From assembly GCA_025617375.2 (NCBI GenBank), contig JAMYGW020000001.1, positions 868,001 through 932,000 of the forward strand: DNA of 64,000 bases. The letters run 5' to 3'. A program made the translations under genes and the position numbers. How positions within the stretch are numbered: the first letter of the stretch is position 1; the number at the start of each line of letters is the position of its first letter. The notes beneath the pieces were generated by a model. That model did not search any database and was not told the DNA's origin. It was given only the letters and a program-made list of their open reading frames with translations. Source of the DNA: Acarospora socialis (Eukaryota; Ascomycota; Lecanoromycetes; Acarosporales; Acarosporaceae). Of the stretch, positions 1-64,000 are shown piece by piece.

Positions 1-689
1 CCATGACTGCCCAAGTATGAAGAAGCAGACGTTGTCTCTTATAATGCTCATATATGATTTTAGCGGTCAAGAAAGCTTATGAGAGACTAGTGAATACAAA
101 GGGACTAACTCTACTTTCAGCCACGATTGGCCCATGTCTGAATACGTCTGAAGAGGGGATGCGGGCAGCGAATGGAGTCAAAGAGTTGCGAGCATACTAA
201 AGAGAGACGCGAATGACAGCTCGACCTTGACCCAGGGTCGTTGGAGATGGTAGCCCACCGGGAAGCTACGCTTAGAATGCTCCTCGCAGTTGGGAAATCG
301 TTTACAACAAGCGTAACCACATATCGCAAAATTACCTTGCGTTTACCTCCAAGATCCGCGTCCAGGCAGCTGTCAGGCGCATGTAACACGGCTATGGCTC
401 CTTGCATGATGTACATATGTTTAGTGCTTACTGTAACATCTGATGCTGAAAGCTATCCGAGCGTTTGCAGGATCTCGAGGCGTTCTGTGCAACCCACCAT
501 CCACTCCTTGCAGCTGCACTTTACAGTCAAGTAATGCAGTATCTCTTGTCTCACCATGATTCCTTCTTCTTGTAAGTCTTCGCTATCAGTGGCTGTTAGC
601 CAGTCCATTTGTCTATCCGTACACTGAAGCTTCTGTTTCTCTCAACAATTTTGTCAGTGACCTTGACAGTAACAATATTCCAAACCGCA
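1..689. other. Region without a supportable gene (5' edge)
   Basis: I see only short overlapping frames on both strands, with no recognisable domain and no splice pattern joining them. The last ~150 bases lie directly upstream of the permease start and probably hold its promoter and 5' leader. Confidence 0.5.
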
Positions 690-2761
690 ATGGCAGCTTC
701 AATTAACAGCAACAACACATACCCTATGACAGAGGTGATCTCGGCAGCCAGAACTAACCATAATCTGGGGCCCAATCTACCTGAACCCGTGAGTGACAAT
801 AAGCCTACCAGAGACAGAGCCGAGTTGGCACATTTTGGCAAGCAACAACAGCTCAAAGTAAGTCACTTGTGTTTCCTCATCTCATACTTTTCTAATCAAC
901 CTATAGAGAAACTTTGGCTTGTTGTCTATTATTGGGCTTACATGTACATTGATGATTACATGGGAAGGACTCACCACGTCAGTCAGCATCTGGCAACGGA
1001 ACGCTTTCGCCCTCAGCAAACAACTGACTAGCTTGCACAGAGCATTTCAGTCTGGGCTAGAGAATGGAGGTCCAGCCGGGCTGATTTATGGCTACCTATT
1101 CGTCTGGCTAGGTAACATATCGCAAGCGCTAGTCATGGCTGAGCTTGCTTCGATGTTAGAATGTTTACCCAAAGCCCCGAGGTACACGCTTAGTTTTTGT
1201 CGAATAGGATCCCTTTATCTGGTGGCCAGTATAACTGGTAAGCAGCTCTCAGAATCTTTGTTGTCGCATTAGTAACTCAGATGGCAGGGTCGCTATACTA
1301 TCACCTCCATGGTGCTCCAAATTCCTCAGTTACCTTACCGGTTGGGTGACTCTTATTGCATGGCAAGCTGGGCTTGCAAGCACAGCATTTCTAGGAGGCA
1401 CAATAATTCAGGGTTTGCTTGTTCTAAACTACCCGTCATATGTTTTCCAACGATGGCATGGCACACTATTGTTTTACGCTATTATTGCTATCTCCCTCTT
1501 TGTCAATACTTACCTGGGGCGTCTACTTCCCAAGATTGAAGCAATGGTCCTAATTCTTCATGTTGTCGGTTTCTTCGTGATTCTGATACCCCTGGTTTAC
1601 CTGGGTCCTCATGTCCCACCAAGCGATGTATTCGCTACATTTATAAACTCTGGCGGTTGGAGCACATCTGGACTGTCTTTCTTCGTGGGACTAACGACCA
1701 GCATGTTCGCCTTTACTGGTAGGTGCTTCGATATTGTCTTTATCGGACTCTGACGGCTAAAACAACACAGGTATTGATGCTGCTGCCCATATGGGTAAGT
1801 TGGCACGATCTATAACTCTCCCTCATAATATGCATTGGCTTCTCGTGCAGGTTTATGGCAGTTCTACTAACTATGAGGCACGAAGCTGAGGAGATCGAAA
1901 ACGCCTCAACGATTATCCCTCGAAGCATGTTTGCCACTGTTCTTTTGAATGGTAGTCTTGGGTTTGGCATGCTGATCGCACTCCTTTTCTGCATGGGTGA
2001 TATTGACGTGGCATTGGGAACACCGACTGGATTCCCCTTCGTCGAGATATATACCCAAGCCACGAATTCAACCCGAGGCGGAACCGCTATGGTAAGCTAG
2101 CTATATCGTTTTACGAGTTGATTGGGTTAGGAGAGTACTAAACGTTTCTCAGGCCTCATTGATTGTTGTGACTCTTATGTTTGCAACAATAGGTCTTCTT
2201 ACAACGGCTTCACGGATGACTTGGGCATTTGCCCGCGAGAGAGGTCTTCCAGGCTCCGCTTATCTCGCTAGAGTAGGTATTGCTTGAATAAGTGTTTTTG
2301 AGATAGCTCACGACTTGTGCAAGATTGAACCTCGTACGGCACTTCCTCTATGGTCTATTGGTTTGTCGACCTTGATCAGCTTGCTTCTTGCGATAATCAA
2401 CATCGGATCCTCAACAGCATTCAACGCTTTAACAAGTCTGGTTGTTGTGGCATTCTACTCATCATTCCTTATCGCTGCATTGGTGATGTTGGTGAAGCGC
2501 TTGACGGTACCAGATTTTGCGATGCGCTGGGGTCCATTTCGATTACGCCGATTGGGACTTCCGGTCACAGTGTTTTCAGTGTGCTATACTATCATTGGGA
2601 TTTTTTTCTCGTTCTGGCCTGCTACCGTGCAGGTAACTGCACAGACCATGAATTGGTCTGTTGCTGTCTTTGGTGGTGTCATAATTATTAGCATGTTATT
2701 CTGGCTTACGTATGGACGGAACGTCTATACTGGCCCGATCATTGAGATTCAGAACGATTAG
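690..2761 (+). CDS. Amino-acid/choline permease (APC superfamily, GABA-permease-like)
   Basis: Predicted plasma-membrane or organellar symporter for an amino acid, GABA or choline; the substrate cannot be read from the sequence. The model joins nine exons (690-857, 907-981, 1051-1154, 1208-1237, 1288-1718, 1771-1794, 1862-2091, 2153-2272, 2324-2761) into about 539 aa, the usual length for this fungal family. Family landmarks appear in order: a TWEG segment in the first helix, NGGPAGLIYG, AELASM followed by SGGQYNW, KFLSYLTGWVTLIAWQ, FAFTGIDAAAHM, and EAEEIENAS before helix 7. About twelve hydrophobic helices follow a short polar N-terminus. Two exons are tiny (30 and 24 nt). The 982-1050 intron is a choice: it keeps frame, so the region could also be read through. 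The start at 690 is the first reasonable ATG in frame. A stop at 2759-2761 follows a polar C-terminal tail. The next gene is convergent. Confidence 0.85.
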
Positions 2762-3252
2762 TCTTTTTAGATTAGAATCGCATTGCTTTATCAGGCGGTT
2801 CAGACCCTAAGCTTTAGCACATGGTCTCACCTTGTGGTCTTTCGAATCAATTCCTCGATAGCATGAGACAGCACTGATGGCTTGACATAGACATATATAG
2901 AGGTTCACTACATTGCTTGTGTTCAGAAGTTTGATCAAGACGTCTCCAGCTATGGTGCGTGCACATATGAGAATTTAGTATTTAGCCACGAGTCATACCA
3001 TAAGCAGCAGCACATACAATACACACAACAACAATCCAAAGATTTCCTTTCAGTTGATTATCAATGATAACTTAATAAATGCACGCCATTTCTTCTCAAA
3101 AACTAATTATCCAATGATTCTTGAGGTCCTATAGAAATCATAATCACCGACCACTGAATTCTATTTTCTATCTGAGGTCCTACACGAAAGAAACCGAAGC
3201 AAAGTTGAGTCTCTATGACTTGATCTACTCGTATGGCTTCCCTTTGGCGTCT
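2762..3252. other. Convergent intergenic region
   Basis: This lies between the 3' ends of the permease and the dioxygenase. It is moderately AT-rich, presumably 3' untranslated sequence of both genes; I see no reading frame with a recognisable product. Confidence 0.5.
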
Positions 3253-4346
3253 TTAGTCAGGGTACAATGTCCTGTGTTTTCGCTGCAAGTATTCAAGCGC
3301 AGAGATTTCATCATATTGGGCTGACGCTTCAGCACTTACAAAGTGAGGCAATGGACCCGCTGACGTCGAAGTGCTAGCCTTCAAGAAAAAAGCGATCGAC
3401 TTTCTGACGGGAAGCATACCATGTATCTTGTTCTCCAGGCCTTTCACTATGGGAACCTGATGTAAGCAAGCTCGCCACATACCATTCGTCCATCTCTCAA
3501 ATGTATCACCAGTACTGATAATCAAGTTCGTTGGATCATCGCTGGAGAGCGGGAGAAACGAACCTGGGTTCTGGCGATCTTCGACCTCGAGGCCGGCACG
3601 ATCCTGCAGGAGCAGAGTGATGATGCCGATATCTGTGTGGGGCCAAATACGGCTGACGTTCTGCTCCTGGACGCCAATTGCCGGATAATGGTTCAGACGA
3701 AGCTCGCTCGAGTCTGGAACAGAACGCTCGGTGAGAGAACCTCGTGGGAGTTCCATGCCAATCTCCAGAGCTTGCATGATCCACAGACAAATTGCTTGGC
3801 AAGTCGCATAGTACGATTCCATACACTGGCGAAAACCCGGCAAGGTTGCTTCATCAAGCCAAGGAGTTGGGAAAGCAGTATCAGATCGTGGTCCAATATC
3901 AAGACACTCCTGCACACATGAATATCAAATATTGACACTTAGTGCCGGCATGCAAGTCGAACCTTTGCATCTTTGGCGTCTGTCAGATCAGCCGCCGCTG
4001 GCAAAAACCTCCATGTTTTTTCACGCCCAACGGTACTATATCCTCTTGCGGGAGCCGATCCTCCATTATAGGTAATCTTCATCTTAGTCTCCAGCGGCAA
4101 ATTGAAGAACCGCTTGTTCTGCGGTACCCCGACACAGAATTAGCTCTTTGGTGCGAGCAAGCCAAGTCATAGGTCTCTTCATACCCAAGCAAAAGCGGCA
4201 GTGATGATATCATGGGAGAGGCCATGATTGCACAACGTCATGAAACCACGTTTCTTCAAACCGTCAGCCAATTGCGCGGCAAAGTAGACTCGCTGGGCCT
4301 CCGAGCCAGCCGTAAACAGAGAAGCGTCAAGTGCAGAGGCAGCCAT
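3253..4346 (-). CDS. 2-oxoglutarate/Fe(II)-dependent dioxygenase (isopenicillin-N-synthase-like)
   Basis: Predicted cytosolic non-haem iron oxygenase of the 2OG-Fe(II) superfamily with N-terminal DIOX_N-like and C-terminal 2OG-FeII_Oxy regions. Exons 4346-4185, 4118-3963 and 3909-3253 give about 324 aa, typical for the family. The first exon has the expected LKKRGFMTLCNHG segment; the second begins NKRFFNLPLETK and contains ARGYSTVG. In the third exon WPHTDIGIITLLLQD gives the HxD pair, and RACLHQV supplies the distal His. The 2-oxoglutarate-binding Arg-x-Ser appears as VRKSIAFF, slightly changed from the common RYSIPFF. Both introns (66 and 53 nt) have canonical ends. The substrate is unknown; relatives act in secondary metabolism, gibberellin-like or flavonoid-like oxidation, or ethylene formation. 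It neighbours a permease and lies about 1.3 kb from the transposon block, but I see no other tailoring enzymes here. Confidence 0.85.
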
Positions 4347-5654
4347 GGCTGTGGCCAATAGATGTGGCTTTGAGAAAACAAGTTAGATAGTCTGATTGAC
4401 ACGAGAATGGTGGCGGCTTGTGAGATTACCCTATTCGCTCCCTGATACTAATTTCCGGCGGTCCTGTCTAGTATTTAATGAGGACTCTGTATCATTCTCA
4501 AATCTGTGACAGCAAAACATAGTGGATGGAGAATGGGTTCTTTCCGGTGGGACAGACCTATATCGGCCGAGACAATAGGCAGATTTTTCAAGGCCGAAGA
4601 CCGAAAGCAAGTGTCGCACAGCAGCAGAAACAGATGGTCATTGAGTAAGAATGCGAAGTGGCACGACAGGCCGTAAGACGGGCGACTCATAAGGGCGTTC
4701 CACTGACCATATCTTTTCCTTTAGAATCTACAACGGGAGCAAGGCTGAACTGTCGCCAATGCACCGGGCCCAGCTGTCGAAGCCCGGACACCGCATATGC
4801 AAGCCATCACGCAGCTTGACCTCCCTCGTACAAGAATACATTTCCGGCCTCGACACCCTATTCACATGCTTTTTGTCGTCGTGCACAACATGTGGTCTTT
4901 GACCTACTGCACCTTTCAACAAAGAAGGTACGGATTGTCTGAGAAACGCACAGTGCAATGAACAGATAGTGAAGTTGCTGTCCGTCCGTAGCTTGCTGAG
5001 AACATCTGGGCGCAGGAGGTCATGTTTCGTCGCCTGGCAGCCTGGTGGGTCAGTCAAGGTATCACACACAACGCTGTGCATTGGCCAGGATGTATGTATT
5101 CGAAGGACATAGCAGTGCTTCCCAACCGTCCGGCTCTACCTCCCTAACACCGCGGTGACATTAAGGGGGCTCACCGGCAAGGCATCTGTACAAATGGCTA
5201 ACTCTTTTCAACCTAAACTTGGTTACGGGCTTAGTTGCATTGCCATTGCAAATACAACCTTGTGCCGGCTGTAGGGAGGTACTAGGAGAAGGTCGCAGCG
5301 AGGTAAAATCTGTGGAGCGATTGTCCATGGCATCAGTACAAGGAGTAGAGGGACAGGTAAGACTTCGTTGCCTTGTAAGGCAGCCACATGTGAGGCCGGG
5401 TACTAACTCCAGTTGAAGGTCTATCTATATTCTAGGTACTTACGATTATGCATACGTATACTCTCGAAGGCTGCCTTGAAAAGATAAAGTAGGGTGATTA
5501 AAGCGAAGAGCCGTAGCTTTACACCAAGGCTCTAGCAAGCTATCCTGAGATCCGGTAGCCCTGCCTTTCCCCTCTCTGCATTTGACATCGGCTGGCAATC
5601 AGCGTGGTAGGTTGAACACAGCATAAAGCACAGGACTCTCAAGATACAGTAATA
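4347..5654. other. Gene-free stretch between dioxygenase and transposon
   Basis: No frame here resembles a known protein. Short frames exist (for example 4728-5081 on the minus strand), but their composition is not protein-like. The first few hundred bases presumably carry the dioxygenase promoter. The sequence is of normal GC and CpG content up to the transposon edge. Confidence 0.5.
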
Positions 5655-5656
5655 TA

Positions 5657-5747
5657 CAGTCGGGTCAGAAACTCTGTTCCATCCACACCGTAGGCGAAAA
5701 AACCACCACTGTTTCTAGTAAATCCTGCCACCCCCATATTCACCCAC
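5657..5747 (+). repeat. Left terminal inverted repeat (91 bp)
   Basis: Matches the reverse complement of 14742-14832 over its whole length with three single-base differences (C/T, G/T and T/C). It keeps CpG and CpC sites, unlike the element interior. The flanking TA is at 5655-5656. Confidence 0.9.
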
Positions 5748-7142
5748 AAAATCATGCACCCACAAGGCCAATTGACACCCACTGAGCCCTATAACAACAG
5801 TCAGAATATCAAAGAGTAAAAAGAAGAATTTTAAGATGAAAGTCTCATCAAAACTGATCCTGAAAGACCTCAGACATTCTCTCTTGTTTTTATTATTTAA
5901 GAATGTTGAGAACATCAATGTTGATGAATTTAAGAACATCAACACTGTCAATTTGATGAGAAAGAATTCAGCTAAAGTCTCAGTTATATTTCTCATTCAT
6001 TGAACTGTTTTTCTGAATAAGACAAAGCAGTATTTTAATGTCAAGATAATTGATTTTATCAATTTTAACTATTCAACATTTCTGACAAACAAGCAGATCA
6101 GATTGAAGAAAAAAACTTGATTAAAGAAATATTGAGTGCAACAACAGCAGATCAGAACAGAACTGTTGTTCAATGAAATTTAAAAACAAAATATCATGAT
6201 CTTGAATCTGAAGAATGTTAAAAGATGAATCAATTTAAAAACTATACTTCTGATCTGACATGAAAACAAGAAAAAGAGTATTCAGATGTTTATAGACATC
6301 AAATTTGCACAGAGAACAGTTTCAAAATCTGTTCAAGACTTCTTTACAGATGACAATAAGTCAGAGTTCTCAGAAAAAAAAGAAACTCTCTTTTGAAAGA
6401 AAAAGATAAGTCAATTGCTTTCTGTAGAACTTTTATACTAATTTTACTTAAAAAACAACTACAAACAAGTATCAGATAGTCATGAAGAAACAAAAGAAGC
6501 TGAAATTGAAGTTGAACAATCATGTGAAACAGTTGATACATTGATGACAATGTGAGAATGTGAAGTGCAAGAATAAGAATGAAAAATGCTTGATGCTAAA
6601 AGAAAAGCATCATGTTCTGAATTCTAATCATTTTACAGTTTGAAACAAGATCATTAGCAATGATCAAGTCATCATTGAAAGTTCTTCTCTTTAAGTACTT
6701 TACATACTTAATTGATTCTCTTCTTCAATCTCTGAGTCTACTTCACAGTCTGCTTTATCATCTGCTTCACTTTTCACATCATTTTCATTCTCTGTGTCTG
6801 TTCATGTTCATATGAGACAGACATCATTGATGTCATCAATGTCATCAATATCATCAATGCTTATGCAGAGTTCCTGACAGTACTCATCATCATACATGTC
6901 TTTTTTATTTTATCTGTCTTCATCATCATATCTGTCATTCTATCAGCATTCATATGCTGCTTTATCTTCTCTGTCTTCTTCACAATATTCTATGCATTAT
7001 TCAATGCATTTTTCTCATTCATCATTGTCTCAGCTATCTCTGAATTCTTCTTCAAAGTCTGCTCTGCAGTTTTCACATTGCTTATCTTCACTGCAATTTG
7101 TTTTATACAAAAAGAAAAGCAGTTCTGTCAGCAGTGACAGCA
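5748..7142. other. Left arm of the DNA transposon, content unidentified
   Basis: This 1.4-kb arm lies between the left inverted repeat and the nested LTR element. Up to about 5,870 it still has CC pairs; beyond that it becomes free of CC, GG and CG. Plus-strand translation around 6,300-6,570 is rich in Lys, Glu, Ser and Asp (for example VQDFFTDDNKSEFSEKK). The stretch 6,720-7,140 consists of TCA/TCT-rich sequence that reads as a Ser-rich frame on the plus strand or an Asp/Glu-rich frame on the minus strand. I cannot identify a family. It may be the front part of a second, plus-strand element gene whose tail lies beyond the LTR insertion at 13.24-13.53 kb. Confidence 0.45.
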
Positions 7143-7147
7143 CAGAA

Positions 7148-7496
7148 TGTTATGTCTCAACTGAGATTTCTCAGTTATAGGGCTAGAGTTTGTGCTCTTT
7201 GATATAAAGATTCAAAGATTCTAGATAAACAGTAACTTTGTATTGTATAACTAGATGAGTTAAACATGATCATTTTCATAAGAGAAATGACTTTACTATA
7301 TAGTGAGTCTGCTTGCTGACCTCATTGTCAAGTCTGTTGAGACAGCTCACTTATGTGACTCATTGAGCTTGCTTGTCAAACTCATTATCAAGCATATTGA
7401 GATATCATGTGACTGTCATTTAAATTTCTTCTGAATATATGCTTCTTGTGTGTATGCATCAGTTTGTTTTAAACTTATTCTGATTTAATCATAACA
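7148..7496 (-). repeat. LTR (3' LTR by element orientation)
   Basis: A 349-bp direct repeat of 12,882-13,230, with TG...CA ends. It shares long blocks such as the stretch following CTGAGATTTCTCAGTTATA with the other copy. It retains a few GG and CC pairs that have been lost elsewhere in the block. Confidence 0.88.
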
Positions 7497-10400
7497 TTAT
7501 TTTTTTCTTCTCAGATGCTAGTTCTCTAGAATCTATATAAGTGAGAATATTCACATTGTTTTGTCATCAATGATGATGCTTTTTAAAAATTTCAATTGTC
7601 TAAGAATTGCAAAGAAAATTCAGATTGATGACATTCTCATTTTGTTTTCTTGTGACTATTGTGTCTGTTGTGACATTGACTGTTTTGTAATGAAATCTTG
7701 ATCAAAATGCAATAAGTGTACTCACTGTGATCACTCATGTGTCAGTATATTGTGAAAGTCTCTCAATAAAATTCATCTTTTGCTTCAAAAGAAAATAAGT
7801 AAGACAAACAGCAAACTGACAGTCAAGTATGCTGAGTTTACTACACTTTTCTCAAAAATTGTGTGTCTTCAGAAAACACTGAATCAAATGAATCACTGTG
7901 TCATGCAAAAGACTGACTGTCTTGTTACTGAACTTAATAGTGATAATGATGAAATTGAGAATGAAGATTCTTAAACAATATCATAACTTATTGACTCAAT
8001 ATCATTATTTTTCTGAACTAATATTGACTTTTTTTCTCAAAATACTGAAGTGTTCTTGCACAGTTCTTAAGATTCTTTTTGAGTTTCTAAATATTTTTCA
8101 AGATGTTATAATCTTTTCACTTGATGAGATAATGAACTTTTTCACTAATCATTTTCTTTTTTAAAATATTCTCAACTTCATATTCTTTTTCAGATTTAAC
8201 AGATATTTCTGTAATTTGAAGTGATATGAATTGATTGCAATGTTGTAACATGAATGCATGAAATACTGAGTGTATTCTCATTTTCTTGAGTAAATCTAAC
8301 TCATAGTTTAATTTCTTGATGTTTCATATGATCTTGAATGATTCTATGCTCTTGTTTTTCAGTTTCTTGCTTCTTTTCTTAATTTGCATATTGTTCATTT
8401 TTAAATATATTCTTTCTTCTTTTTTGAATAATTTTACTTCTGTTGTCTGTTCTATCTGCTGTTTGATCTGTTTTGTCAGATCTTGATGCAGTTTCTTCAT
8501 CTGTGTGATATTTAAAATCACTTTTTGACTCTGTAATTCATGTTCTTTGAGATCTTGTTATATCTTTGAGTCATAGTCATAATTCACATAGAAAGATGTC
8601 TCTTTCATGATCTCATTTCTTGTGTTGTTGTACACAAACTATATCATTGATAACAGTTGTACTCAGTTGTTCTGATTCTTGTTAACATAGTGTTTTAAGT
8701 ATATTTTCATTATCTGATTCATTCACTTGCTTTGTTCATCTGTCTGTGAATGATATACTGTTAATATCTTGTGTTTTATTTCAAGTTCTGCTGTAAGTGT
8801 TTCTCAAAACTTACTTGTAAACAGTTTGTCTCTGTCAGTGATAAATTTTTTTGATAGTTCATGATTGTTAATTAATTCTTGTAATATTGTATATGTCAAT
8901 ATTGATGCTGTTGCAGTTTCTTTGAATGAAATGAACATTGTGTACTTGATTAATCTATTCACTATGATCAATATATTATCAAATTTTACTTTTCATGTTG
9001 AGTTCTTAGATGATGATAGTTTCATAATGAAGTTCATAATAACTGATTCTCATGATGTGTCTGATGCATCTAATCATGTTACTTTGTTGTATTGTTTATC
9101 TTGACTGATCTTGTTTCTTTAACATGAATTGCATACAGCAATTATCTTAATGACTCAATTTCTAAAATCACTAATATTGTGTCTTCTTTGCATTAAATCT
9201 TTGATGCATTTAACTTCTAGATGTTCTTCAGTTCAACTGTAGTGACATATTTATATGAGTTTTTTGTTCATTAAGAAAGCTTACTTTATCTTATACATCA
9301 CTGCTAAATTCTTCATAAGAACTTCATTGTCATCTTTGCTCAGAATTTCAGCATGTATCATTTGTACATTTTCATGATTGAGTCATCTGCTCAGAACATC
9401 TGCTTCATTATTCTTATTATTTTTCTTGTAATAAATTCAGAATTCATAGTCTGTCAACTGTTTTGTTCAATGAATCTGTTATTAATTGAGTTGCTTTGTT
9501 GTTGTGAAGTTTCTCAGATTCTTATGATTCATATAGATCTGAATTGACTTGCTGATCTCTGCAAGATAAGATCTTTAATTTTGCAGTGCTTTCACTATTA
9601 CAAGAAGTTTCTTGTCATAAATCTCATATCTTTTCTCAGATTCTGATAACTTTCTAAATTGATATATTATGAATCTCTGTTGTCTCTTTTCAATCTAATA
9701 TAAACATGTTTTTACTGTGAAATCTGAAGCATCAGTTTTCAGTGTCTTTTTGTATACTGAGTTGAGTATTCTCAGATGTGCTGTTTTGCTAAGACTTCTC
9801 TTTAATATATGAAATGCATTTTTCTGTTCTTTATCTCAATGTTATTTTTTGCTTTTGTGTGTCAAATGTGTTAATGATTTTGCAATTCTTGCATAATTTG
9901 AAACAAACTTTCAATAATAGTTCATCAATTTTAGAAAGATCTGTACTTTCTTGATCTCTTTTGATATTAGTCAGTTTTTGACTGCTTTTATCTTCTTTAA
10001 ATTCTTCTCAATCTGTTCAGATCAAATCACATAGTTTAGAAACTTAACTTTCTTAATTTTAAATCTGCTTTTTGACTTTTTCATGTACAGAACTCTCTCA
10101 TTGAGCTTTGTCAATATCTTGTGCACATACTCTTGATGTTCTTCAAGATCTTCTGAGTATATCAGAATATTGTTAAGATATATGATCACAAAATCATTGA
10201 GATATTCTCTTAATATGTCATTGATTAATCTCTGAAAGATGACTGAGACATTTTTTAACTTAAATAACATAACAGTGTACTCATAGTGTTCATATTTCAT
10301 TCAAAATGTCATTTTTCATTCTTTATCTTCTTTCATTCTAACTTAATAATAGACATTCTTAAGATCTAAGCTCATGAATTATTTAGTTTTATTTAATTAA

Positions 10401-12881
10401 TCTTGCAACTCTTCTATCAGCAGTAAGAAATAACTGTCTCAATGAGTTATCTCATTAAGTTGTCTGTAATCAATACATAATCATTTCTTGTCATTCTTCT
10501 TTGATACAAATAGAATTGAATATTCTGCTGATGACTTTGATGATTTTATGAATTTTCTCTTTAAATTCTCATCAAGATAAGTTCTTACTTTCTTGAGTTG
10601 ATTCTTGCTCATTGAATATAATGATATTTATTTAAATTGCTTTCTGTTCAATAACAGTATCTTATGATTTTATAACTTGTGTTCTGACAAGCTTATTTCT
10701 GATTGTTTGAAGATCTCATATGTGTTTTTGACTGCATATATTTCTTTTATAACTCAATTAATTCATAAATTCTTTCTGCATAATCAGAACATTCTTAGTA
10801 CTGCATTATATCTGATTGATCTCATAATATCAAATGTTATCTCTTGTGAATTTTCAAGAATTGAGATCTTCACACAGATTTTCTCATCAATTCTTTCAAT
10901 GACTTCATTTGTCATGTGTATGTTGAATGAACAGCACACTCACTGTGTCACTAATTCTAATATATTGACTACTCAGTAATTCATAATATTACTGTTTGCT
11001 TCAGAATTCATCAATGCATTAATATGATGTTCATTAATTATAATCTTGATTCATATTCTATGATCATTGTTCATTTTCTGAGACATTGCTAGCTTCTTGT
11101 TCTCTAGTTTTGTTAAGAAAGCTTTTTATTTTTTGTTTCATTTTGTTGTTTGATTTGTCTTCAAAGTTCTTAAAATCATCTTGATTCTCTTCTGATCATA
11201 AGATTTGCATGTTTTAGACTGTGTTGCTTGATGTGTTTTTTTGAATGTAGTTGAAATTCATATTGATCATATTTCTTCTACAACTGACTCTCAAAGACTT
11301 TTACTCTTTGCAGAAATTCAGATGATATATATTCTTCACTGAAAATTTATCTGTCTTCATTCTGCATGATATATTCTTCAAGTAAGTGTATCTCAATCTT
11401 GTGACTTTTTGTTGTTTATACAAGAGATTTTGACAATACTGTGTTGTCACTGTTGAAACATTCATCTTTAATAACTATCATCAGCTTTTCTAGCTAATCA
11501 TATGTTTTTTGTTCTTTTGCACTCTTGTGTTGTGCTTTTCATTTTTAAGTTTGTATCTCTTGTTCAAGCTTGTGCTTCTTGAATCAAAGCTTTTCTTCTT
11601 TTAACACTTGTCATTGATTCTCAGAATGCTGACATGCTGTCTTCAGTTTTATGTTGATTTTTTATTAATTGATTTCTTTTTGATTCACATTCAAATTCAA
11701 AACAATTCAGATGCTATCACTATAGTCTTTTTCTATCTAAGTATTGTAAGTATTAACTTCTTCAATCTCAGTCTCTAGAACACATAGTTCTTTTTTTACA
11801 GTGTTGTTTGATTTAGATCATTCTGTAATATTGTAAGTTTCTTGCTTTTGATGTAACTTCTTTAAATAATATCTGATCTCATTCTTGCTGCTCATGTATG
11901 TTCAATACATGTTGTTGTAGCAAGCTGTTCAGCTAAGATTGTTGTGCACTACTTTTTTAATTGTGATTGCAGCTTTCTTTCTTTCTTTTCTGAATTTCTT
12001 GCAATTCTGTGCAAGATGTTCAGTAATATTGCAATTGTAGCATCTTCACACTTCTTAATTGCTCAGAGACTTCTCTTTTGAGAATCATTTTTTTTCTTGT
12101 AATACTTCTTCTGATCTCTGTATCAAAGATTGATCTTGTTTCATTGTATTGAGATTCATGAAATTCAGATAATGTTGTTTTTAATTTTCTCTATTAATTT
12201 GTTTCATTTATTTCTGATGTCAGTAGTCTCTTTTTTTCATCTATTGCTCTCATTGATAACTGTCTATTGTGATTGTTTTGTTGATAAGTTTTTACAGATT
12301 GTTCAGTCTGTTGCTTCATGCAATTTTGTCTTTGATAAATTTCTTTAAATCTCAATAGTAAGTTGATGTTAACTGATTCAGATTTCATTGCATGAGTATC
12401 ACTATCTGTTGAAACTCTGTTGCATATTTGACTGCAAATTCTTCTTGTTGTAATGTGTGAATTCTTTGTTCTGTCATATATTTCTCATTAATTATCTCAA
12501 AAATTCTTCTCAGCTTCTTCTTGAACTGCATTCAGTTTTTTATGCAAGATGTATTCTGTTCTTGTTCAGAAATGCTTTTAATTATGAACTTATTGAGCTG
12601 TGATTTGATTCAGTTAAATGCTGTGTTCTTTATGTAGAATGTTGCAAATAAAACTCTGTCAATATTGCTTTCAAACTTCTTCTGATTAAAATTGACATAC
12701 AGATTGATTTGAACAAGAAATTGTCTCAAATTTTGTTGATCTTCTGTAAAGTTCTCTGAAGTCTTGACTTTCAGTACTTTGTAATTGATGTTGATTATCT
12801 TTGTTGATTTAATACTCTGTGACACATCATCTGAGATTGATTCTTTGAATGACATTCTTTATATTGTAAGAGTGTTTAAAA

Positions 12882-13230
12882 TGTTACATCTTAACTGAGA
12901 TTTCTCAGTTATAGAACTAGAGTTTATGCTCTTTGATATAAAGATTCAAAGATTCTAAATAAACAGTAGCTTTGTATTGTGTAACTAGATGAGTTGAACA
13001 TGATTATTTTCATAAGAGAAATGATTCTACTATATAGTGAGTCTACTTGTTGATCTTGTTGTTGAGCTCATCAAGACAGCTTGTTCATGCAATCTGTTGA
13101 GCTTGCTCATCAAGCTCATCATTGAGCATATTAAAATATCACATGACTGCTGTCTAAATTTCTTCTGAATATACACTTCTCATGTATATGCATCAGTCTG
13201 TTCTAAGTTCATTCTGACTTGATTGTAACA
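12882..13230 (-). repeat. LTR (5' LTR by element orientation)
   Basis: A 349-bp copy of the repeat at 7,148-7,496, same length and same TG...CA ends. It is followed by the second copy of the CAGAA target duplication at 13,231-13,235. Confidence 0.88.
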
Positions 13231-13239
13231 CAGAACTCA

Positions 13240-13535
13240 TGAAGCTTCTATATTAGTATATAGAATAATTTAAGAAGTAAGTTTCAGAGTACTTGATGTT
13301 GCTGAAGAATGCATACAAATAGTTGCAAGATCAGCTGTATAATGTGAAACAGATAAAAAAGATAGAGATTCAAGACTGAAAAGAGTTGAACATTTCTTTA
13401 AATCTAGAAAAACAGTTAAAGAAGAGAGTTAGAGAGTAGAATAAAGAGAAAAGAACTACAGATGATATGAAAAAAAAAACTGATGCTGTTAACTCATTAA
13501 TGCAGTTAGCAACAGTTGCAGAGTTTCTAGAATCT
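13240..13535 (+). pseudogene. Tail of an unidentified plus-strand gene of the DNA transposon (coiled-coil-like)
   Basis: Just beyond the LTR element, plus-strand translation gives a Lys/Glu/Gln-rich, heptad-like stretch: pieces such as LLKNAYKQLQDQLYNVKQ, a KEELN-like middle with basic residues, then DAVNSLMQLATVAEFLES and a stop. Two internal stops are of the kind expected from TGG or CAG codons after C-to-T/G-to-A mutation. The direction is opposite to the transposase, so this should be a second gene of the 3.1-kb element or part of an older insertion. Its 5' part would lie left of the LTR element (5.8-7.1 kb). No family is recognised. Confidence 0.45.
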
Positions 13536-13559
13536 TAAATAGTATTAAATTTATATATT

Positions 13560-14640
13560 TCTATCTTCTAAATCTATCTACAACTCATAGTCATAGTTAT
13601 AGTTATTGTCAGTAACTATTAACTCTGTCTTTATGTATACACTTCAAAAATGTGTTTCTGAATGTTTGTTCTTATTGTATTTCTTCACTGTCAGTCATAT
13701 AAATTCTTCAAAGTCATTCTTATACTTCTTTGCAAGATCTTTATGTTGCTGCATTCACTGTTTAAAAATGATGAACAACTGTTCAATGAGATTGTAGTCA
13801 GATGAGTAAAAAGAAAGAAAAACAAGTTCTACATTGATTTCAGTACATATGTCAGTTAGTTTTTAGTAATATATTAATAAATAAACACAGAGAAATCAGA
13901 AGACATATCTTGAAATGATGTATAGATGCATTATTTATAATAAGAACAGATTTTGATCTCAAAAAAGAACTGCACTCTGACAGAATCTCATTTTGTATGA
14001 AGAAATTAAACAAGATTTCTGTTATAGAATTCTGTCTAATTTTTTATGTTATGTATTTATTGACAGTGTATGTCAACAGTACACTTCATTGTTCACTTTG
14101 TTTCAATGAGATTGATGTTGAGACTCTCATTTCTCAATAAGCTCAGTCAAACTTTCAATTCTTATTCTGTTCATTTGCAGCTGACTCATCAATAAAGATA
14201 AGCTGATTTGCAGTTCAATTGACTAACTGTACAAGTCATTCTGCATATAGTTCATTATTTTGTTGAACAGCTTTTTGTTGTAGTTATTAGAATCACAAAT
14301 ATTAATTATTGAATCACTAAATAGAAGTTCTTATCTTCTTTTATATATGTTTTATTCTCTTCAGAGTAGTAATCAATGTAGACTTGAATACATTGATTTC
14401 AAATTTATCTCAAAGAAATCACTTCATCTTGTCACATTATGTTCAGAATCTTTTCTCAAGATATTCAATTAGAATCTTTTTCATTGCTGATGTCAGAGTT
14501 CTAGAACAATCAGTCTTTCTAAGTTTGAAAATCTTAGAAGACTCTCATATCTGCTGATTTCTTTGCATCTTCTAAATTTGTCAAGTAGACATCTCTGTGT
14601 TCTTGTGAATCAATGAAATTGACATTTCACAGAACAATTG
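13560..14640 (-). pseudogene. Decayed Tc1/mariner (IS630-like) DDE transposase
   Basis: Reading the minus strand from about 14,640 downward gives a DNA-binding-like start and then DDE landmarks. LIFIDESAANEQNK (near 14,205-14,160) holds the first catalytic Asp; SVLIINNASIHHFK (near 13,950-13,905) corresponds to the second-Asp motif usually read VMDNASIHH; SSDYNLIEQLFIIFK (near 13,815-13,770) holds the third acidic residue in the usual SPDxNPIE context. The second catalytic Asp is now Asn, and the SP and NP prolines have changed, as expected from the C-to-T/G-to-A load. Several stops and at least one frame change between the second and third motifs make it inactive. The protein would have cut and rejoined the element at TA sites. 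Confidence 0.75.
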
Positions 14641-14741
14641 ACTGTTGATGAGGTCTCTAGTGTACTCAGACAATGGGTGAGGCATTGTTGATGTATGGAG
14701 TGCAGTCATGGAGGTTGTGGACTTTGTTTTGTGGTGGTAGG

Positions 14742-14832
14742 GTGGGTGGATATGGGGGTGGCAGGATTTACTAGAAAAAGTGGTGGTTTTTTCGCCTACA
14801 GTGTGGATGGAACAGAGTTTCTGACCCGACTG
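14742..14832 (-). repeat. Right terminal inverted repeat (91 bp)
   Basis: Reverse complement of 5,657-5,747 with three differences. The TA at 14,833-14,834 follows directly. Confidence 0.9.
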
Positions 14833-14834
14833 TA

Positions 14835-15602
14835 CTTAAACTACGATCACAGATTCTTTGGCGACTACTACCTCGGACAACTCGGGTTGACCCTTCACCC
14901 TCAGTCTGGAGGCTCAATCATAGTACGTTATATCTTATCAGCCCTTGGATCATGCTCATGGAAAATGAATTCAGGACTCAGCCTCGATCGGATTGTCCAG
15001 AATCGAACAGTCCAACTCGACTAGAAATATCCAGAAATCGTAATCACATACCTTCTAACCCTTCCTGTACCGAAATACTTGGGGTTATTGCAGTAGCTGC
15101 AAAGAAGAACAGCAACATTCTCAACAACTCCATTCGTTGTTGCCTACAACAGAAGCATCGAATTGGATACCATACGTGATTTTCGTCGCGGACTCCAGAA
15201 CTCTTCTCGCTCGTGGCCATGAAGCATCCAGACTTCGAATTTGAATTCATGATTCCGCCGGATGACAATTGTGTATTTTGAACCCAGTACGATCATGCAG
15301 ATGATAGACTGCTATGCGAAAGGTCCAATCAGGAGAGTCAATCGGTCGCCATTCGGATATTATGCGCATACTGGATCAACGCAACTCATACAACGTCTAC
15401 GTAGCCAAACGAACCGCCAACAACAACTCTTGTAGATTAAGACGGTTAATTTAGGGCAACTTCCACCACCCGTCCTAATGATACAGTTCCTTCAAAGTGG
15501 TTACCTAGCCATTTACTAGAAGGAATCATCAATCTCGATAAGGGGCATGACCAAACATCCCCTTCCACCTCCACGCCACCCATTCGGACGCTTCAATACC
15601 CC
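14835..15602. other. Gene-free stretch right of the transposon
   Basis: Normal base composition returns immediately. Short frames exist on both strands (for example 15,044-15,268 minus) but none resembles a known protein. It contains the 3' flank of the next minus-strand gene. Confidence 0.45.
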
Positions 15603-16466
15603 TCAGCACTGCAACATGATCAACATCTCCCACTCATTCTGCGTAACCGGCGTGATCTCGCTCGCCGAATTCGGCGTCTTAGGCGCGCTCGAGTGTCTTG
15701 GAAACACCTTCGTCGCCTCCTCCGGCTTCGGACTCCCGGAGTCCTTGCCCGCAAGCAGGATGCCCTGCCTCCCGTGCTTGGCCTCGTATGCGGCGGAAAC
15801 GCTTCGCAGGACGTCCTCGTCGACATACAGGTGATCGTAGGCGTGCAGGATGTAGGCTTTCGTCAACGGGCGGCCGCCGTACGTCGACGTGATGCGGTAG
15901 AGGTGATGGACACTCGTTGCGATACTATCGCCTTGTATCTCGGAGGGAGTGTGGGTGCGGGAAGAAGAGAGGGCCGAGAGATGGTGTTTGAAGGTGTAGA
16001 CGTGGTCAATGTTCAGCAGCGTCAGACCCTCGCTACTGAAGAGGACCTCGTTTTGGATAATGGATCGGCGGCCGAGGTACGAGGAATAAGGGCAACCATT
16101 GAGTGGCTCTTGGGCTAGGGCGTCGAGCCATGGCTTGCCGGCGGGGAAGCGCTCCGTGGCTTTGGGGATCAGTTTGCTCAGAGCCCTGCGCGCTTTGGTG
16201 GTCAGAGAGGAAGCGGGGATTAGGGTGATGTCTGAGGCGTTGTGGGAGATGATGAGCGTGATGTGGAAGTGTTTTTCTTGGAGCTTGCGGGATATGTATT
16301 CGAGAACTGGGGCGTGCCATAAGGGCATCGCGTCCGGTAATTGTACGCCGTTGAATGAAGGCGAGACGGGGGATGAGATCATGTTTTTCGTGACTCGGCG
16401 ATGCTTGACCCTTTTGGAGGACGACGTCGATATGGCAGTTAGTTGCGGTGCCATTGGGATGACCAT
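15603..16466 (-). CDS. Conserved fungal protein of unknown function
   Basis: An uninterrupted 287-codon frame. The core from about residue 48 (MPLWHAPVLEYISRKLQ, then HITLIISHN) to about residue 215 (RPLTKAYILHAYDHLYVDE) alternates hydrophobic and polar segments like a folded alpha/beta domain. It resembles a family of uncharacterised ascomycete proteins, possibly the one catalogued as DUF7582, though I recall that only loosely. I see no signal peptide, membrane helix or catalytic motif. The C-terminal 50 residues are Ser/Pro/Lys-rich and probably disordered. The coding strand is GC-rich with good codon structure, and the antisense frames are shadows. A second Met at codon 5 is an alternative start. 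Function unknown. Confidence 0.65.
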   Translation of the reverse strand: MVIPMAPQLTAISTSSSKRVKHRRVTKNMISSPVSPSFNGVQLPDAMPLWHAPVLEYISRKLQEKHFHITLIISHNASDITLIPASSLTTKARRALSKLIPKATERFPAGKPWLDALAQEPLNGCPYSSYLGRRSIIQNEVLFSSEGLTLLNIDHVYTFKHHLSALSSSRTHTPSEIQGDSIATSVHHLYRITSTYGGRPLTKAYILHAYDHLYVDEDVLRSVSAAYEAKHGRQGILLAGKDSGSPKPEEATKVFPRHSSAPKTPNSASEITPVTQNEWEMLIMLQC

Positions 16467-17397
16467 CTTGCATGTGCTACACCGTCGATTAAAGATCGAT
16501 CGGATACAGTAGAGATATATCTTGCAATGATATACGAAAGAATCATGAAAACCCCTCTAGGTTCAGGAAGACACGGGTGTAACCAAAGAAATGCCACATG
16601 GTTTACAGGGTCCAGCTCGATACACGTGTAATAGCACATGTACCTAGTCTTCTAACAATAATGCGACGATGCTATAAGGAGCCAACACAGGGTTCGAAGG
16701 GAAAACATTACAAAAGGCTCCTCAGCCCTCGCCAGGCTGACCCAGTAGGGATCAAACGCGTTTGTCTGTGATGGTGCCATAAAGCCACGAGAGGCTGAAT
16801 TCTTGCACTGTCAATGGCGAACCCCCCATTTCGGGAGGTATCGAGGTCTGAACTTGGGCGTCTATCTGCGCCGAAGGATGAGCGATGGCTTTGGCGGCTG
16901 CCTCTGTCGGTAACGAGATTTCTTAGCCTTCGTCTTTACTCCGCAGTGGCCCATACTTAGAGAGTGTTGTCGACGGTTCGCCTGTGCTGTGCAGTAGCTC
17001 CTGTTCTTATTTGGGCACCACTCGTTATGTGTAGGACGAATGCATCCTTCGTCTCAACTATGTTATTTTCACTTTGATCGTGGAGAGTTCTTAGAAATGA
17101 AGAGTAACGGTGGCTAAATCGATCACATTCGTAACGTTCCCGCTCGTTCGGGAGCCCAGAATATCAGTCAATCTGCCACACATTAGGTCCCTTATCGACG
17201 CCACTAAACCCACAATCCATCGCACGCTCCTATGGACAGACAACATTGTAGATGTAACCCGCCAAGGCCACAGAACGCCTGACTTGACCCGACCAACCAT
17301 AATTCAAACCATCCAGCATCCATGTCAAGCCAAAGAAACTGCCACAACACTTGAATAGATCGATAAGCTAAAAGCAGCTCTCTATGAGCCATAGCAG
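16467..17397. other. Gene-free stretch
   Basis: It holds the upstream region of the unknown gene on its left and the 3' flank of ECM14 on its right. I find no protein-like frame. A GGTTCGAAG string near 16,690 recalls a tRNA T-arm, but no cloverleaf can be built around it. Confidence 0.45.
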
Positions 17398-19273
17398 CTA
17401 TCTTCGGCGTCGTCTCTTCAGTTCCCAACCCATACTCTCCATTCCTACACCATCTTCCATGAGTTGTTCCGTGTTGCCATCACTATGGGACTCTGAGTCA
17501 TCCATGAACTTCTCCGCAACTGCCACTCGCGCGAGGTGGTCGTTCCAGGGGCCATTCTCGGTTGCCAATGCCGGTTTAACCAATTCCGCTTCCTGCTCAA
17601 AGGCTTTATCACCAAGTAAAAATCTTCCGAAATACGTGACAGCACTCAGTGCTTCTTTCCCGGTTGGGATGATGTTTCTACTGGGCAGTAGAAAGCCATA
17701 ACTGCCAGTATCCCGCAATTTGATCTGGAAGGCGTACTGGACCCGCAATTCATGGTAGAACCAATCGAGCGCACTGCCACCACCACTTTCCATCCGCGGC
17801 CAAGCAATCTCTCGATTCTTTCGCTGACCCGAGGTTACGGCGCCTTCGCAAGCCGAAGTCACACCATATGTCTCGCCATGAGACAAACGCATGACCTTTG
17901 CGAGTCCTGTTGCAAGTTCCTCAAGATTCTCCAGAGAAGGCGGTGTAGAGTCGCAAGAGTACGAATAAGGATATAGGACGTTTTGTGAATATGAGTGAAG
18001 GTCGAGAAAGCCGACGAACTCGACGTTGTTGTTTTCCGTCTCGTTCCTCGCATAGTCGGCAAATCGACGGGACTCGACACCTTGGAAAGGGTCATCCCCT
18101 GCGAAGCTCTCCGAACAAGGGTTACCTGCCGTCGCTTCTCCGTCCCATTTGAAGTCGTAGGCTTTGTCAAGATCAATGCCCTTGCAAAACCGCAGGCTCG
18201 TCTGCTGCCTGTTCTTTCGCCACAGTCGGTCATGCTCCCAGGTATAAATGTAACCATCCGGATTAAGCGTTGGGATGAGGATCCAGTCGAACTCTTCTAG
18301 CAGCTTGGTCATAGATCGAGATTTGCCGTAAGATGTTATAAGTGAATACGCAACATAGTTAACGGTGGAAGTACTAATCCACTCCCGCGCATGTGAGCCG
18401 CCTGCAACAATGATGCTCTTGCGTGGTATTGACGGCTTCTCTGAGTTGGTAGGATGGACACCTATTCGCAGAGCGGGAATATCTCGGCCCTCGTAAGTCA
18501 TACCGATGTTGATCATACGAACGTGAGACGGAAAGAGTGACTGAAGAAGACGCATCCATGGAACAATAACGGACAATGGCTGGTAGTTGCGGAAGAAGAT
18601 GTTGGATTCACTATCAGCAGAGGCTTTCAAGGAAGGGCTGAAAGCGCGATGATCCTCCAATGTCGGGGGTGAGGTGTCTGCAGTAGTTGATGAAGGGTAT
18701 GATTCGTATATTGTCTGGGCTAGATCGTGCATCAAAGGAGTATGAGCATGACGCAGCGAAGGTGGTAATAGTCCGAGCAACGATGGAACCTAAGAGGGAC
18801 GTTTGAGCTGTTGAAACTGCACAAACGACGGATAGAACACTTACCACTTCCTTAGCTAGTCGCACATCAACCCACTCCTTCGTAAACTCCCACACGTCTA
18901 AGAAAAGGACATTGGCGGCTTCTGCCAGGGCGCTTGCCTGTTGGGCAGTCTGGACTTCGAAGCGCAGAACCACGTCACCGCCATATCTTGCCGTTTGCTT
19001 GGGGCCGGGTAGACTCTTTGATATATCCGCCTTGCCTGAACACCGTCCGTCTTGGTGACACTCTGGTATCCTCCATATAAACCTGATTATATGATCTCTG
19101 ACTCTAGACCACGGCCGTCCCGGGCTTACTTGTTGTGGAAATAGAGGGGTCTGAAATGGAGATGCTGGTCGCTGGTTTGTGACTGAAGGAACTGCGAGGA
19201 TCAATGTTGGAGCCGTTGACAATAGGCCTAAAAGAATCGGGAACAAAACAAGTAAGCCATAGTTATAGCGCAT
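17398..19273 (-). CDS. ECM14: ECM14-like inactive metallocarboxypeptidase (M14 family)
   Basis: Secreted or vacuolar-route M14-fold protein linked in yeast to cell-wall organisation. Exons 19273-18845 and 18789-17398, joined across a 55-nt intron, give about 606 aa, matching ascomycete ECM14 proteins. It starts with a signal-anchor-like hydrophobic segment ([14 protein letters not shown]), then a propeptide-like region. The peptidase domain has the zinc motif SHAREW (about residue 276) and a distal zinc His in DLHSYSQ (about 408). Two substitutions mark a pseudoenzyme. The Asn-Arg substrate-binding pair is replaced in [10 protein letters not shown] (about 347), and the general-base Glu of the usual F-E-LRDTG motif is Lys in [11 protein letters not shown] (about 499). 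These are the changes known for ECM14 relative to active carboxypeptidases. The C-terminus ends in a run of Arg. The start at 19273 has a good hydrophobic leader. Confidence 0.92.
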
Positions 19274-21039
19274 CTTTGATCTTTAAGGGAGCCTCTAATC
19301 TCCTTCTCGAGGAGGTGAGAGGGGCATGTAAGAGGTGGTCGTGATGGTCGACTTGCTTTTGGTACGGAGAACTCCGGAGTCAGGTGGACAGAAACGATGG
19401 CATTATACTATGCGTAAGGACGCCTTGTGGGGCCTGACCCCGCGACTAGGTAATCTGGTAAGGCGGAGCTCAAACACAAGATTCCTGAAAATTTTGCCTA
19501 TGCTTTGGCAACTTGCATTAGATTCCCCGCTTCAAAGGCTCAGACGCGTCAAGATGGACCCCTGGTAATAAGGCTATCAGTGTCGACTGGATTTATATCG
19601 GGCTCTGGTTGCACGTTTCCCTTCCCTTTCCTTACTTCAGGTACCGACCATGGATATGAGTACCGGAACACATCAGCCAGCTTGTGTCCGAACATGGGAT
19701 GGCGATGTCGAAAACACGACGGACACACTGCTTATCTATGAAGCATGTTTCAGGGCGCCCCTGCATTACTGTTTGCGTCGTCCGCACAATAGAGAGCGCA
19801 ATTGTCACCCAGCTGCATCCTGATTGATTTTCTAATTTATCGCCAACTCAACAGTCATTCTCCCCCAGGCGAAAAGAAGCTGGCAAACAAAAGAAGTCAA
19901 AAGCCACCATGACCTGGCGAGCCATATACGCCCACCTCCAGCAGCAACAACCTCACGGTCGTTAACCACAGTTCATTTTCTCCCCAGCCATAAGACAGCA
20001 CCTATGCAGGAAAAGACAACCAAAGTCTAGACCCTAACCGTGGTTTGGCGGGCTCACTAATAGATTTTTATAAGTTCAAAGAAGGAGGACTGGTCAAGAA
20101 GACGATAAAGGTGACCGTCGAAAACTAGCAGTGCTACTTAATTTCATACTACTCTCCCGAGGATGCGAAAGACATTTTGAGAAACCCACGAGATGACTCA
20201 ACTTAAAGGGTACTACTATTAGCTAGGAACTGCTGTGACAAACAAAATTCAAGTAACTGAATTTGGATGATGCTGGCGATGGCGCTTTTGAAATTCAAAA
20301 TCGGCATCAATATGGTGGATACTATCATCTAGGTGGAGCTCACCATTATTCATATCCCTGTGGCCCCACATTGGCATACGGTAACCCCGCCGCATACACT
20401 CTGTCGCATTTTCCTCCTGCTGGATACAGCTCGCTACCGCCATCTATTTTGATGCCCCTTTCAGCTACCGAAGATGGTTTCTAATGTATGCCCGGCTGGA
20501 CCTTTTTCACACCCACCACTAGCCTCACATCCTGCCGCTGCATATGGAGCAACGGTAAATTGTCTACATTGTATCCAAGAAGTACCAATATATGGTAAAA
20601 TGTTCAGTATTGGCCACAAGATAGATGTTTCCAGGTCGACAATCCATATATGGGTGGAACTCAAAAGACGTGAATACGTAAGTTAATCGTGTCTTGACTG
20701 GATTTCAAAGTAGAACCTAGAGGCACAGTAGTCTCAAGATATGCACTTGTAAAACTCTGTCCAAGTGGGAAATATGTGGATCTGGAAGTCTTTCCTTATG
20801 ATAGTCTGGCGCAAGTGTCCCTAAGGACGGGATAGTCCTCTGAGGATTCATGCAAAGAGAGAAAATCTTGGAATAGTAGGAAAGAACATGCATACAAGGG
20901 TCTTGACAAGGGTGTAATGAACGAGAATATGAAGCGGGTTCAAGATTTCAGCGTCACCTAGGGAGCAATGTAAGCAGCAGATATAGAGTGATGGGCTAAT
21001 GTACGGAGGGAGCATGCGAAAGTCCGGGCCAATCCCATG
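19274..21039. other. Long intergenic region (1.77 kb)
   Basis: It carries the ECM14 upstream region and the P450 3' flank. Around 20,260-20,690 a plus-strand frame is rich in Tyr, His, Gly and Pro, but it has no recognisable relatives or splice structure, so I do not call a gene. Nothing else is supportable. Confidence 0.45.
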
Positions 21040-22918
21040 CTATCGCCTCCTCCACTCCAGCACCGCCCTTTCCGGATGCAGCATCTGCAAAAGCAGCTTC
21101 ATTCCCGTATCCATTCTGATCTGATCCAACAGTCTCGCCCTTGCCATCCCATCGTCCTCTCCCTTCAAGGGCACCGGCTTCACTTTGAAATCGCGAAACA
21201 GCCCCACCAGCACGCCGACGAATTCGACCTGCGCGAACTTGCGCCCAGGGCAGCTGCGCGCGCCGCCGGACCAGCCGACGAAGGGACTGTTGCGAGTGGG
21301 CGGCTCCTTCAAGTGCTCCACTGGATATGATAATGATGCTTGGGAGTCGTTGGTCGGGGAGATGTGTGAATCCCGGGTGATCCATCGCGAGGGCTCGAAC
21401 TCGAGTGAATCGTGGCCCCAATAGCGGGGATGCGTGTGCAGTGCGGAATAGTTGGGTATGATGACTGTGTTCTTTGGGATAAGTACGGTGCGGGTACCGA
21501 CTTTCAGGGGCTGCGGACTCGAGCCGGTGGACTTGGCGATTGCAACCGCGGTGTAGAGACGTACTGTCTCGAACTGGCGAGAGCGTGTCAAGTTGCTTCT
21601 ACGCAAGATGCAGGAGGGTCACTTACTACGACTGCTAAGCAGCGCGGGAGACGCGGAAACGCAGCCTCATAGGATGACTCCTTGGATTCGACCCCAGCGA
21701 GAACAGCATTGATCTCCTCCGCGATCCAGTCTTGGATGTCGGGCCGAGTTGCCAACAGACAAATGCCTATTGTGAGGGAGTTGGCGGTTGCATCATGTCC
21801 CGCAAAGTTGAATACGAATACGTTGCCGTATACTTCTTCTTCTGTCAAACCCTCCTGATGGGATCCCGTGGTGCTTCCTTTCTGGTCGACGTTGACCTGC
21901 GAAGCACGGACGAGGGAGGTCATCAGATTGTTTTCCAGCTTATCGTTGCGCATCATGGCCCGCTTTTCGTCCTCGTAGGCATTGGTCATATATTCTTGAA
22001 AGACGAGCGTGGCTTGATAGAGCTCTCGGAAACTTTTTGGCAGCCATGGGTTACTCAGATTCTTCCGCCCGAGCACGACCAACGGTATGCAACGATCAAG
22101 GATTATCCTCAGAGCTTCTCCGTAGCTTGAAGAGTCCTCTTTGGTGAATGAACTGTCTTCGTCAGCTCCTCGAAAGGGGTAGGATTTCCCGAAGACGGCG
22201 CCCGACATGACATGAAGCGATACAGTTCGAGTATCTGTAGCCACGCTATCGGTTGAGGACTTGGAAGACCAGTAACGGATCAAGCCAGTAGATTGAAGTA
22301 TACTCTCTATCCAGACGCGTTGATTGACGTGCTCATTGAAAGATGAAGCTGTGATTCTTCGATGTCTTTGCCATTGGGGTCCGTCCGTCTGTCGAATGAG
22401 CGATGCCATTTTCAGAAGGAAGGAGTACTACCTACTGTGCCGACATTAGGTCCGAAGATGTTGAGCATCTCTAATAGTACTTTATTAAGTATATCCTTGA
22501 GCTGAGTATGTGCGGGGATCTTACCTGTCGATTCGGGTGGCCGAGGAAAGTCTGCTCGACGTTGAAAGATCTCGGAGACAGCCTCTGCATCACATAGCTG
22601 GAGGTAATTCTTCCCAGGGGTCACGAAGAAGATTGCATCGCCAAGCTGCTGATGGGCTCTGTAGCGGTCCCAAATCTCCCATCCTCGCCAATTGAACCTT
22701 GTGAAGGTCCCCGAGCAGAAATGTATGCGACGAACCAATTGCACAATCTTCCTGTCGATGATCAACCACAATGGGTTCCCACAATCAAAGGGTAGAACGA
22801 TAAGAGGGAGGCCAGTCTTGCGGGCTGCATTGTAGTTGACTAAAAGCCCATACGAGACATAGAGCACAGTGCCCAGCGAAAGAGCGAGTGGCACAAGCAC
22901 GAAGGGCGGGTAAGACAT
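21040..22918 (-). CDS. Cytochrome P450 monooxygenase
   Basis: ER-bound haem-thiolate oxygenase; substrate unknown. Exons 22918-22525, 22470-22436, 22388-21627 and 21573-21040 give about 574 aa. The N-terminal membrane anchor is PPFVLVPLALSLGTVLYVSYG. The WQRHRRI helix-C motif follows the third exon's start. The I-helix reads FNFAGHDATANS (about residue 340), where Ala replaces the usual Thr-side residue in AGxDT but the downstream Thr is kept. The K-helix ExxR is FETVRLY, formed across the last splice; the PERF-like motif is FEPSRW. The haem loop is FVGWSGGARSCPGR, with the Cys ligand. The second exon is only 35 nt. The ATG at 22918 is preferred over one at 23032 because the extra 38 residues are a Pro/Ser/Leu-rich leader ahead of the anchor. 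It could serve detoxification or secondary metabolism; no partner enzymes adjoin it. Confidence 0.9.
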
Positions 22919-23111
22919 CAAGATTCTGTGACGAGGGCGAGGAAAAATTAGAGGGCAGTATGGAGACAAGTGAGAAAGCAGTACAGAGACGAGTGGGTGT
23001 GGGCAGGATGAGGTGGGAGGAGGGAGCACCATTCACCACTAGGTAACATGCCAAACTCTGAGGAGGGCGATCAGACAAGAACATCTATTTTGTGCAGATG
23101 ACAATAATGTA

Positions 23112-23353
23112 CGAAGGCGATTGACAAAATTCTTCGCCAGTCCCAAGACTTTATCACCAACAACAGAAGTAGCTGAATAGCTTCATTCTTAGCTGAGACT
23201 AGGTATAACTGCTGAATCTGAGGTACTCCAGTATTGTAGACGCTCGTCATGCAAGACTTGAAGGACTCTGCTACACATTGCGCTGTTCTTCTTGCGATTC
23301 TTGTAATTATGTCAAAATTGCGGGGTGGCGAAGAAATTTGTCAATCGCCTTCG
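23112..23353. mobile_element. MITE-like element with 28-bp terminal inverted repeats
   Basis: CGAAGGCGATTGACAAAATT... at 23,112-23,139 is repeated inverted at 23,326-23,353 with one mismatch in 28. TA dinucleotides flank both ends (23,110-23,111 and 23,354-23,355), consistent with Tc1/mariner-type mobilisation. The 242-bp unit has no coding capacity. It lies between the divergent P450 and Arf-GEF genes, about 190 bp upstream of the P450 start. Copy number elsewhere cannot be seen here. Confidence 0.65.
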
Positions 23354-23764
23354 TAGAAGACACCTTGGTTGCATCTTCGTAACTCATTCCTAGCTGTGTG
23401 ATGACCCATTTTGGTTGTTTGCGAAAATACAATTAATTATCACTAAAACATTTTATACGTATTTTAAGCATCCCTAGTATGAAGAGCTGCATAAGGTTAC
23501 ACAAATCAGTGACTTCCATCAATCACTCACTCACTCCAACAAAGTCTTACTCCGCCAGCTGCTGTGTTCATTACAGCAAGCTAACAATCACTCGTTTGGT
23601 ACATGTTTTAATCAAGCTCTGATTGTTACTATTCGTTTGAGCTGTTACTGAGTTACCTCAGATGGTCCCTGTCAGCCTTACGAGAGATCCAGGAGACTCA
23701 GCTACGTGCTCATCTCCATACAACTTCCGTTTCCTCCCAATGAACCGGCATCTATCTGCTCACG

Positions 23765-26700
23765 ATGCCGTGGAGAGGCCTTCGCCCGAATCAGTCGAGC
23801 CATCCAGACCTGCGTCGATACAGCAACATCGAGCCCAGCGAGCGTCTCCCATCGGAATCAGCAGACCATGGGCCTATGCCAAAGGGAACAGAATCTAGGC
23901 GCTCTTTTGCAATTGGGACATCGCCAAGTCCTGATGTTCTTGACGTACAAGAACAGTCGCCTAAACACCGGCGATTTAGCTTGTTGAGGTTCCACAATGC
24001 ATCAGATCCACAGCTATCAGCGACATCGAAAGCACATGCTTCGGGTACGGCACTAATGTCTAACCTTCCTCCAAGTATGTAGCACACCGTTATGCGTACC
24101 CTATTGTTACTATCTGCGAGAACGGAGCTGACTGTGAATCTTTTCGGAACAGCTCCGGCCATAATTACCACAGCACCCACTATGGACAATATGGATCGCT
24201 CACATAAGAAAAGACCATTGTTTGCTCTTCCTCGCCGACAAAAAGACTCATTCGCCGGCAACAGCCCGAGACCTAAGCCTTCTAGGAAATCAATTTCTGA
24301 ACGGAAGTCGATGTCGGAGAGTGGATCATTAGCTCCAAATCAAGGATTGGGAGCATCCCGTGTGACCTTCGAAGGAGCGCAAAGGCACCCGCAGGGCGCA
24401 CCTCCCGCGTACGGAGATCATACAAACTCGTCCCTCGCTCTACCTATATCAAGGCTTTCGGAGTCGTCGCGATCCGATGGTAGCTCAGGAGATCAGGTAG
24501 CCTATGCTTCGACGACCACAACACATACGATCTCCACCACCACCACATTCTTCCGCCTACCACACAGGAAGAAGAACAAAGGACCTCTCTTTCCCCTGCC
24601 AGTCAAGATCCCGCCGCCGGATCCCTCAGCTTTATCTGCTACTAGCTCTCGTGTGTCGACCAGCGCTAGAACATCGGCATCTCCCACGCGATCTCCTGCT
24701 GCTTCCGCTCCTCTCGACTCTCCAGAGATTCGGCCGTTCCAGGATGGCCAAAACATGTATGGGCTTCCATCACCATTGCCATCACCGTCGCGTTCTGCGC
24801 TTGCAATCTCGTCGTTGAAACTTGCCGGCCCGGGAAGCCCTATACTTCGGACCGACTCCACAGCGTCCGCGCGATCCACCGCATCATCACCTACCTTGGC
24901 TCCTCCTATGCCGCTAGGTATAAGAGGAAGGTCTTCGACAATGGGCTCATTGACAAAGGTTCTTGACGAGGCTGCACTTCCCACTCCTCCCTTACAACCT
25001 CCTGGTCAACAGTCCGGTCGAACCTCTACTTCGACAACGGGCCGCAGTAGTCTTGGTGGTCTTTTCAATCTCAATCGTCTGCGTCACAACTCTGAGCCTG
25101 CATTTCCAAGATATGGATCACCTGCGCTTGGGATTTCGGGAACACCAAGATCGAGTGCCTCCAAGGATGTTCCTCTCAGCTACGAGCCAGAACCTCTCGT
25201 ATTACCGGAGCGAGAAGAGGGTGACACACCTGCAAAATACCTGGTTCGCCTCGAGGAGGCTGTGAGTCGTGGCGCTGTCGCAAGTGTTCTTTCTAGATCA
25301 GGAGATGATTTCTCACTAGCAGTTCTTCGAAGCTACATGCGGGGATTCCCCTTCTTCGGTGACCCAATCGATATGGCTATTAGAAAGCTACTGATGGAGG
25401 TTGAGTTACCGAAGGAGACACAGCAGATTGACCGAGTGCTACAAGGGTTTGCCAATCGGTACCATGAATGTAATCCCGGCATTTATGTGTCATCCGACCA
25501 GGCTTACTACATAGCATTCTCCATTCTGATTCTTCATACCGACGTATTCAATAAGAACAACAAGCATAAAATGCAGAAGTCGGATTATATCAGAAATACG
25601 AAAGACGAAGGCATTGCCGACGAGATCTTGGAGTGCTTCTACGATAATATCTCTTACACACCGTTCATACATGTGGAAGATGACTTTGATATCAACGGAG
25701 AGCGCCTTATTCCTCAAAAGTCTCGCAAGACCTTGTTCAAAGGAGCCAACGGTGACTCTCTCAAGAGAGCCTCCAAAGAGCAAGTTGATCCGTATAACCT
25801 AATCTTGGAGAACCGCTTGGAAGTCCTACGACCTACCCTGAAGGACGTTATGAATCTGGAAGATCCATACAACTATCTCGGAACCGCCGAATCTCTGGAT
25901 CTTGCGAACCTTCACAAGACTTTTTTCAAATCTGGAGTGCTCCAGATCGTATCCTCTAGGTCAAGGCCTGAAGCTTTCATGTCCCAAGCTACTATCACGA
26001 ACCCTGCAGAGGCGCATCCTGGGCTGGTAGACATCAAGGTCACCAAAGTCGGAATTCTATTGCGTAAAGACGCAAAGAAAAAGAAGGGTCGATCCCCGTG
26101 GCAGGAATGGGGTGCGATTCTTACAGGCTCGCAGTTATACTTCTTTCGGAACACTGCATGGGTCAAGAATCTCGTTCATCAGTACGACAGTCATCATAAG
26201 CAGGAGCATGCTGGCATCCCTGTGACATTCAAGCCGCCACTCGAACAGTTCAAGCCCGATGCTTTGATGTCGACAGATGATGCGGTGGGGTTGGTGGATT
26301 CCAGCTACAAGAAACATAAGCACGCCTTCATATTTGTGCGAAACGGTGGCTTTGAGGAAACCTTCTTAGCCGAAAGCGAGAGCGAAATGAATGACTGGCT
26401 AGCGAAGCTGAACTATGCGGCCGCTTTCCGTACCGCCGGTGTTCGGATGAGAGGAGTCGTTGGAGGTAATTACGAAGGTCAACGAAGCAGAGGTGTGAGA
26501 CGGATGGACACAAGCACCTCTGCCAGATCGATACAAACTCCAACAGGCGAGGTCTCTTTTCAAAGCGGGCAGATCGATCGTCAGCTTGCACAACAGATAC
26601 TGGCGGCGAGGAGGCAAATCATGGCTCGCAAGATTGAGGAAGCTGACGAGAAGTTATCAGCGGCGCGGAAACAGCTTGAGAATCAATTGAGGAACGCGAG

Positions 26701-28018
26701 ACACCTACAAATTCTGTCTCCGATCCAGGCCAAAACACGAGAGCAAGTTATACTTGCGGCCGGTCGTATGAATGCCAAGCTAAAGTGGGTAAGAATGGAA
26801 ATCTGGCGCTTGAGGTGTCACAAGGACATCTTAACATTGGATTTAGATGAAGAGGCGATATCTCTTACTGAGCGTGAAGTCCGCAATCAAAAGCTTGCGG
26901 GTGTGGGATCGCTGGCAAATGTACAGCCGGAGGCAGACAACGGTGTCCTCCACAGTGACGGAGAGACGCCCTTCAATATGGGAGACATCTTTCAGACGCC
27001 CTCAGATATCTCCCAGCAATCCACCAATCACCAAGCGCAGGGTTCATGGCAATTGCCTCCAATATCTTTCGAAGGAGCTCCAACTCGCCGAGGTTCGGGA
27101 TCCAGCGTCCCCACGGCTAGAAATACTCAGCATAGCTTGACGCACCAATCGTCCGCTTTAAGTGTCCCTGGAGGAGTCGAACAGACAAGCATAAAAGAAA
27201 CCGCCTCTCGGTTGGCTACCCCAACGCCAAGTGTAGACGACGAAGAGAGAGAAATACTCAAAGAAGCAGGTCTCGTGGGACCCGATGGCACAATGCCTGA
27301 CGGAAAGCGTCCTAACACGGCCAGTGACTCGGAGAAGGATCGAGGCAAACGTAAATCTCCGGAGCCAGACTTTATTGAAGGACGGGCCAAAGTACGACGT
27401 AGCTTGCACCGTACGCTACGAGAAGCACATGTTCCGACACATCATCGCAGTAAGAAAGGCAAAGACTCGGCTACGAGTGCTAGCATAGTGGATGACAGGG
27501 CGTCGATCAAAGAAAACGAGGGTCTCGCAAGAGGCACAGGGAGCTTCGTTGTTCATGGCAAAAAGGCATCAGTTATAACCTTTGGGTCGGAGTGGCAGAA
27601 TATGTCGCCTGAGGAACGGCTAAAGCTGCGGAAGCAGGCCCAGAGCGATGACAATAAATCTTCTGTCCGGACAGCTACCGAGGATGACAGGGAATCGTTC
27701 GTTTCGGCGTCCATGGCTGGAGCCAGACCAATATCGGTACGGAGTGGCAGTACAGCAACGGCAAGGAGCCTGAGACGTGAGAACATCACCCGGGGCAGTG
27801 CGGTCGACAATAGCAATACCAACTCTAGTGATGCCGGAGACTTCAAGTGGGCCGAGATGGAAGCAATTGAAAGCCCAACAAGCCAAGAAGGAGATGAAGC
27901 CCTGGGCCGGAGATTCGCTGACTCGAGTGAATCGACTTCAGCGGACGAGTTTCACGAGGCCATAGATTTCCACGATGGGGAATTGCATAGCTTGCCATCT
28001 CAAGCTGTTTCGGCGTAG
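23765..28018 (+). CDS. SYT1: Arf guanine-nucleotide exchange factor with Sec7 and PH domains (SYT1-like)
   Basis: Peripheral Golgi/endosomal exchange factor that activates Arf GTPases. Exon 1 (23765-24074) and exon 2 (24153-28018), joined across a 78-nt intron, give about 1,391 aa. The join restores the sequence NLPP-T-PAIITTAPTMD, a conserved stretch; the ATG at 24092 lies inside the intron and would drop exon 1. The N-terminal 450 residues are Ser/Pro-rich. The Sec7 domain spans roughly 450-620, with the FPFFGDPIDMAIRKLL helix, the catalytic Glu in ELPKETQQIDRVLQGF, and SILILHTDVFNKN. A PH domain follows at about 730-860 (VGILLRK to WLAKLNYAAAFR), then a predicted coiled coil near 915-1005 and a disordered tail. 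The order Sec7-PH-coil fits fungal Syt1-type proteins rather than the large Sec7p. The symbol is by domain architecture, so moderately certain. Confidence 0.88.
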
Positions 28019-28533
28019 GACGGGCAGCCCCATGACTTTCTGGTTCAGCCCTTTGCTCTACACATTTCCTACAGCTTGGCGTGGCGCTATTCAGGATCTC
28101 CGGCGTTTTCTTTACTCATGTTAGCCAGATATCGGGCTCTGTGGAGTTTGCATTCTCAAGGACATCTTCTTGGTTTTGGAGGCGTAACCCACGTTGGCTG
28201 TTAGCAGAAAGCGCTGCGGGCATTTGCGGCGGTATTGCCTTGCTGATCAAAGGCTGCCCCATTACCCCCATCTCCTTTATTAGGTATTTGCCGGGCGTTT
28301 GAGCTGGCATCGCTCATATAAAGTTCTTTGGCTTCGTTGCGTAGGGCGTTAGTCCTGAATTAGGGACTAAGTTAAACGCAGATGGCACTACCCTAGAATA
28401 TCTTGTTTCTCATAAACACGGACGAAGACTTATGTGCATACAGGTCAATTTTTATATACAAATTCCATAGCCCCGTAATATGTTGTCATCACTTGAAGAA
28501 GATCCAGAGGTCTTTGCTTCTAACTCCCCACTC
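28019..28533. other. Convergent intergenic region
   Basis: This separates the 3' ends of the Arf-GEF and THI6 genes. It contains only short frames without similarity; presumably the 3' untranslated regions of both. Confidence 0.5.
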
Positions 28534-30453
28534 TCATACATCCATATCCTTCACTCGCGCGGCCGACAACCAGCCATTCTTTCCCTGAGCCGCTTGCCGA
28601 GAGATCTCGTACAACTCGTCGAGGAAAGCAGGCACAAAGGTGCCGGGGCCTTTGACATCGTCCCTCAACGCCGCATGCTGCGCCGCAATCTCATACATTA
28701 GTATACCTGCCAACGCCGCCAGGAGCTTGTCCTCGCGGTGCACGGCCAGAAACGCGGCGATTATCGTGCCCAGCGTACAGCCACTTCCGGTGATCCGCCC
28801 GAGATACCTAACCCAACAGATTAGCATCTCAAAACCGGGGAGTAATATTTTGCCTTCGCTGAGTTTCGGGGCATCGGGCGGAGCTCACTCATGCCCATTA
28901 CTAATCGCATACGTCCTCTCGCCATCGCTCAAATAATCCACCACGCCACTCATCAGCACGACATTCCTCTCTCTCGCCGCCAGCCGCTTCACCAACCGCG
29001 CCCTATCCGTCTCGGACAACGTGCTGGACCCGCTGTCGACCCCGCGCTGCTGCACGCCGCTCTCGCCCGCGATTGTCTTGATCTCGCCCTCGTTGCCCTT
29101 GATGACGTCGAAGTAGCCGCCGGCCATGAGCGTCTTGACGGCGTCTCGGCGCAGCTGCGTCGCGCCCGCCCCGACGGGATCGAGGAGCACGGGCCCGCCG
29201 CGCGCGTTGTAGGCGCGGAGCGCTTCCGTGTAGTTCGTCAGGCCGTCGGGCGTCACGGTGCCCATGTTGATGACGAGGGCGCCATCGAGGGCGGCGAGGT
29301 CGCGGGCTTCGGCGCCGTAATTGGCCATTATGGGACTCGCGCCGCTGGAGGGGAGAGGGGCGTTGTTAGTAACGAGTAAAAATTTCTGTGTGGGGAAGAG
29401 GTTGGGTGTGCATACATGCAGAGGGCGACGTTGGCGGCGAAGTTTTGCACCACGAGGTTGGTCATGTTGTGGCAGAGGGGCGTTTCTCGGCCGAGCTTCT
29501 TGACGATTGCCGGGACGGACTCGAGGAGTTGTTGAACTTCTCTGGGCTTCTTCGCGGAACTGGTAAGGGTGCCGAAGGCGGGTGGAGTGCGGATTAGGGT
29601 GCGTAATTCGGAAGCAGCTTGTTTGGGGTCCTGTGCACTTACGATGGCGCTGACGACGGCTACGCCGTCTAGGGCTTTGAAGGTTGCTTTCGTCTGATAT
29701 AAGACTCGCTGTACGTTTGTAGCGTTGATGCCTCCGATGGCCACGGTGGCTACCTTTTCATCCATGGCTGATAGAGCATTGAGGATATCTCGCGTACCGG
29801 CTGTGCCGATGATTGACTTGGTGTTTTCTTTGCTTGTTTAACGGTCAGTGTGTCTGTATAGCACTGTAGTGATCCTAAGTCGGAAAAGAAGAGCATACGT
29901 TGGCGTTGCGAACATTGTACCAATCCCAAGGTAGTTGGCACCTCCTTCCGTTGCTATACGAGCTTCCTGAACCGCGGAAACAGTCACACCGATGATAGCG
30001 TCCGGGCCCAGCAGCTTACGCACGTTGGCAATATCTGCAAAATAGAGGTTCAGTATCATGAAGCCCTAATGCTTGCTGACTATTATAGTTACACACCCAT
30101 GTCGTCCTGCCCAATATGTACCCCCTCAGCGCCCACTGCCAAAGCAACATCAACGCGGTCATTGATCAGCAACGGGACGTTCGCATTCCGTGTCACTTCA
30201 TGAAGTGCCTTTCCTATCCGTACTAGGTCTGCCGTCTCGCTCGTTTTGTCCCGATATTGCACTATAGAGACCCCTGTGCCCTGGTAAGTAAACTTGGCCG
30301 GACCCGGGTGCAGCCCAGAGACGGGAAATGGAAGCAGGTACCTCCTTCGACCGCAGCTCGCACGACCTCCACAAGGTTCCGATCCCCAAGGATGGCGGTC
30401 GTGGAATCGGTAACCAGGTACAGAGAGTAGTCCGCTCTAATGCTTCTTGACAT
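28534..30453 (-). CDS. THI6: Bifunctional thiamine-phosphate synthase / hydroxyethylthiazole kinase
   Basis: Catalyses two late steps of thiamine synthesis: phosphorylation of hydroxyethylthiazole and its condensation with hydroxymethylpyrimidine diphosphate. Six exons (30453-30342, 30273-30097, 30034-29899, 29832-29416, 29344-28889, 28807-28534) give about 523 aa, matching fungal THI6. The N-terminal half is a ThiE barrel: YSLYLVTDS, VSIVQYRDKTSE, PLLINDRVDVA, GVHIGQDDMD, YLGIGTMFATPT, KSIIGTAGT and TVAIGGIN. The C-terminal half is a ThiM-type kinase: CHNMTNLVVQNFAAN, ASPIMANYGAEA, GGPVLLDPVGAGAT, VIKGNEGE and the ATP-site ITGSGCTLGTIIAAF. Introns are 62-81 nt. I checked the upstream and intronic sequence only by eye and saw no obvious TPP riboswitch core; fungal THI genes may carry one, so this remains open. 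Confidence 0.95.
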
Positions 30454-31093
30454 TGTGAATCCTGCAGCTTGCTGTGAGCCTGTCTATTGCCTAACTATTC
30501 GATGTTTTCCCTAACCGAAGACGGATCCTAGAGTGGCATGCACTTTTGATGTTTTCCGGTGTGTACACACGTAGAGTAAACAGATTCAACAAGGGTGCCG
30601 AGACCAGTTATTAATGTTATCGAGCGGGTTTAGGTCAATTCTGCAAAGGCATGAGCTCCAATTGCAGGAAAAGAAGAACTACAATATATGCAATACTTTT
30701 AGACGGAGGACATAGATCAGAAGAGCGTTTGTAGACAAGAAAGGTGTGTTATGGCAGACGACAGTTTCACTGGGCTGACCTATGCTTTGATTAGGGCTGA
30801 TAGCGCTGCATATACACCATGACTATCAAGATATCCCACCTCGTCAACCGATTCCTGTATTGCATATATGTCGAACCTCCTCTTCAGTCTTCAGAAAACT
30901 GATCTGTTGAACCGTTCCAAGTTATTCAATTCCACCAAATTCTCCGTACTTTGTGCCTGATCAGGTACATTATGTAAGCGAGACCATCAAGAATTCTGTG
31001 AACACTTCAAGGGCCGTGCCGCCATCAAAGAAGATAATATTCAGCTTTCTTGACCTTTCACAGTCCTGAGTCCTTTTTCGACCTACGCCCTCC
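30454..31093. other. Divergent intergenic region
   Basis: It lies between the divergently transcribed THI6 and the F-box-like gene, 640 bp with no protein-like frame. Promoters of both genes must lie here; I recognise no specific operator. Confidence 0.5.
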
Positions 31094-32788
31094 ATGGAGC
31101 GTCTTTCGCAAGAATTGATTTTTCGCATAGCTTCGTTCCTAGAGCGTTCAGAGGACCAGTCAGATATTCCACTAGGCTTACGGGAGAAAACGCAGTCTAA
31201 GCTGCCACCCTATGCTACACTGTCGCGCGAGTGGCAGTACGCCATTGAATATCGCACCTTTCGAATTATTCGCCTGAAAAGCCCTGAGCTTCCGTACTTC
31301 TCGCAAGTCCTTACTGGTCATCGGAGAGCTTTCCTCTCATATCTTGCCTACGACGTTGTCCTTCCTGCTTATGGTGAAAAAGAATGTGCTAAGTTTGAAA
31401 CGCAGAAGGACAGGGGGGACAATAGTCGAGCTTTTACTCATGCAATGCATTCATTGTTCCAGGTGTTGAAAAGCTGGGAAGGTGTAACTAGTGAGGAAGA
31501 TCACAGGAAAGATTGTGCGACTGCAATTCAGCCTCGATCCATCCAGCTAGATCTGTCGGATGTGTATTCCCCCATGGACGGGATTCATAGGGGACGAGAA
31601 AAGTTTGAGGAGGACAGAGAGCAGCACGAGCTCGGGAAGCGCCACGACCTCTGGGAACATCGATATGAGCATTCATTTTTACAACTGCTTGAATCTCCAA
31701 GTTTACCAACCCTTTCACAGGTTTTTTCAAGCTTCCGAGTATACGCACATTATCCCCGTCGTGTTGAGCCTCGCTCAGCTGTGTTACTGGCGAGCAAGCT
31801 CAAGAATTTAGAGTGTATAAGTTGGGATCTCAGCGACAATGAAAAGAAAGATCCACACTTGCAGCAGCAGAATCGATATGGTGTGCTTGACAACTAACCT
31901 CAAGACCCACTTGTCCGCTGTTGCAGTATGAATAATCACTAATACGAGCTGGGATTTCGTCCGCATTTAGACTTTGCCCGAGCTCTACTGCTCCTCGCAC
32001 AAGCATCCCTTAAGACATTCTCATTGAGCTTCTATCACGAATCTCCAGGCAACCATCACTTTTCTCCCCCAAGTGCCCTCCTTCCCTCGTCGCCCTCAAC
32101 CGACCATCTCAGCTGCGCTCTGCACACGCTCGCTCAGTCCTCCAAGCTCACCTCCCTCCAACTCGGAGGTCCCATCGTCATCTCGCCAGAGCTGTACTGG
32201 CCCGCAGACAGCTCAACCCCGCTATCCTGGCCCAACCTCCGCCATTTCCACGTCGAGTTCGACATGACAACTCCAGACGGCGACTGGTACTTCACCCGCG
32301 ACCCCACCAAGCCCGAAGATGACGATGACAGCGACAATGACGATGACGTCGAAGGCGAAGCCGAGGCCGCAGCCGATTCTTCCAGCGAAGACGACACTTC
32401 CACTACCTCCTCGGACTCCTTCCGCCCCGACTCCTTCAATGAAAGGAAAGAAGCTCGCGCCGTCGGCGACTTCCCTATCCGCGTGCTCCGCACCCTCCCC
32501 TCCGACTCCAAAATTAACCCCCTTCTGCTAGCCATGGCGCGCGCCGCCGGCCATATGCCCCAGCTGCAGAGCATGTCCCTCGTATCCAACATGCTAGGTG
32601 CTGACGGAGCCGGGTTTGGAATTTACTACCATGCACCCGGACAGCGAAGCAATTTAGATTCCGAACCCGGGGATGGGGAGAAGGCGAGGCTTTACTGGGC
32701 GGTTGGAAAGTGGAGGCCCGAAGAGGAGGCTTTGAGGATTTGGAGGGCGGGGAGGGAGGAGATGAAGGTTAAGTTCTTTGAGTGGTAG
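31094..32788 (+). CDS. F-box-like fungal protein of unknown target
   Basis: Exons 31094-31880 and 31971-32788, joined across a 90-nt intron, give about 534 aa. The N-terminus, MERLSQELIFRIASFLER, has the shape of an F-box (L-P/S-x-E-L-I-x-x-I-x-x-x-L), and SREWQYAIEYRTFRIIRLKS is the usual continuation in ascomycete F-box-like proteins. The middle and C-terminal halves resemble irregular leucine-rich segments (KLTSLQLGGPIVISPELYW, WPNLRHFHVEF) interrupted by a strongly acidic Asp/Glu/Ser tract near residues 365-405. The last 60 residues (YWAVGKWRPEEEALRIWR) resemble the end of the same family. It may be a substrate adaptor of an SCF ubiquitin ligase, but no Skp1 contact can be proven by eye. 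Flanks: THI6 upstream, divergent; a decayed gene downstream. Confidence 0.75.
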
Positions 32789-33009
32789 GGGTGAGCAAAG
32801 CTGAAATATCTTGGAAAGGTGTGGATATGGGAGAAATCGCATTGAGAAGTGAATTGGAGTAGTAAGGAGTCCTGATTTGGCATCGCTTACATGAGGAGAT
32901 GAAGGCGTTACAGCGGGCTTGGGTAACAAATATGAGATCCTAGTCAACTATTTGTAAGTTGACCAATTTATAAATACTATATCTAGCTTCCAGCCTTTGA
33001 CCACCGCCC

Positions 33010-33654
33010 CACAGCTACCAATTCCCTGGGAGTGACAGCGATTACAATGCAGAATCCGTACTCCTCGACTCAGGTGTTAACGCAGCGAAAGGAGGAGGTC
33101 ACAGATGTGGGGGCAAAACCGCCATCAACTCCGACGAAACAATGACAGACTACGAGCAACAACAGCCAGACAGAGCAGTCAAGAACATCAAAGACGTGCT
33201 TTCCGCGTACAAGTACCACCAAATCCAAGCCGTCAACGACATTCTGGTCAAACAAGTCAATCGTGTTGGAGCAATGTTCGGCCTCATGGAGAACGATTAT
33301 CTCGCGAACAATCACCCTGGGTACGAGAAGATCGGGCTCCAAACCCTGTGGACCTCGTAGATCAAGGGCCGGACCGACCGCGCGAGAATTAGGGCGGAGA
33401 CGTACATGAAAGATGGTGTCAAGAGGCTTCATAATGGATACGGTTCGGACTACAACCGGCAGTTTACGAACCCGGTTCTCCTGGCCAAAATTGATAGCCT
33501 GACGACTGCGGTCAATGGCCAGCAGGGCTGGGCCAATCCGTTTCGAGGAAGTGATAATACTAGGTTTGAGGATTGGTCTTTTGATAGACTGTGTCTCGAG
33601 TTCTCTGCATCTTGCACCAGTGTAAAGCTATTAAAGGGTTTGTACCATCGATAA
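33010..33654 (+). pseudogene. Remnant of an unrecognised gene with an in-frame stop
   Basis: One plus-strand frame stays protein-like from about 33,010 to the stop at 33,654, except for a TAG at 33,358-33,360. Pieces before the stop include SGVNAAKGGGHRCGGKTA, VKNIKDVLSAYKYHQIQ and AGAMFGL-like VGAMFGLMENDYLAN; after it come IKGRTDRARIRAETYMKD and VNGQQGWANPFRGS. The TAG sits where a Trp codon (TGG) would read naturally, and a 36-nt intron across it would be too short. A possible acceptor lies just before 33,010, but no first exon with a start or signal peptide is apparent upstream. I do not recognise the family. Alternatives are a recent pseudogene, a stop read through, or a sequencing error. 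Confidence 0.5.
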
Positions 33655-34488
33655 TAACGTTCCTGTCAATGTCCGCTAGAATAGCACCGCATTCTAATGT
33701 TGATTAGTTTCCTTTCGCAGAATTTATAGTACTGTCTAGATGAACTTTATCAATAGGTGGTCAGAGTAGTCATATCATTACATACAACTACATACATAGC
33801 ACACCCTTCTTCAAAAGACTTCAGCATGTTCATCTTATAAGAAGGATTGATTGCTATGTCAATAAAAAGTTTCTGGTTACAATGTGTGAAGATATCTGCC
33901 CTGTTTACTATTGAGATTTTATATACATTGATGTGATATTGATCATGTTATGTAATCAAGGATCCACGGGCCCGGCCTAACGCCGAAGAAGCTTTTTCGC
34001 ATCCACATCCTTTATTCATCTTCTGCCTACTTTTCCTTCTTCGAAACTTCCATACCTTAACATCCGTCTTACCAGACAACGGTACCGTAAGCATCTACAA
34101 GCAGGACAACGCGCAGTATCTAGACCGGTCATCAGATCGTTCACGGTTCTTCCACGGGAGGTTCCTTTTAACCACTACACCAAAAGCCAAAGACAGTTCT
34201 ATCGACAGACTGCGGTTTATGTATTCGCCCCACGTCTACGCCTTCGAACACCATCCGCCGCTCAAGCTGCAAACATTTCGCATATCGCGGAAACCTTGTA
34301 GTAATCACTCAAGGTCCAAGGGCTAATCCCAGCAAGCTTCAGCTTTTCCTTCTGCCTCTAGTCTTCCGGCAACAGCTGGAGATCCCCGCATGTCTTTTTC
34401 CGCTTCGTTCAGCAGCTTTCAGGTCCCTCCAGAGCCCTGTTCCGTCGCGCTTCTCGCCTTAAACTAGCTATTGTTTACTACCGCCATT
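33655..34488. other. Intergenic region upstream of TIF5
   Basis: An AT-rich left half (33,680-33,960) gives way to a pyrimidine-rich right half that probably includes the promoter and 5' leader of TIF5. No gene is seen. Confidence 0.5.
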
Positions 34489-35954
34489 ATGGCTACCGTC
34501 AATATCCGCCGGGTATGGTTTGGCTTCGTTTTTAGTGGTGTACGTATAGACACTGACAATCTACAGGATGTCTCCGATCCCTTCTATCGCTACAAGATGG
34601 AACGTCTTCAGTCCAAAATAGAAGGGAAAGGGAATGGTATCAAGACGGTCATAGCAAATCTTAGCAGCGTCTCCCACTCTTTGAGCCGGCCCCCGTCCTG
34701 TAAGTTTCCGGATGGTCGACTCGTGGCTACGCAAGCACATGACTAACGGGTGTCCTTGCGCAGATGTCATCAAGTACTTTGGTTTCGAGCTAGGCGCTCA
34801 AACTAACACCAACCCCTCGGACGACCGCTGGATTATCAACGGTGCGCATGAGGCGTCCAAATTACAAGATTATCTAGATGGCTTCATCAGCAAATTTGTT
34901 CTCTGCAAGAAGTGCAAGAATCCCGAAACCGACGTGGTGATCAAGGATGGCCGCATCCTCCTTGATTGCAAGGCTTGTGGTCAGCGCACCGACGTCGACC
35001 TACGCTTGAAGCTCAGCGGCTTCATCCTGAAAACCCAAACCAAAAAGGGGAAGAAGGACAAAGCGAGCAAGAAAGCTCGTCGGGCCGAGAAGAAAGAGAA
35101 CGGTGATGCTGAAGAGAATGGCAACGGCCACGGCGGTAGTCCTGGAGACAGCAACTCGGACAACGCTGATGCCGAGAATGGCGACGTCGATGTTGGGGCT
35201 GGAAGCGATGACGAGCTCACGCGTCGTATCAATGCCGAGGCCAAGGAAATCGACCATCCCACCGATGCGAATAATGACGAGTGGGCCGTGGACGTCTCGG
35301 AGGCAGCTGTAAAGGCTCGCGCCAAAGAACTACCAGACGACCTCAAGCGCGCTCTCGTTTTCGAAGATGGCGACGAGGACGGAGAAGGGGAAGGCAATGG
35401 CAACAGCGCCTACGATCAGCTTGGCAGCTGGATCATCAGTTCGGCCGAGGGCAAAGCTGGAGGCGTTTCTGAGCTGGACGATGTTGACATCTACGTCAAG
35501 GCGAAGGAGCTTGGCATCGAGAACAAACACAAGACTCTGACGGTCTTGGCGCAAACCATCTTTGATGACAACATCGTCAAACAGATTCCGAAGCGAGGGT
35601 CCATGTTAAAAAAGGTCAGTGAACTCCACCATCTACTTGGATACAATAACGCAACGTTACTGATCTTTTTAGATGGTCACTTCTGATCGCCATGAAAAAG
35701 CACTTCTGGGTGGCACGGAACGCTTCGTCGGCAAAGAACGTCCCAACCTCATTCCCCAGGTCCCAGCAATTCTGTTGGCTTACTACCAGGAAGACCTCAT
35801 CTCCGAAGACGTCGCCAAGAACTGGGGATCCAAGGCCAGCAAGAAATACGTCGATCTGTCCACCAGCAAGAAGGTCCGCAAGTCGGCCGAGAAGTTCTTG
35901 GAATGGCTCGAAAACGCCGAGAGCGACGAGGATGATGACGAGGACGATGAATAG
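34489..35954 (+). CDS. TIF5: Translation initiation factor eIF5
   Basis: GTPase-activating protein for eIF2 in the 43S/48S pre-initiation complex; cytosolic. Exons 34489-34512, 34567-34699, 34764-35614 and 35673-35954 give about 429 aa, close to yeast and Aspergillus eIF5. The first exon encodes only MATVNIRR, and [20 protein letters not shown] follows, as in the family. The eIF2beta-like region ends in a C4 zinc finger (CKKC then CKACG, about residues 99-126). A Lys-rich and then Asp/Glu-rich linker precedes the C-terminal W2/HEAT domain, which carries [14 protein letters not shown] and ends with the aromatic/acidic box [20 protein letters not shown], the eIF3/eIF2beta contact. Introns are 54, 64 and 58 nt. 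It is convergent with TTI1. Confidence 0.96.
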
Positions 35955-36287
35955 TAACTTTGCCGTCAGCGGTCCACGATCTGTAAGGTAGGGCTACTGG
36001 AGGAAACTGGTTTGGGACAGGGTGCTAGATTGGTCGCATGGCTCCGTGCTTTTAGACTGCCTTGGTTGCATCTCTTCTCACTTTCTTGCATGCTGCTTTC
36101 TCCGTGTATGGAACGTACTTACTCCACACTAAAGCATTACTCCCTACTCCTGTCGTAATACAGCTGCTCAACTCTCTCTCTCTGGGAAGCAAACTGAATA
36201 AATCTCCCTGTGGACTTCCTTCTATGCGATGCGTGCAAACGTGAACTTCCCAACAACAAAGATTACACATAATAACAACAATCATAA
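35955..36287. other. Convergent intergenic region
   Basis: 3' flanks of TIF5 and TTI1; nothing else visible. Confidence 0.5.
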
Positions 36288-39200
36288 TCAAAACTCAACC
36301 GCCTTAAACACGAACCCCTCCACCATCGGCACTTCTCCCAGCCCCGCATCTCCACCCTGACCGTGCTTCCACCTCTGCCTCTCCATCACCAACCACACCG
36401 CATCCGGATTCAACCCCTCCAACACCTCCCTCACATCCGCTCTTATCTCCAAACACTCAGCCCCCAACATCTCCAACACCTCATCCACCATCTCCTCACT
36501 AACCCTTACATGCTCCAGAATCTTCACCAACATCGACACCAAGGCATCCCACACCCGGTAATTCGCACTGTACACGCCCATCCCTGCTCCCCATCCTCCT
36601 TCCCCCAAAGCCCGCATCGCTTTCCGCCCCTCACTTCCCCTCCCTTTACCCTCCGCCTCCACCCGGCCCCCCATCCTCCTCACCAACGCCATCCACTCCC
36701 CCCACCCCCCCTCCACCCTGCTCGCAACGAAATCCCCCGCACACACCCCCATGGCGCCGACCGCCTCCGCGGCCGCGATCACGACGTAGGGCTCGGGATC
36801 CAGCAGGCGGCGCGCGACGAGCGGCCAGAGGGTGGCGACGAGCGGGAGGAGGCTGTTTTCGTGCGTGGAGAGCGGGGACAGGGCGGTGGCGATAAGGTGC
36901 AGGAGGTGGGTGCGGAGAGTGGGGGAGGCGTGCGGGAGGTAGTGGCGGGTTAGGGTCGTGATGGAGAGGAGGGTTTGGTAGGTTTTCGGGAGGGGGGCAG
37001 CGAGGTCGGTGGAGGAGGAGGGGGTTTGGGGTGAGGAGACGGACGGCGGGGTTGGGGAAGTGGGGGTAGGAGGGGAGAGGTCGGCGTCAGTTGCGGTTGC
37101 GGTTTGCTTCCTCGCTTTGGCGTGTGCTAGTTCTCTCGCGACGTCCGCCACCGTGCGCGGTCTCAGCGGCGCTTTGCGGTGGTTGGGTCTTGGTGTATCG
37201 CCGTCGGTGATGGCGAGGACGGATGCTTTGGCCCCTTCGTCGACGATGGCGCCCAGCACTTCGAACATCAATTCTACGAGCCGCGGGTAGCCGTGGAAGC
37301 AGTCAAGGGCGGCGAAAACAGAGGCGATGAGGTCGTCGAGGTAGGGGATCAGCGACGCGCCGCAGAGCCAGATCATCATGAGGAGGACCTGCGGCGCTTG
37401 GGGTGAGATGTCGAAGGTGTTGAGTTTGAGGCCGACGGCGTTGACGAGGTAGTCGACGTTGGCAATGATGAGGGCGCTGGGGGAGGCGTAGTTGCTGGAG
37501 GCGGAGACGAGGTTCAGAGCGGTGATGGCGTGGGCGCGAAGGGATGGGTGCGGGGAGGCAAGGAGTTGCACTATGGGGTAGAGGGCGTCGACGAGCTCGG
37601 GACGGAATTGTTCGCGGAGATGGTGCGATTGGAGGGCGATGGCTTCGAGGGCGAGGCCTTGTAATCGCCAGTCGGGGTCCTCTTCGTCGTTGTTGTTGTC
37701 AGTAAGGATGCGTAGAGAGAGTGAGTAGAGCTCCTCGAGGAGAGCAGCATGGTGGTCTGATGTGTAATGTTCCAGGTCAAGGAAGGGATCCAAGTCGTCG
37801 GTCGACGCTGACGTGCTTCGGAGGAAGTTCAAAGCCAACCAGAAGTTCGCAAGCAAAGCTTTCCCGGTGGATGCTCGGGCCTCCTCAAGCATGGTTCGGA
37901 TCACCGCAAAGGAAGAATTAGAATCGCTCAGACGCGCCACCATTGTCGAGAGTGTGAGTAGTGTCTCTTGTTCGACTCTTCTGCTTATCAAAATAGGACC
38001 AAAAGATCTCGAAGGCTCTTGTCCGTTAGCTGGGATTAGCTGTAGGCTGCTTTCGTGTTGGCTTTGCGATGCGTTTAGGGCTGTTTGTGTAGGTATGATA
38101 GCGAGAACGCTGTCTCGGAGGCTCATTGCAACATCATAGTCCAGCGTATCGGTGTGTGATTCTAGTTCAGAAAGCAGCTTGATCGATGTCGAGATCTGCC
38201 CAGCAATCCTTGCCTTGGCGCTATCATCGTTCGCCTGCATGATCCTTGGTAACGACAAGGTCCAGTTATGGACACTTGTTTTGATCAAACCTACCAGACC
38301 AGAATCTGTATACGCAAGCTGTTTCAAAGCGGTCTGACGTTTTAGGTCTCCTTTCATCGCGTCTGTAGCTGAGAGCGTGATCAACGTCTCGACCATCATC
38401 GTTCTTGAATCTGTCATCGTCTCTCTGCAGTTCTCAAGTACAGTGATGCAAAGCTCGTGTAGAGCCTGACGAACCTCTTTCCGATCATGATTCCTTAGTC
38501 GGATGATACTCGCCAGGGCAAGCTTCACCTGAGCTGCTGTAGCTTTTGCCCACGATGGACCGAAGTCCTTTGAGTCGTGCGATGCCCCTTTTACGACATC
38601 TGTAGATCGCTTGCCAAGTTCTGTGACCGTATCGTCGCTTAAGACCAATTGAAGAAGTTTGTTTAGTAATTCGATGCCTGCTTGCAGGAATCTGTAAGAT
38701 CGTTTGGACCGTGTAGTAGTCTGTAAGGCTTTCGTGAGAGAAGACACCATCCCGGGGAAGAAGCTCGCTATGGCTTCTCGGTCACCCAAACAAGACAGAA
38801 GTGCATCCAGGGCAGCGACAGCAGTTAGTTGGTTTTTATCGGAAAGGCCATCTGTAACTCCATCCAGCAACACTGTGACCGTGTGGCCAAGAGCTGGCAC
38901 ATTCGTAGCATCTGTTAGTGCCCTTCTGCCTTCGACTGACCGGCTCAATGAGTCGAAAAGGCTGTGTAAGCACTCGAGCACTACCAGACCAAGTTCCTCC
39001 GAAGTCTCCTTGCTCTTTCCTTGTGCCCGGCTACCTCCAGCGATGAAGCCCAGTAATATCAGAAGCTGTATACCGAGATTGGCAGACAGTTTGTGCCGCC
39101 AAGCACTCTCGAGCAGGATCCGTAAACATTGCAATGCAAGCTCAAGGACACGAGACGGGACTTCTCGAGTCTCTCGGAAAATATGAGAGAGTGGAAAAAA

Positions 39201-39452
39201 GACATATTCGGCCAGCTTCTCATCCAAGGCATACTCTTGCTGGGCGACTTCCAACAGTACCCCATGTAGGTTCTCGAGAGCGCGTAGTACATCCTTACTA
39301 GTTGCACTTCTCGTCTTGAACCGGAGCGCCACTTGATTCAGTCCGACACACGGAGGTTTGAGCTGTGGTTACCTATCAGCCGTCTCGGTCAACTACAAGG
39401 TCCATGGCGAGATATATACCTTTTGGAAAGCCTGGTTCCTGATTGCCTCCAT
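36288..39452 (-). CDS. TTI1: TTI1, HEAT-repeat subunit of the Tel2-Tti1-Tti2 complex
   Basis: Chaperone-adaptor scaffold that stabilises PIKK kinases (TOR, ATM/Tel1, ATR/Mec1) in the TTT complex. A 33-nt first exon (39452-39420, MEAIRNQAFQK) joins across a 57-nt intron to exon 2 (39362-36288), giving about 1,035 aa. The joined start AFQK-LKPPCVGLNQVAL is the family N-terminus, and the first ~300 residues show the typical LENLHGVLLEV, YVFFPLSHIFRE and LIILLGFIAGG-like helices. Long runs of amphipathic helix pairs resemble HEAT repeats throughout; a Pro/Thr/Ser-rich insert lies near residues 750-790. The large exon has strong, low-complexity antisense frames (for example 36,363-36,953 plus) which are shadows. 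Convergent with TIF5; AKR1 lies upstream on the same strand. Confidence 0.85.
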
Positions 39453-39788
39453 GGTCTACTTTACACATGATGATTGGGTTCAACTTCATATGGATGCTTA
39501 AGAGGTGAAACCATTGTATTCATGAGAATCTACCGCCCTCTTTGACGTTGAGAGTCACGAATCCTCGTGAGGTCTTGGTAGGATTGAGAAGCTCACATCC
39601 AAGAGGCTATAAGATACCCCACGAACGAACCGCTCCCAAATATGTCATGGCTATTCGATCTTCCTCGACGATATCAGACACGCACAGATTGAGATACTAT
39701 TTGATAGATGTTCTGTACTTCAAATACCATACATATACGCCCTCGCTAATTCAAACAATCTAAAACTACGCTCATTACTTGGATAATA
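39453..39788. other. Intergenic region between AKR1 and TTI1
   Basis: It holds the AKR1 3' flank and the TTI1 promoter region on the minus strand. No gene seen. Confidence 0.5.
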
Positions 39789-42281
39789 CTACACAGCATC
39801 GTCGGCAGCCACACTATGATACAGCGTCCCCTCCGCATCTTGCCTCGGTCTCCTCACTTTCATCCTAGGCGGCGGCTCATACATCCTCGTGTAATTCACC
39901 ACATCCCCATCCAGCATTGCAGCGCCCGACTCACGTGCACGGAAGTAAGGCGCCGGATCCAACCAGAAATCTTTACAATTTCGAACCATCCCTCTCGAGA
40001 ACGGGTTCTGCTGCCGCCGTGAACGAGCACCAGACGCATCCAGACCGCCTTGCGCGGTGGCCAAGAATGTGTCGAGGCCTAGGAGCTTCGTCCATTGTGC
40101 GAACCAACCTTCTCGGTGTGCGTGTGCGTGTGCGTGTCCATGTGCGTGACCCGGTGCTAGAGCGGGGTCGGGCCCCATGCCGCTGCCGGTGAGCTGAGCT
40201 CCAGCCAGAGTGGTCGTTCCGGAGGTCAATGCGGAGGTGATGGCTTGGGATGCTCGGCTACCGTGATGCATGGAGTGGCGATGCATGCTCTCATAGGTCG
40301 TCTGACCTCTGGAAATTTGAACGAGTTGTACGACGAGAAGCATCGTCACCCAGGTCAACTGAAGAGTAGCCCATATTGATAGAACTACTGTGAAGGTGTC
40401 CATGAGGATGATGGAACAGATCGATTCGGCTAGGATGTTGCATCGAGTGTCCGAGGGTGTAGGCAGTGATTCAAAATCTACACGCGTGAGAAGGGGACAC
40501 ACTGTGCACCATGGCTTGGAATACTTACAAACTATAACCAATTGAACGAACAATAAGATACCAATCTCCATGAACAGTATATAAAGGAAAAAGTGTCGGA
40601 GGTTGTTGACACCGACACAGTTGTTTATCCAAGGACAATGACTTGATTGAGAGTATCAGTAACCGCACCTATTCGGCAACTTACCGTGGAGCGCTTACTG
40701 ATCGTGCCTCGCAATGCACCGCCCGCATCTCTTGCAATGCTTGCTCCTCACAGGCATCCGATTCATGCAAATGACGCAGAAATTTTGATCGTCGAACTTC
40801 CAAAGGCTAAGGAGCTCATCGATGACCGCCTTCTGTTGGCTTCGACTGACCAACTTCGGCACATACCCCGGGTCCTCGACCATACTATAAGTGTAGAAAT
40901 ATAAGGAGAGACCGTAAGAGATACCAAAGACGATGTTCAAGAAGATATGCTCCGCATACGTATCTGCCAGATTTCAATTAGCCAGCGCGGCGGCATGGTG
41001 GTAGATGCCATACTCGGTAGAATTGTCATAAGCCATCGTCCACCGAGCCAAAACGCCGTTGCCGCAAAAACTCCGGCTAGGAAAGGCTAGAGGCAGGATT
41101 AGCATTGCTTGCAATAACGAAAAGGACGCCAGAGGCGTACCGTTCGATGTAAGTGTCTCATATCAGAAGGGGCCCATTGCAGCACTTGCTGGGTTGCCCA
41201 TTGTATGGAGTATGCAATAAAGAGCGCAATCGGCACCGCCGCAAACACTACCATATGACTGAGTATCGACATGATAACATAAAGTTCAACGAAAGGCAAC
41301 AAGAAGAAAAACCTGGAGAGAAAGCCACGCTGTTTGAGAAATGACGCGTATGGGAATGGCGGTCCTTTGAGGTTCCCATCCTCATCGTAGCCGCTCTCAG
41401 CAAGCGCTCGATACCACATCCGAGTCGACCTCATCTCTTCAGCAACCACGGCCGGAGTTTTCTGCGTCGATGTTTGCGCGAATCTGTCTGAGCCGTACTC
41501 AAGCAGCTTCTGGATACAGCCCTGAGAGCCCTTCACAAGCGCCCAGTGCAGAGCCGTGAACCCATTCTCGTCAGTAGTGTTGACACTCGCACCCCATCGA
41601 AGGAACAAGTCAACACAAGCTGGATATCCCTTGTACGCCGCCCACATGAGAGACGTGTGCCCCTGAAGGTCCTGAGTATCGACGGGTATGTTTTGATGCA
41701 GCAGCAGGATGAGTAGGTAGATGTTGCCGTCAAAGGTTGCAAGGTGGAGGAAGTTATAGCCTTGCCCATCCGTGAGGAGAGGGTCCGCTCCGTGCTGCAG
41801 GAGCAAGTTGACAATGTAGTAATGACATCTTTGTACGGCCCACATGGCTGGCGTCGCCACTGCTTCTCCCCCTTTTGCGTTGACATCGGACCCAGAGTCG
41901 ACGAGGTATTTGCAAAGCGCATAGTGATTATTGATCGCCGCCCACTGAGGAGGCGTACCACTCATCAGCACCAAAAATCTCCTATACACACACTATAGAA
42001 CCGTAACATACATGTAGTGGTGTAATCCCTTCCTCGTCCTTATACTTGGCGTTGAACCGTCCACTCTCAAACAACCTCTGTATAGCCCCTACTTCTCCAA
42101 GCCTTGCGAGCTGCATAATATCATCCTCAATGGGGAGTTTGATCGGCACATCCTGAAGCTCGACATTGCCATCTCCGCTCAGCTTCGGCGGTGCAGGCGT
42201 GGCCTTTGTGTTTGCGCGTGGTGGTGAATTGACGCTCGATGCGCCGGAAGGCTGCTGAGGGTCATGGGACGCCAACGACAT
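39789..42281 (-). CDS. AKR1: Ankyrin-repeat DHHC palmitoyltransferase
   Basis: Golgi/endosomal protein S-acyltransferase. Six exons (42281-42012, 41944-41141, 41086-41014, 40963-40699, 40641-40529, 40477-39789) give about 737 aa, the usual AKR1 size. After a Pro/Ser-rich N-terminus there are about six ankyrin repeats, with units such as [36 protein letters not shown] and [17 protein letters not shown]. Membrane helices follow ([20 protein letters not shown] and neighbours). The cysteine-rich domain reads [25 protein letters not shown], then [14 protein letters not shown]; the DHHC motif is split by an intron and is canonical, unlike the DHYC of yeast Akr1. Two further helices precede a cytosolic tail with a His-Ala-Gly repeat. 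The ATG at 42281 is the first in frame. Its promoter is shared with divergent SRP102. Confidence 0.95.
40115..40150. repeat. GTGTGC-type microsatellite within AKR1
   Basis: Imperfect alternating GTGTGC units in the last AKR1 exon encode a His/Ala/Gly run on the minus strand ([12 protein letters not shown]). It is in frame, so length changes in six-base steps would be tolerated. Confidence 0.7.
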
Positions 42282-42500
42282 AGCAGCGTATCCTAGAAGT
42301 CTTGGCCAGGTGGATTGCAAACTGTACTACCGTCACTGCGAACTTTCCATGGTGGTGGTTGTGAGATGTATGAATGGTGCGTGGTGCTTACGGGACACAT
42401 TTTGCCTTTCACATCGGATGCGTAACCTGATCTACAAAAAACACCACATCTACCAGCACAAACCATCAGGATTTTTTCCGCCCTCAATTACATCTCCACC
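42282..42500. promoter_or_regulatory. Compact divergent promoter of AKR1 and SRP102
   Basis: Only 219 bp separate the two start codons, so both promoters and leaders must lie here or overlap. I see no clear TATA box; the plus-strand leader ends CACC-ATGG, a good fungal start context. Confidence 0.6.
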
Positions 42501-43504
42501 ATGGCTTGGTCCGACGCACAAGGCCTACTATCCTCACTAATGTCCCCTTCACCCTCCACAATCCTCATCGCCGCCCTCATCGCCCTCACAATTCCCATCC
42601 TCCTCCACTTCACCCTCTACCTCTCCGCCAGCAAAATCCACCTCCCCACCTTCCTCCTCATCGGGCCCCGCGGATCCGGCAAAACCTCCCTCATAACACT
42701 CGTAAGCGCGCCCTCTCTTCCCTCCCTCAACTCCCCAGTCTCGCATCCATTCGTTCCAAGCTAACCATCTATCGCACCCCCCAGCTCGAGCGCGGCAACC
42801 CCGCTGCAACCCACACCTCGCAGACCCCGCTAACCGTCGAACTCTCCCTCCCCATCACCACTTCCGCCTCCTCTTCCTCGTTTTCCTACCGCTCCGCCGC
42901 CGACCCCGCCCACCAAGTGCACAAGCGCTTCCTGCTCGTCGACACGCCCGGGCACGGTAAGCTGCGGCACCACGCCCTCGACAGCCTCGTGCGGCCGCAG
43001 AACCTCAAGGGGATCATCTTCCTGGTCGACGCGGCCGACCTGGCGTCTTCCTCCGCTACGGGCGCGGCGGCGGACGCGGGCCTCAGGGAAGCGGCGGAGT
43101 ATTTGCATGATGTACTGCTGCTGCTCCAGAAGCGGACGACCAGTAAGGGGGTGGGAGGGAAGGCGGCGAAGGGTATGGCCGAGATGCCGGTGCTCGTGGC
43201 AGCGAATAAGTTGGATCTGTTTACGGCGTTACCGGCGACGTTGGTGAAGGGGGTGTTGGAGGCGGAAATTACGAAGGTGAGGAGTTCGAGGGCGAAGGGG
43301 TTGTTGGATTCGGGGATTGGGATGGGGGAGACGGGTGATGTCGGGGAGGAGAGGGACTGGCTTGGGGATGGAGGAGAGGGGAAGTTTGAGTTCACGCAGA
43401 TGGAGGAGGTTAATGTTTCGGTCACGGTGGCAGGGGGCAGTGTTGCTGGGTCAGAAGGCGCTGATGTCGCCCAATGGTGGGACTGGATAGGAAGGCAGCT
43501 ATGA
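42501..43504 (+). CDS. SRP102: Signal recognition particle receptor beta subunit
   Basis: ER membrane GTPase that anchors the SRP receptor alpha subunit. Exons 42501-42701 and 42785-43504, joined across an 83-nt intron, give about 306 aa. An N-terminal membrane segment (ILIAALIALTIPILLHFTLYL) is followed by the Walker A box GPRGSGKTSL (about residues 55-64), the DTPGHGKLR switch-2 motif, FLVDAADLA and the guanine-specificity motif ANKLD. The C-terminus FTQMEEVNVSV-to-WWDWIGRQL is the family ending. An insertion rich in Gly and Glu near 43,310-43,380 lengthens the G4-G5 region. Ribosome-targeting and palmitoylation genes share a promoter, but no functional link is proven. Convergent with the dehydrogenase gene; 132 bp separate the stops. 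Confidence 0.92.
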
Positions 43505-43636
43505 GAGAGAAATGATATCCCTATACACCATGGTTCGCCTATTTCTGCGTTGCTTATGCGAGAAGACCACAACTCCCCGAACCACGGTTCAACGCCCAGA
43601 CAAGGAATGGAGGAAAAGAGCCAATTTGATGCTTGC

Positions 43637-44781
43637 TCAAGCCTTTTCTCCCTCAGACGAGCTTGAGCCGGCCTCCTGCCAGCCCTTCCCCAGAGTCTCC
43701 GCAACTTTGCTATCCGACCAATACCACAAGTTTCGCGCAAGATCCATTTCCTCCGCAATCAAACTCGTCTTATCCTCCGTTGCAATCGGTATGAAATACT
43801 TTCCCTTCAGCTCGCGCTTCACCACGTCTTGACTGCTGGCGAGGAAAATGGCCGTAGCAGCCGCGTCCGTAGTCGACTGTCCCAAGACCCAGAAAGTGCC
43901 CTTCATCAGGTACCCGAGTGGACCAAAGAGCTGCTTCCACGTGTCCATCGCTTCGGTCGGGATGTTGCCAGGGAAGAAGCAGTTGGCGTAGACATTGTTG
44001 GCTCCTTTCTTCTGCAGAATCTTAGCGAGTTGACGAGTGAAAAGGATGACGGCGAGTTTGCTGCGGGCGTAACGCCAGCAGCTGTCTATGCTCGGTGGCC
44101 ACTTGACTGGAGTCGGGGACGTAACGAGGCTGAGGTCGAGCTCTTGACAGCCCATGTGGAACGAGGAAGTTGTGTTGACAATGCGTGCGTCGCCATATTT
44201 CGAGGCTGTAGATTCTATGAGCGGGAGGAGAAGGTTTGTCAGGGTATAGTGGCCGACATGGTTGGTCGCGAATATGGTTTCTATCCCTTGAGGTGACAGT
44301 GTATAGTCAGGGACTGTCGGGAGACCTGCAATACCAAATCAGCTTAATTGACTTAAATGTTTATAGAAAACAACAGTACATACCGGCATTGTTAATAAGC
44401 ATGTCCAATCTGTCGAGTTTGCTCAGGAGCTTATCTGCGACTGCTTTGACGTCTCTGATATCGCTCAGATCGCACTGGACGAACTCTGATCGCTCTGAGC
44501 TGTCTTCTCTGGTGATACCCCGCATACACAGCCATTCCTCCTTCGAGTCTTCGTACTTGCTTGGAGTCCTTGCCAAGATGTAGACTTTCTCAATGCTGTG
44601 AAGCAGCAATTGAGCGCTCATCTCTAGGTTCAATTAACAAATATAATCAATTTCCAACCAATACAACGTCATACATACCTCGCCCAATGCCAGCTTGCCC
44701 ACCAGTGATGACCGCTACCTTACCCGTTAGGCTGGGGGTGTCCGAGAGGGAGAAGCCCCGATAGTTGATGAGGCCAGTCAT
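43637..44781 (-). CDS. Short-chain dehydrogenase/reductase (retinol-dehydrogenase-like)
   Basis: Predicted NAD(P)-dependent oxidoreductase with a Rossmann fold; substrate unknown. Exons 44781-44679, 44623-44384 and 44325-43637 give about 343 aa. The cofactor motif is TGGQAGIGRG near residue 25 (TGxxxGIG type); LINNAG appears across the second splice; FATNHVGHYTLTN follows. Catalytic Tyr and Lys are in RYARSKLAVILF (YxxxK), and FFPGNIPTEA replaces the common PG-x-xx-T segment. Position and spacing fit the WWOX/retinol-dehydrogenase-type SDRs often found in fungi. The C-terminal ~60 residues (LARNLWYWSDSKVAETLG) match that group as well. The catalytic Ser is likely in NTTSSFHMG. Flanks: convergent with SRP102; the CBS gene lies upstream on the same strand. 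Confidence 0.88.
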
Positions 44782-45114
44782 ATTGCGGTAAGTAGAACAG
44801 CTCAAGGACTGATAATGGAGCCCAAGTTGTGCTGAATATGCCCTGCTTTATCTCCAAGTGATTACAGACAAATTATGCTCCGGTCAATGACGAGCGCCTT
44901 GATCTGCTAGCTTCCATGTGACGTCGATCCTCCGATAAGCGAGGTTTTAGCTCATGGTCTGTGCGAGGTCCTACAACCTCCCAAGCCCTGAACTGGTGAA
45001 GCTCAATGCCAGCAGCTGGAAAGGTACCTTAGTAACGTAGCAGCACACTCTAACTCCACACACACACCCTTCGCCCATGCAACACAAATGAAGATCAGAA
45101 ACCAAGTCCCTCTA
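44782..45114. other. Intergenic region between the dehydrogenase and CYS4
   Basis: Promoter region of the dehydrogenase and 3' flank of CYS4, both minus strand. A CTCCACACACACACCC-like CA run lies near 45,055. No gene seen. Confidence 0.5.
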
Positions 45115-46898
45115 TCATGCCGTGATTTGGCCTTGCTTAACAAGCCATGTGAGCAAATCAACCTTGGTCACCACCGCAACCGGCTTCATTTCACCTTGTT
45201 CGTTCCTCTCGGTCACCACTGCAGCGCTATTCCATTCGAAGAACCTACTCAAGGCGCTTAATGGTGTATCAAGTGTGATCTCAACGAATTTCCGCTTCTG
45301 TGGTATTCCTTGCGAATCTGCCTCTCCGTTGGTCATCGTGGTCTTGCTGTGCTTAGGTGGTGCGATGTGGCCAACATCTCTTGGATCCGTCACGACTTCA
45401 GAGATCTTGGAGAAGCTGAACATGACCTCGGAAATGGGGCTTTTGCCATTTGCTCGTCCGTGACTGATCCAGTTTAGCAGATTGCCCAATGTCACTAGAC
45501 CCACCAGCTTTTTGCCTTTCGAGTCCAGGACAGGTAGCTGGTCGAAGCCCTTCTCACGCATCGTTTCTATAGCATCAGCACAAGGTGAATTGGCTAGCAC
45601 GGTAGTGACTGGCTTGAGTCGTAACGTCCTGATCGTAGCTCCACTGAAGGCATCTTTCGATGCGCGGTGTGCCTTTAGACTAGGCGATGAAGGATTGGTG
45701 GTTGGTGGTGTTGGAGGAAGGAGATCATTAGCGGCAAGCCAATCATCATCGACGAACTAGGACCGCATTAGTACAAGTATCACAGCACCCGTCGAAACGG
45801 ACGAACCTTGCTCAGATAACTCCTGATGCTGTCTGGTAGGATAACAACCACCACGTCACCTTTCCCAAGTCCCAGGTCTTTGACCCCTTTAACCATAGCC
45901 GCGACCGCACTTCCGCTGCTGCCCCCGACGAGTAGCCCTTCCTCTGTGATCAATCGTCGAGCATAAGCAAAGGCCTCTCGATCGTCGGTTTTATACCACT
46001 TGTCTATCATATGCTGATCCAGCACATCAGGCACAAAATCGTAGCCGATGCCTTCCACCTTGTACGACTCATTCGCACGGCTCTCGTTCAGCGATGGCGG
46101 CAATGCCAATATCGACCCGTGCGGATCAGCAGCAATAATCTTGATTTCTCGGTTGTGCTTGTGAAGTCCTTTTGCAAGCCCTGTTATAGTTCCTCCTGTC
46201 CCAGCACCAGCTACAACTGCTTTGATTTTGCCATCCGTTTGTGTCCAGATTTCTTCGGCAGTGCCGTATTCGTGCGCCAACGGGTTATCTGGATTACCAT
46301 ATTGATCTAGTATATGTGAGTTTGGAATCTCTTTCTGTAAGCGTCTCGCCACCCCGATGTGACTCTCAGGCGAGTCGTAGGAGGCTTGCGTTGGAGTGCG
46401 TATGATGGTGGAGTTCAGAGCTCGGAGTACAGCCACCTTCTCCGGTGACATCTTTTCGGGTAGGGTAATGATGGTCTTGTAACCTGCCAAACCACTATCA
46501 GCAACCACACCTTAACCTGATAAGCAGAACAGCGAACCTTTAACGGCTCCTACAAGAGCCAGGCCAATACCACTATGCCATCATGTCAGATTCTTTAGTG
46601 TCGCATCCTCGAGTCTCATGCATTCCGTGACCACTCACGTATTCCCGCTTGTCGGTTCAATCAACGTATCCCCCGGCTTTATCCTCCCTTTACGCTCTGC
46701 CTCCTCGATCATCCGCAGCGCAATCCTATCCTTGACGCTTCCACCGGCGTTGAAACACTCCAACTTTGCGTATATCGTGGCTTCAATGCCTAGACTCTGC
46801 GGTAACCTGTTCAGCTTGACGAGGGGTGTATTCCCAATCTGTTCCGTGACCGAGTTCATCACCACCGGTGGAAGTTTTGGTTTGCTTATTGTCGACAT
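45115..46898 (-). CDS. CYS4: Cystathionine beta-synthase
   Basis: PLP enzyme joining homocysteine and serine to form cystathionine in transsulfuration; cytosolic. Exons 46898-46639, 46572-46538, 46483-45807 and 45756-45115 give about 537 aa, the length of fungal CBS. The PLP Lys is in [10 protein letters not shown]; the substrate loop is PTSGNTGIGLAL, formed across the first splice; the phosphate-binding loop is [11 protein letters not shown], and [11 protein letters not shown] matches the family. There is no N-terminal haem-binding Cys/His pair, as expected for fungal CBS. Two CBS domains follow: [20 protein letters not shown] to [11 protein letters not shown], and [20 protein letters not shown] to the end. 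The second exon is only 35 nt. It is transcribed away from the SDR gene's 5' region, all on the minus strand. Confidence 0.96.
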
Positions 46899-47201
46899 CT
46901 TGGGTGTTTGTCAGTGCGAAGCCCAGCTTGATTTTAGAGTGAGATTCTGAGGACTTTCAGGCAGGTGCTGTACTTGCTCGATGTTGAATCGAGTATAAGG
47001 GAACTTAATGTGGCGCACTTGGGGTTGTTTCTAGCGGCAATTAACTACCTTGAAATCTAAAACCCGAGATGTCGCCATTTGTGACTAATTACTTACTAAT
47101 ATCTCCCCCACATCATGTATGCTGTCCCCATCCTCACTTGCTGTAATCCCCACATCTAGGTCTTCGTGAGGTCGGTGGCGAAGACCATCTGACATGCAGA
47201 C
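46899..47201. other. Intergenic region between CYS4 and the agmatinase-like gene
   Basis: CYS4 promoter region and 3' flank of the next gene. No gene or recognisable site beyond that. Confidence 0.5.
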
Positions 47202-48640
47202 CTACAACTCGTCTCGTATCCCCTTCGAAATTATCCCGTCATCACCCTTTCCCTTCGACCGTTCATCTAGGCCTCTTTTTACCATACTTGTTAAAATCTC
47301 AAAGCTGACCTGCGCGGCAGCCAGTGCTGTCACCTCCCCGGTCCCATCGTAAGCTGGGGCCACCTCAACAATATCGGCACCCACAACATTCAAACCCTCA
47401 ATACCGCGTAAGATACGGATCAGCTCTCTAGTCGTCCAGCCACCGGGCTCAGGTGTTCCCGTTCCGGGAGCCAGGCCAGGGTCAATGACATCTATGTCGA
47501 TGCTGAGATACACCGGCACTTCGACGCCGATCCGTCCAAGGATGATGTCAACGATGCCCTTGGGTCCCAGATCGTCGATGTCGTCGCTCGAGATACGGAG
47601 AAATCCCTGCCGGTCATCGTCTTTGTAATCATCCAAATCGTCGCCGCTCAGCCGGGTGCGAAGCCCGCCGTGGACAGAGGAGCCATTCAGGATCAAGCCT
47701 TCGTTAGAGGCAATCCAAAACATGCTCCCATGAGTGAAGTCACTTTGTGCCGACTCCCAGGCAGACGGGTATTTAGCAGGATGCCAGGTGTCGAGGTGTG
47801 CGTCGAAGTGTAGGACAGCAATCGGCTGGTTGTATAGCTTGTTCAATGCTCTTAAAGCCGGTAACGCAATGCTATGATCTCCTCCCAAGGTCAGTAGCTT
47901 TGGCTTCCGGGTAGGATCAGTGGAAGGGCGGGAGCCAAGCGTGAGGAAAGCCTCGGACATCTGGTGGACGGCAAGGGCATTATCGAACGGGGTAATTGGG
48001 ATGTCACCACAGTCGAGGATGCGCGCCCATGATGTATATGGATTCAATCCTGCGCGAGCGTTGAAGCCGCGGAATGCGGTCTGCCGGGCACTGGCGGCCC
48101 GAATGGCCCGGGGACCGAATCTTGCGCCTGGGCGAAAAGGGGTAAGCACAAAAAGGGGGTGTCCGCTCTTTCAGCATGGCTTTATAGCCGATTCTGGCGG
48201 CGAAAGACAATGACAACGGCACATAGTGGAGCGACGTAAATAGTTGCCAGCAAAGCAGCACAGAGAAGTGAAGGAGATTTTCATATCTATAAAACTGTGA
48301 GGCGTGGCGTACCGGGTCTATAGGTAACGGCAGTATCAAAAGGCGCGCCAATGACACCAATGTCAAAGGGAACGTCGGGATTCGTCAGGCATTTGATATG
48401 CCGGAGGTGAGCAAAGGTCGAAATGCCCGAGAAGGCCCACTTCGCGAACCTCAGCACTTGTTCCTAGATGTAGTACAGGGAAAGCTCAGAGCGTACTTCA
48501 AAATCCCATTTCCGCTCCAGCTCTTCTAGAGTCGCCGTACCCGGAAGTTTCGGGTCCTGCTCAGGGTTGTCGTAGAACGACGATGCATTCGCCAATGACA
48601 ATAAAGCTATGAGGACTAACACTTGTGCCAATTGTGCCAT
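47202..48640 (-). CDS. Secreted agmatinase-like ureohydrolase
   Basis: Manganese ureohydrolase of the arginase/agmatinase family. Exons 48640-48497, 48439-48313 and 48127-47202 give about 398 aa. The N-terminus [19 protein letters not shown] is a clear signal peptide. The splice choice [16 protein letters not shown] restores the usual start of the fungal family, and the second splice [12 protein letters not shown] the next conserved block. Metal ligands lie in [17 protein letters not shown] and [10 protein letters not shown]. The region between DAHLD and SIDID contains [13 protein letters not shown] and GLRTRLSG, as in the agmatinase rather than the arginase branch. The second intron is 185 nt, much longer than the others here. 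An ATG inside it (near 48,146) starts an apparent shorter frame, but that lacks the [16 protein letters not shown] block. The substrate could be agmatine, guanidinobutyrate or another guanidino compound. Confidence 0.9.
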
Positions 48641-49290
48641 TTGGACTTACAAAAAGCCAATGAGCCAGAAATCCAGAAACGAATAAGGGAAGCAGGCATC
48701 AGCAGCACAAGCGGGGTGGTTTTGTAGACGCCAGCCCACGACAAGATAAACTCGGTGCAGGGATATGTTTACCTAGGTAGGTCTCGGAAATATCAGTAAT
48801 CTCCAAGACTTGCTTACTAAGGTACCAGCATCCCAGGGGTCCTCTAGTGTTCACAGATTCAGTGCAGAAGGCCAGGGTTTGTACGGTACCACTCGGCAGT
48901 CACTTCTTCGATGCAGCCATGAGACACCGTACCTACCTTTATAACCTTCAACGCGGTGCGATTCACAACTCAGAATCCGTCGACATGCTTGACTATGTTT
49001 TCAGTATCGGCGAGACTTCTCGTTAGGGCTGATTTTCCTGTATTGTGGATGAAAGAGATTCCATAGTTGGCATAAGGCTGATTTCTATTATTCTCAGGCA
49101 CTCAGCCCGAGTTACGTTTTACTCTTCAGGTGGGTTAGGGTATCTCAAGACCTTGATCTTTATGTTGTTATCTTTTGTGGTGTCTACATGATCTCCCTCA
49201 TAACGAATATCTATCATACCTTCCAACCTCCTTATCCTGAAGGGCTTTGGACCTTTCCAAGAACCAATCCAATACCCGGGGTATGTTTAG
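48641..49290. other. Gene-free stretch
   Basis: Upstream region of the agmatinase-like gene and beyond. No protein-like frame. Confidence 0.45.
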
Positions 49291-50035
49291 TTCTATACTT
49301 CTTCCCACATCTCATCATGTTGCCGTCCACAGAGACCCAGACCACCATGATCTCACCGCTAGAGAACGGTCACCGTCGTACGATAGGGGCCGCCCACTAC
49401 GTCCTCATCGACCCCATACTCGAGGAGAGTAGAATACCTCTGGGTCCATTCGAATGGATCTGTCGAGGCATGGTTGAATCTCAGTAGTTCTAATAACGGA
49501 CTCAACGCCGCAAGAGTAGGCTGGTTGCCACAAGGCATGATCGCAAGCGGGATAGGCGAACTGGGATCATCGATCATGTTCGCGGTCCTCAATGGCGACG
49601 GACGTGCCTAGTATCTCTCCGTCGCCCGGAACGGAGCGGGTACCGCCTATCTTAATCTTGGTCCAAGAATTGATTCAGGACCCCACGCCGCAGTTGTGGG
49701 CTGGCTCCGTCAGGGCGTGGTCGCGATGGGAGTCGGTGCGTTGAGAAACAACACTGTCTTCGCCGACATCAATGGGACGGCCGAGCAGACAATCTCGACG
49801 TCTCCCGTGAAGCGTCCGGCGCCGTAAGCGGATGGGAACACGGCGGAGGACCCGACAACGGACCCAATGCAGCAAAGGTGGTGTGGTACCCGCAGGGCAC
49901 TATAACAGGCGGAGACGGAACCAGTGGGGCCAATGTCATGTTGCCGATCTGAATGGAGATGGACGTGCCGAGTATATCGAAGTCAACCTTGACACATCGG
50001 CTGTCACATTGTACTTGAATGGATGCCCTGGATAA
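49291..50035 (+). pseudogene. Remnant of a secreted FG-GAP/VCBS-repeat protein
   Basis: Plus-strand frames encode repeated blade-like units with the calcium-loop signature NGDGRA: VLNGDGRA near 49,595, FADINGTAEQ-like near 49,765 and DLNGDGRAEYIEVNLDTS near 49,950-50,000. Each is followed by short beta-strand segments such as GTAYLNLGPR and TLYLNGCPG. About 50 residues separate units, as in FG-GAP/VCBS beta-propeller repeats found at the C-terminus of fungal secreted hydrolases. The frame is interrupted and changes at least once between units, and no start or signal peptide is found upstream. It is a decayed fragment of such a gene; what catalytic domain it once carried, if any, is not visible. 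Confidence 0.6.
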
Positions 50036-50518
50036 TGGGAGGTGGGAACATGGAGTGCTCGGTGCTGAGTACTTGGACATCAGATACCGGTTTGTTCTAA
50101 TTCTTCGATATAATAGTCTATACCACGGTATATAGCACCAATAATATTTGAGTGTCCTCATATACCTAGACCTTTTATCATTTCTCCTCACAGTCATTTA
50201 TCTTCTGCTGTTTTCTCCTACGGCAAGGATCAAAGGACCTAGACCTTTGTCCTTGTGCCACCTCACCTCACCACCACATCCGATACCATATCAGTGATCT
50301 TCGTGACTCTGGAGCAGTAGACGATCGTATTCAGAACCTCGTGTTATACTGCACGTGAATCGCCGTCCGTAACACGCCGCCGAGCTCCTTTACTCCTTCC
50401 GCAACACCTCGTCCGTACCCTCCGTAACTACCTTAGTATAACCGAACAAGCCATCCAAACAAATACCATCCTCCAAGCCTTTCCATCCGCCCAACATCTG
50501 CAACGTTGTGCTCGTCCA
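50036..50518. other. Intergenic region upstream of IWR1
   Basis: No gene seen; probably contains the IWR1 promoter. Confidence 0.5.
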
Positions 50519-52304
50519 ATGGCCTTACCGCCGGAGCTCATCCGCATAAAGCGTCGTCGAGACGAAGAGCCCGTAGACTCACTCTGTACCTCCCCACCTC
50601 CCCACTGCACCGGCACCGAGTACAAGCAAGCTCCTCTAACGTCCAGCAGTCATCCATACCGAGAACCAGCAGAAGAGACGACGAGTTACCAACTTTGTCT
50701 TCCAGCGAGTGACGGAGGAAGATGGACTCGGGGAGGTGTCTCCAGGATCGCCGAAGAAGCAGGGCCTTACTGCACAACCACGTCGTACCGTTAGCAGCTA
50801 CGCCAGAGCGGAGGTGCCTGTCGTTCGTGCAACGTTGCCTGGTGAAGAGCTGTTGAGCGGTAGAAAGGGAGTGGAGATCAGTGACAAGACAGGAAAGTTG
50901 GGAGACAGCAATGGAGCAACGAGTGCTCTTGATACTTTGGAGGGCGATGGCGAGGGATGGACGCAAGCAGCGTTGTTTCAGACCGGAGCTTCGTCGTCGA
51001 CGAAACCGCGAGACCTTTCCATGTTCACGCGTCGGTTCCATCTAAAAAAAACTACCTCTACGTTTCCATCTCGTGGTCCTGCCAGTGGCATCCAGAAGCG
51101 CAAGAAAGGCCAAAGGCCCGAGATTGCCGTTTTCGTGGAAAAGGCTCGGGAGCCGAAAACGCACGACAGTCACCTCACCGCTGGTCACCGAGGGACAGAT
51201 TCTCAAGCGTCTCTCAAAGTCCGGAGCGACGGCGTGCCCGTGGTGCAGCTTAATCTTGCCAGACCGCGAAAGCGACCAGGTACAGGGGCCAGAGCGGCGG
51301 TCAGGAAGAAGGAAGCGGAACAAGGTGGGAAACAAGACCTGCACCGTAGCCTAGCTGCATCGCGGGAAATACCAGACTCGATGGAGGCCGGGCCCGAGCT
51401 ACGGGACCATGGTCCGTCGCCACTCGCAGAAGCACTGCACCGCTCGACACTACAGCCCTCTACGTTCCAGCGGGCCCTCAACTCAGCAACCAACCTCGAT
51501 GTCCGCCAACCGGCCTCGAACCCATTCATCAAGCCCCAAGGACCCGCTCCAGCGTCCCAGACTCCAAGCTCGCATCTTCCCGAACGACCGAGCACGACTC
51601 CACACCACCGTCACCGATCCGCCACCCCACCGGATCCCGCCCTCCCTCTCGCCGCCTCGCCCCCGCGCCCCAAGTCCAAAGTGCCCCCTCTCGACTTCAA
51701 CAACCCGTACCCGTACGGGCCCGAGACGGTGCCGAGCAAAGACGCCACTGACGCAGACTCGGACGCGGAGAACGAGGACGACTACGTCTACGACACGTAC
51801 ATCCGGCAGCCGACGCAAGCGGGCAGCAACGAGAGCCTGCGCCTCGCGTCGGCGGAGCACGTCGACAGCCGCAAGGTCGGCATCATCGTCATCACGCACG
51901 AGGACGAGAAGCTGTGGGAGACGTACGGCGTCGACGAGGGCAAGGACGAGGACTGGGATAGTGAGGATGAGGACGAGAATGGTGAGTCCCAACGACGACA
52001 ATGCCTTACCCTGACGGAGTGGATTACTGTCGTTTGTCGGAGCGACGATGGGGCTGATTTGTGGGGTTACGGTGCAGCGGAGGACTATCATGCCAACGAC
52101 TATCCCGACGACGAGCTCGATTCGGACGACGAGTTTGGGAGAGGCGCGTATCGGTACCGGCGCAACGCGTCGGATGCGGAGGAGTTCGATGAGGATGCGG
52201 CGAGTTGGAGCGATGAGGAGAAGCATCCGTGGAATCGGCAGCGGAATCCGTGGGCGCTGGGGGGGAGAGGGGTGGAGGACAGTGATGAGGAGGATAGCGA
52301 CTGA
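50519..52304 (+). CDS. IWR1: IWR1-like RNA polymerase II nuclear import factor
   Basis: Adaptor that binds assembled RNA polymerase II in the cytoplasm and directs its nuclear import. Exons 50519-50585, 50650-51981 and 52078-52304 give about 541 aa, long for the family because of a disordered middle. The start MALPPELIRIKRRRDEEPVD then SLFIHTEN is the conserved N-terminus, formed across the first splice. RRRVTNFVFQRVTEEDG follows. The signature domain is C-terminal: DDYVYDTYIRQ, VGIIVITHEDEKLWETYG, then after the last splice AEDYHANDYPDDELDSDDEF and YRRNASDAEEFDED. Basic residues near the start may form the nuclear localisation signal. The last intron (96 nt) keeps frame and has no stop, so its removal is inferred from the signature sequence. 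Confidence 0.88.
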
Positions 52305-52780
52305 ATGGGTAAGAAGTTGTAGATTGCGTGTCACGTTTGGAGGTATCAGGCAGTTATTGGCAATGCGATATGCTTTAGCATTGAACACGCCTGGGGGCCG
52401 TGAAGCAGCAACGGCTGGCGAGGGTATATAGGTAGGAGGAACGAGCAGCCTGCTTGATGGAAGCATACTGATTCATTATCCCTAGATAGCAGAGATACCA
52501 AAACCCATCAATCTAGTTCCAAACATGCATTAAGCCCGAGGGCCTCCTCCGCGGGCCAAGCCAGTATTCAGGATATCCAATCTAACCCACCGCGATGGTG
52601 CTGATCAGGAGCGAAATAAGAACAAGGCAGAAAGGAGAACCGAGTAAGATGCCAGAGCCGTTATACATCATTCCTCCAAAACTCGCCAGATAGTGTCGGA
52701 GCCTACAACAACCTTTGCAAGAATTCAGTGCTGTCCACATCGTCCGGAAACAGAACAACTCACAAGCCTCACCCTCCCCC
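52305..52780. other. Convergent intergenic region
   Basis: 3' flanks of IWR1 and the next minus-strand gene. Nothing else seen. Confidence 0.5.
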
Positions 52781-53395
52781 TCACGACCTCCTCTCCTCCT
52801 CCATCCACGGATACTCCCTCTTCGTCCACTGCCTCAGCCCATACTTCTTCGCGTTCTCTCCCGCCCCGACATTCCTGCCGAGCCGCTTCTGCAGCCGGAT
52901 CTTGGGCACCTTCCACGTATCGTAGAGATAGCGATAGTACCGACACTGGATGCCCTGAAAGCCGCTGCGCTGGCGCGTCGGGAACTGCGCGTTGAAGGCC
53001 CGCCGCACGTCGATCCACTCCTTCTCCAGATCGACGCGGTGGTACCAGATGAAACAGACCTCTTCCTCCTCGTATGCCAGGCACGACTCGCGTTGCTGCG
53101 ACCGCAGGGTGGGCGCCGAGTTGCGGCGGGCGGCGGAGAGCGAGGTCTGAGGGCCGGTGGGTGGCGTCGAGCGGCACGAGCGATTGTCGTCCGTGCAGCA
53201 GGCCGAGGAGTGTAAGGACGGCGTGCTGGAAGTGCTGGCTTGGCTGGAGCTGTTGCAGCGGTGTCGGGTGTTGTCGACGACGGCATCGTAGGGGTTGAGT
53301 AGGCTTCCGATCGGCCGGCCTCCGGATCCGAGGGCGAGGAATGGGCTGTTACTGCTGCCCGAGCTTCCATGTCGCTCCTGCTCCGGACCCACCAT
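52781..53395 (-). CDS. Conserved small fungal protein of unknown function
   Basis: About 204 aa from ATG 53395 (MVGPEQERHGSS). The first 110 residues are Ser/Thr/Pro-rich and likely disordered. The C-terminal 80 carry a compact basic-aromatic domain: EEEEVCFIWYHRVDLEKEWI, DVRRAFNAQFPTRQRSGFQ, GIQCRYYRYLYDTWKVPK. The three-helix pattern with Trp and the closing YYR is seen in many ascomycete proteins and looks like a SANT/Myb-like DNA-binding fold, but I cannot name a family. The longer frame starting at 53563 adds a hydrophobic leader that overlaps the promoter region and is less likely. It is GC-rich with strong codon bias. No intron is needed. Function unknown. Confidence 0.6.
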   Translation of the reverse strand: MVGPEQERHGSSGSSNSPFLALGSGGRPIGSLLNPYDAVVDNTRHRCNSSSQASTSSTPSLHSSACCTDDNRSCRSTPPTGPQTSLSAARRNSAPTLRSQQRESCLAYEEEEVCFIWYHRVDLEKEWIDVRRAFNAQFPTRQRSGFQGIQCRYYRYLYDTWKVPKIRLQKRLGRNVGAGENAKKYGLRQWTKREYPWMEEERRS

Positions 53396-56300
53396 GGTAA
53401 CAATGAACGGTGACTGTCCACGATAGAAGTAATACCTCTTGTTCAAGTGAAGTGAAAGTGGCAGAGAGAAAAAGGCCACGGTAGACTCGAACGCCGGGCA
53501 ATGACAAAAGACAATGACAACAACAACGAAGGACAATGGCGCGAAAGGCCACAAGAGCAGCACACCTATTCATTACCTCCCCTCATTCCCCCTACAAACA
53601 GGCAGCTCCATGTGGCACAGTGTCACATCGCATTCGAAAGCACAAGAGGCCAGTCCAAAATAGCGGTGCCTCCCAACTGCAGTGTAGACGCAGCGCAGTA
53701 GATCCAAACCCAGCGCTCAGGTAACGCCCAAAGGATAGAATCACCAACGAGCGCAGCCCATGCAATTCAATCCAACAAATCCCACCGCATGGCCCTACAT
53801 ACTTACATGCGACTCGCGCGCCAGGGTGCGGTGCAAACGACGTTAGCGTCCTGCAAGCCCGACAAGGCTGCCGTTCTTCACCCCCTTGCTCGAAACTCCC
53901 ACACTGCAGAAGTGCGATGGTGTGGGGCAATGAGAGCTCGTGCCGTTCCGTCGGGCCCAGTTGGTGTAGGGCGAGGAAAGCGGGGACTGCAGAAGATGCG
54001 GAATTGGTTGTAGGAGAGATGTGAGGAGGTGGTGTGGTTGATTGGAAATTCCGTCCGATGTGCAGATTGATGGAGATACCTTATGCCCGGCCTCTCGGCG
54101 TCTCGGCGTTGGCCCAGCCCTATGTAGGACAGAGTTGAGCATTGCAACATCACCGCTTGTTTTTATTCACCGTTGTGAATAGATATTGGGTTTGTAGCGG
54201 ACAGATAGTTCGTTACTTTCCTTACCTCTTACCTCCACGTCTTAACAACCTTACCCGGTACAGCAGACAAGTGAGCGATTTTCTGCAGCTGCAATCACAG
54301 CGTCGGTTGCTATTCTCCTGAACTTACTTACTCGAGAAAGGCGAGCTCATCTTACTGCGATAGTCCGAGACGAGAACTCCTCGACGCAATGCTCGCTCCA
54401 ACCTTCCCAAGTCCTGTCCAAACGGTCAACCTGCAGTACCCGTTACCCATAGACGTTGTCTGCTGACCTTACTGGACTACTGGCACTACCTTACTAAGGT
54501 GACTGTGACACCTCATGAGTACAGGACCAGTACCGCGAGATAACTACCGATTTCTAACCCTTCTACTTCCGAGAGGAAGCGGTCAGTTACTTTGGCCGTT
54601 CTTCGATCAACCATGTCGACGCAAGCTAGCGGCACAGCCCTACGTGAAGCAACCCTGGTCTGCTGCTGCAAAAGTACACTATATGTACAGGTATTTCCGT
54701 TGACAGCGCATATGGCGGTCACTGAGGGTATTGAAGAACCCGGAGGTTTGGTTCGGCCGCTTTCTGTGCATTTGGCCATCCTGGCCACTGTAGCTAGGTA
54801 GGTATAAGTATAGAACGGTGAACGACCGGAGTTGTCCATTCTTAGCTGTGCTGGGGTTGGAACTGTGGGTACTGCTGTCAATCTGGGAGGATATGTGTGC
54901 GAGTGGACGCGGGTTAATGGAGCTGAAAGGATCTGAGATTGAGATTAGTGATGGGTATCTTGATGGAGTGTACTCGAGTGCGACGTATTGTTGTGGTCGA
55001 GTTCGTCGTTTCTAATAGGGGCTTGCGGGTAGTGTCAAGAAATGGTTTTCCTTGCGGGACGGGAAGAGAGTGCTGACGTTAAGCGCTTGCCGCTGTTTAC
55101 TTCGTACCGTTACTGAACTTTGTTGTATACGAAGGTTCCAGTTCCAGAGTTGATATTATTGCGTATTGCAACCCATGAATGAAAGAGCGTTGCAGGTCGA
55201 CAGAACATGACCATTGATTCGGAGTTTGCATAACGGACTGTGGCAGTCTCAATGACTCCGTTGTCGGAGAATGAAAGCTCGTGATCTTCCATATCTATGA
55301 GCACAGTAAGCTGAACACCTTCTCGAACACATCGACTTGTGCCGGAAGTACTACACCAAGGGAGACGAAAGTTAAAGCCCTTGAAGTAATATCGGTTGGA
55401 TCCGAGCTGGCGATGGTTTCACCGCCTGTTCATGGGAGGCGGTATTATAAGTTCGTACCGGCAAAACGTTTCTCGGACAGGGCTTGATCTGCTTGGTCCA
55501 GTAGATCTGCACATTAAGAGCGCCCTGCTCCTCGCACCTTTGAAGTTTGAACCATGTTGCTGCGCTATGACTCCTCATTTCTGCCGCAATGTTGTTGACG
55601 TGTTGTTGCACTGCCAAGGGCGGTCCATGTGGCACAGACAAACTCTCACCAGTAGGCCAAACCTAGAGGCGTCCCGCGGGCGTTGGTTTCGGGCACCGCC
55701 GACCAGCTACCCGTGTCATTGGTGTGTCGTAGGCACCAATTGATAGACTAAAAGCTGCAACGGAGATGATGGAGGGATATATCGGTGAAGAAGAGCGCTT
55801 ATCTGCAAAGCTCCTGCTCATTAATGCGGCCGAGATCAACGGACTGTTAGGGCTGCCGCGCGTGTGGAATGTTCCATTGCCGTGAGTCTGTTCTGGCTTT
55901 TGGAGAAGCAGTGACCCGTGATAACGCGCCTTGTGATAGCCAGTGTGATTCTATATCAGAGTCTGATTGGAGGTGTTGCCGTTACCTGCGCCGCTTTGTT
56001 TGGCTAGATCCTTGCACACTTATAACTCTTATGGATAGTTGTTGGATGATCTCTGCGTGTCGCACGAACAGTAAGGAGAGATCTTATTTCAAGACACTCT
56101 GGCCTATACTACCCACCGCTCATCTCCGGGCAAACCACAAGCGGCCGTATAGTAGGTGTCCCTAGAAAACCTCCCAATGTACCCTCGGGGCACGGCAAGC
56201 CTGGATGCCATGATAGGTCTTAGATGACCTGTAGCGATGATCTTCGCAGAGTCTAAATATGCTATCGCCAAAAGATCATCCGAGGCAGCTACACCTCCTG

Positions 56301-56998
56301 GAAAGGATCGCAATTGCACTCCACCTATGCAGATCAGTGTCGGGACAACAATACATTGTTTTTCATAGAACACTTACCTTTCTGTCGAATCATCCCTCAG
56401 TATCTGAAGCTGGCCACCGGTCAAAGGCAAGGCGCCACCAAGGTCCTCCGCTATTTATATTCATCTTGACTCATCGCCTTGTTGTGCGGGCTGTAGAACG
56501 CTGTGGCCCTATGCAGTGCGTGTGTTTTTGAAGTCTGCCGCTCTCGAGTTAAACGAAGCCAAGGCTTGGTGTTACATCAACCTAAATAATCCAACCTGTA
56601 GGATCACAATTGGTAAAAGTCCAGATACTCCACTAAGTCAACATGATTCGTCAAATAATCTACGCAAGTTAAGTATATAGTGAGGATAGAGTGTTTATGG
56701 GACGTTGAAAGGCGAGGGCCCTTGGGACTGTTCGGTTGTGATGGAACTTCGGTCCCGTAGTACTGATGGTCGGTTGAGCCCTGAGAATAGCCTCATTAGA
56801 TGATGTTTTTTTGCTACTTACAGTACCTTTCTGCTACTTGACTCGCTTGCAATACTATCAGCCATGTCTAACCCTGCAAGTGGAGTATTAATGCCTTTAA
56901 CGAAGGCTAGCAGAATCTGCATCCTCTAATCCTGGCACCAAGCTATCAGCCTGCCGTTGTCTGGTCTCGTTCATTCCCTTCACAAGATTGGGGTTGAC
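53396..56998. other. Gene-poor stretch of 3.6 kb
   Basis: Composition is ordinary, and no frame above 125 codons exists on either strand. None of the short frames (for example 54,513-54,881 minus or 55,396-55,743 plus) shows protein-like composition, splice structure or similarity I recognise. It could hold non-coding transcripts, a fast-evolving small gene, or remnants too decayed to see. Confidence 0.45.
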
Positions 56999-59146
56999 TC
57001 AATCGTCGAAGTGGATGGAGGTGGCTGTGTCACACCTGTAGGAACCAGATTAGCTTCTGTAGTGATCGGGCGGGTGACGTCTGAGCTTACGGGTCAGGGG
57101 CGTGATGGATGTTGCAATGCTCCCACTCTTCGTCGCGAGTAAGCATGCCTTTGAAATTGACAGCGTCTTGAACGTTACAGAATCGGAAGGTAACGGAACG
57201 AGACTGCAGATACTATATCAGCCTGACAGGCCCAAGCAAAATGGACAGGGGAACCGTTGAGGAGTACTTACGCCGGCAGTATTGACTCCATCAATAACAT
57301 GCTCGACCTTCCGACCTTTTCGACCGGCCATCTTGAAGAGTCCCGGCATACCCCAATCCTCATCAACCCCAATAGCACGCACGCATCTGGTGACACCTTT
57401 CTCAATGTAACCGCGTAGCAATCCACCCACCACATCAACATCCTTAGCCAGCTCGACAAAGCATACTTCTTCCTTCCCGTCGGCTTTCTTGTACACTAAC
57501 CCGTTGGACGTTGCATCGTAGTAGTTCACACAATGCTCCGCGTGCTGAAACACCACAGAAGCTGAGCTACCCCCCACCGTCAGGAGCTCCAGCGGGCCAC
57601 CAAAGACCAGCGACTGCACGAACTTTGCGCTAGAATCCGGAGGAAGATTGACAATGGCCACGCGACGTACGCGGGCGGCTAGGATATGTAGGTCAGCCAG
57701 ACGTTTGCGGAGGAAAGAGGATATGGGAGGCTGCGTACGGGCGGCGTCACGTTCGGTAAGCTTCGGCCACGACGAGAAGAAGAGATTGGTCTCATTCACG
57801 TTCGGCTTATTGTCAAACACTTTGAAGCCCGAGCTGCTACTCTGTGGCTCTGCAAGCTTTTGTCCCCAATTAGAGACAGACGATGCTGCTGATTCCTGCT
57901 TAATGGCAGGTCCGGGATCAGGGCTATCAGATCGAGGAGTACTGTTATTAAGACTGGCAGCAGGAGAAGTAACAGTTAACGTCGCTGTGATTGACAAAGA
58001 TCTGGGTGCTGGCGCAGAATGAGTGGTGTTCGGGGCCTTTTCTTGAGCGAAGACAGGGGGGGACGGCAAGGAAGTACCAGCGCTAGATTCAGGCGGTGTG
58101 GTGGCACTGATCTTCTGAGACGACCATAACGGAGCGGTATCGAACACAGCCGGGTTGTTCGAGTTGATCTTCTGAGACGGCGCCAGGGGAGTAACGCTGG
58201 ACACAGGTGAAGTCTGGGCTTTGCTCTTCGGGTCCATAACAGGTATCGCAGCATTGCCAGACATCGGGGTTTGGAATGCTCCTCTATGGTTCTCAGCCCA
58301 GCGCGAGGCCAGGATCCCGCTTCCATCCTCAATTCTACCGGAAGGTGTGGGAGGCGTTGGGGCTTTGTTCTCCTTCAGATGCGGCATGTTTGGAGAGGTG
58401 AGTGCCAGGATTCTCTGGAAAGATTCGTCACGTATCTGCTTCTCCTCTGGTGAGAGAAGTTTTGCCGGTGAGAAGAATCGAGGCATGTCGTCGGGTCCAG
58501 AGGGGCGAACATTTTCTTGGCTTCGGTCCTTCTCTTTCATGTGCGGGGGCGCGTGTCTGCTGGAACCAAGGGCGATGTTGGGCGGCGAGCCAACCCTAAG
58601 GTCTCCAAATGCGTCGGAAATGATCTGCTGGACATTCGCCGCTGGAGCAGCATCTGGAGTCGGGGGTGGAGCTCTCACACCACTGCTGAGAGGACTCGTT
58701 ACGATTTTATTGGTAATCGACTGTGCTGTGTTCGTGGCTGTTGTCCCCTGCTTTGGAGAAGCAGCCGTTGCAACGGTTTGCTTGGAAGTGTCAAAATCGT
58801 TAGGTTCTGTTGGCGACAGAGGTGACATTGGGGTTGATGGCTCAGCGTTCTTCCTCTCTGCTGAACTGTCCGTCTCCGCCTCCTGCATTGTAACGTCGGC
58901 CAAAGAGTTCCGGTTCGGATTGGTGGTATTGTCCCCATTCATGGCTTGGCTACCTGATGGCTTCGAAAGTGGATCAACCGGCGAAGAGATAGTCTGCTCG
59001 TCGTCCTTTTTTGCTTTCATTGGGATAGGCTTGGAGTTGGTGAAAGCAGTCAGGTTCTTACGGACCATTGCGTCCAGAAACCTCTGGATGTTCTCCGCAT
59101 CATCCACTGGAGGTTTGGACCACGCTGATCTTGGTGGCAATGACAT
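56999..59146 (-). CDS. RRM-like domain protein with long disordered N-terminus
   Basis: Exons 59146-57272, 57203-57091 and 57035-56999 give about 674 aa. Some 450 residues of Pro/Ser/Thr-rich, presumably disordered sequence include short conserved islands such as SPEEKQIRDESFQRILALTSP. The C-terminal part reads as an RNA-recognition-motif fold: RRVAIVNLPPDSSAKFVQSL (strand 1 and helix 1), LELLTVGGSSASVVFQHAEHC (RNP1-like), and after the first splice SVTFRFCNVQDAVNFKGML. The two 3' introns (68 and 55 nt) are my inference: unspliced, the frame would stop at 57,218. After the second splice the protein ends APDPCDTATSIHFDD; without that last splice it would stop at 57,087. The RRM aromatic positions are not canonical, so RNA binding is unproven. 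Function unknown. Confidence 0.72.
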
Positions 59147-59642
59147 CGTGAGCTTGCAGCAAGAGTGGTAAGCTGTTGTGTTCTGTTGTTATGCCTTCAG
59201 CCGTCTCCCGGATCAATGTTTCTTTCACAAAGTGTGTTATGGAGCCGACAGGCGTTTTTTCGGGCTCGCTGGTATTGAGTGAATGGTGGGTCGCGGCTCT
59301 TCCAAATGGTAAGTTCCTGTCTAGGGTTGTGCGCAAGGACCAGGTACCGGAGCGACGTGAACGGAGAAATCACTGTTTTGATTATAGAACACAGAGGAAT
59401 CTCGAAATATGAATTAAATTATACATTACCATACATTTGCTAGCTATAGCACTCAAGAGTCATCCAAGTCTACCACATGCAGAGTCAAACAGGTAGCAGC
59501 TCTATGCGTTAATATCTCCCCAGCTCCAAGACAATGCAATCAAATCCTCTATACCAGACCCAGACGCCATGCAATGTCACCCATCGATCATACGACACAG
59601 CAGCCAGGCAACTCACGTAAATCTCTGACCATGTCGTCGATC
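59147..59642. other. Intergenic region
   Basis: Promoter of the RRM-like gene and 3' flank of the transporter. No gene seen. Confidence 0.5.
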
Positions 59643-61551
59643 CTATTTCCCCTTCTCTGTCGGGCTGAACTTACTCAATGCTCGAATCTTCTTTCCATAA
59701 ATGAAGAAAAGGACCGGGATCGGTAACATCGCCGCTGTCAAGAAGCCGAGCAAAGACGTGGCCCACGGTACCCCGAGGTTATGGTACATGTACGAGGCAA
59801 AGAGTGGGAAGCCAGCTCCTGCGGCTGACCGAATGAGAGTATTAGCAGCAAGAGCACTGTTGGCGTGCATCAGATATACGTCGATTATGTACTATCTGCA
59901 AGTTAGTCAAGAAGTTTGCGAAGTGTCTTGTGAGGGATCTCTACATTCAAACCTTGCATGAAGATCATGAGGATACCAGCTCCAATTGGGATACCAGCAA
60001 GCACTTGTGGTATCCAGCTGATATGCGGATTGCTCGTCCACTGCATATTCCAGTCAGCGCCTCTCGTCCAGCTTCAGATTAGACATCTCATGGACTTACC
60101 GCAAACCAGAAGAGACCACAAGGGAGGAATGCAGCTCCGACAATCATTGGCGGAAGACGTTCCTCAGGTACCACTTGGCCTTGCTGCTTCAACTTGCGCG
60201 CAAAACGAGTCTTGGTCACGTACGCGATGATTACCCCGCCAATTAAGACACCAACGGTGATACCAAGAAACGGGAGGGCACCAACCCCAGCGTTCCACTT
60301 GCGCTCCTCTTGAAATGATATTGGGTAGGCTGTGAAGAATAAATAGAGGATACCGTATATCAAGGCCATATATAACGTCAACAGTACCAAGATGGGCTCC
60401 AAGACCAACATGGTGAGAGGTCGAAGCAGATACTTGACAATAATCTCATGGAGGTCGACCTTGGATTCATCGGCTTTGGCATGGATCGCCCAATTCTTGG
60501 TTTCGTATCGAATCTTCTTCGCCCTGCGTTGTAACAGTACTGGCGCATACGTTTCTGGAACAAAGATGAGCCCAATGGTCCAGAACAGAGCGGCCATAAT
60601 CAGCGTAATCCACGCGGTCCACCGCCAGCCAAGATAACTCATCGTGATGAATCCACCGACGATGGGCCCAGCAACTGGACCAATGAACGTAGCGGCCGAG
60701 AAGACGCAGATGGCAATGCCACGATCGACAGGATTCCAGAAATCGGCCAACGCTCCGCCAACGATCGCCAAGGGAGCACACCCGAATAGACCACCGAAGA
60801 ATCGACAGATCAGGATGGTATGTAGGTTTTGCGCAACAGCGACAGGAACCTGGAAGATCGCGAAGATCGCAAATCCAGTGAATAAAGGAATCATACGGCC
60901 ATAGAGCTCGGAAAATGGACCCCACACCAAAGGTCCAAGTGCGAAGCCCTGAGACCATTAGCACCATTTTCAACCCAGAAACAAAGGACAACCTACCAAC
61001 ACAAAGAGACTAGTCCCGAGAGTCGTGACCTCTACGGAAACTCCATATTCCTTCGCAGTGACTTGAGTTGCCGTACTGAACACACTGCTGGCAAACGTGA
61101 TACAGAAGGTCATGAACGCAAGTGCCATGGTGACAGTCCACTTTTGCGAGTTGGGCCAATTCATCGGATTCTCCGGATCATCGGGACCATCCCATTCGAT
61201 CAGGTCAGGGTCCCTCTCCTCCACCTGTCCGTGCCTTTGGTCTCCCCTCTCGGCGGCTTCCTTTTCTACGTCCTGCTCAGCAACGTCTCCAGTGTGCCAC
61301 GACTCGGTATAGGCTGGGTTGCGATGTCTGCTCTGGTAATCGAAGCGCTCTTCTTCGTGCTGCCTCAACGTATCCTCAGAGAGGGCCAAGGCAGACTGTG
61401 GTTCCATACTGAACTGCGAAGGGGTGCTTATGGTGTTGGTATCGAACACCGATTGTCTGTTGGGGTCCATCTCGAAGTGTAGATGCCTCCCATCTCCAAG
61501 CCTGTCGATACTCCCTCGAGGCGTTACTATTCGGCTCCGCTCTATCTCCAT
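59643..61551 (-). CDS. MFS multidrug/polyamine-type transporter (DHA1 family)
   Basis: Plasma-membrane proton antiporter of the major facilitator superfamily. Exons 61551-60997, 60948-60100, 60040-59945 and 59891-59643 give about 582 aa. A long acidic cytosolic N-terminus ends DDPENPMNWPNSQKW, the classic entry to helix 1 in fungal DHA1 proteins. Helix 2-3 shows GFALGPLVWGPFSELYGRMIP (motif A-like), GALADFWNPVDRG follows helix 4, and GPVAGPIVGGFI carries the antiporter motif C. Twelve helices are expected. The splice ...MQGLN|YIIDVYLMHANSALAANT restores helix 11. Closest named groups are Tpo-type polyamine and Flu1-type drug exporters; substrate unassigned. The cytosolic loop after helix 6 (RRAKKIRYETKNW) is typical. 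No linked biosynthetic genes suggest a cluster role. Confidence 0.9.
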
Positions 61552-62190
61552 CGAGACCGTTTTGCGCGGTTCAGTTCTTAGTACTTATCGAGGCGGGCCT
61601 GGTCAGACGTCCTGCGGTGAGGACTTGAGTTGTGGTCTTTTCTGACTACCATCAGTCAGATATAGTCAGGTCTCTGACGCCCGCCTGGAGAAGATGTCAG
61701 AGATCCAGAAAAGTCGACGGTCTTTAGACTGCTGCTGCAATGGAGGTGGGCAAGATCCTTTGAGACGTTATCCAGGTGTGGAATGCAGCCGATGACCCCA
61801 TCACGCCAAAAGGTGTGTGATTGCGTAGACGACATGACTGGGACCTGGCGCAAAAGAGTCTTTCGAGGCCGAATTTCCGGCGAGTGCCTCAATAGTGTCA
61901 GCCAATGAAGGCAACCGCCTAAGATCCTGTTGCCGGGAAGATTGCACGCTTGACGGGCGACTAACGTTAGTTAGCTTTCCGTTTTCGCTTTTGGAAGGAG
62001 AGACTTTTACGGAAGAACGGCATCTTTCCTTCCTTTGCCGATATAACAGATAAGAGTAAGTTACGGTACTTTCGAAAAGCCTGAGATGCCTAGGTACGGG
62101 TTCTCATACAGAGTAAAAGGAGAGCTCAGTCGTACAGTGACTCAGCGTGTTCGGCGAGCATTTATTACGGTGGACGATAACGAGGTTACC
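61552..62190. other. Intergenic region ending at AT-rich block
   Basis: Upstream of the transporter; includes its promoter. Normal composition up to about 62,190. No gene seen. Confidence 0.5.
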
Positions 62191-64000
62191 GACACATCAA
62201 ATTTTTTTCAAATTTTCGCAAAGTGTTAATGAATATTCACCATTAACAACACATAGCCATAGATTGTAGTAGAGAAATCATGATCTATAAGTAGATAATC
62301 AACATTCTCATTGTTGTATGAACAAACTCATCAACTACAACAATGATCATCTTCATCTCAATCATCAATGATATGATGCAAGCACAGAAAGACAAAGTAA
62401 ATACTTTTTAGTATGAAGACTGATCTGAGAAACTGATTGTATGAAGATATATGATAGTGAATTTCAATTCAACAATGTTCAGACACAGATTCTGAAGAAG
62501 TGAGAAAATAAAGTGAAAATTGAAATATAATTAAAAAAAAATCACATCATGATCAGCATGCTGCAGCAAACTTCATATATTAAAGTAATTATTATACAAT
62601 TCTGATTTGTACAATCTACAGCAATATATAACATTACATATTACTGACATCTTTTTAGTGAGAAAGAGAACAAGAAAAAATGTGTCAACTGTGATAAAAG
62701 AAATAATTTATTTCAAGTATTACTCTCTGAAATCTAAGTTGTATGATATTAATGATGTATAGAAATGTATTTCTATATCAGAAAATTTTTGAGATATTTG
62801 CAGCAACTGTCACTGATATGATCACATGATCAGATGTGATCACAATGTAAATATTAAGATTAACAAAATCAAAAAAAAGAAGAAAAAGAAGAAGCAGAAG
62901 AAGTAAACAATTTGAATGTGTTTGAATCATATAACTTGAGCATTAGTCAAATATTTTAAATAAAAAATAGATATATATTAATATAACAAGATAACAAGCT
63001 GTCAAGAAGTGCAGTGTTTTAACTGCTTTCATTGTTCTAATTATCTTTAATATCAGAATCTAAATTGTATGAATAGATTAAGTTGACTACAGTTAACTTG
63101 TTCAACTAATCAGTCTGTACAGTCAATGATGACAACAGTGTATGTTTTTAGCACAAGTATTCTATATATCTCTCAATACAAGTACACAAATCATTTCTTG
63201 TGATCATCAACTCTCATACAATACATCAACAAACTATCATCTGAAGAAATATCAAACTCTGCAGCAGTAAAGTCTTTTAAAGTTGTTAATTGATCTTTGA
63301 ATGATGTATCTTTCTGATATAAAGATTAATAGAGAATTTTAGAAATAAAATTGTATGATTTATTTAAGATGAATTGAATGATTAAGTAACATTCAATTTG
63401 ATTTTTTGAGAAGACTTCTTTTTTTATTCTTTTTTCTTGATCTTTATCTTTGTATCTTCATCAGTCTTCTTTATCTTGATCTTTTTCAAATTATATAATT
63501 CATTCTTCACAAAAGCAATCAATCACAACTTGTATGTATGATTTGTTTTGATGCAATAATCTCTCAATAAAGTTGAGACATTCAAAATCTCTGTGACTGC
63601 TTTGTCTTCAATATGTTTCAGATCTGTCTTAATATTTTATGCAACTGTAAAACAGAAGAGATCATAAGAATATTGTATAACTGAAGAACATTTGATTTCT
63701 GAAAAAATGTCATTTTGTATGAAAGATAACAGATCATTAATGAGATGATTATTTAACAAAAATGTACAGTGTTGTTCTGTACAATATCAAAAGATTTGAG
63801 TTAAAAAAAATTTATATAAATTGTGATGATGTCAGAATTCAAATCACTATATAGTTCAAACTTTCTCAACTTCTTTTCATCATCAGAAGTTTATGAAAAC
63901 TTTTGTCATGCAAGAATGATGATTGTGCAATGTTTAAAAGCTCAACTGTTGATGATTATTGATGAAGAAGTCATATAACTGCTTAGAGCTGTTATGTCAG
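62190..64000. repeat. AT-rich, mutated repeat-like block running off the window
   Basis: From about 62,190 composition changes abruptly to AT-rich; beyond roughly 62,260 I see no CC, GG or CG pairs, the same signature as the transposon interior at 5.9-14.6 kb. No frame is recognisable. The most likely content is one or more decayed mobile elements whose other end lies outside the window. A short inverted pair, TGTTAATG...CATTAACA (62,224-62,247), sits at the edge and may be an element terminus, but no second copy is visible here. Confidence 0.65.

Follow-up and report, generated by a model that had tools for sequence, protein, structure and literature searches.

The window analyzed here, a 64,000-nucleotide stretch of the Acarospora socialis genome (contig JAMYGW020000001.1, positions 868,001 to 932,000), contains two blocks in which CC, CG, and GG dinucleotides are almost or entirely absent, and both blocks are multi-copy transposons (Table 1). 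The first makes up the bulk of a DNA transposon with terminal inverted repeats (TIRs), into which an LTR retrotransposon has inserted, while the second belongs to another repeat family, which is entered shortly before the end of the window. Copies were sought throughout the genome (31.15 Mb, 38 contigs), and 66 loci (276 kb) were examined. The left part of the TIR element returned seven other long matches, with starts corresponding to window positions 5,647 to 5,669; positions 8,001 to 10,000, within the nested LTR element, returned at least 39 other places at 82 to 85% identity, 40 of 381 first-look candidates having been scored; and the second family returned 41 matches, the window's own included. 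Since the GC-rich relative L025 carries an RVT_1 match with an integrase core downstream of it in the coding direction, the nested element is presumably of Gypsy type. The differences between its two LTRs include 15 CA/TG swaps.

Table 1. Depleted blocks and the elements that contain them, in window positions
Feature	Position	Strand	Basis and remarks
DNA transposon with TIRs, LTR element inserted within	5655..14834		Inverted ends; bulk is the CpS-free block
Left TIR, CC retained	5655..5747	+	93 nt, 97% complementary to 14,742-14,834
Block 1, CC/CG/GG-depleted zone (2, 0, and 2 remain)	5869..14651		Counts and shuffles
Nested LTR retrotransposon, Gypsy-type by inference	7146..13230		LTR pair and genome copies
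First LTR, carrying exceptions at 7,180, 7,181, and 7,320	7146..7496		LTR pair
Second LTR	12880..13230		64 of 351 columns differ from first LTR, all transitions
Right TIR, GG retained	14742..14834	-	Pairs with 5,655-5,747
Second repeat family, start; extends beyond the window end	62166..64000		Homology of 10 copies begins here
Block 2, no CC, CG, or GG	62259..64000		Counts and shuffles; goes on through the next 2 kb (L066)

Dinucleotide counts over positions 5,880 to 14,640 (8,761 bp; GC content, 0.287) revealed two CC, no CG, and two GG (observed/expected ratios [O/E] of 0.01, 0.00, and 0.01, respectively), compared to O/E values of 0.96, 0.91, and 0.95 for CC, CG, and GG in the rest of the window. 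Expressed as a single CpS index, (CC+GG+CG)/(CA+TG+CT+AG), this amounts to 0.0016 in block 1 and 0 in block 2, against 0.73 at positions 14,761 to 62,160. The GC dinucleotide, on the other hand, is retained between 5,880 and 14,640 (n = 180; O/E, 1.00), so the loss is not general to strong-strong dinucleotides. CA (604; O/E, 1.56), TG (776; 1.54), CT (694; 1.29), and AG (434; 1.20) occur more often than expected, and TA occurs less often (651; 0.60). The initial annotation, which described a near-total loss of CC, GG, and CG with survival of CA/TG and CT/AG, is borne out by these counts, as is its remark that the few exceptions lie mainly in an LTR at 7.15 to 7.5 kb: three of the four in block 1 (CC at 6,873, GG at 7,180 and 7,181, and CC at 7,320) fall inside that LTR, and the longest run without any of the three dinucleotides lies between 7,320 and 14,652. 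Block 2, from about 62,258 to the window end, contains none, and neither do the 2 kb of the contig that follow.

Both blocks are AT-rich (GC contents of 0.29 and 0.26), and one might therefore suspect nothing more than what any AT-rich DNA would show. However, 1,000 shuffles of positions 5,869 to 14,651 contained 483 to 599 CC, CG, and GG dinucleotides where 4 were observed, and shuffles of block 2 contained 66 to 114 where there were none. With the GC dinucleotide of block 1 standing at its expectation as well, a composition artefact has a practically negligible probability and was rejected; the depletion exceeds what AT content predicts, as the initial annotation had supposed.

The depleted zones end sharply at the ends of the copies that were read. 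When 10 copies of the second family were pooled, 56 to 81 CpS sites (cytosines followed by C or G, on either strand) were counted per 50-bp bin across the 500 bp outside the element, and inside it the bins held 60, 13, and then 0 in every bin to 1 kb. The CpS-free zone of this family begins 24 to 92 bp inside the common end of homology, and a 1.6-kb core was free of CC, GG, and CG in all 10 fetched copies. In block 1, the corresponding distances from the element ends are 214 and 183 bp. Three repeat families are affected, and the sequence flanking the 10 copies has an ordinary CpS density, while one DDE_3 transposon place (L065) was only partly depleted (95 CC, 105 GG, and 62 CG in 2 kb). The element ends keep their CpS sites despite being repeated, a pattern that might resemble an edge effect of homology recognition.

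As in the second family, depletion in the Gypsy-type family is close to saturation: the 2-kb cores of 20 copies contain no CG and, in total, 61 CC and GG. The 190 pairs that these copies form yielded 56,561 transition versus 2,592 transversion differences, and 163 dinucleotide columns hold both CA and TG (1,715 TG, 1,174 CA, 269 TA, and 0 CG), a combination that points to two exits from CG. Relative to L025, C-to-T changes per cytosine amounted to 0.71 for CpC, 0.49 for CpG, 0.26 for CpA, and 0.30 for CpT (sums over 24 alignments of the 20 copies, four of which aligned in two pieces), the CpA and CpT rates being overstated because L025 is not the ancestor (the copies also show many transversions and reverse changes relative to it). 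Of the 4,195 cells in which L025 has CG, 3,220 are CA or TG in the Gypsy-type copies and 317 are TA (one alignment per copy; both strands were counted, so that CA equals TG by construction). CG rarely reaches TA because, after one mutation, the opposite cytosine precedes A and is mostly spared. An L025 CC before A or T is now TC in 62% of cases and still CC in 1.5%.

In a simulation that exhausted the CpS sites in host sequence, O/E values came out near those of both blocks (0 for CC, CG, and GG and a low value for TA), whereas exhaustion of CpA sites gave the opposite profile (TA, 1.83; CC, 1.28). This resemblance supports the proposal, made in the initial annotation, that cytosines preceding C or G had been mutated to saturation. 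The CpS simulation ended at a GC content of 0.349, compared to 0.287 in block 1 and 0.264 in block 2, a shortfall for which weak mutation of CpA and CpT would account.

The direction and context of mutation could be read from the third affected family, which we label LINE-type on the basis of its long frames and an RVT_1 match. Seven near-identical open-frame copies (L026 to L032) provided a reference of 3,723 columns on which they agreed, and in 22 other copies, C-to-T changes were found at 288 of 13,244 CA, 473 of 3,616 CC, 33 of 256 CG, and 279 of 10,234 CT sites. The three most diverged copies, which show little contrast between contexts (L038, L046, and L050; 82 to 92% identity), account for 155 of the 288 changes at CA and 139 of the 279 at CT; L038 by itself, with 60 changes at 563 CA, 25 at 157 CC, and 52 at 426 CT sites, illustrates how weak that contrast is. 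Among six young copies (99.4 to 99.9% identity), the counts were 39/995 for CpC and 3/72 for CpG versus 5/3,641 for CpA and 3/2,820 for CpT, which corresponds to 42 of 1,067 CpS sites versus 8 of 6,461 CpW sites, i.e., those followed by A or T (approximately 32-fold; Fisher P = 2e-28). CpC and CpG rates are alike within error (P = 0.76), with few CpG sites, and the remaining changes in these copies comprise two reverse transitions and one transversion. A seventh copy, L034 (99.41% identity), was excluded from the set on account of its six reverse transitions and six transversions; including it results in 46/1,245 CpS and 13/7,538 CpW, a ratio of approximately 21. The reference copies themselves differ in 30 columns, 27 of which are CpS transitions (16 GG, 9 CC, and 2 CG) and 3 of which are CpA or CpT transitions, without changes of any other kind. 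Together with the young copies, these differences suggest that the mutation process is recent.

Tabulated by the following base, repeat copies thus have CpC and CpG, and not CpA, as their main mutated contexts, in line with what had been proposed from the window. Canonical, CpA-led repeat-induced point mutation (RIP) was rejected on the dinucleotide counts and the copy comparisons, among them the young-copy counts (CpS, 42/1,067; CpA, 5/3,641). The initial annotation went further, however, in proposing that cytosine was lost only before C or G: while CpS is indeed the main target, "only" is too strong, given that in the six young copies the mutation rate at CpA and CpT is roughly 1/32 of that at CpS and such changes have accumulated in old ones.

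The mutated base of CC is the 5' C. Over the 22 LINE copies, changes were seen at 134 of 1,456 ACC, 188 of 1,140 TCC, and 86 of 539 GCC sites and at 42 of 2,175 CCA sites. Both strands are affected, with 521 C-to-T and 623 G-to-A changes. Runs of same-strand changes beyond chance were sought in eight LINE copies and not found, an uninformative outcome. APOBEC3G favors CC sites, and an APOBEC-like single-strand deaminase acting on reverse-transcribed cDNA would therefore be one source of CC mutation. Such editing is very improbable here, and we ruled it out: the 3' base serves as context and decides which cytosine mutates, CCA being near background; both strands are affected as described above, with a near-random strand order in the eight copies; and the TIR element is affected as well.

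LINE copies with an intact frame are nearly devoid of CpG: L027 contains six CG (O/E, 0.05), with CC and GG at 0.59 and 1.07, a pattern (CpG nearly gone, CC and GG left) that is not obviously explained by one process acting at equal rates. Two processes might be at work instead, with CpG lost through maintenance methylation and deamination and CpC through a RIP-type mutator. Because CG can mutate on either strand, however, it is expected to vanish before CC, so that equal per-cytosine rates would already clear CG first, and in the young copies the rates at CpC (39/995) and CpG (3/72, from few sites) are equal within error; we regard a two-process origin as unlikely. Methylation and deamination confined to CpG are ruled out by the loss of CC and GG and by the CpC changes in young copies, and MIP as in Ascobolus, a reversible methylation without mutation, is ruled out because the sequence itself is altered.

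Four matches to PF00145, located in three genes, were found in the genome. The first gene (C3:855595) has a long open frame with DUF7893, a BAH match just below the cutoff, and DNA_methylase, and it matches structure chain 9bap, which we take to be DIM-2 (E = 1.3e-191); it is therefore referred to as DIM-2-like. The second (C8:614409) matches 7r76 (entry name, Rad8; E = 2.5e-67), presumably DNMT5, and is DNMT5-like. MAT alpha-box, Pre-SET, and chromo-shadow genes are also present, the latter two being domains of DIM-5 and HP1. The MAT alpha-box and DIM-2-like genes are in keeping with a filamentous ascomycete as host. The third methyltransferase gene (C2:1420221) has a DNA_methylase match without its middle, as well as a plausible GT-AG intron, and among solved structures it matches general C5-methyltransferases alone (best E = 6.6e-12). 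In the available part of one source, the DNA_methylase domain of RID/Masc1 is likewise reported without a middle piece (PMC4352252), and on this ground, as well as by exclusion, the gene is probably RID-like. The search for host cytosine methyltransferases that the initial annotation had suggested thus yielded RID-like, DIM-2-like, and DNMT5-like candidates.

We consider it probable that the blocks result from RIP-type C-to-T mutation of multi-copy transposons, directed at CpS instead of CpA and carried to saturation. The target is a cytosine that precedes C or G, on either strand. CpG would become TpG or CpA and would afterwards be mostly safe, since the cytosine on the opposite strand then stands before A, whereas CpC would become TpC, or CpT when the downstream C mutates first. 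The endpoint would be a sequence devoid of CC, GG, and CG, with GC retained and CA/TG raised; CpA and CpT are weak secondary targets. The process is RIP-like in its transitions, its action on both strands, and its limits and departs from RIP in CpA preference. RIP responds to duplication and acts between fertilization and meiosis; repetition is likewise the presumed trigger here, and action before meiosis seems plausible. The RID-like C5-methyltransferase might be the agent, its recognition of the neighboring 3' base having changed. That a single, still active enzyme of the RID class reads the next base as strong and mutates CpC and CpG alike, which would be an undescribed RIP specificity, is to us an even call.

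The methyltransferase genes also bear on two alternatives to such mutation. Slow deamination of 5-methylcytosine at CpC and CpG in heterochromatic repeats, without an active mutator, could rely on the DIM-2-like and DNMT5-like enzymes, and gradual build-up could also lead to near-total loss. Yet the 42 CpS changes in young LINE copies are accompanied by two reverse transitions and one transversion, each of the 10 copies read has its depleted zone ending inside the element, and methylated CG in Zymoseptoria tritici is described, in the portion of the source available, as lacking a high mutation rate (PMC8016269); we therefore doubt this explanation. Equally doubtful is a DIM-2-dependent mutator active in vegetative growth, in the manner of Z. 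tritici but with a CpS context: the DIM-2-like gene with its long open frame and the mitotic precedent in that fungus speak for it, but the Dim2-dependent mutator described there targets CA and not CG (PMC8016269, in part), and the present data do not separate mitotic from premeiotic action. RIP-type mutation at CpS shares with the Z. tritici case the C-to-T changes in repeats and, presumably, the link to a C5-methyltransferase and differs from it in context.

Comparison with other systems, drawn from the available portions of the sources cited, places the CpS rule apart. Neurospora crassa RIP, which depends on RID, similarly causes C:G-to-T:A changes on both strands of repeats and introduces stops into element genes, its sparing of unique DNA may be shared, and RID-like and DIM-2-like genes are present here too; its preference, however, is CpA>CpT>CpG>CpC (PMC5496416), whereas CpC and CpG lead here and CpA and CpT are some 32 times weaker in young copies. 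The initial impression that the context is unlike that of classical Neurospora RIP therefore holds. CpG is also a leading target in Trichoderma reesei, where CpA is about equal to CpG and CpC comes last (PMC5496416), and in the MATE elements of Aspergillus nidulans, with CpG and then CpA (PMC2621366), but CpA is among the leading targets in those systems, and here CpC is and CpA is not. Hypermutation at CpG/TpCpG in Basidiomycota, as in the repeats of Microbotryum (PMC2621366), likewise consists of C-to-T changes in transposons that are decided by the base after C; it differs in being restricted to CpG and, according to the excerpted text, in occurring without a RID gene (PMC4352252), while CpC is equally targeted here and a RID-like gene is present.

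Elsewhere, CpA, CpT, and CpG signatures were reported across ten genomes (PMC4352252). CpA is the target in S. nodorum, in which CpC, CpG, and GpG are depleted too (PMC2621366), in M. graminicola (PMC4522978), and in Monilinia, along with CpG-to-TpA and CpC-to-TpT double changes (PMC8959702). Among 1,239 fungal species that were screened in one study, RIP-like defenses are described as sharing a CpA preference (PMC12543289). The nearest published hint of CpC that we found is a single nucleotide polymorphism (SNP) table for Rhizoctonia solani AG8, where CpC SNPs have the shortest spacing among the four CpN classes; those heterozygous SNPs are denser in genes than in repeats, and the authors state a CpG bias (PMC4014442, in part). 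No report of CpC as the preferred RIP target was found in the available text of the open-licence literature, and novelty is accordingly provisional.

The repeats examined here obey the opposite of the shared-CpA rule, with an almost absolute footprint, and thereby offer a natural contrast for exploring how the base adjoining the target is recognized by a RIP methyltransferase. Standard RIP indices are blind to CpS mutation. Block 1 scores 0.64 for the product, 1.65 for the substrate, and -1.02 for the composite index, compared to 0.72, 1.17, and -0.45 at positions 14,761 to 62,160, and by the usual cutoffs the block 1 values are RIP-negative. Because such indices miss CpS mutation, genomes filed as RIP-less may, if our reading is true, carry CpS RIP, against the shared-CpA view.

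Finally, the CpS rule fixes the coding potential of decayed repeats, leaving them without Gly, Pro, or Trp and with mostly TGA stops. The initial annotation had noted open frames essentially free of Gly, Pro, and Trp and with Arg solely from AGA, and the stop-free stretches in block 1 that reach 60 amino acids or more (n = 23) indeed contain no Gly, one Pro, and no Trp, with AGA encoding all 43 Arg residues. Among the 150 reverse-transcriptase matches listed, of all types, 418 of 499 internal stops are TGA, with 60 TAA and 21 TAG, an excess that fits the CpS rule because, by codon logic, CpS changes yield TGA (from CGA and TGG) and CpA changes yield TAA or TAG.

Open-frame copies of the LINE family have hardly any CG, with 6 occurrences in L027 and 7 in L029, against 150 of GC in each, while CC and GG are still present in both. 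Perhaps the element has adapted to the proposed C-to-T mutator of CpS (C followed by C or G); alternatively, a separate, CpG-directed process may be at work. Among the matches listed (150 of 435 candidates scored), LINE-type reverse transcriptases of about 750 bp each, covering profile positions 5 to 204, fall into one cluster per contig, an arrangement that looks centromere-like.

L025, a relative of the LTR family, is GC-rich, whereas the rest of that family is heavily mutated; its reverse-transcriptase match carries one TGA. At L065, a DDE_3 transposon place, CpS depletion is partial (CC 95, GG 105 and CG 62 in 2 kb, flanks included). Both transposons of the window retain CC, GG and CG at their ends, though these ends are repeated too.

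Coordinates of the features (LINE clusters in Mb, among the matches listed)
Feature	Location	Remark
LINE cluster	C1 2.65-2.80	
LINE cluster	C2 1.47-1.50	
LINE cluster	C4 1.99-2.00	
LINE cluster	C5 1.54-1.59	
LINE cluster	C6 0.65-0.69	
LINE cluster	C7 1.32-1.36	
LINE cluster	C8 0.205-0.240	
LINE cluster	C9 1.25-1.26	
LINE cluster	C10 0.187-0.265	
LINE cluster	C11 0.927-0.931	
LINE cluster	C14 0.011-0.085	
L025	C14:277266-280748	GC 0.476, CG O/E 0.69
L065	C10:927501-929500	5 TGA stops
Block 1 transposon, CpS-keeping ends	window 5,655-5,868 and 14,652-14,834	
Block 2 transposon, CpS-keeping end	window 62,166-62,258
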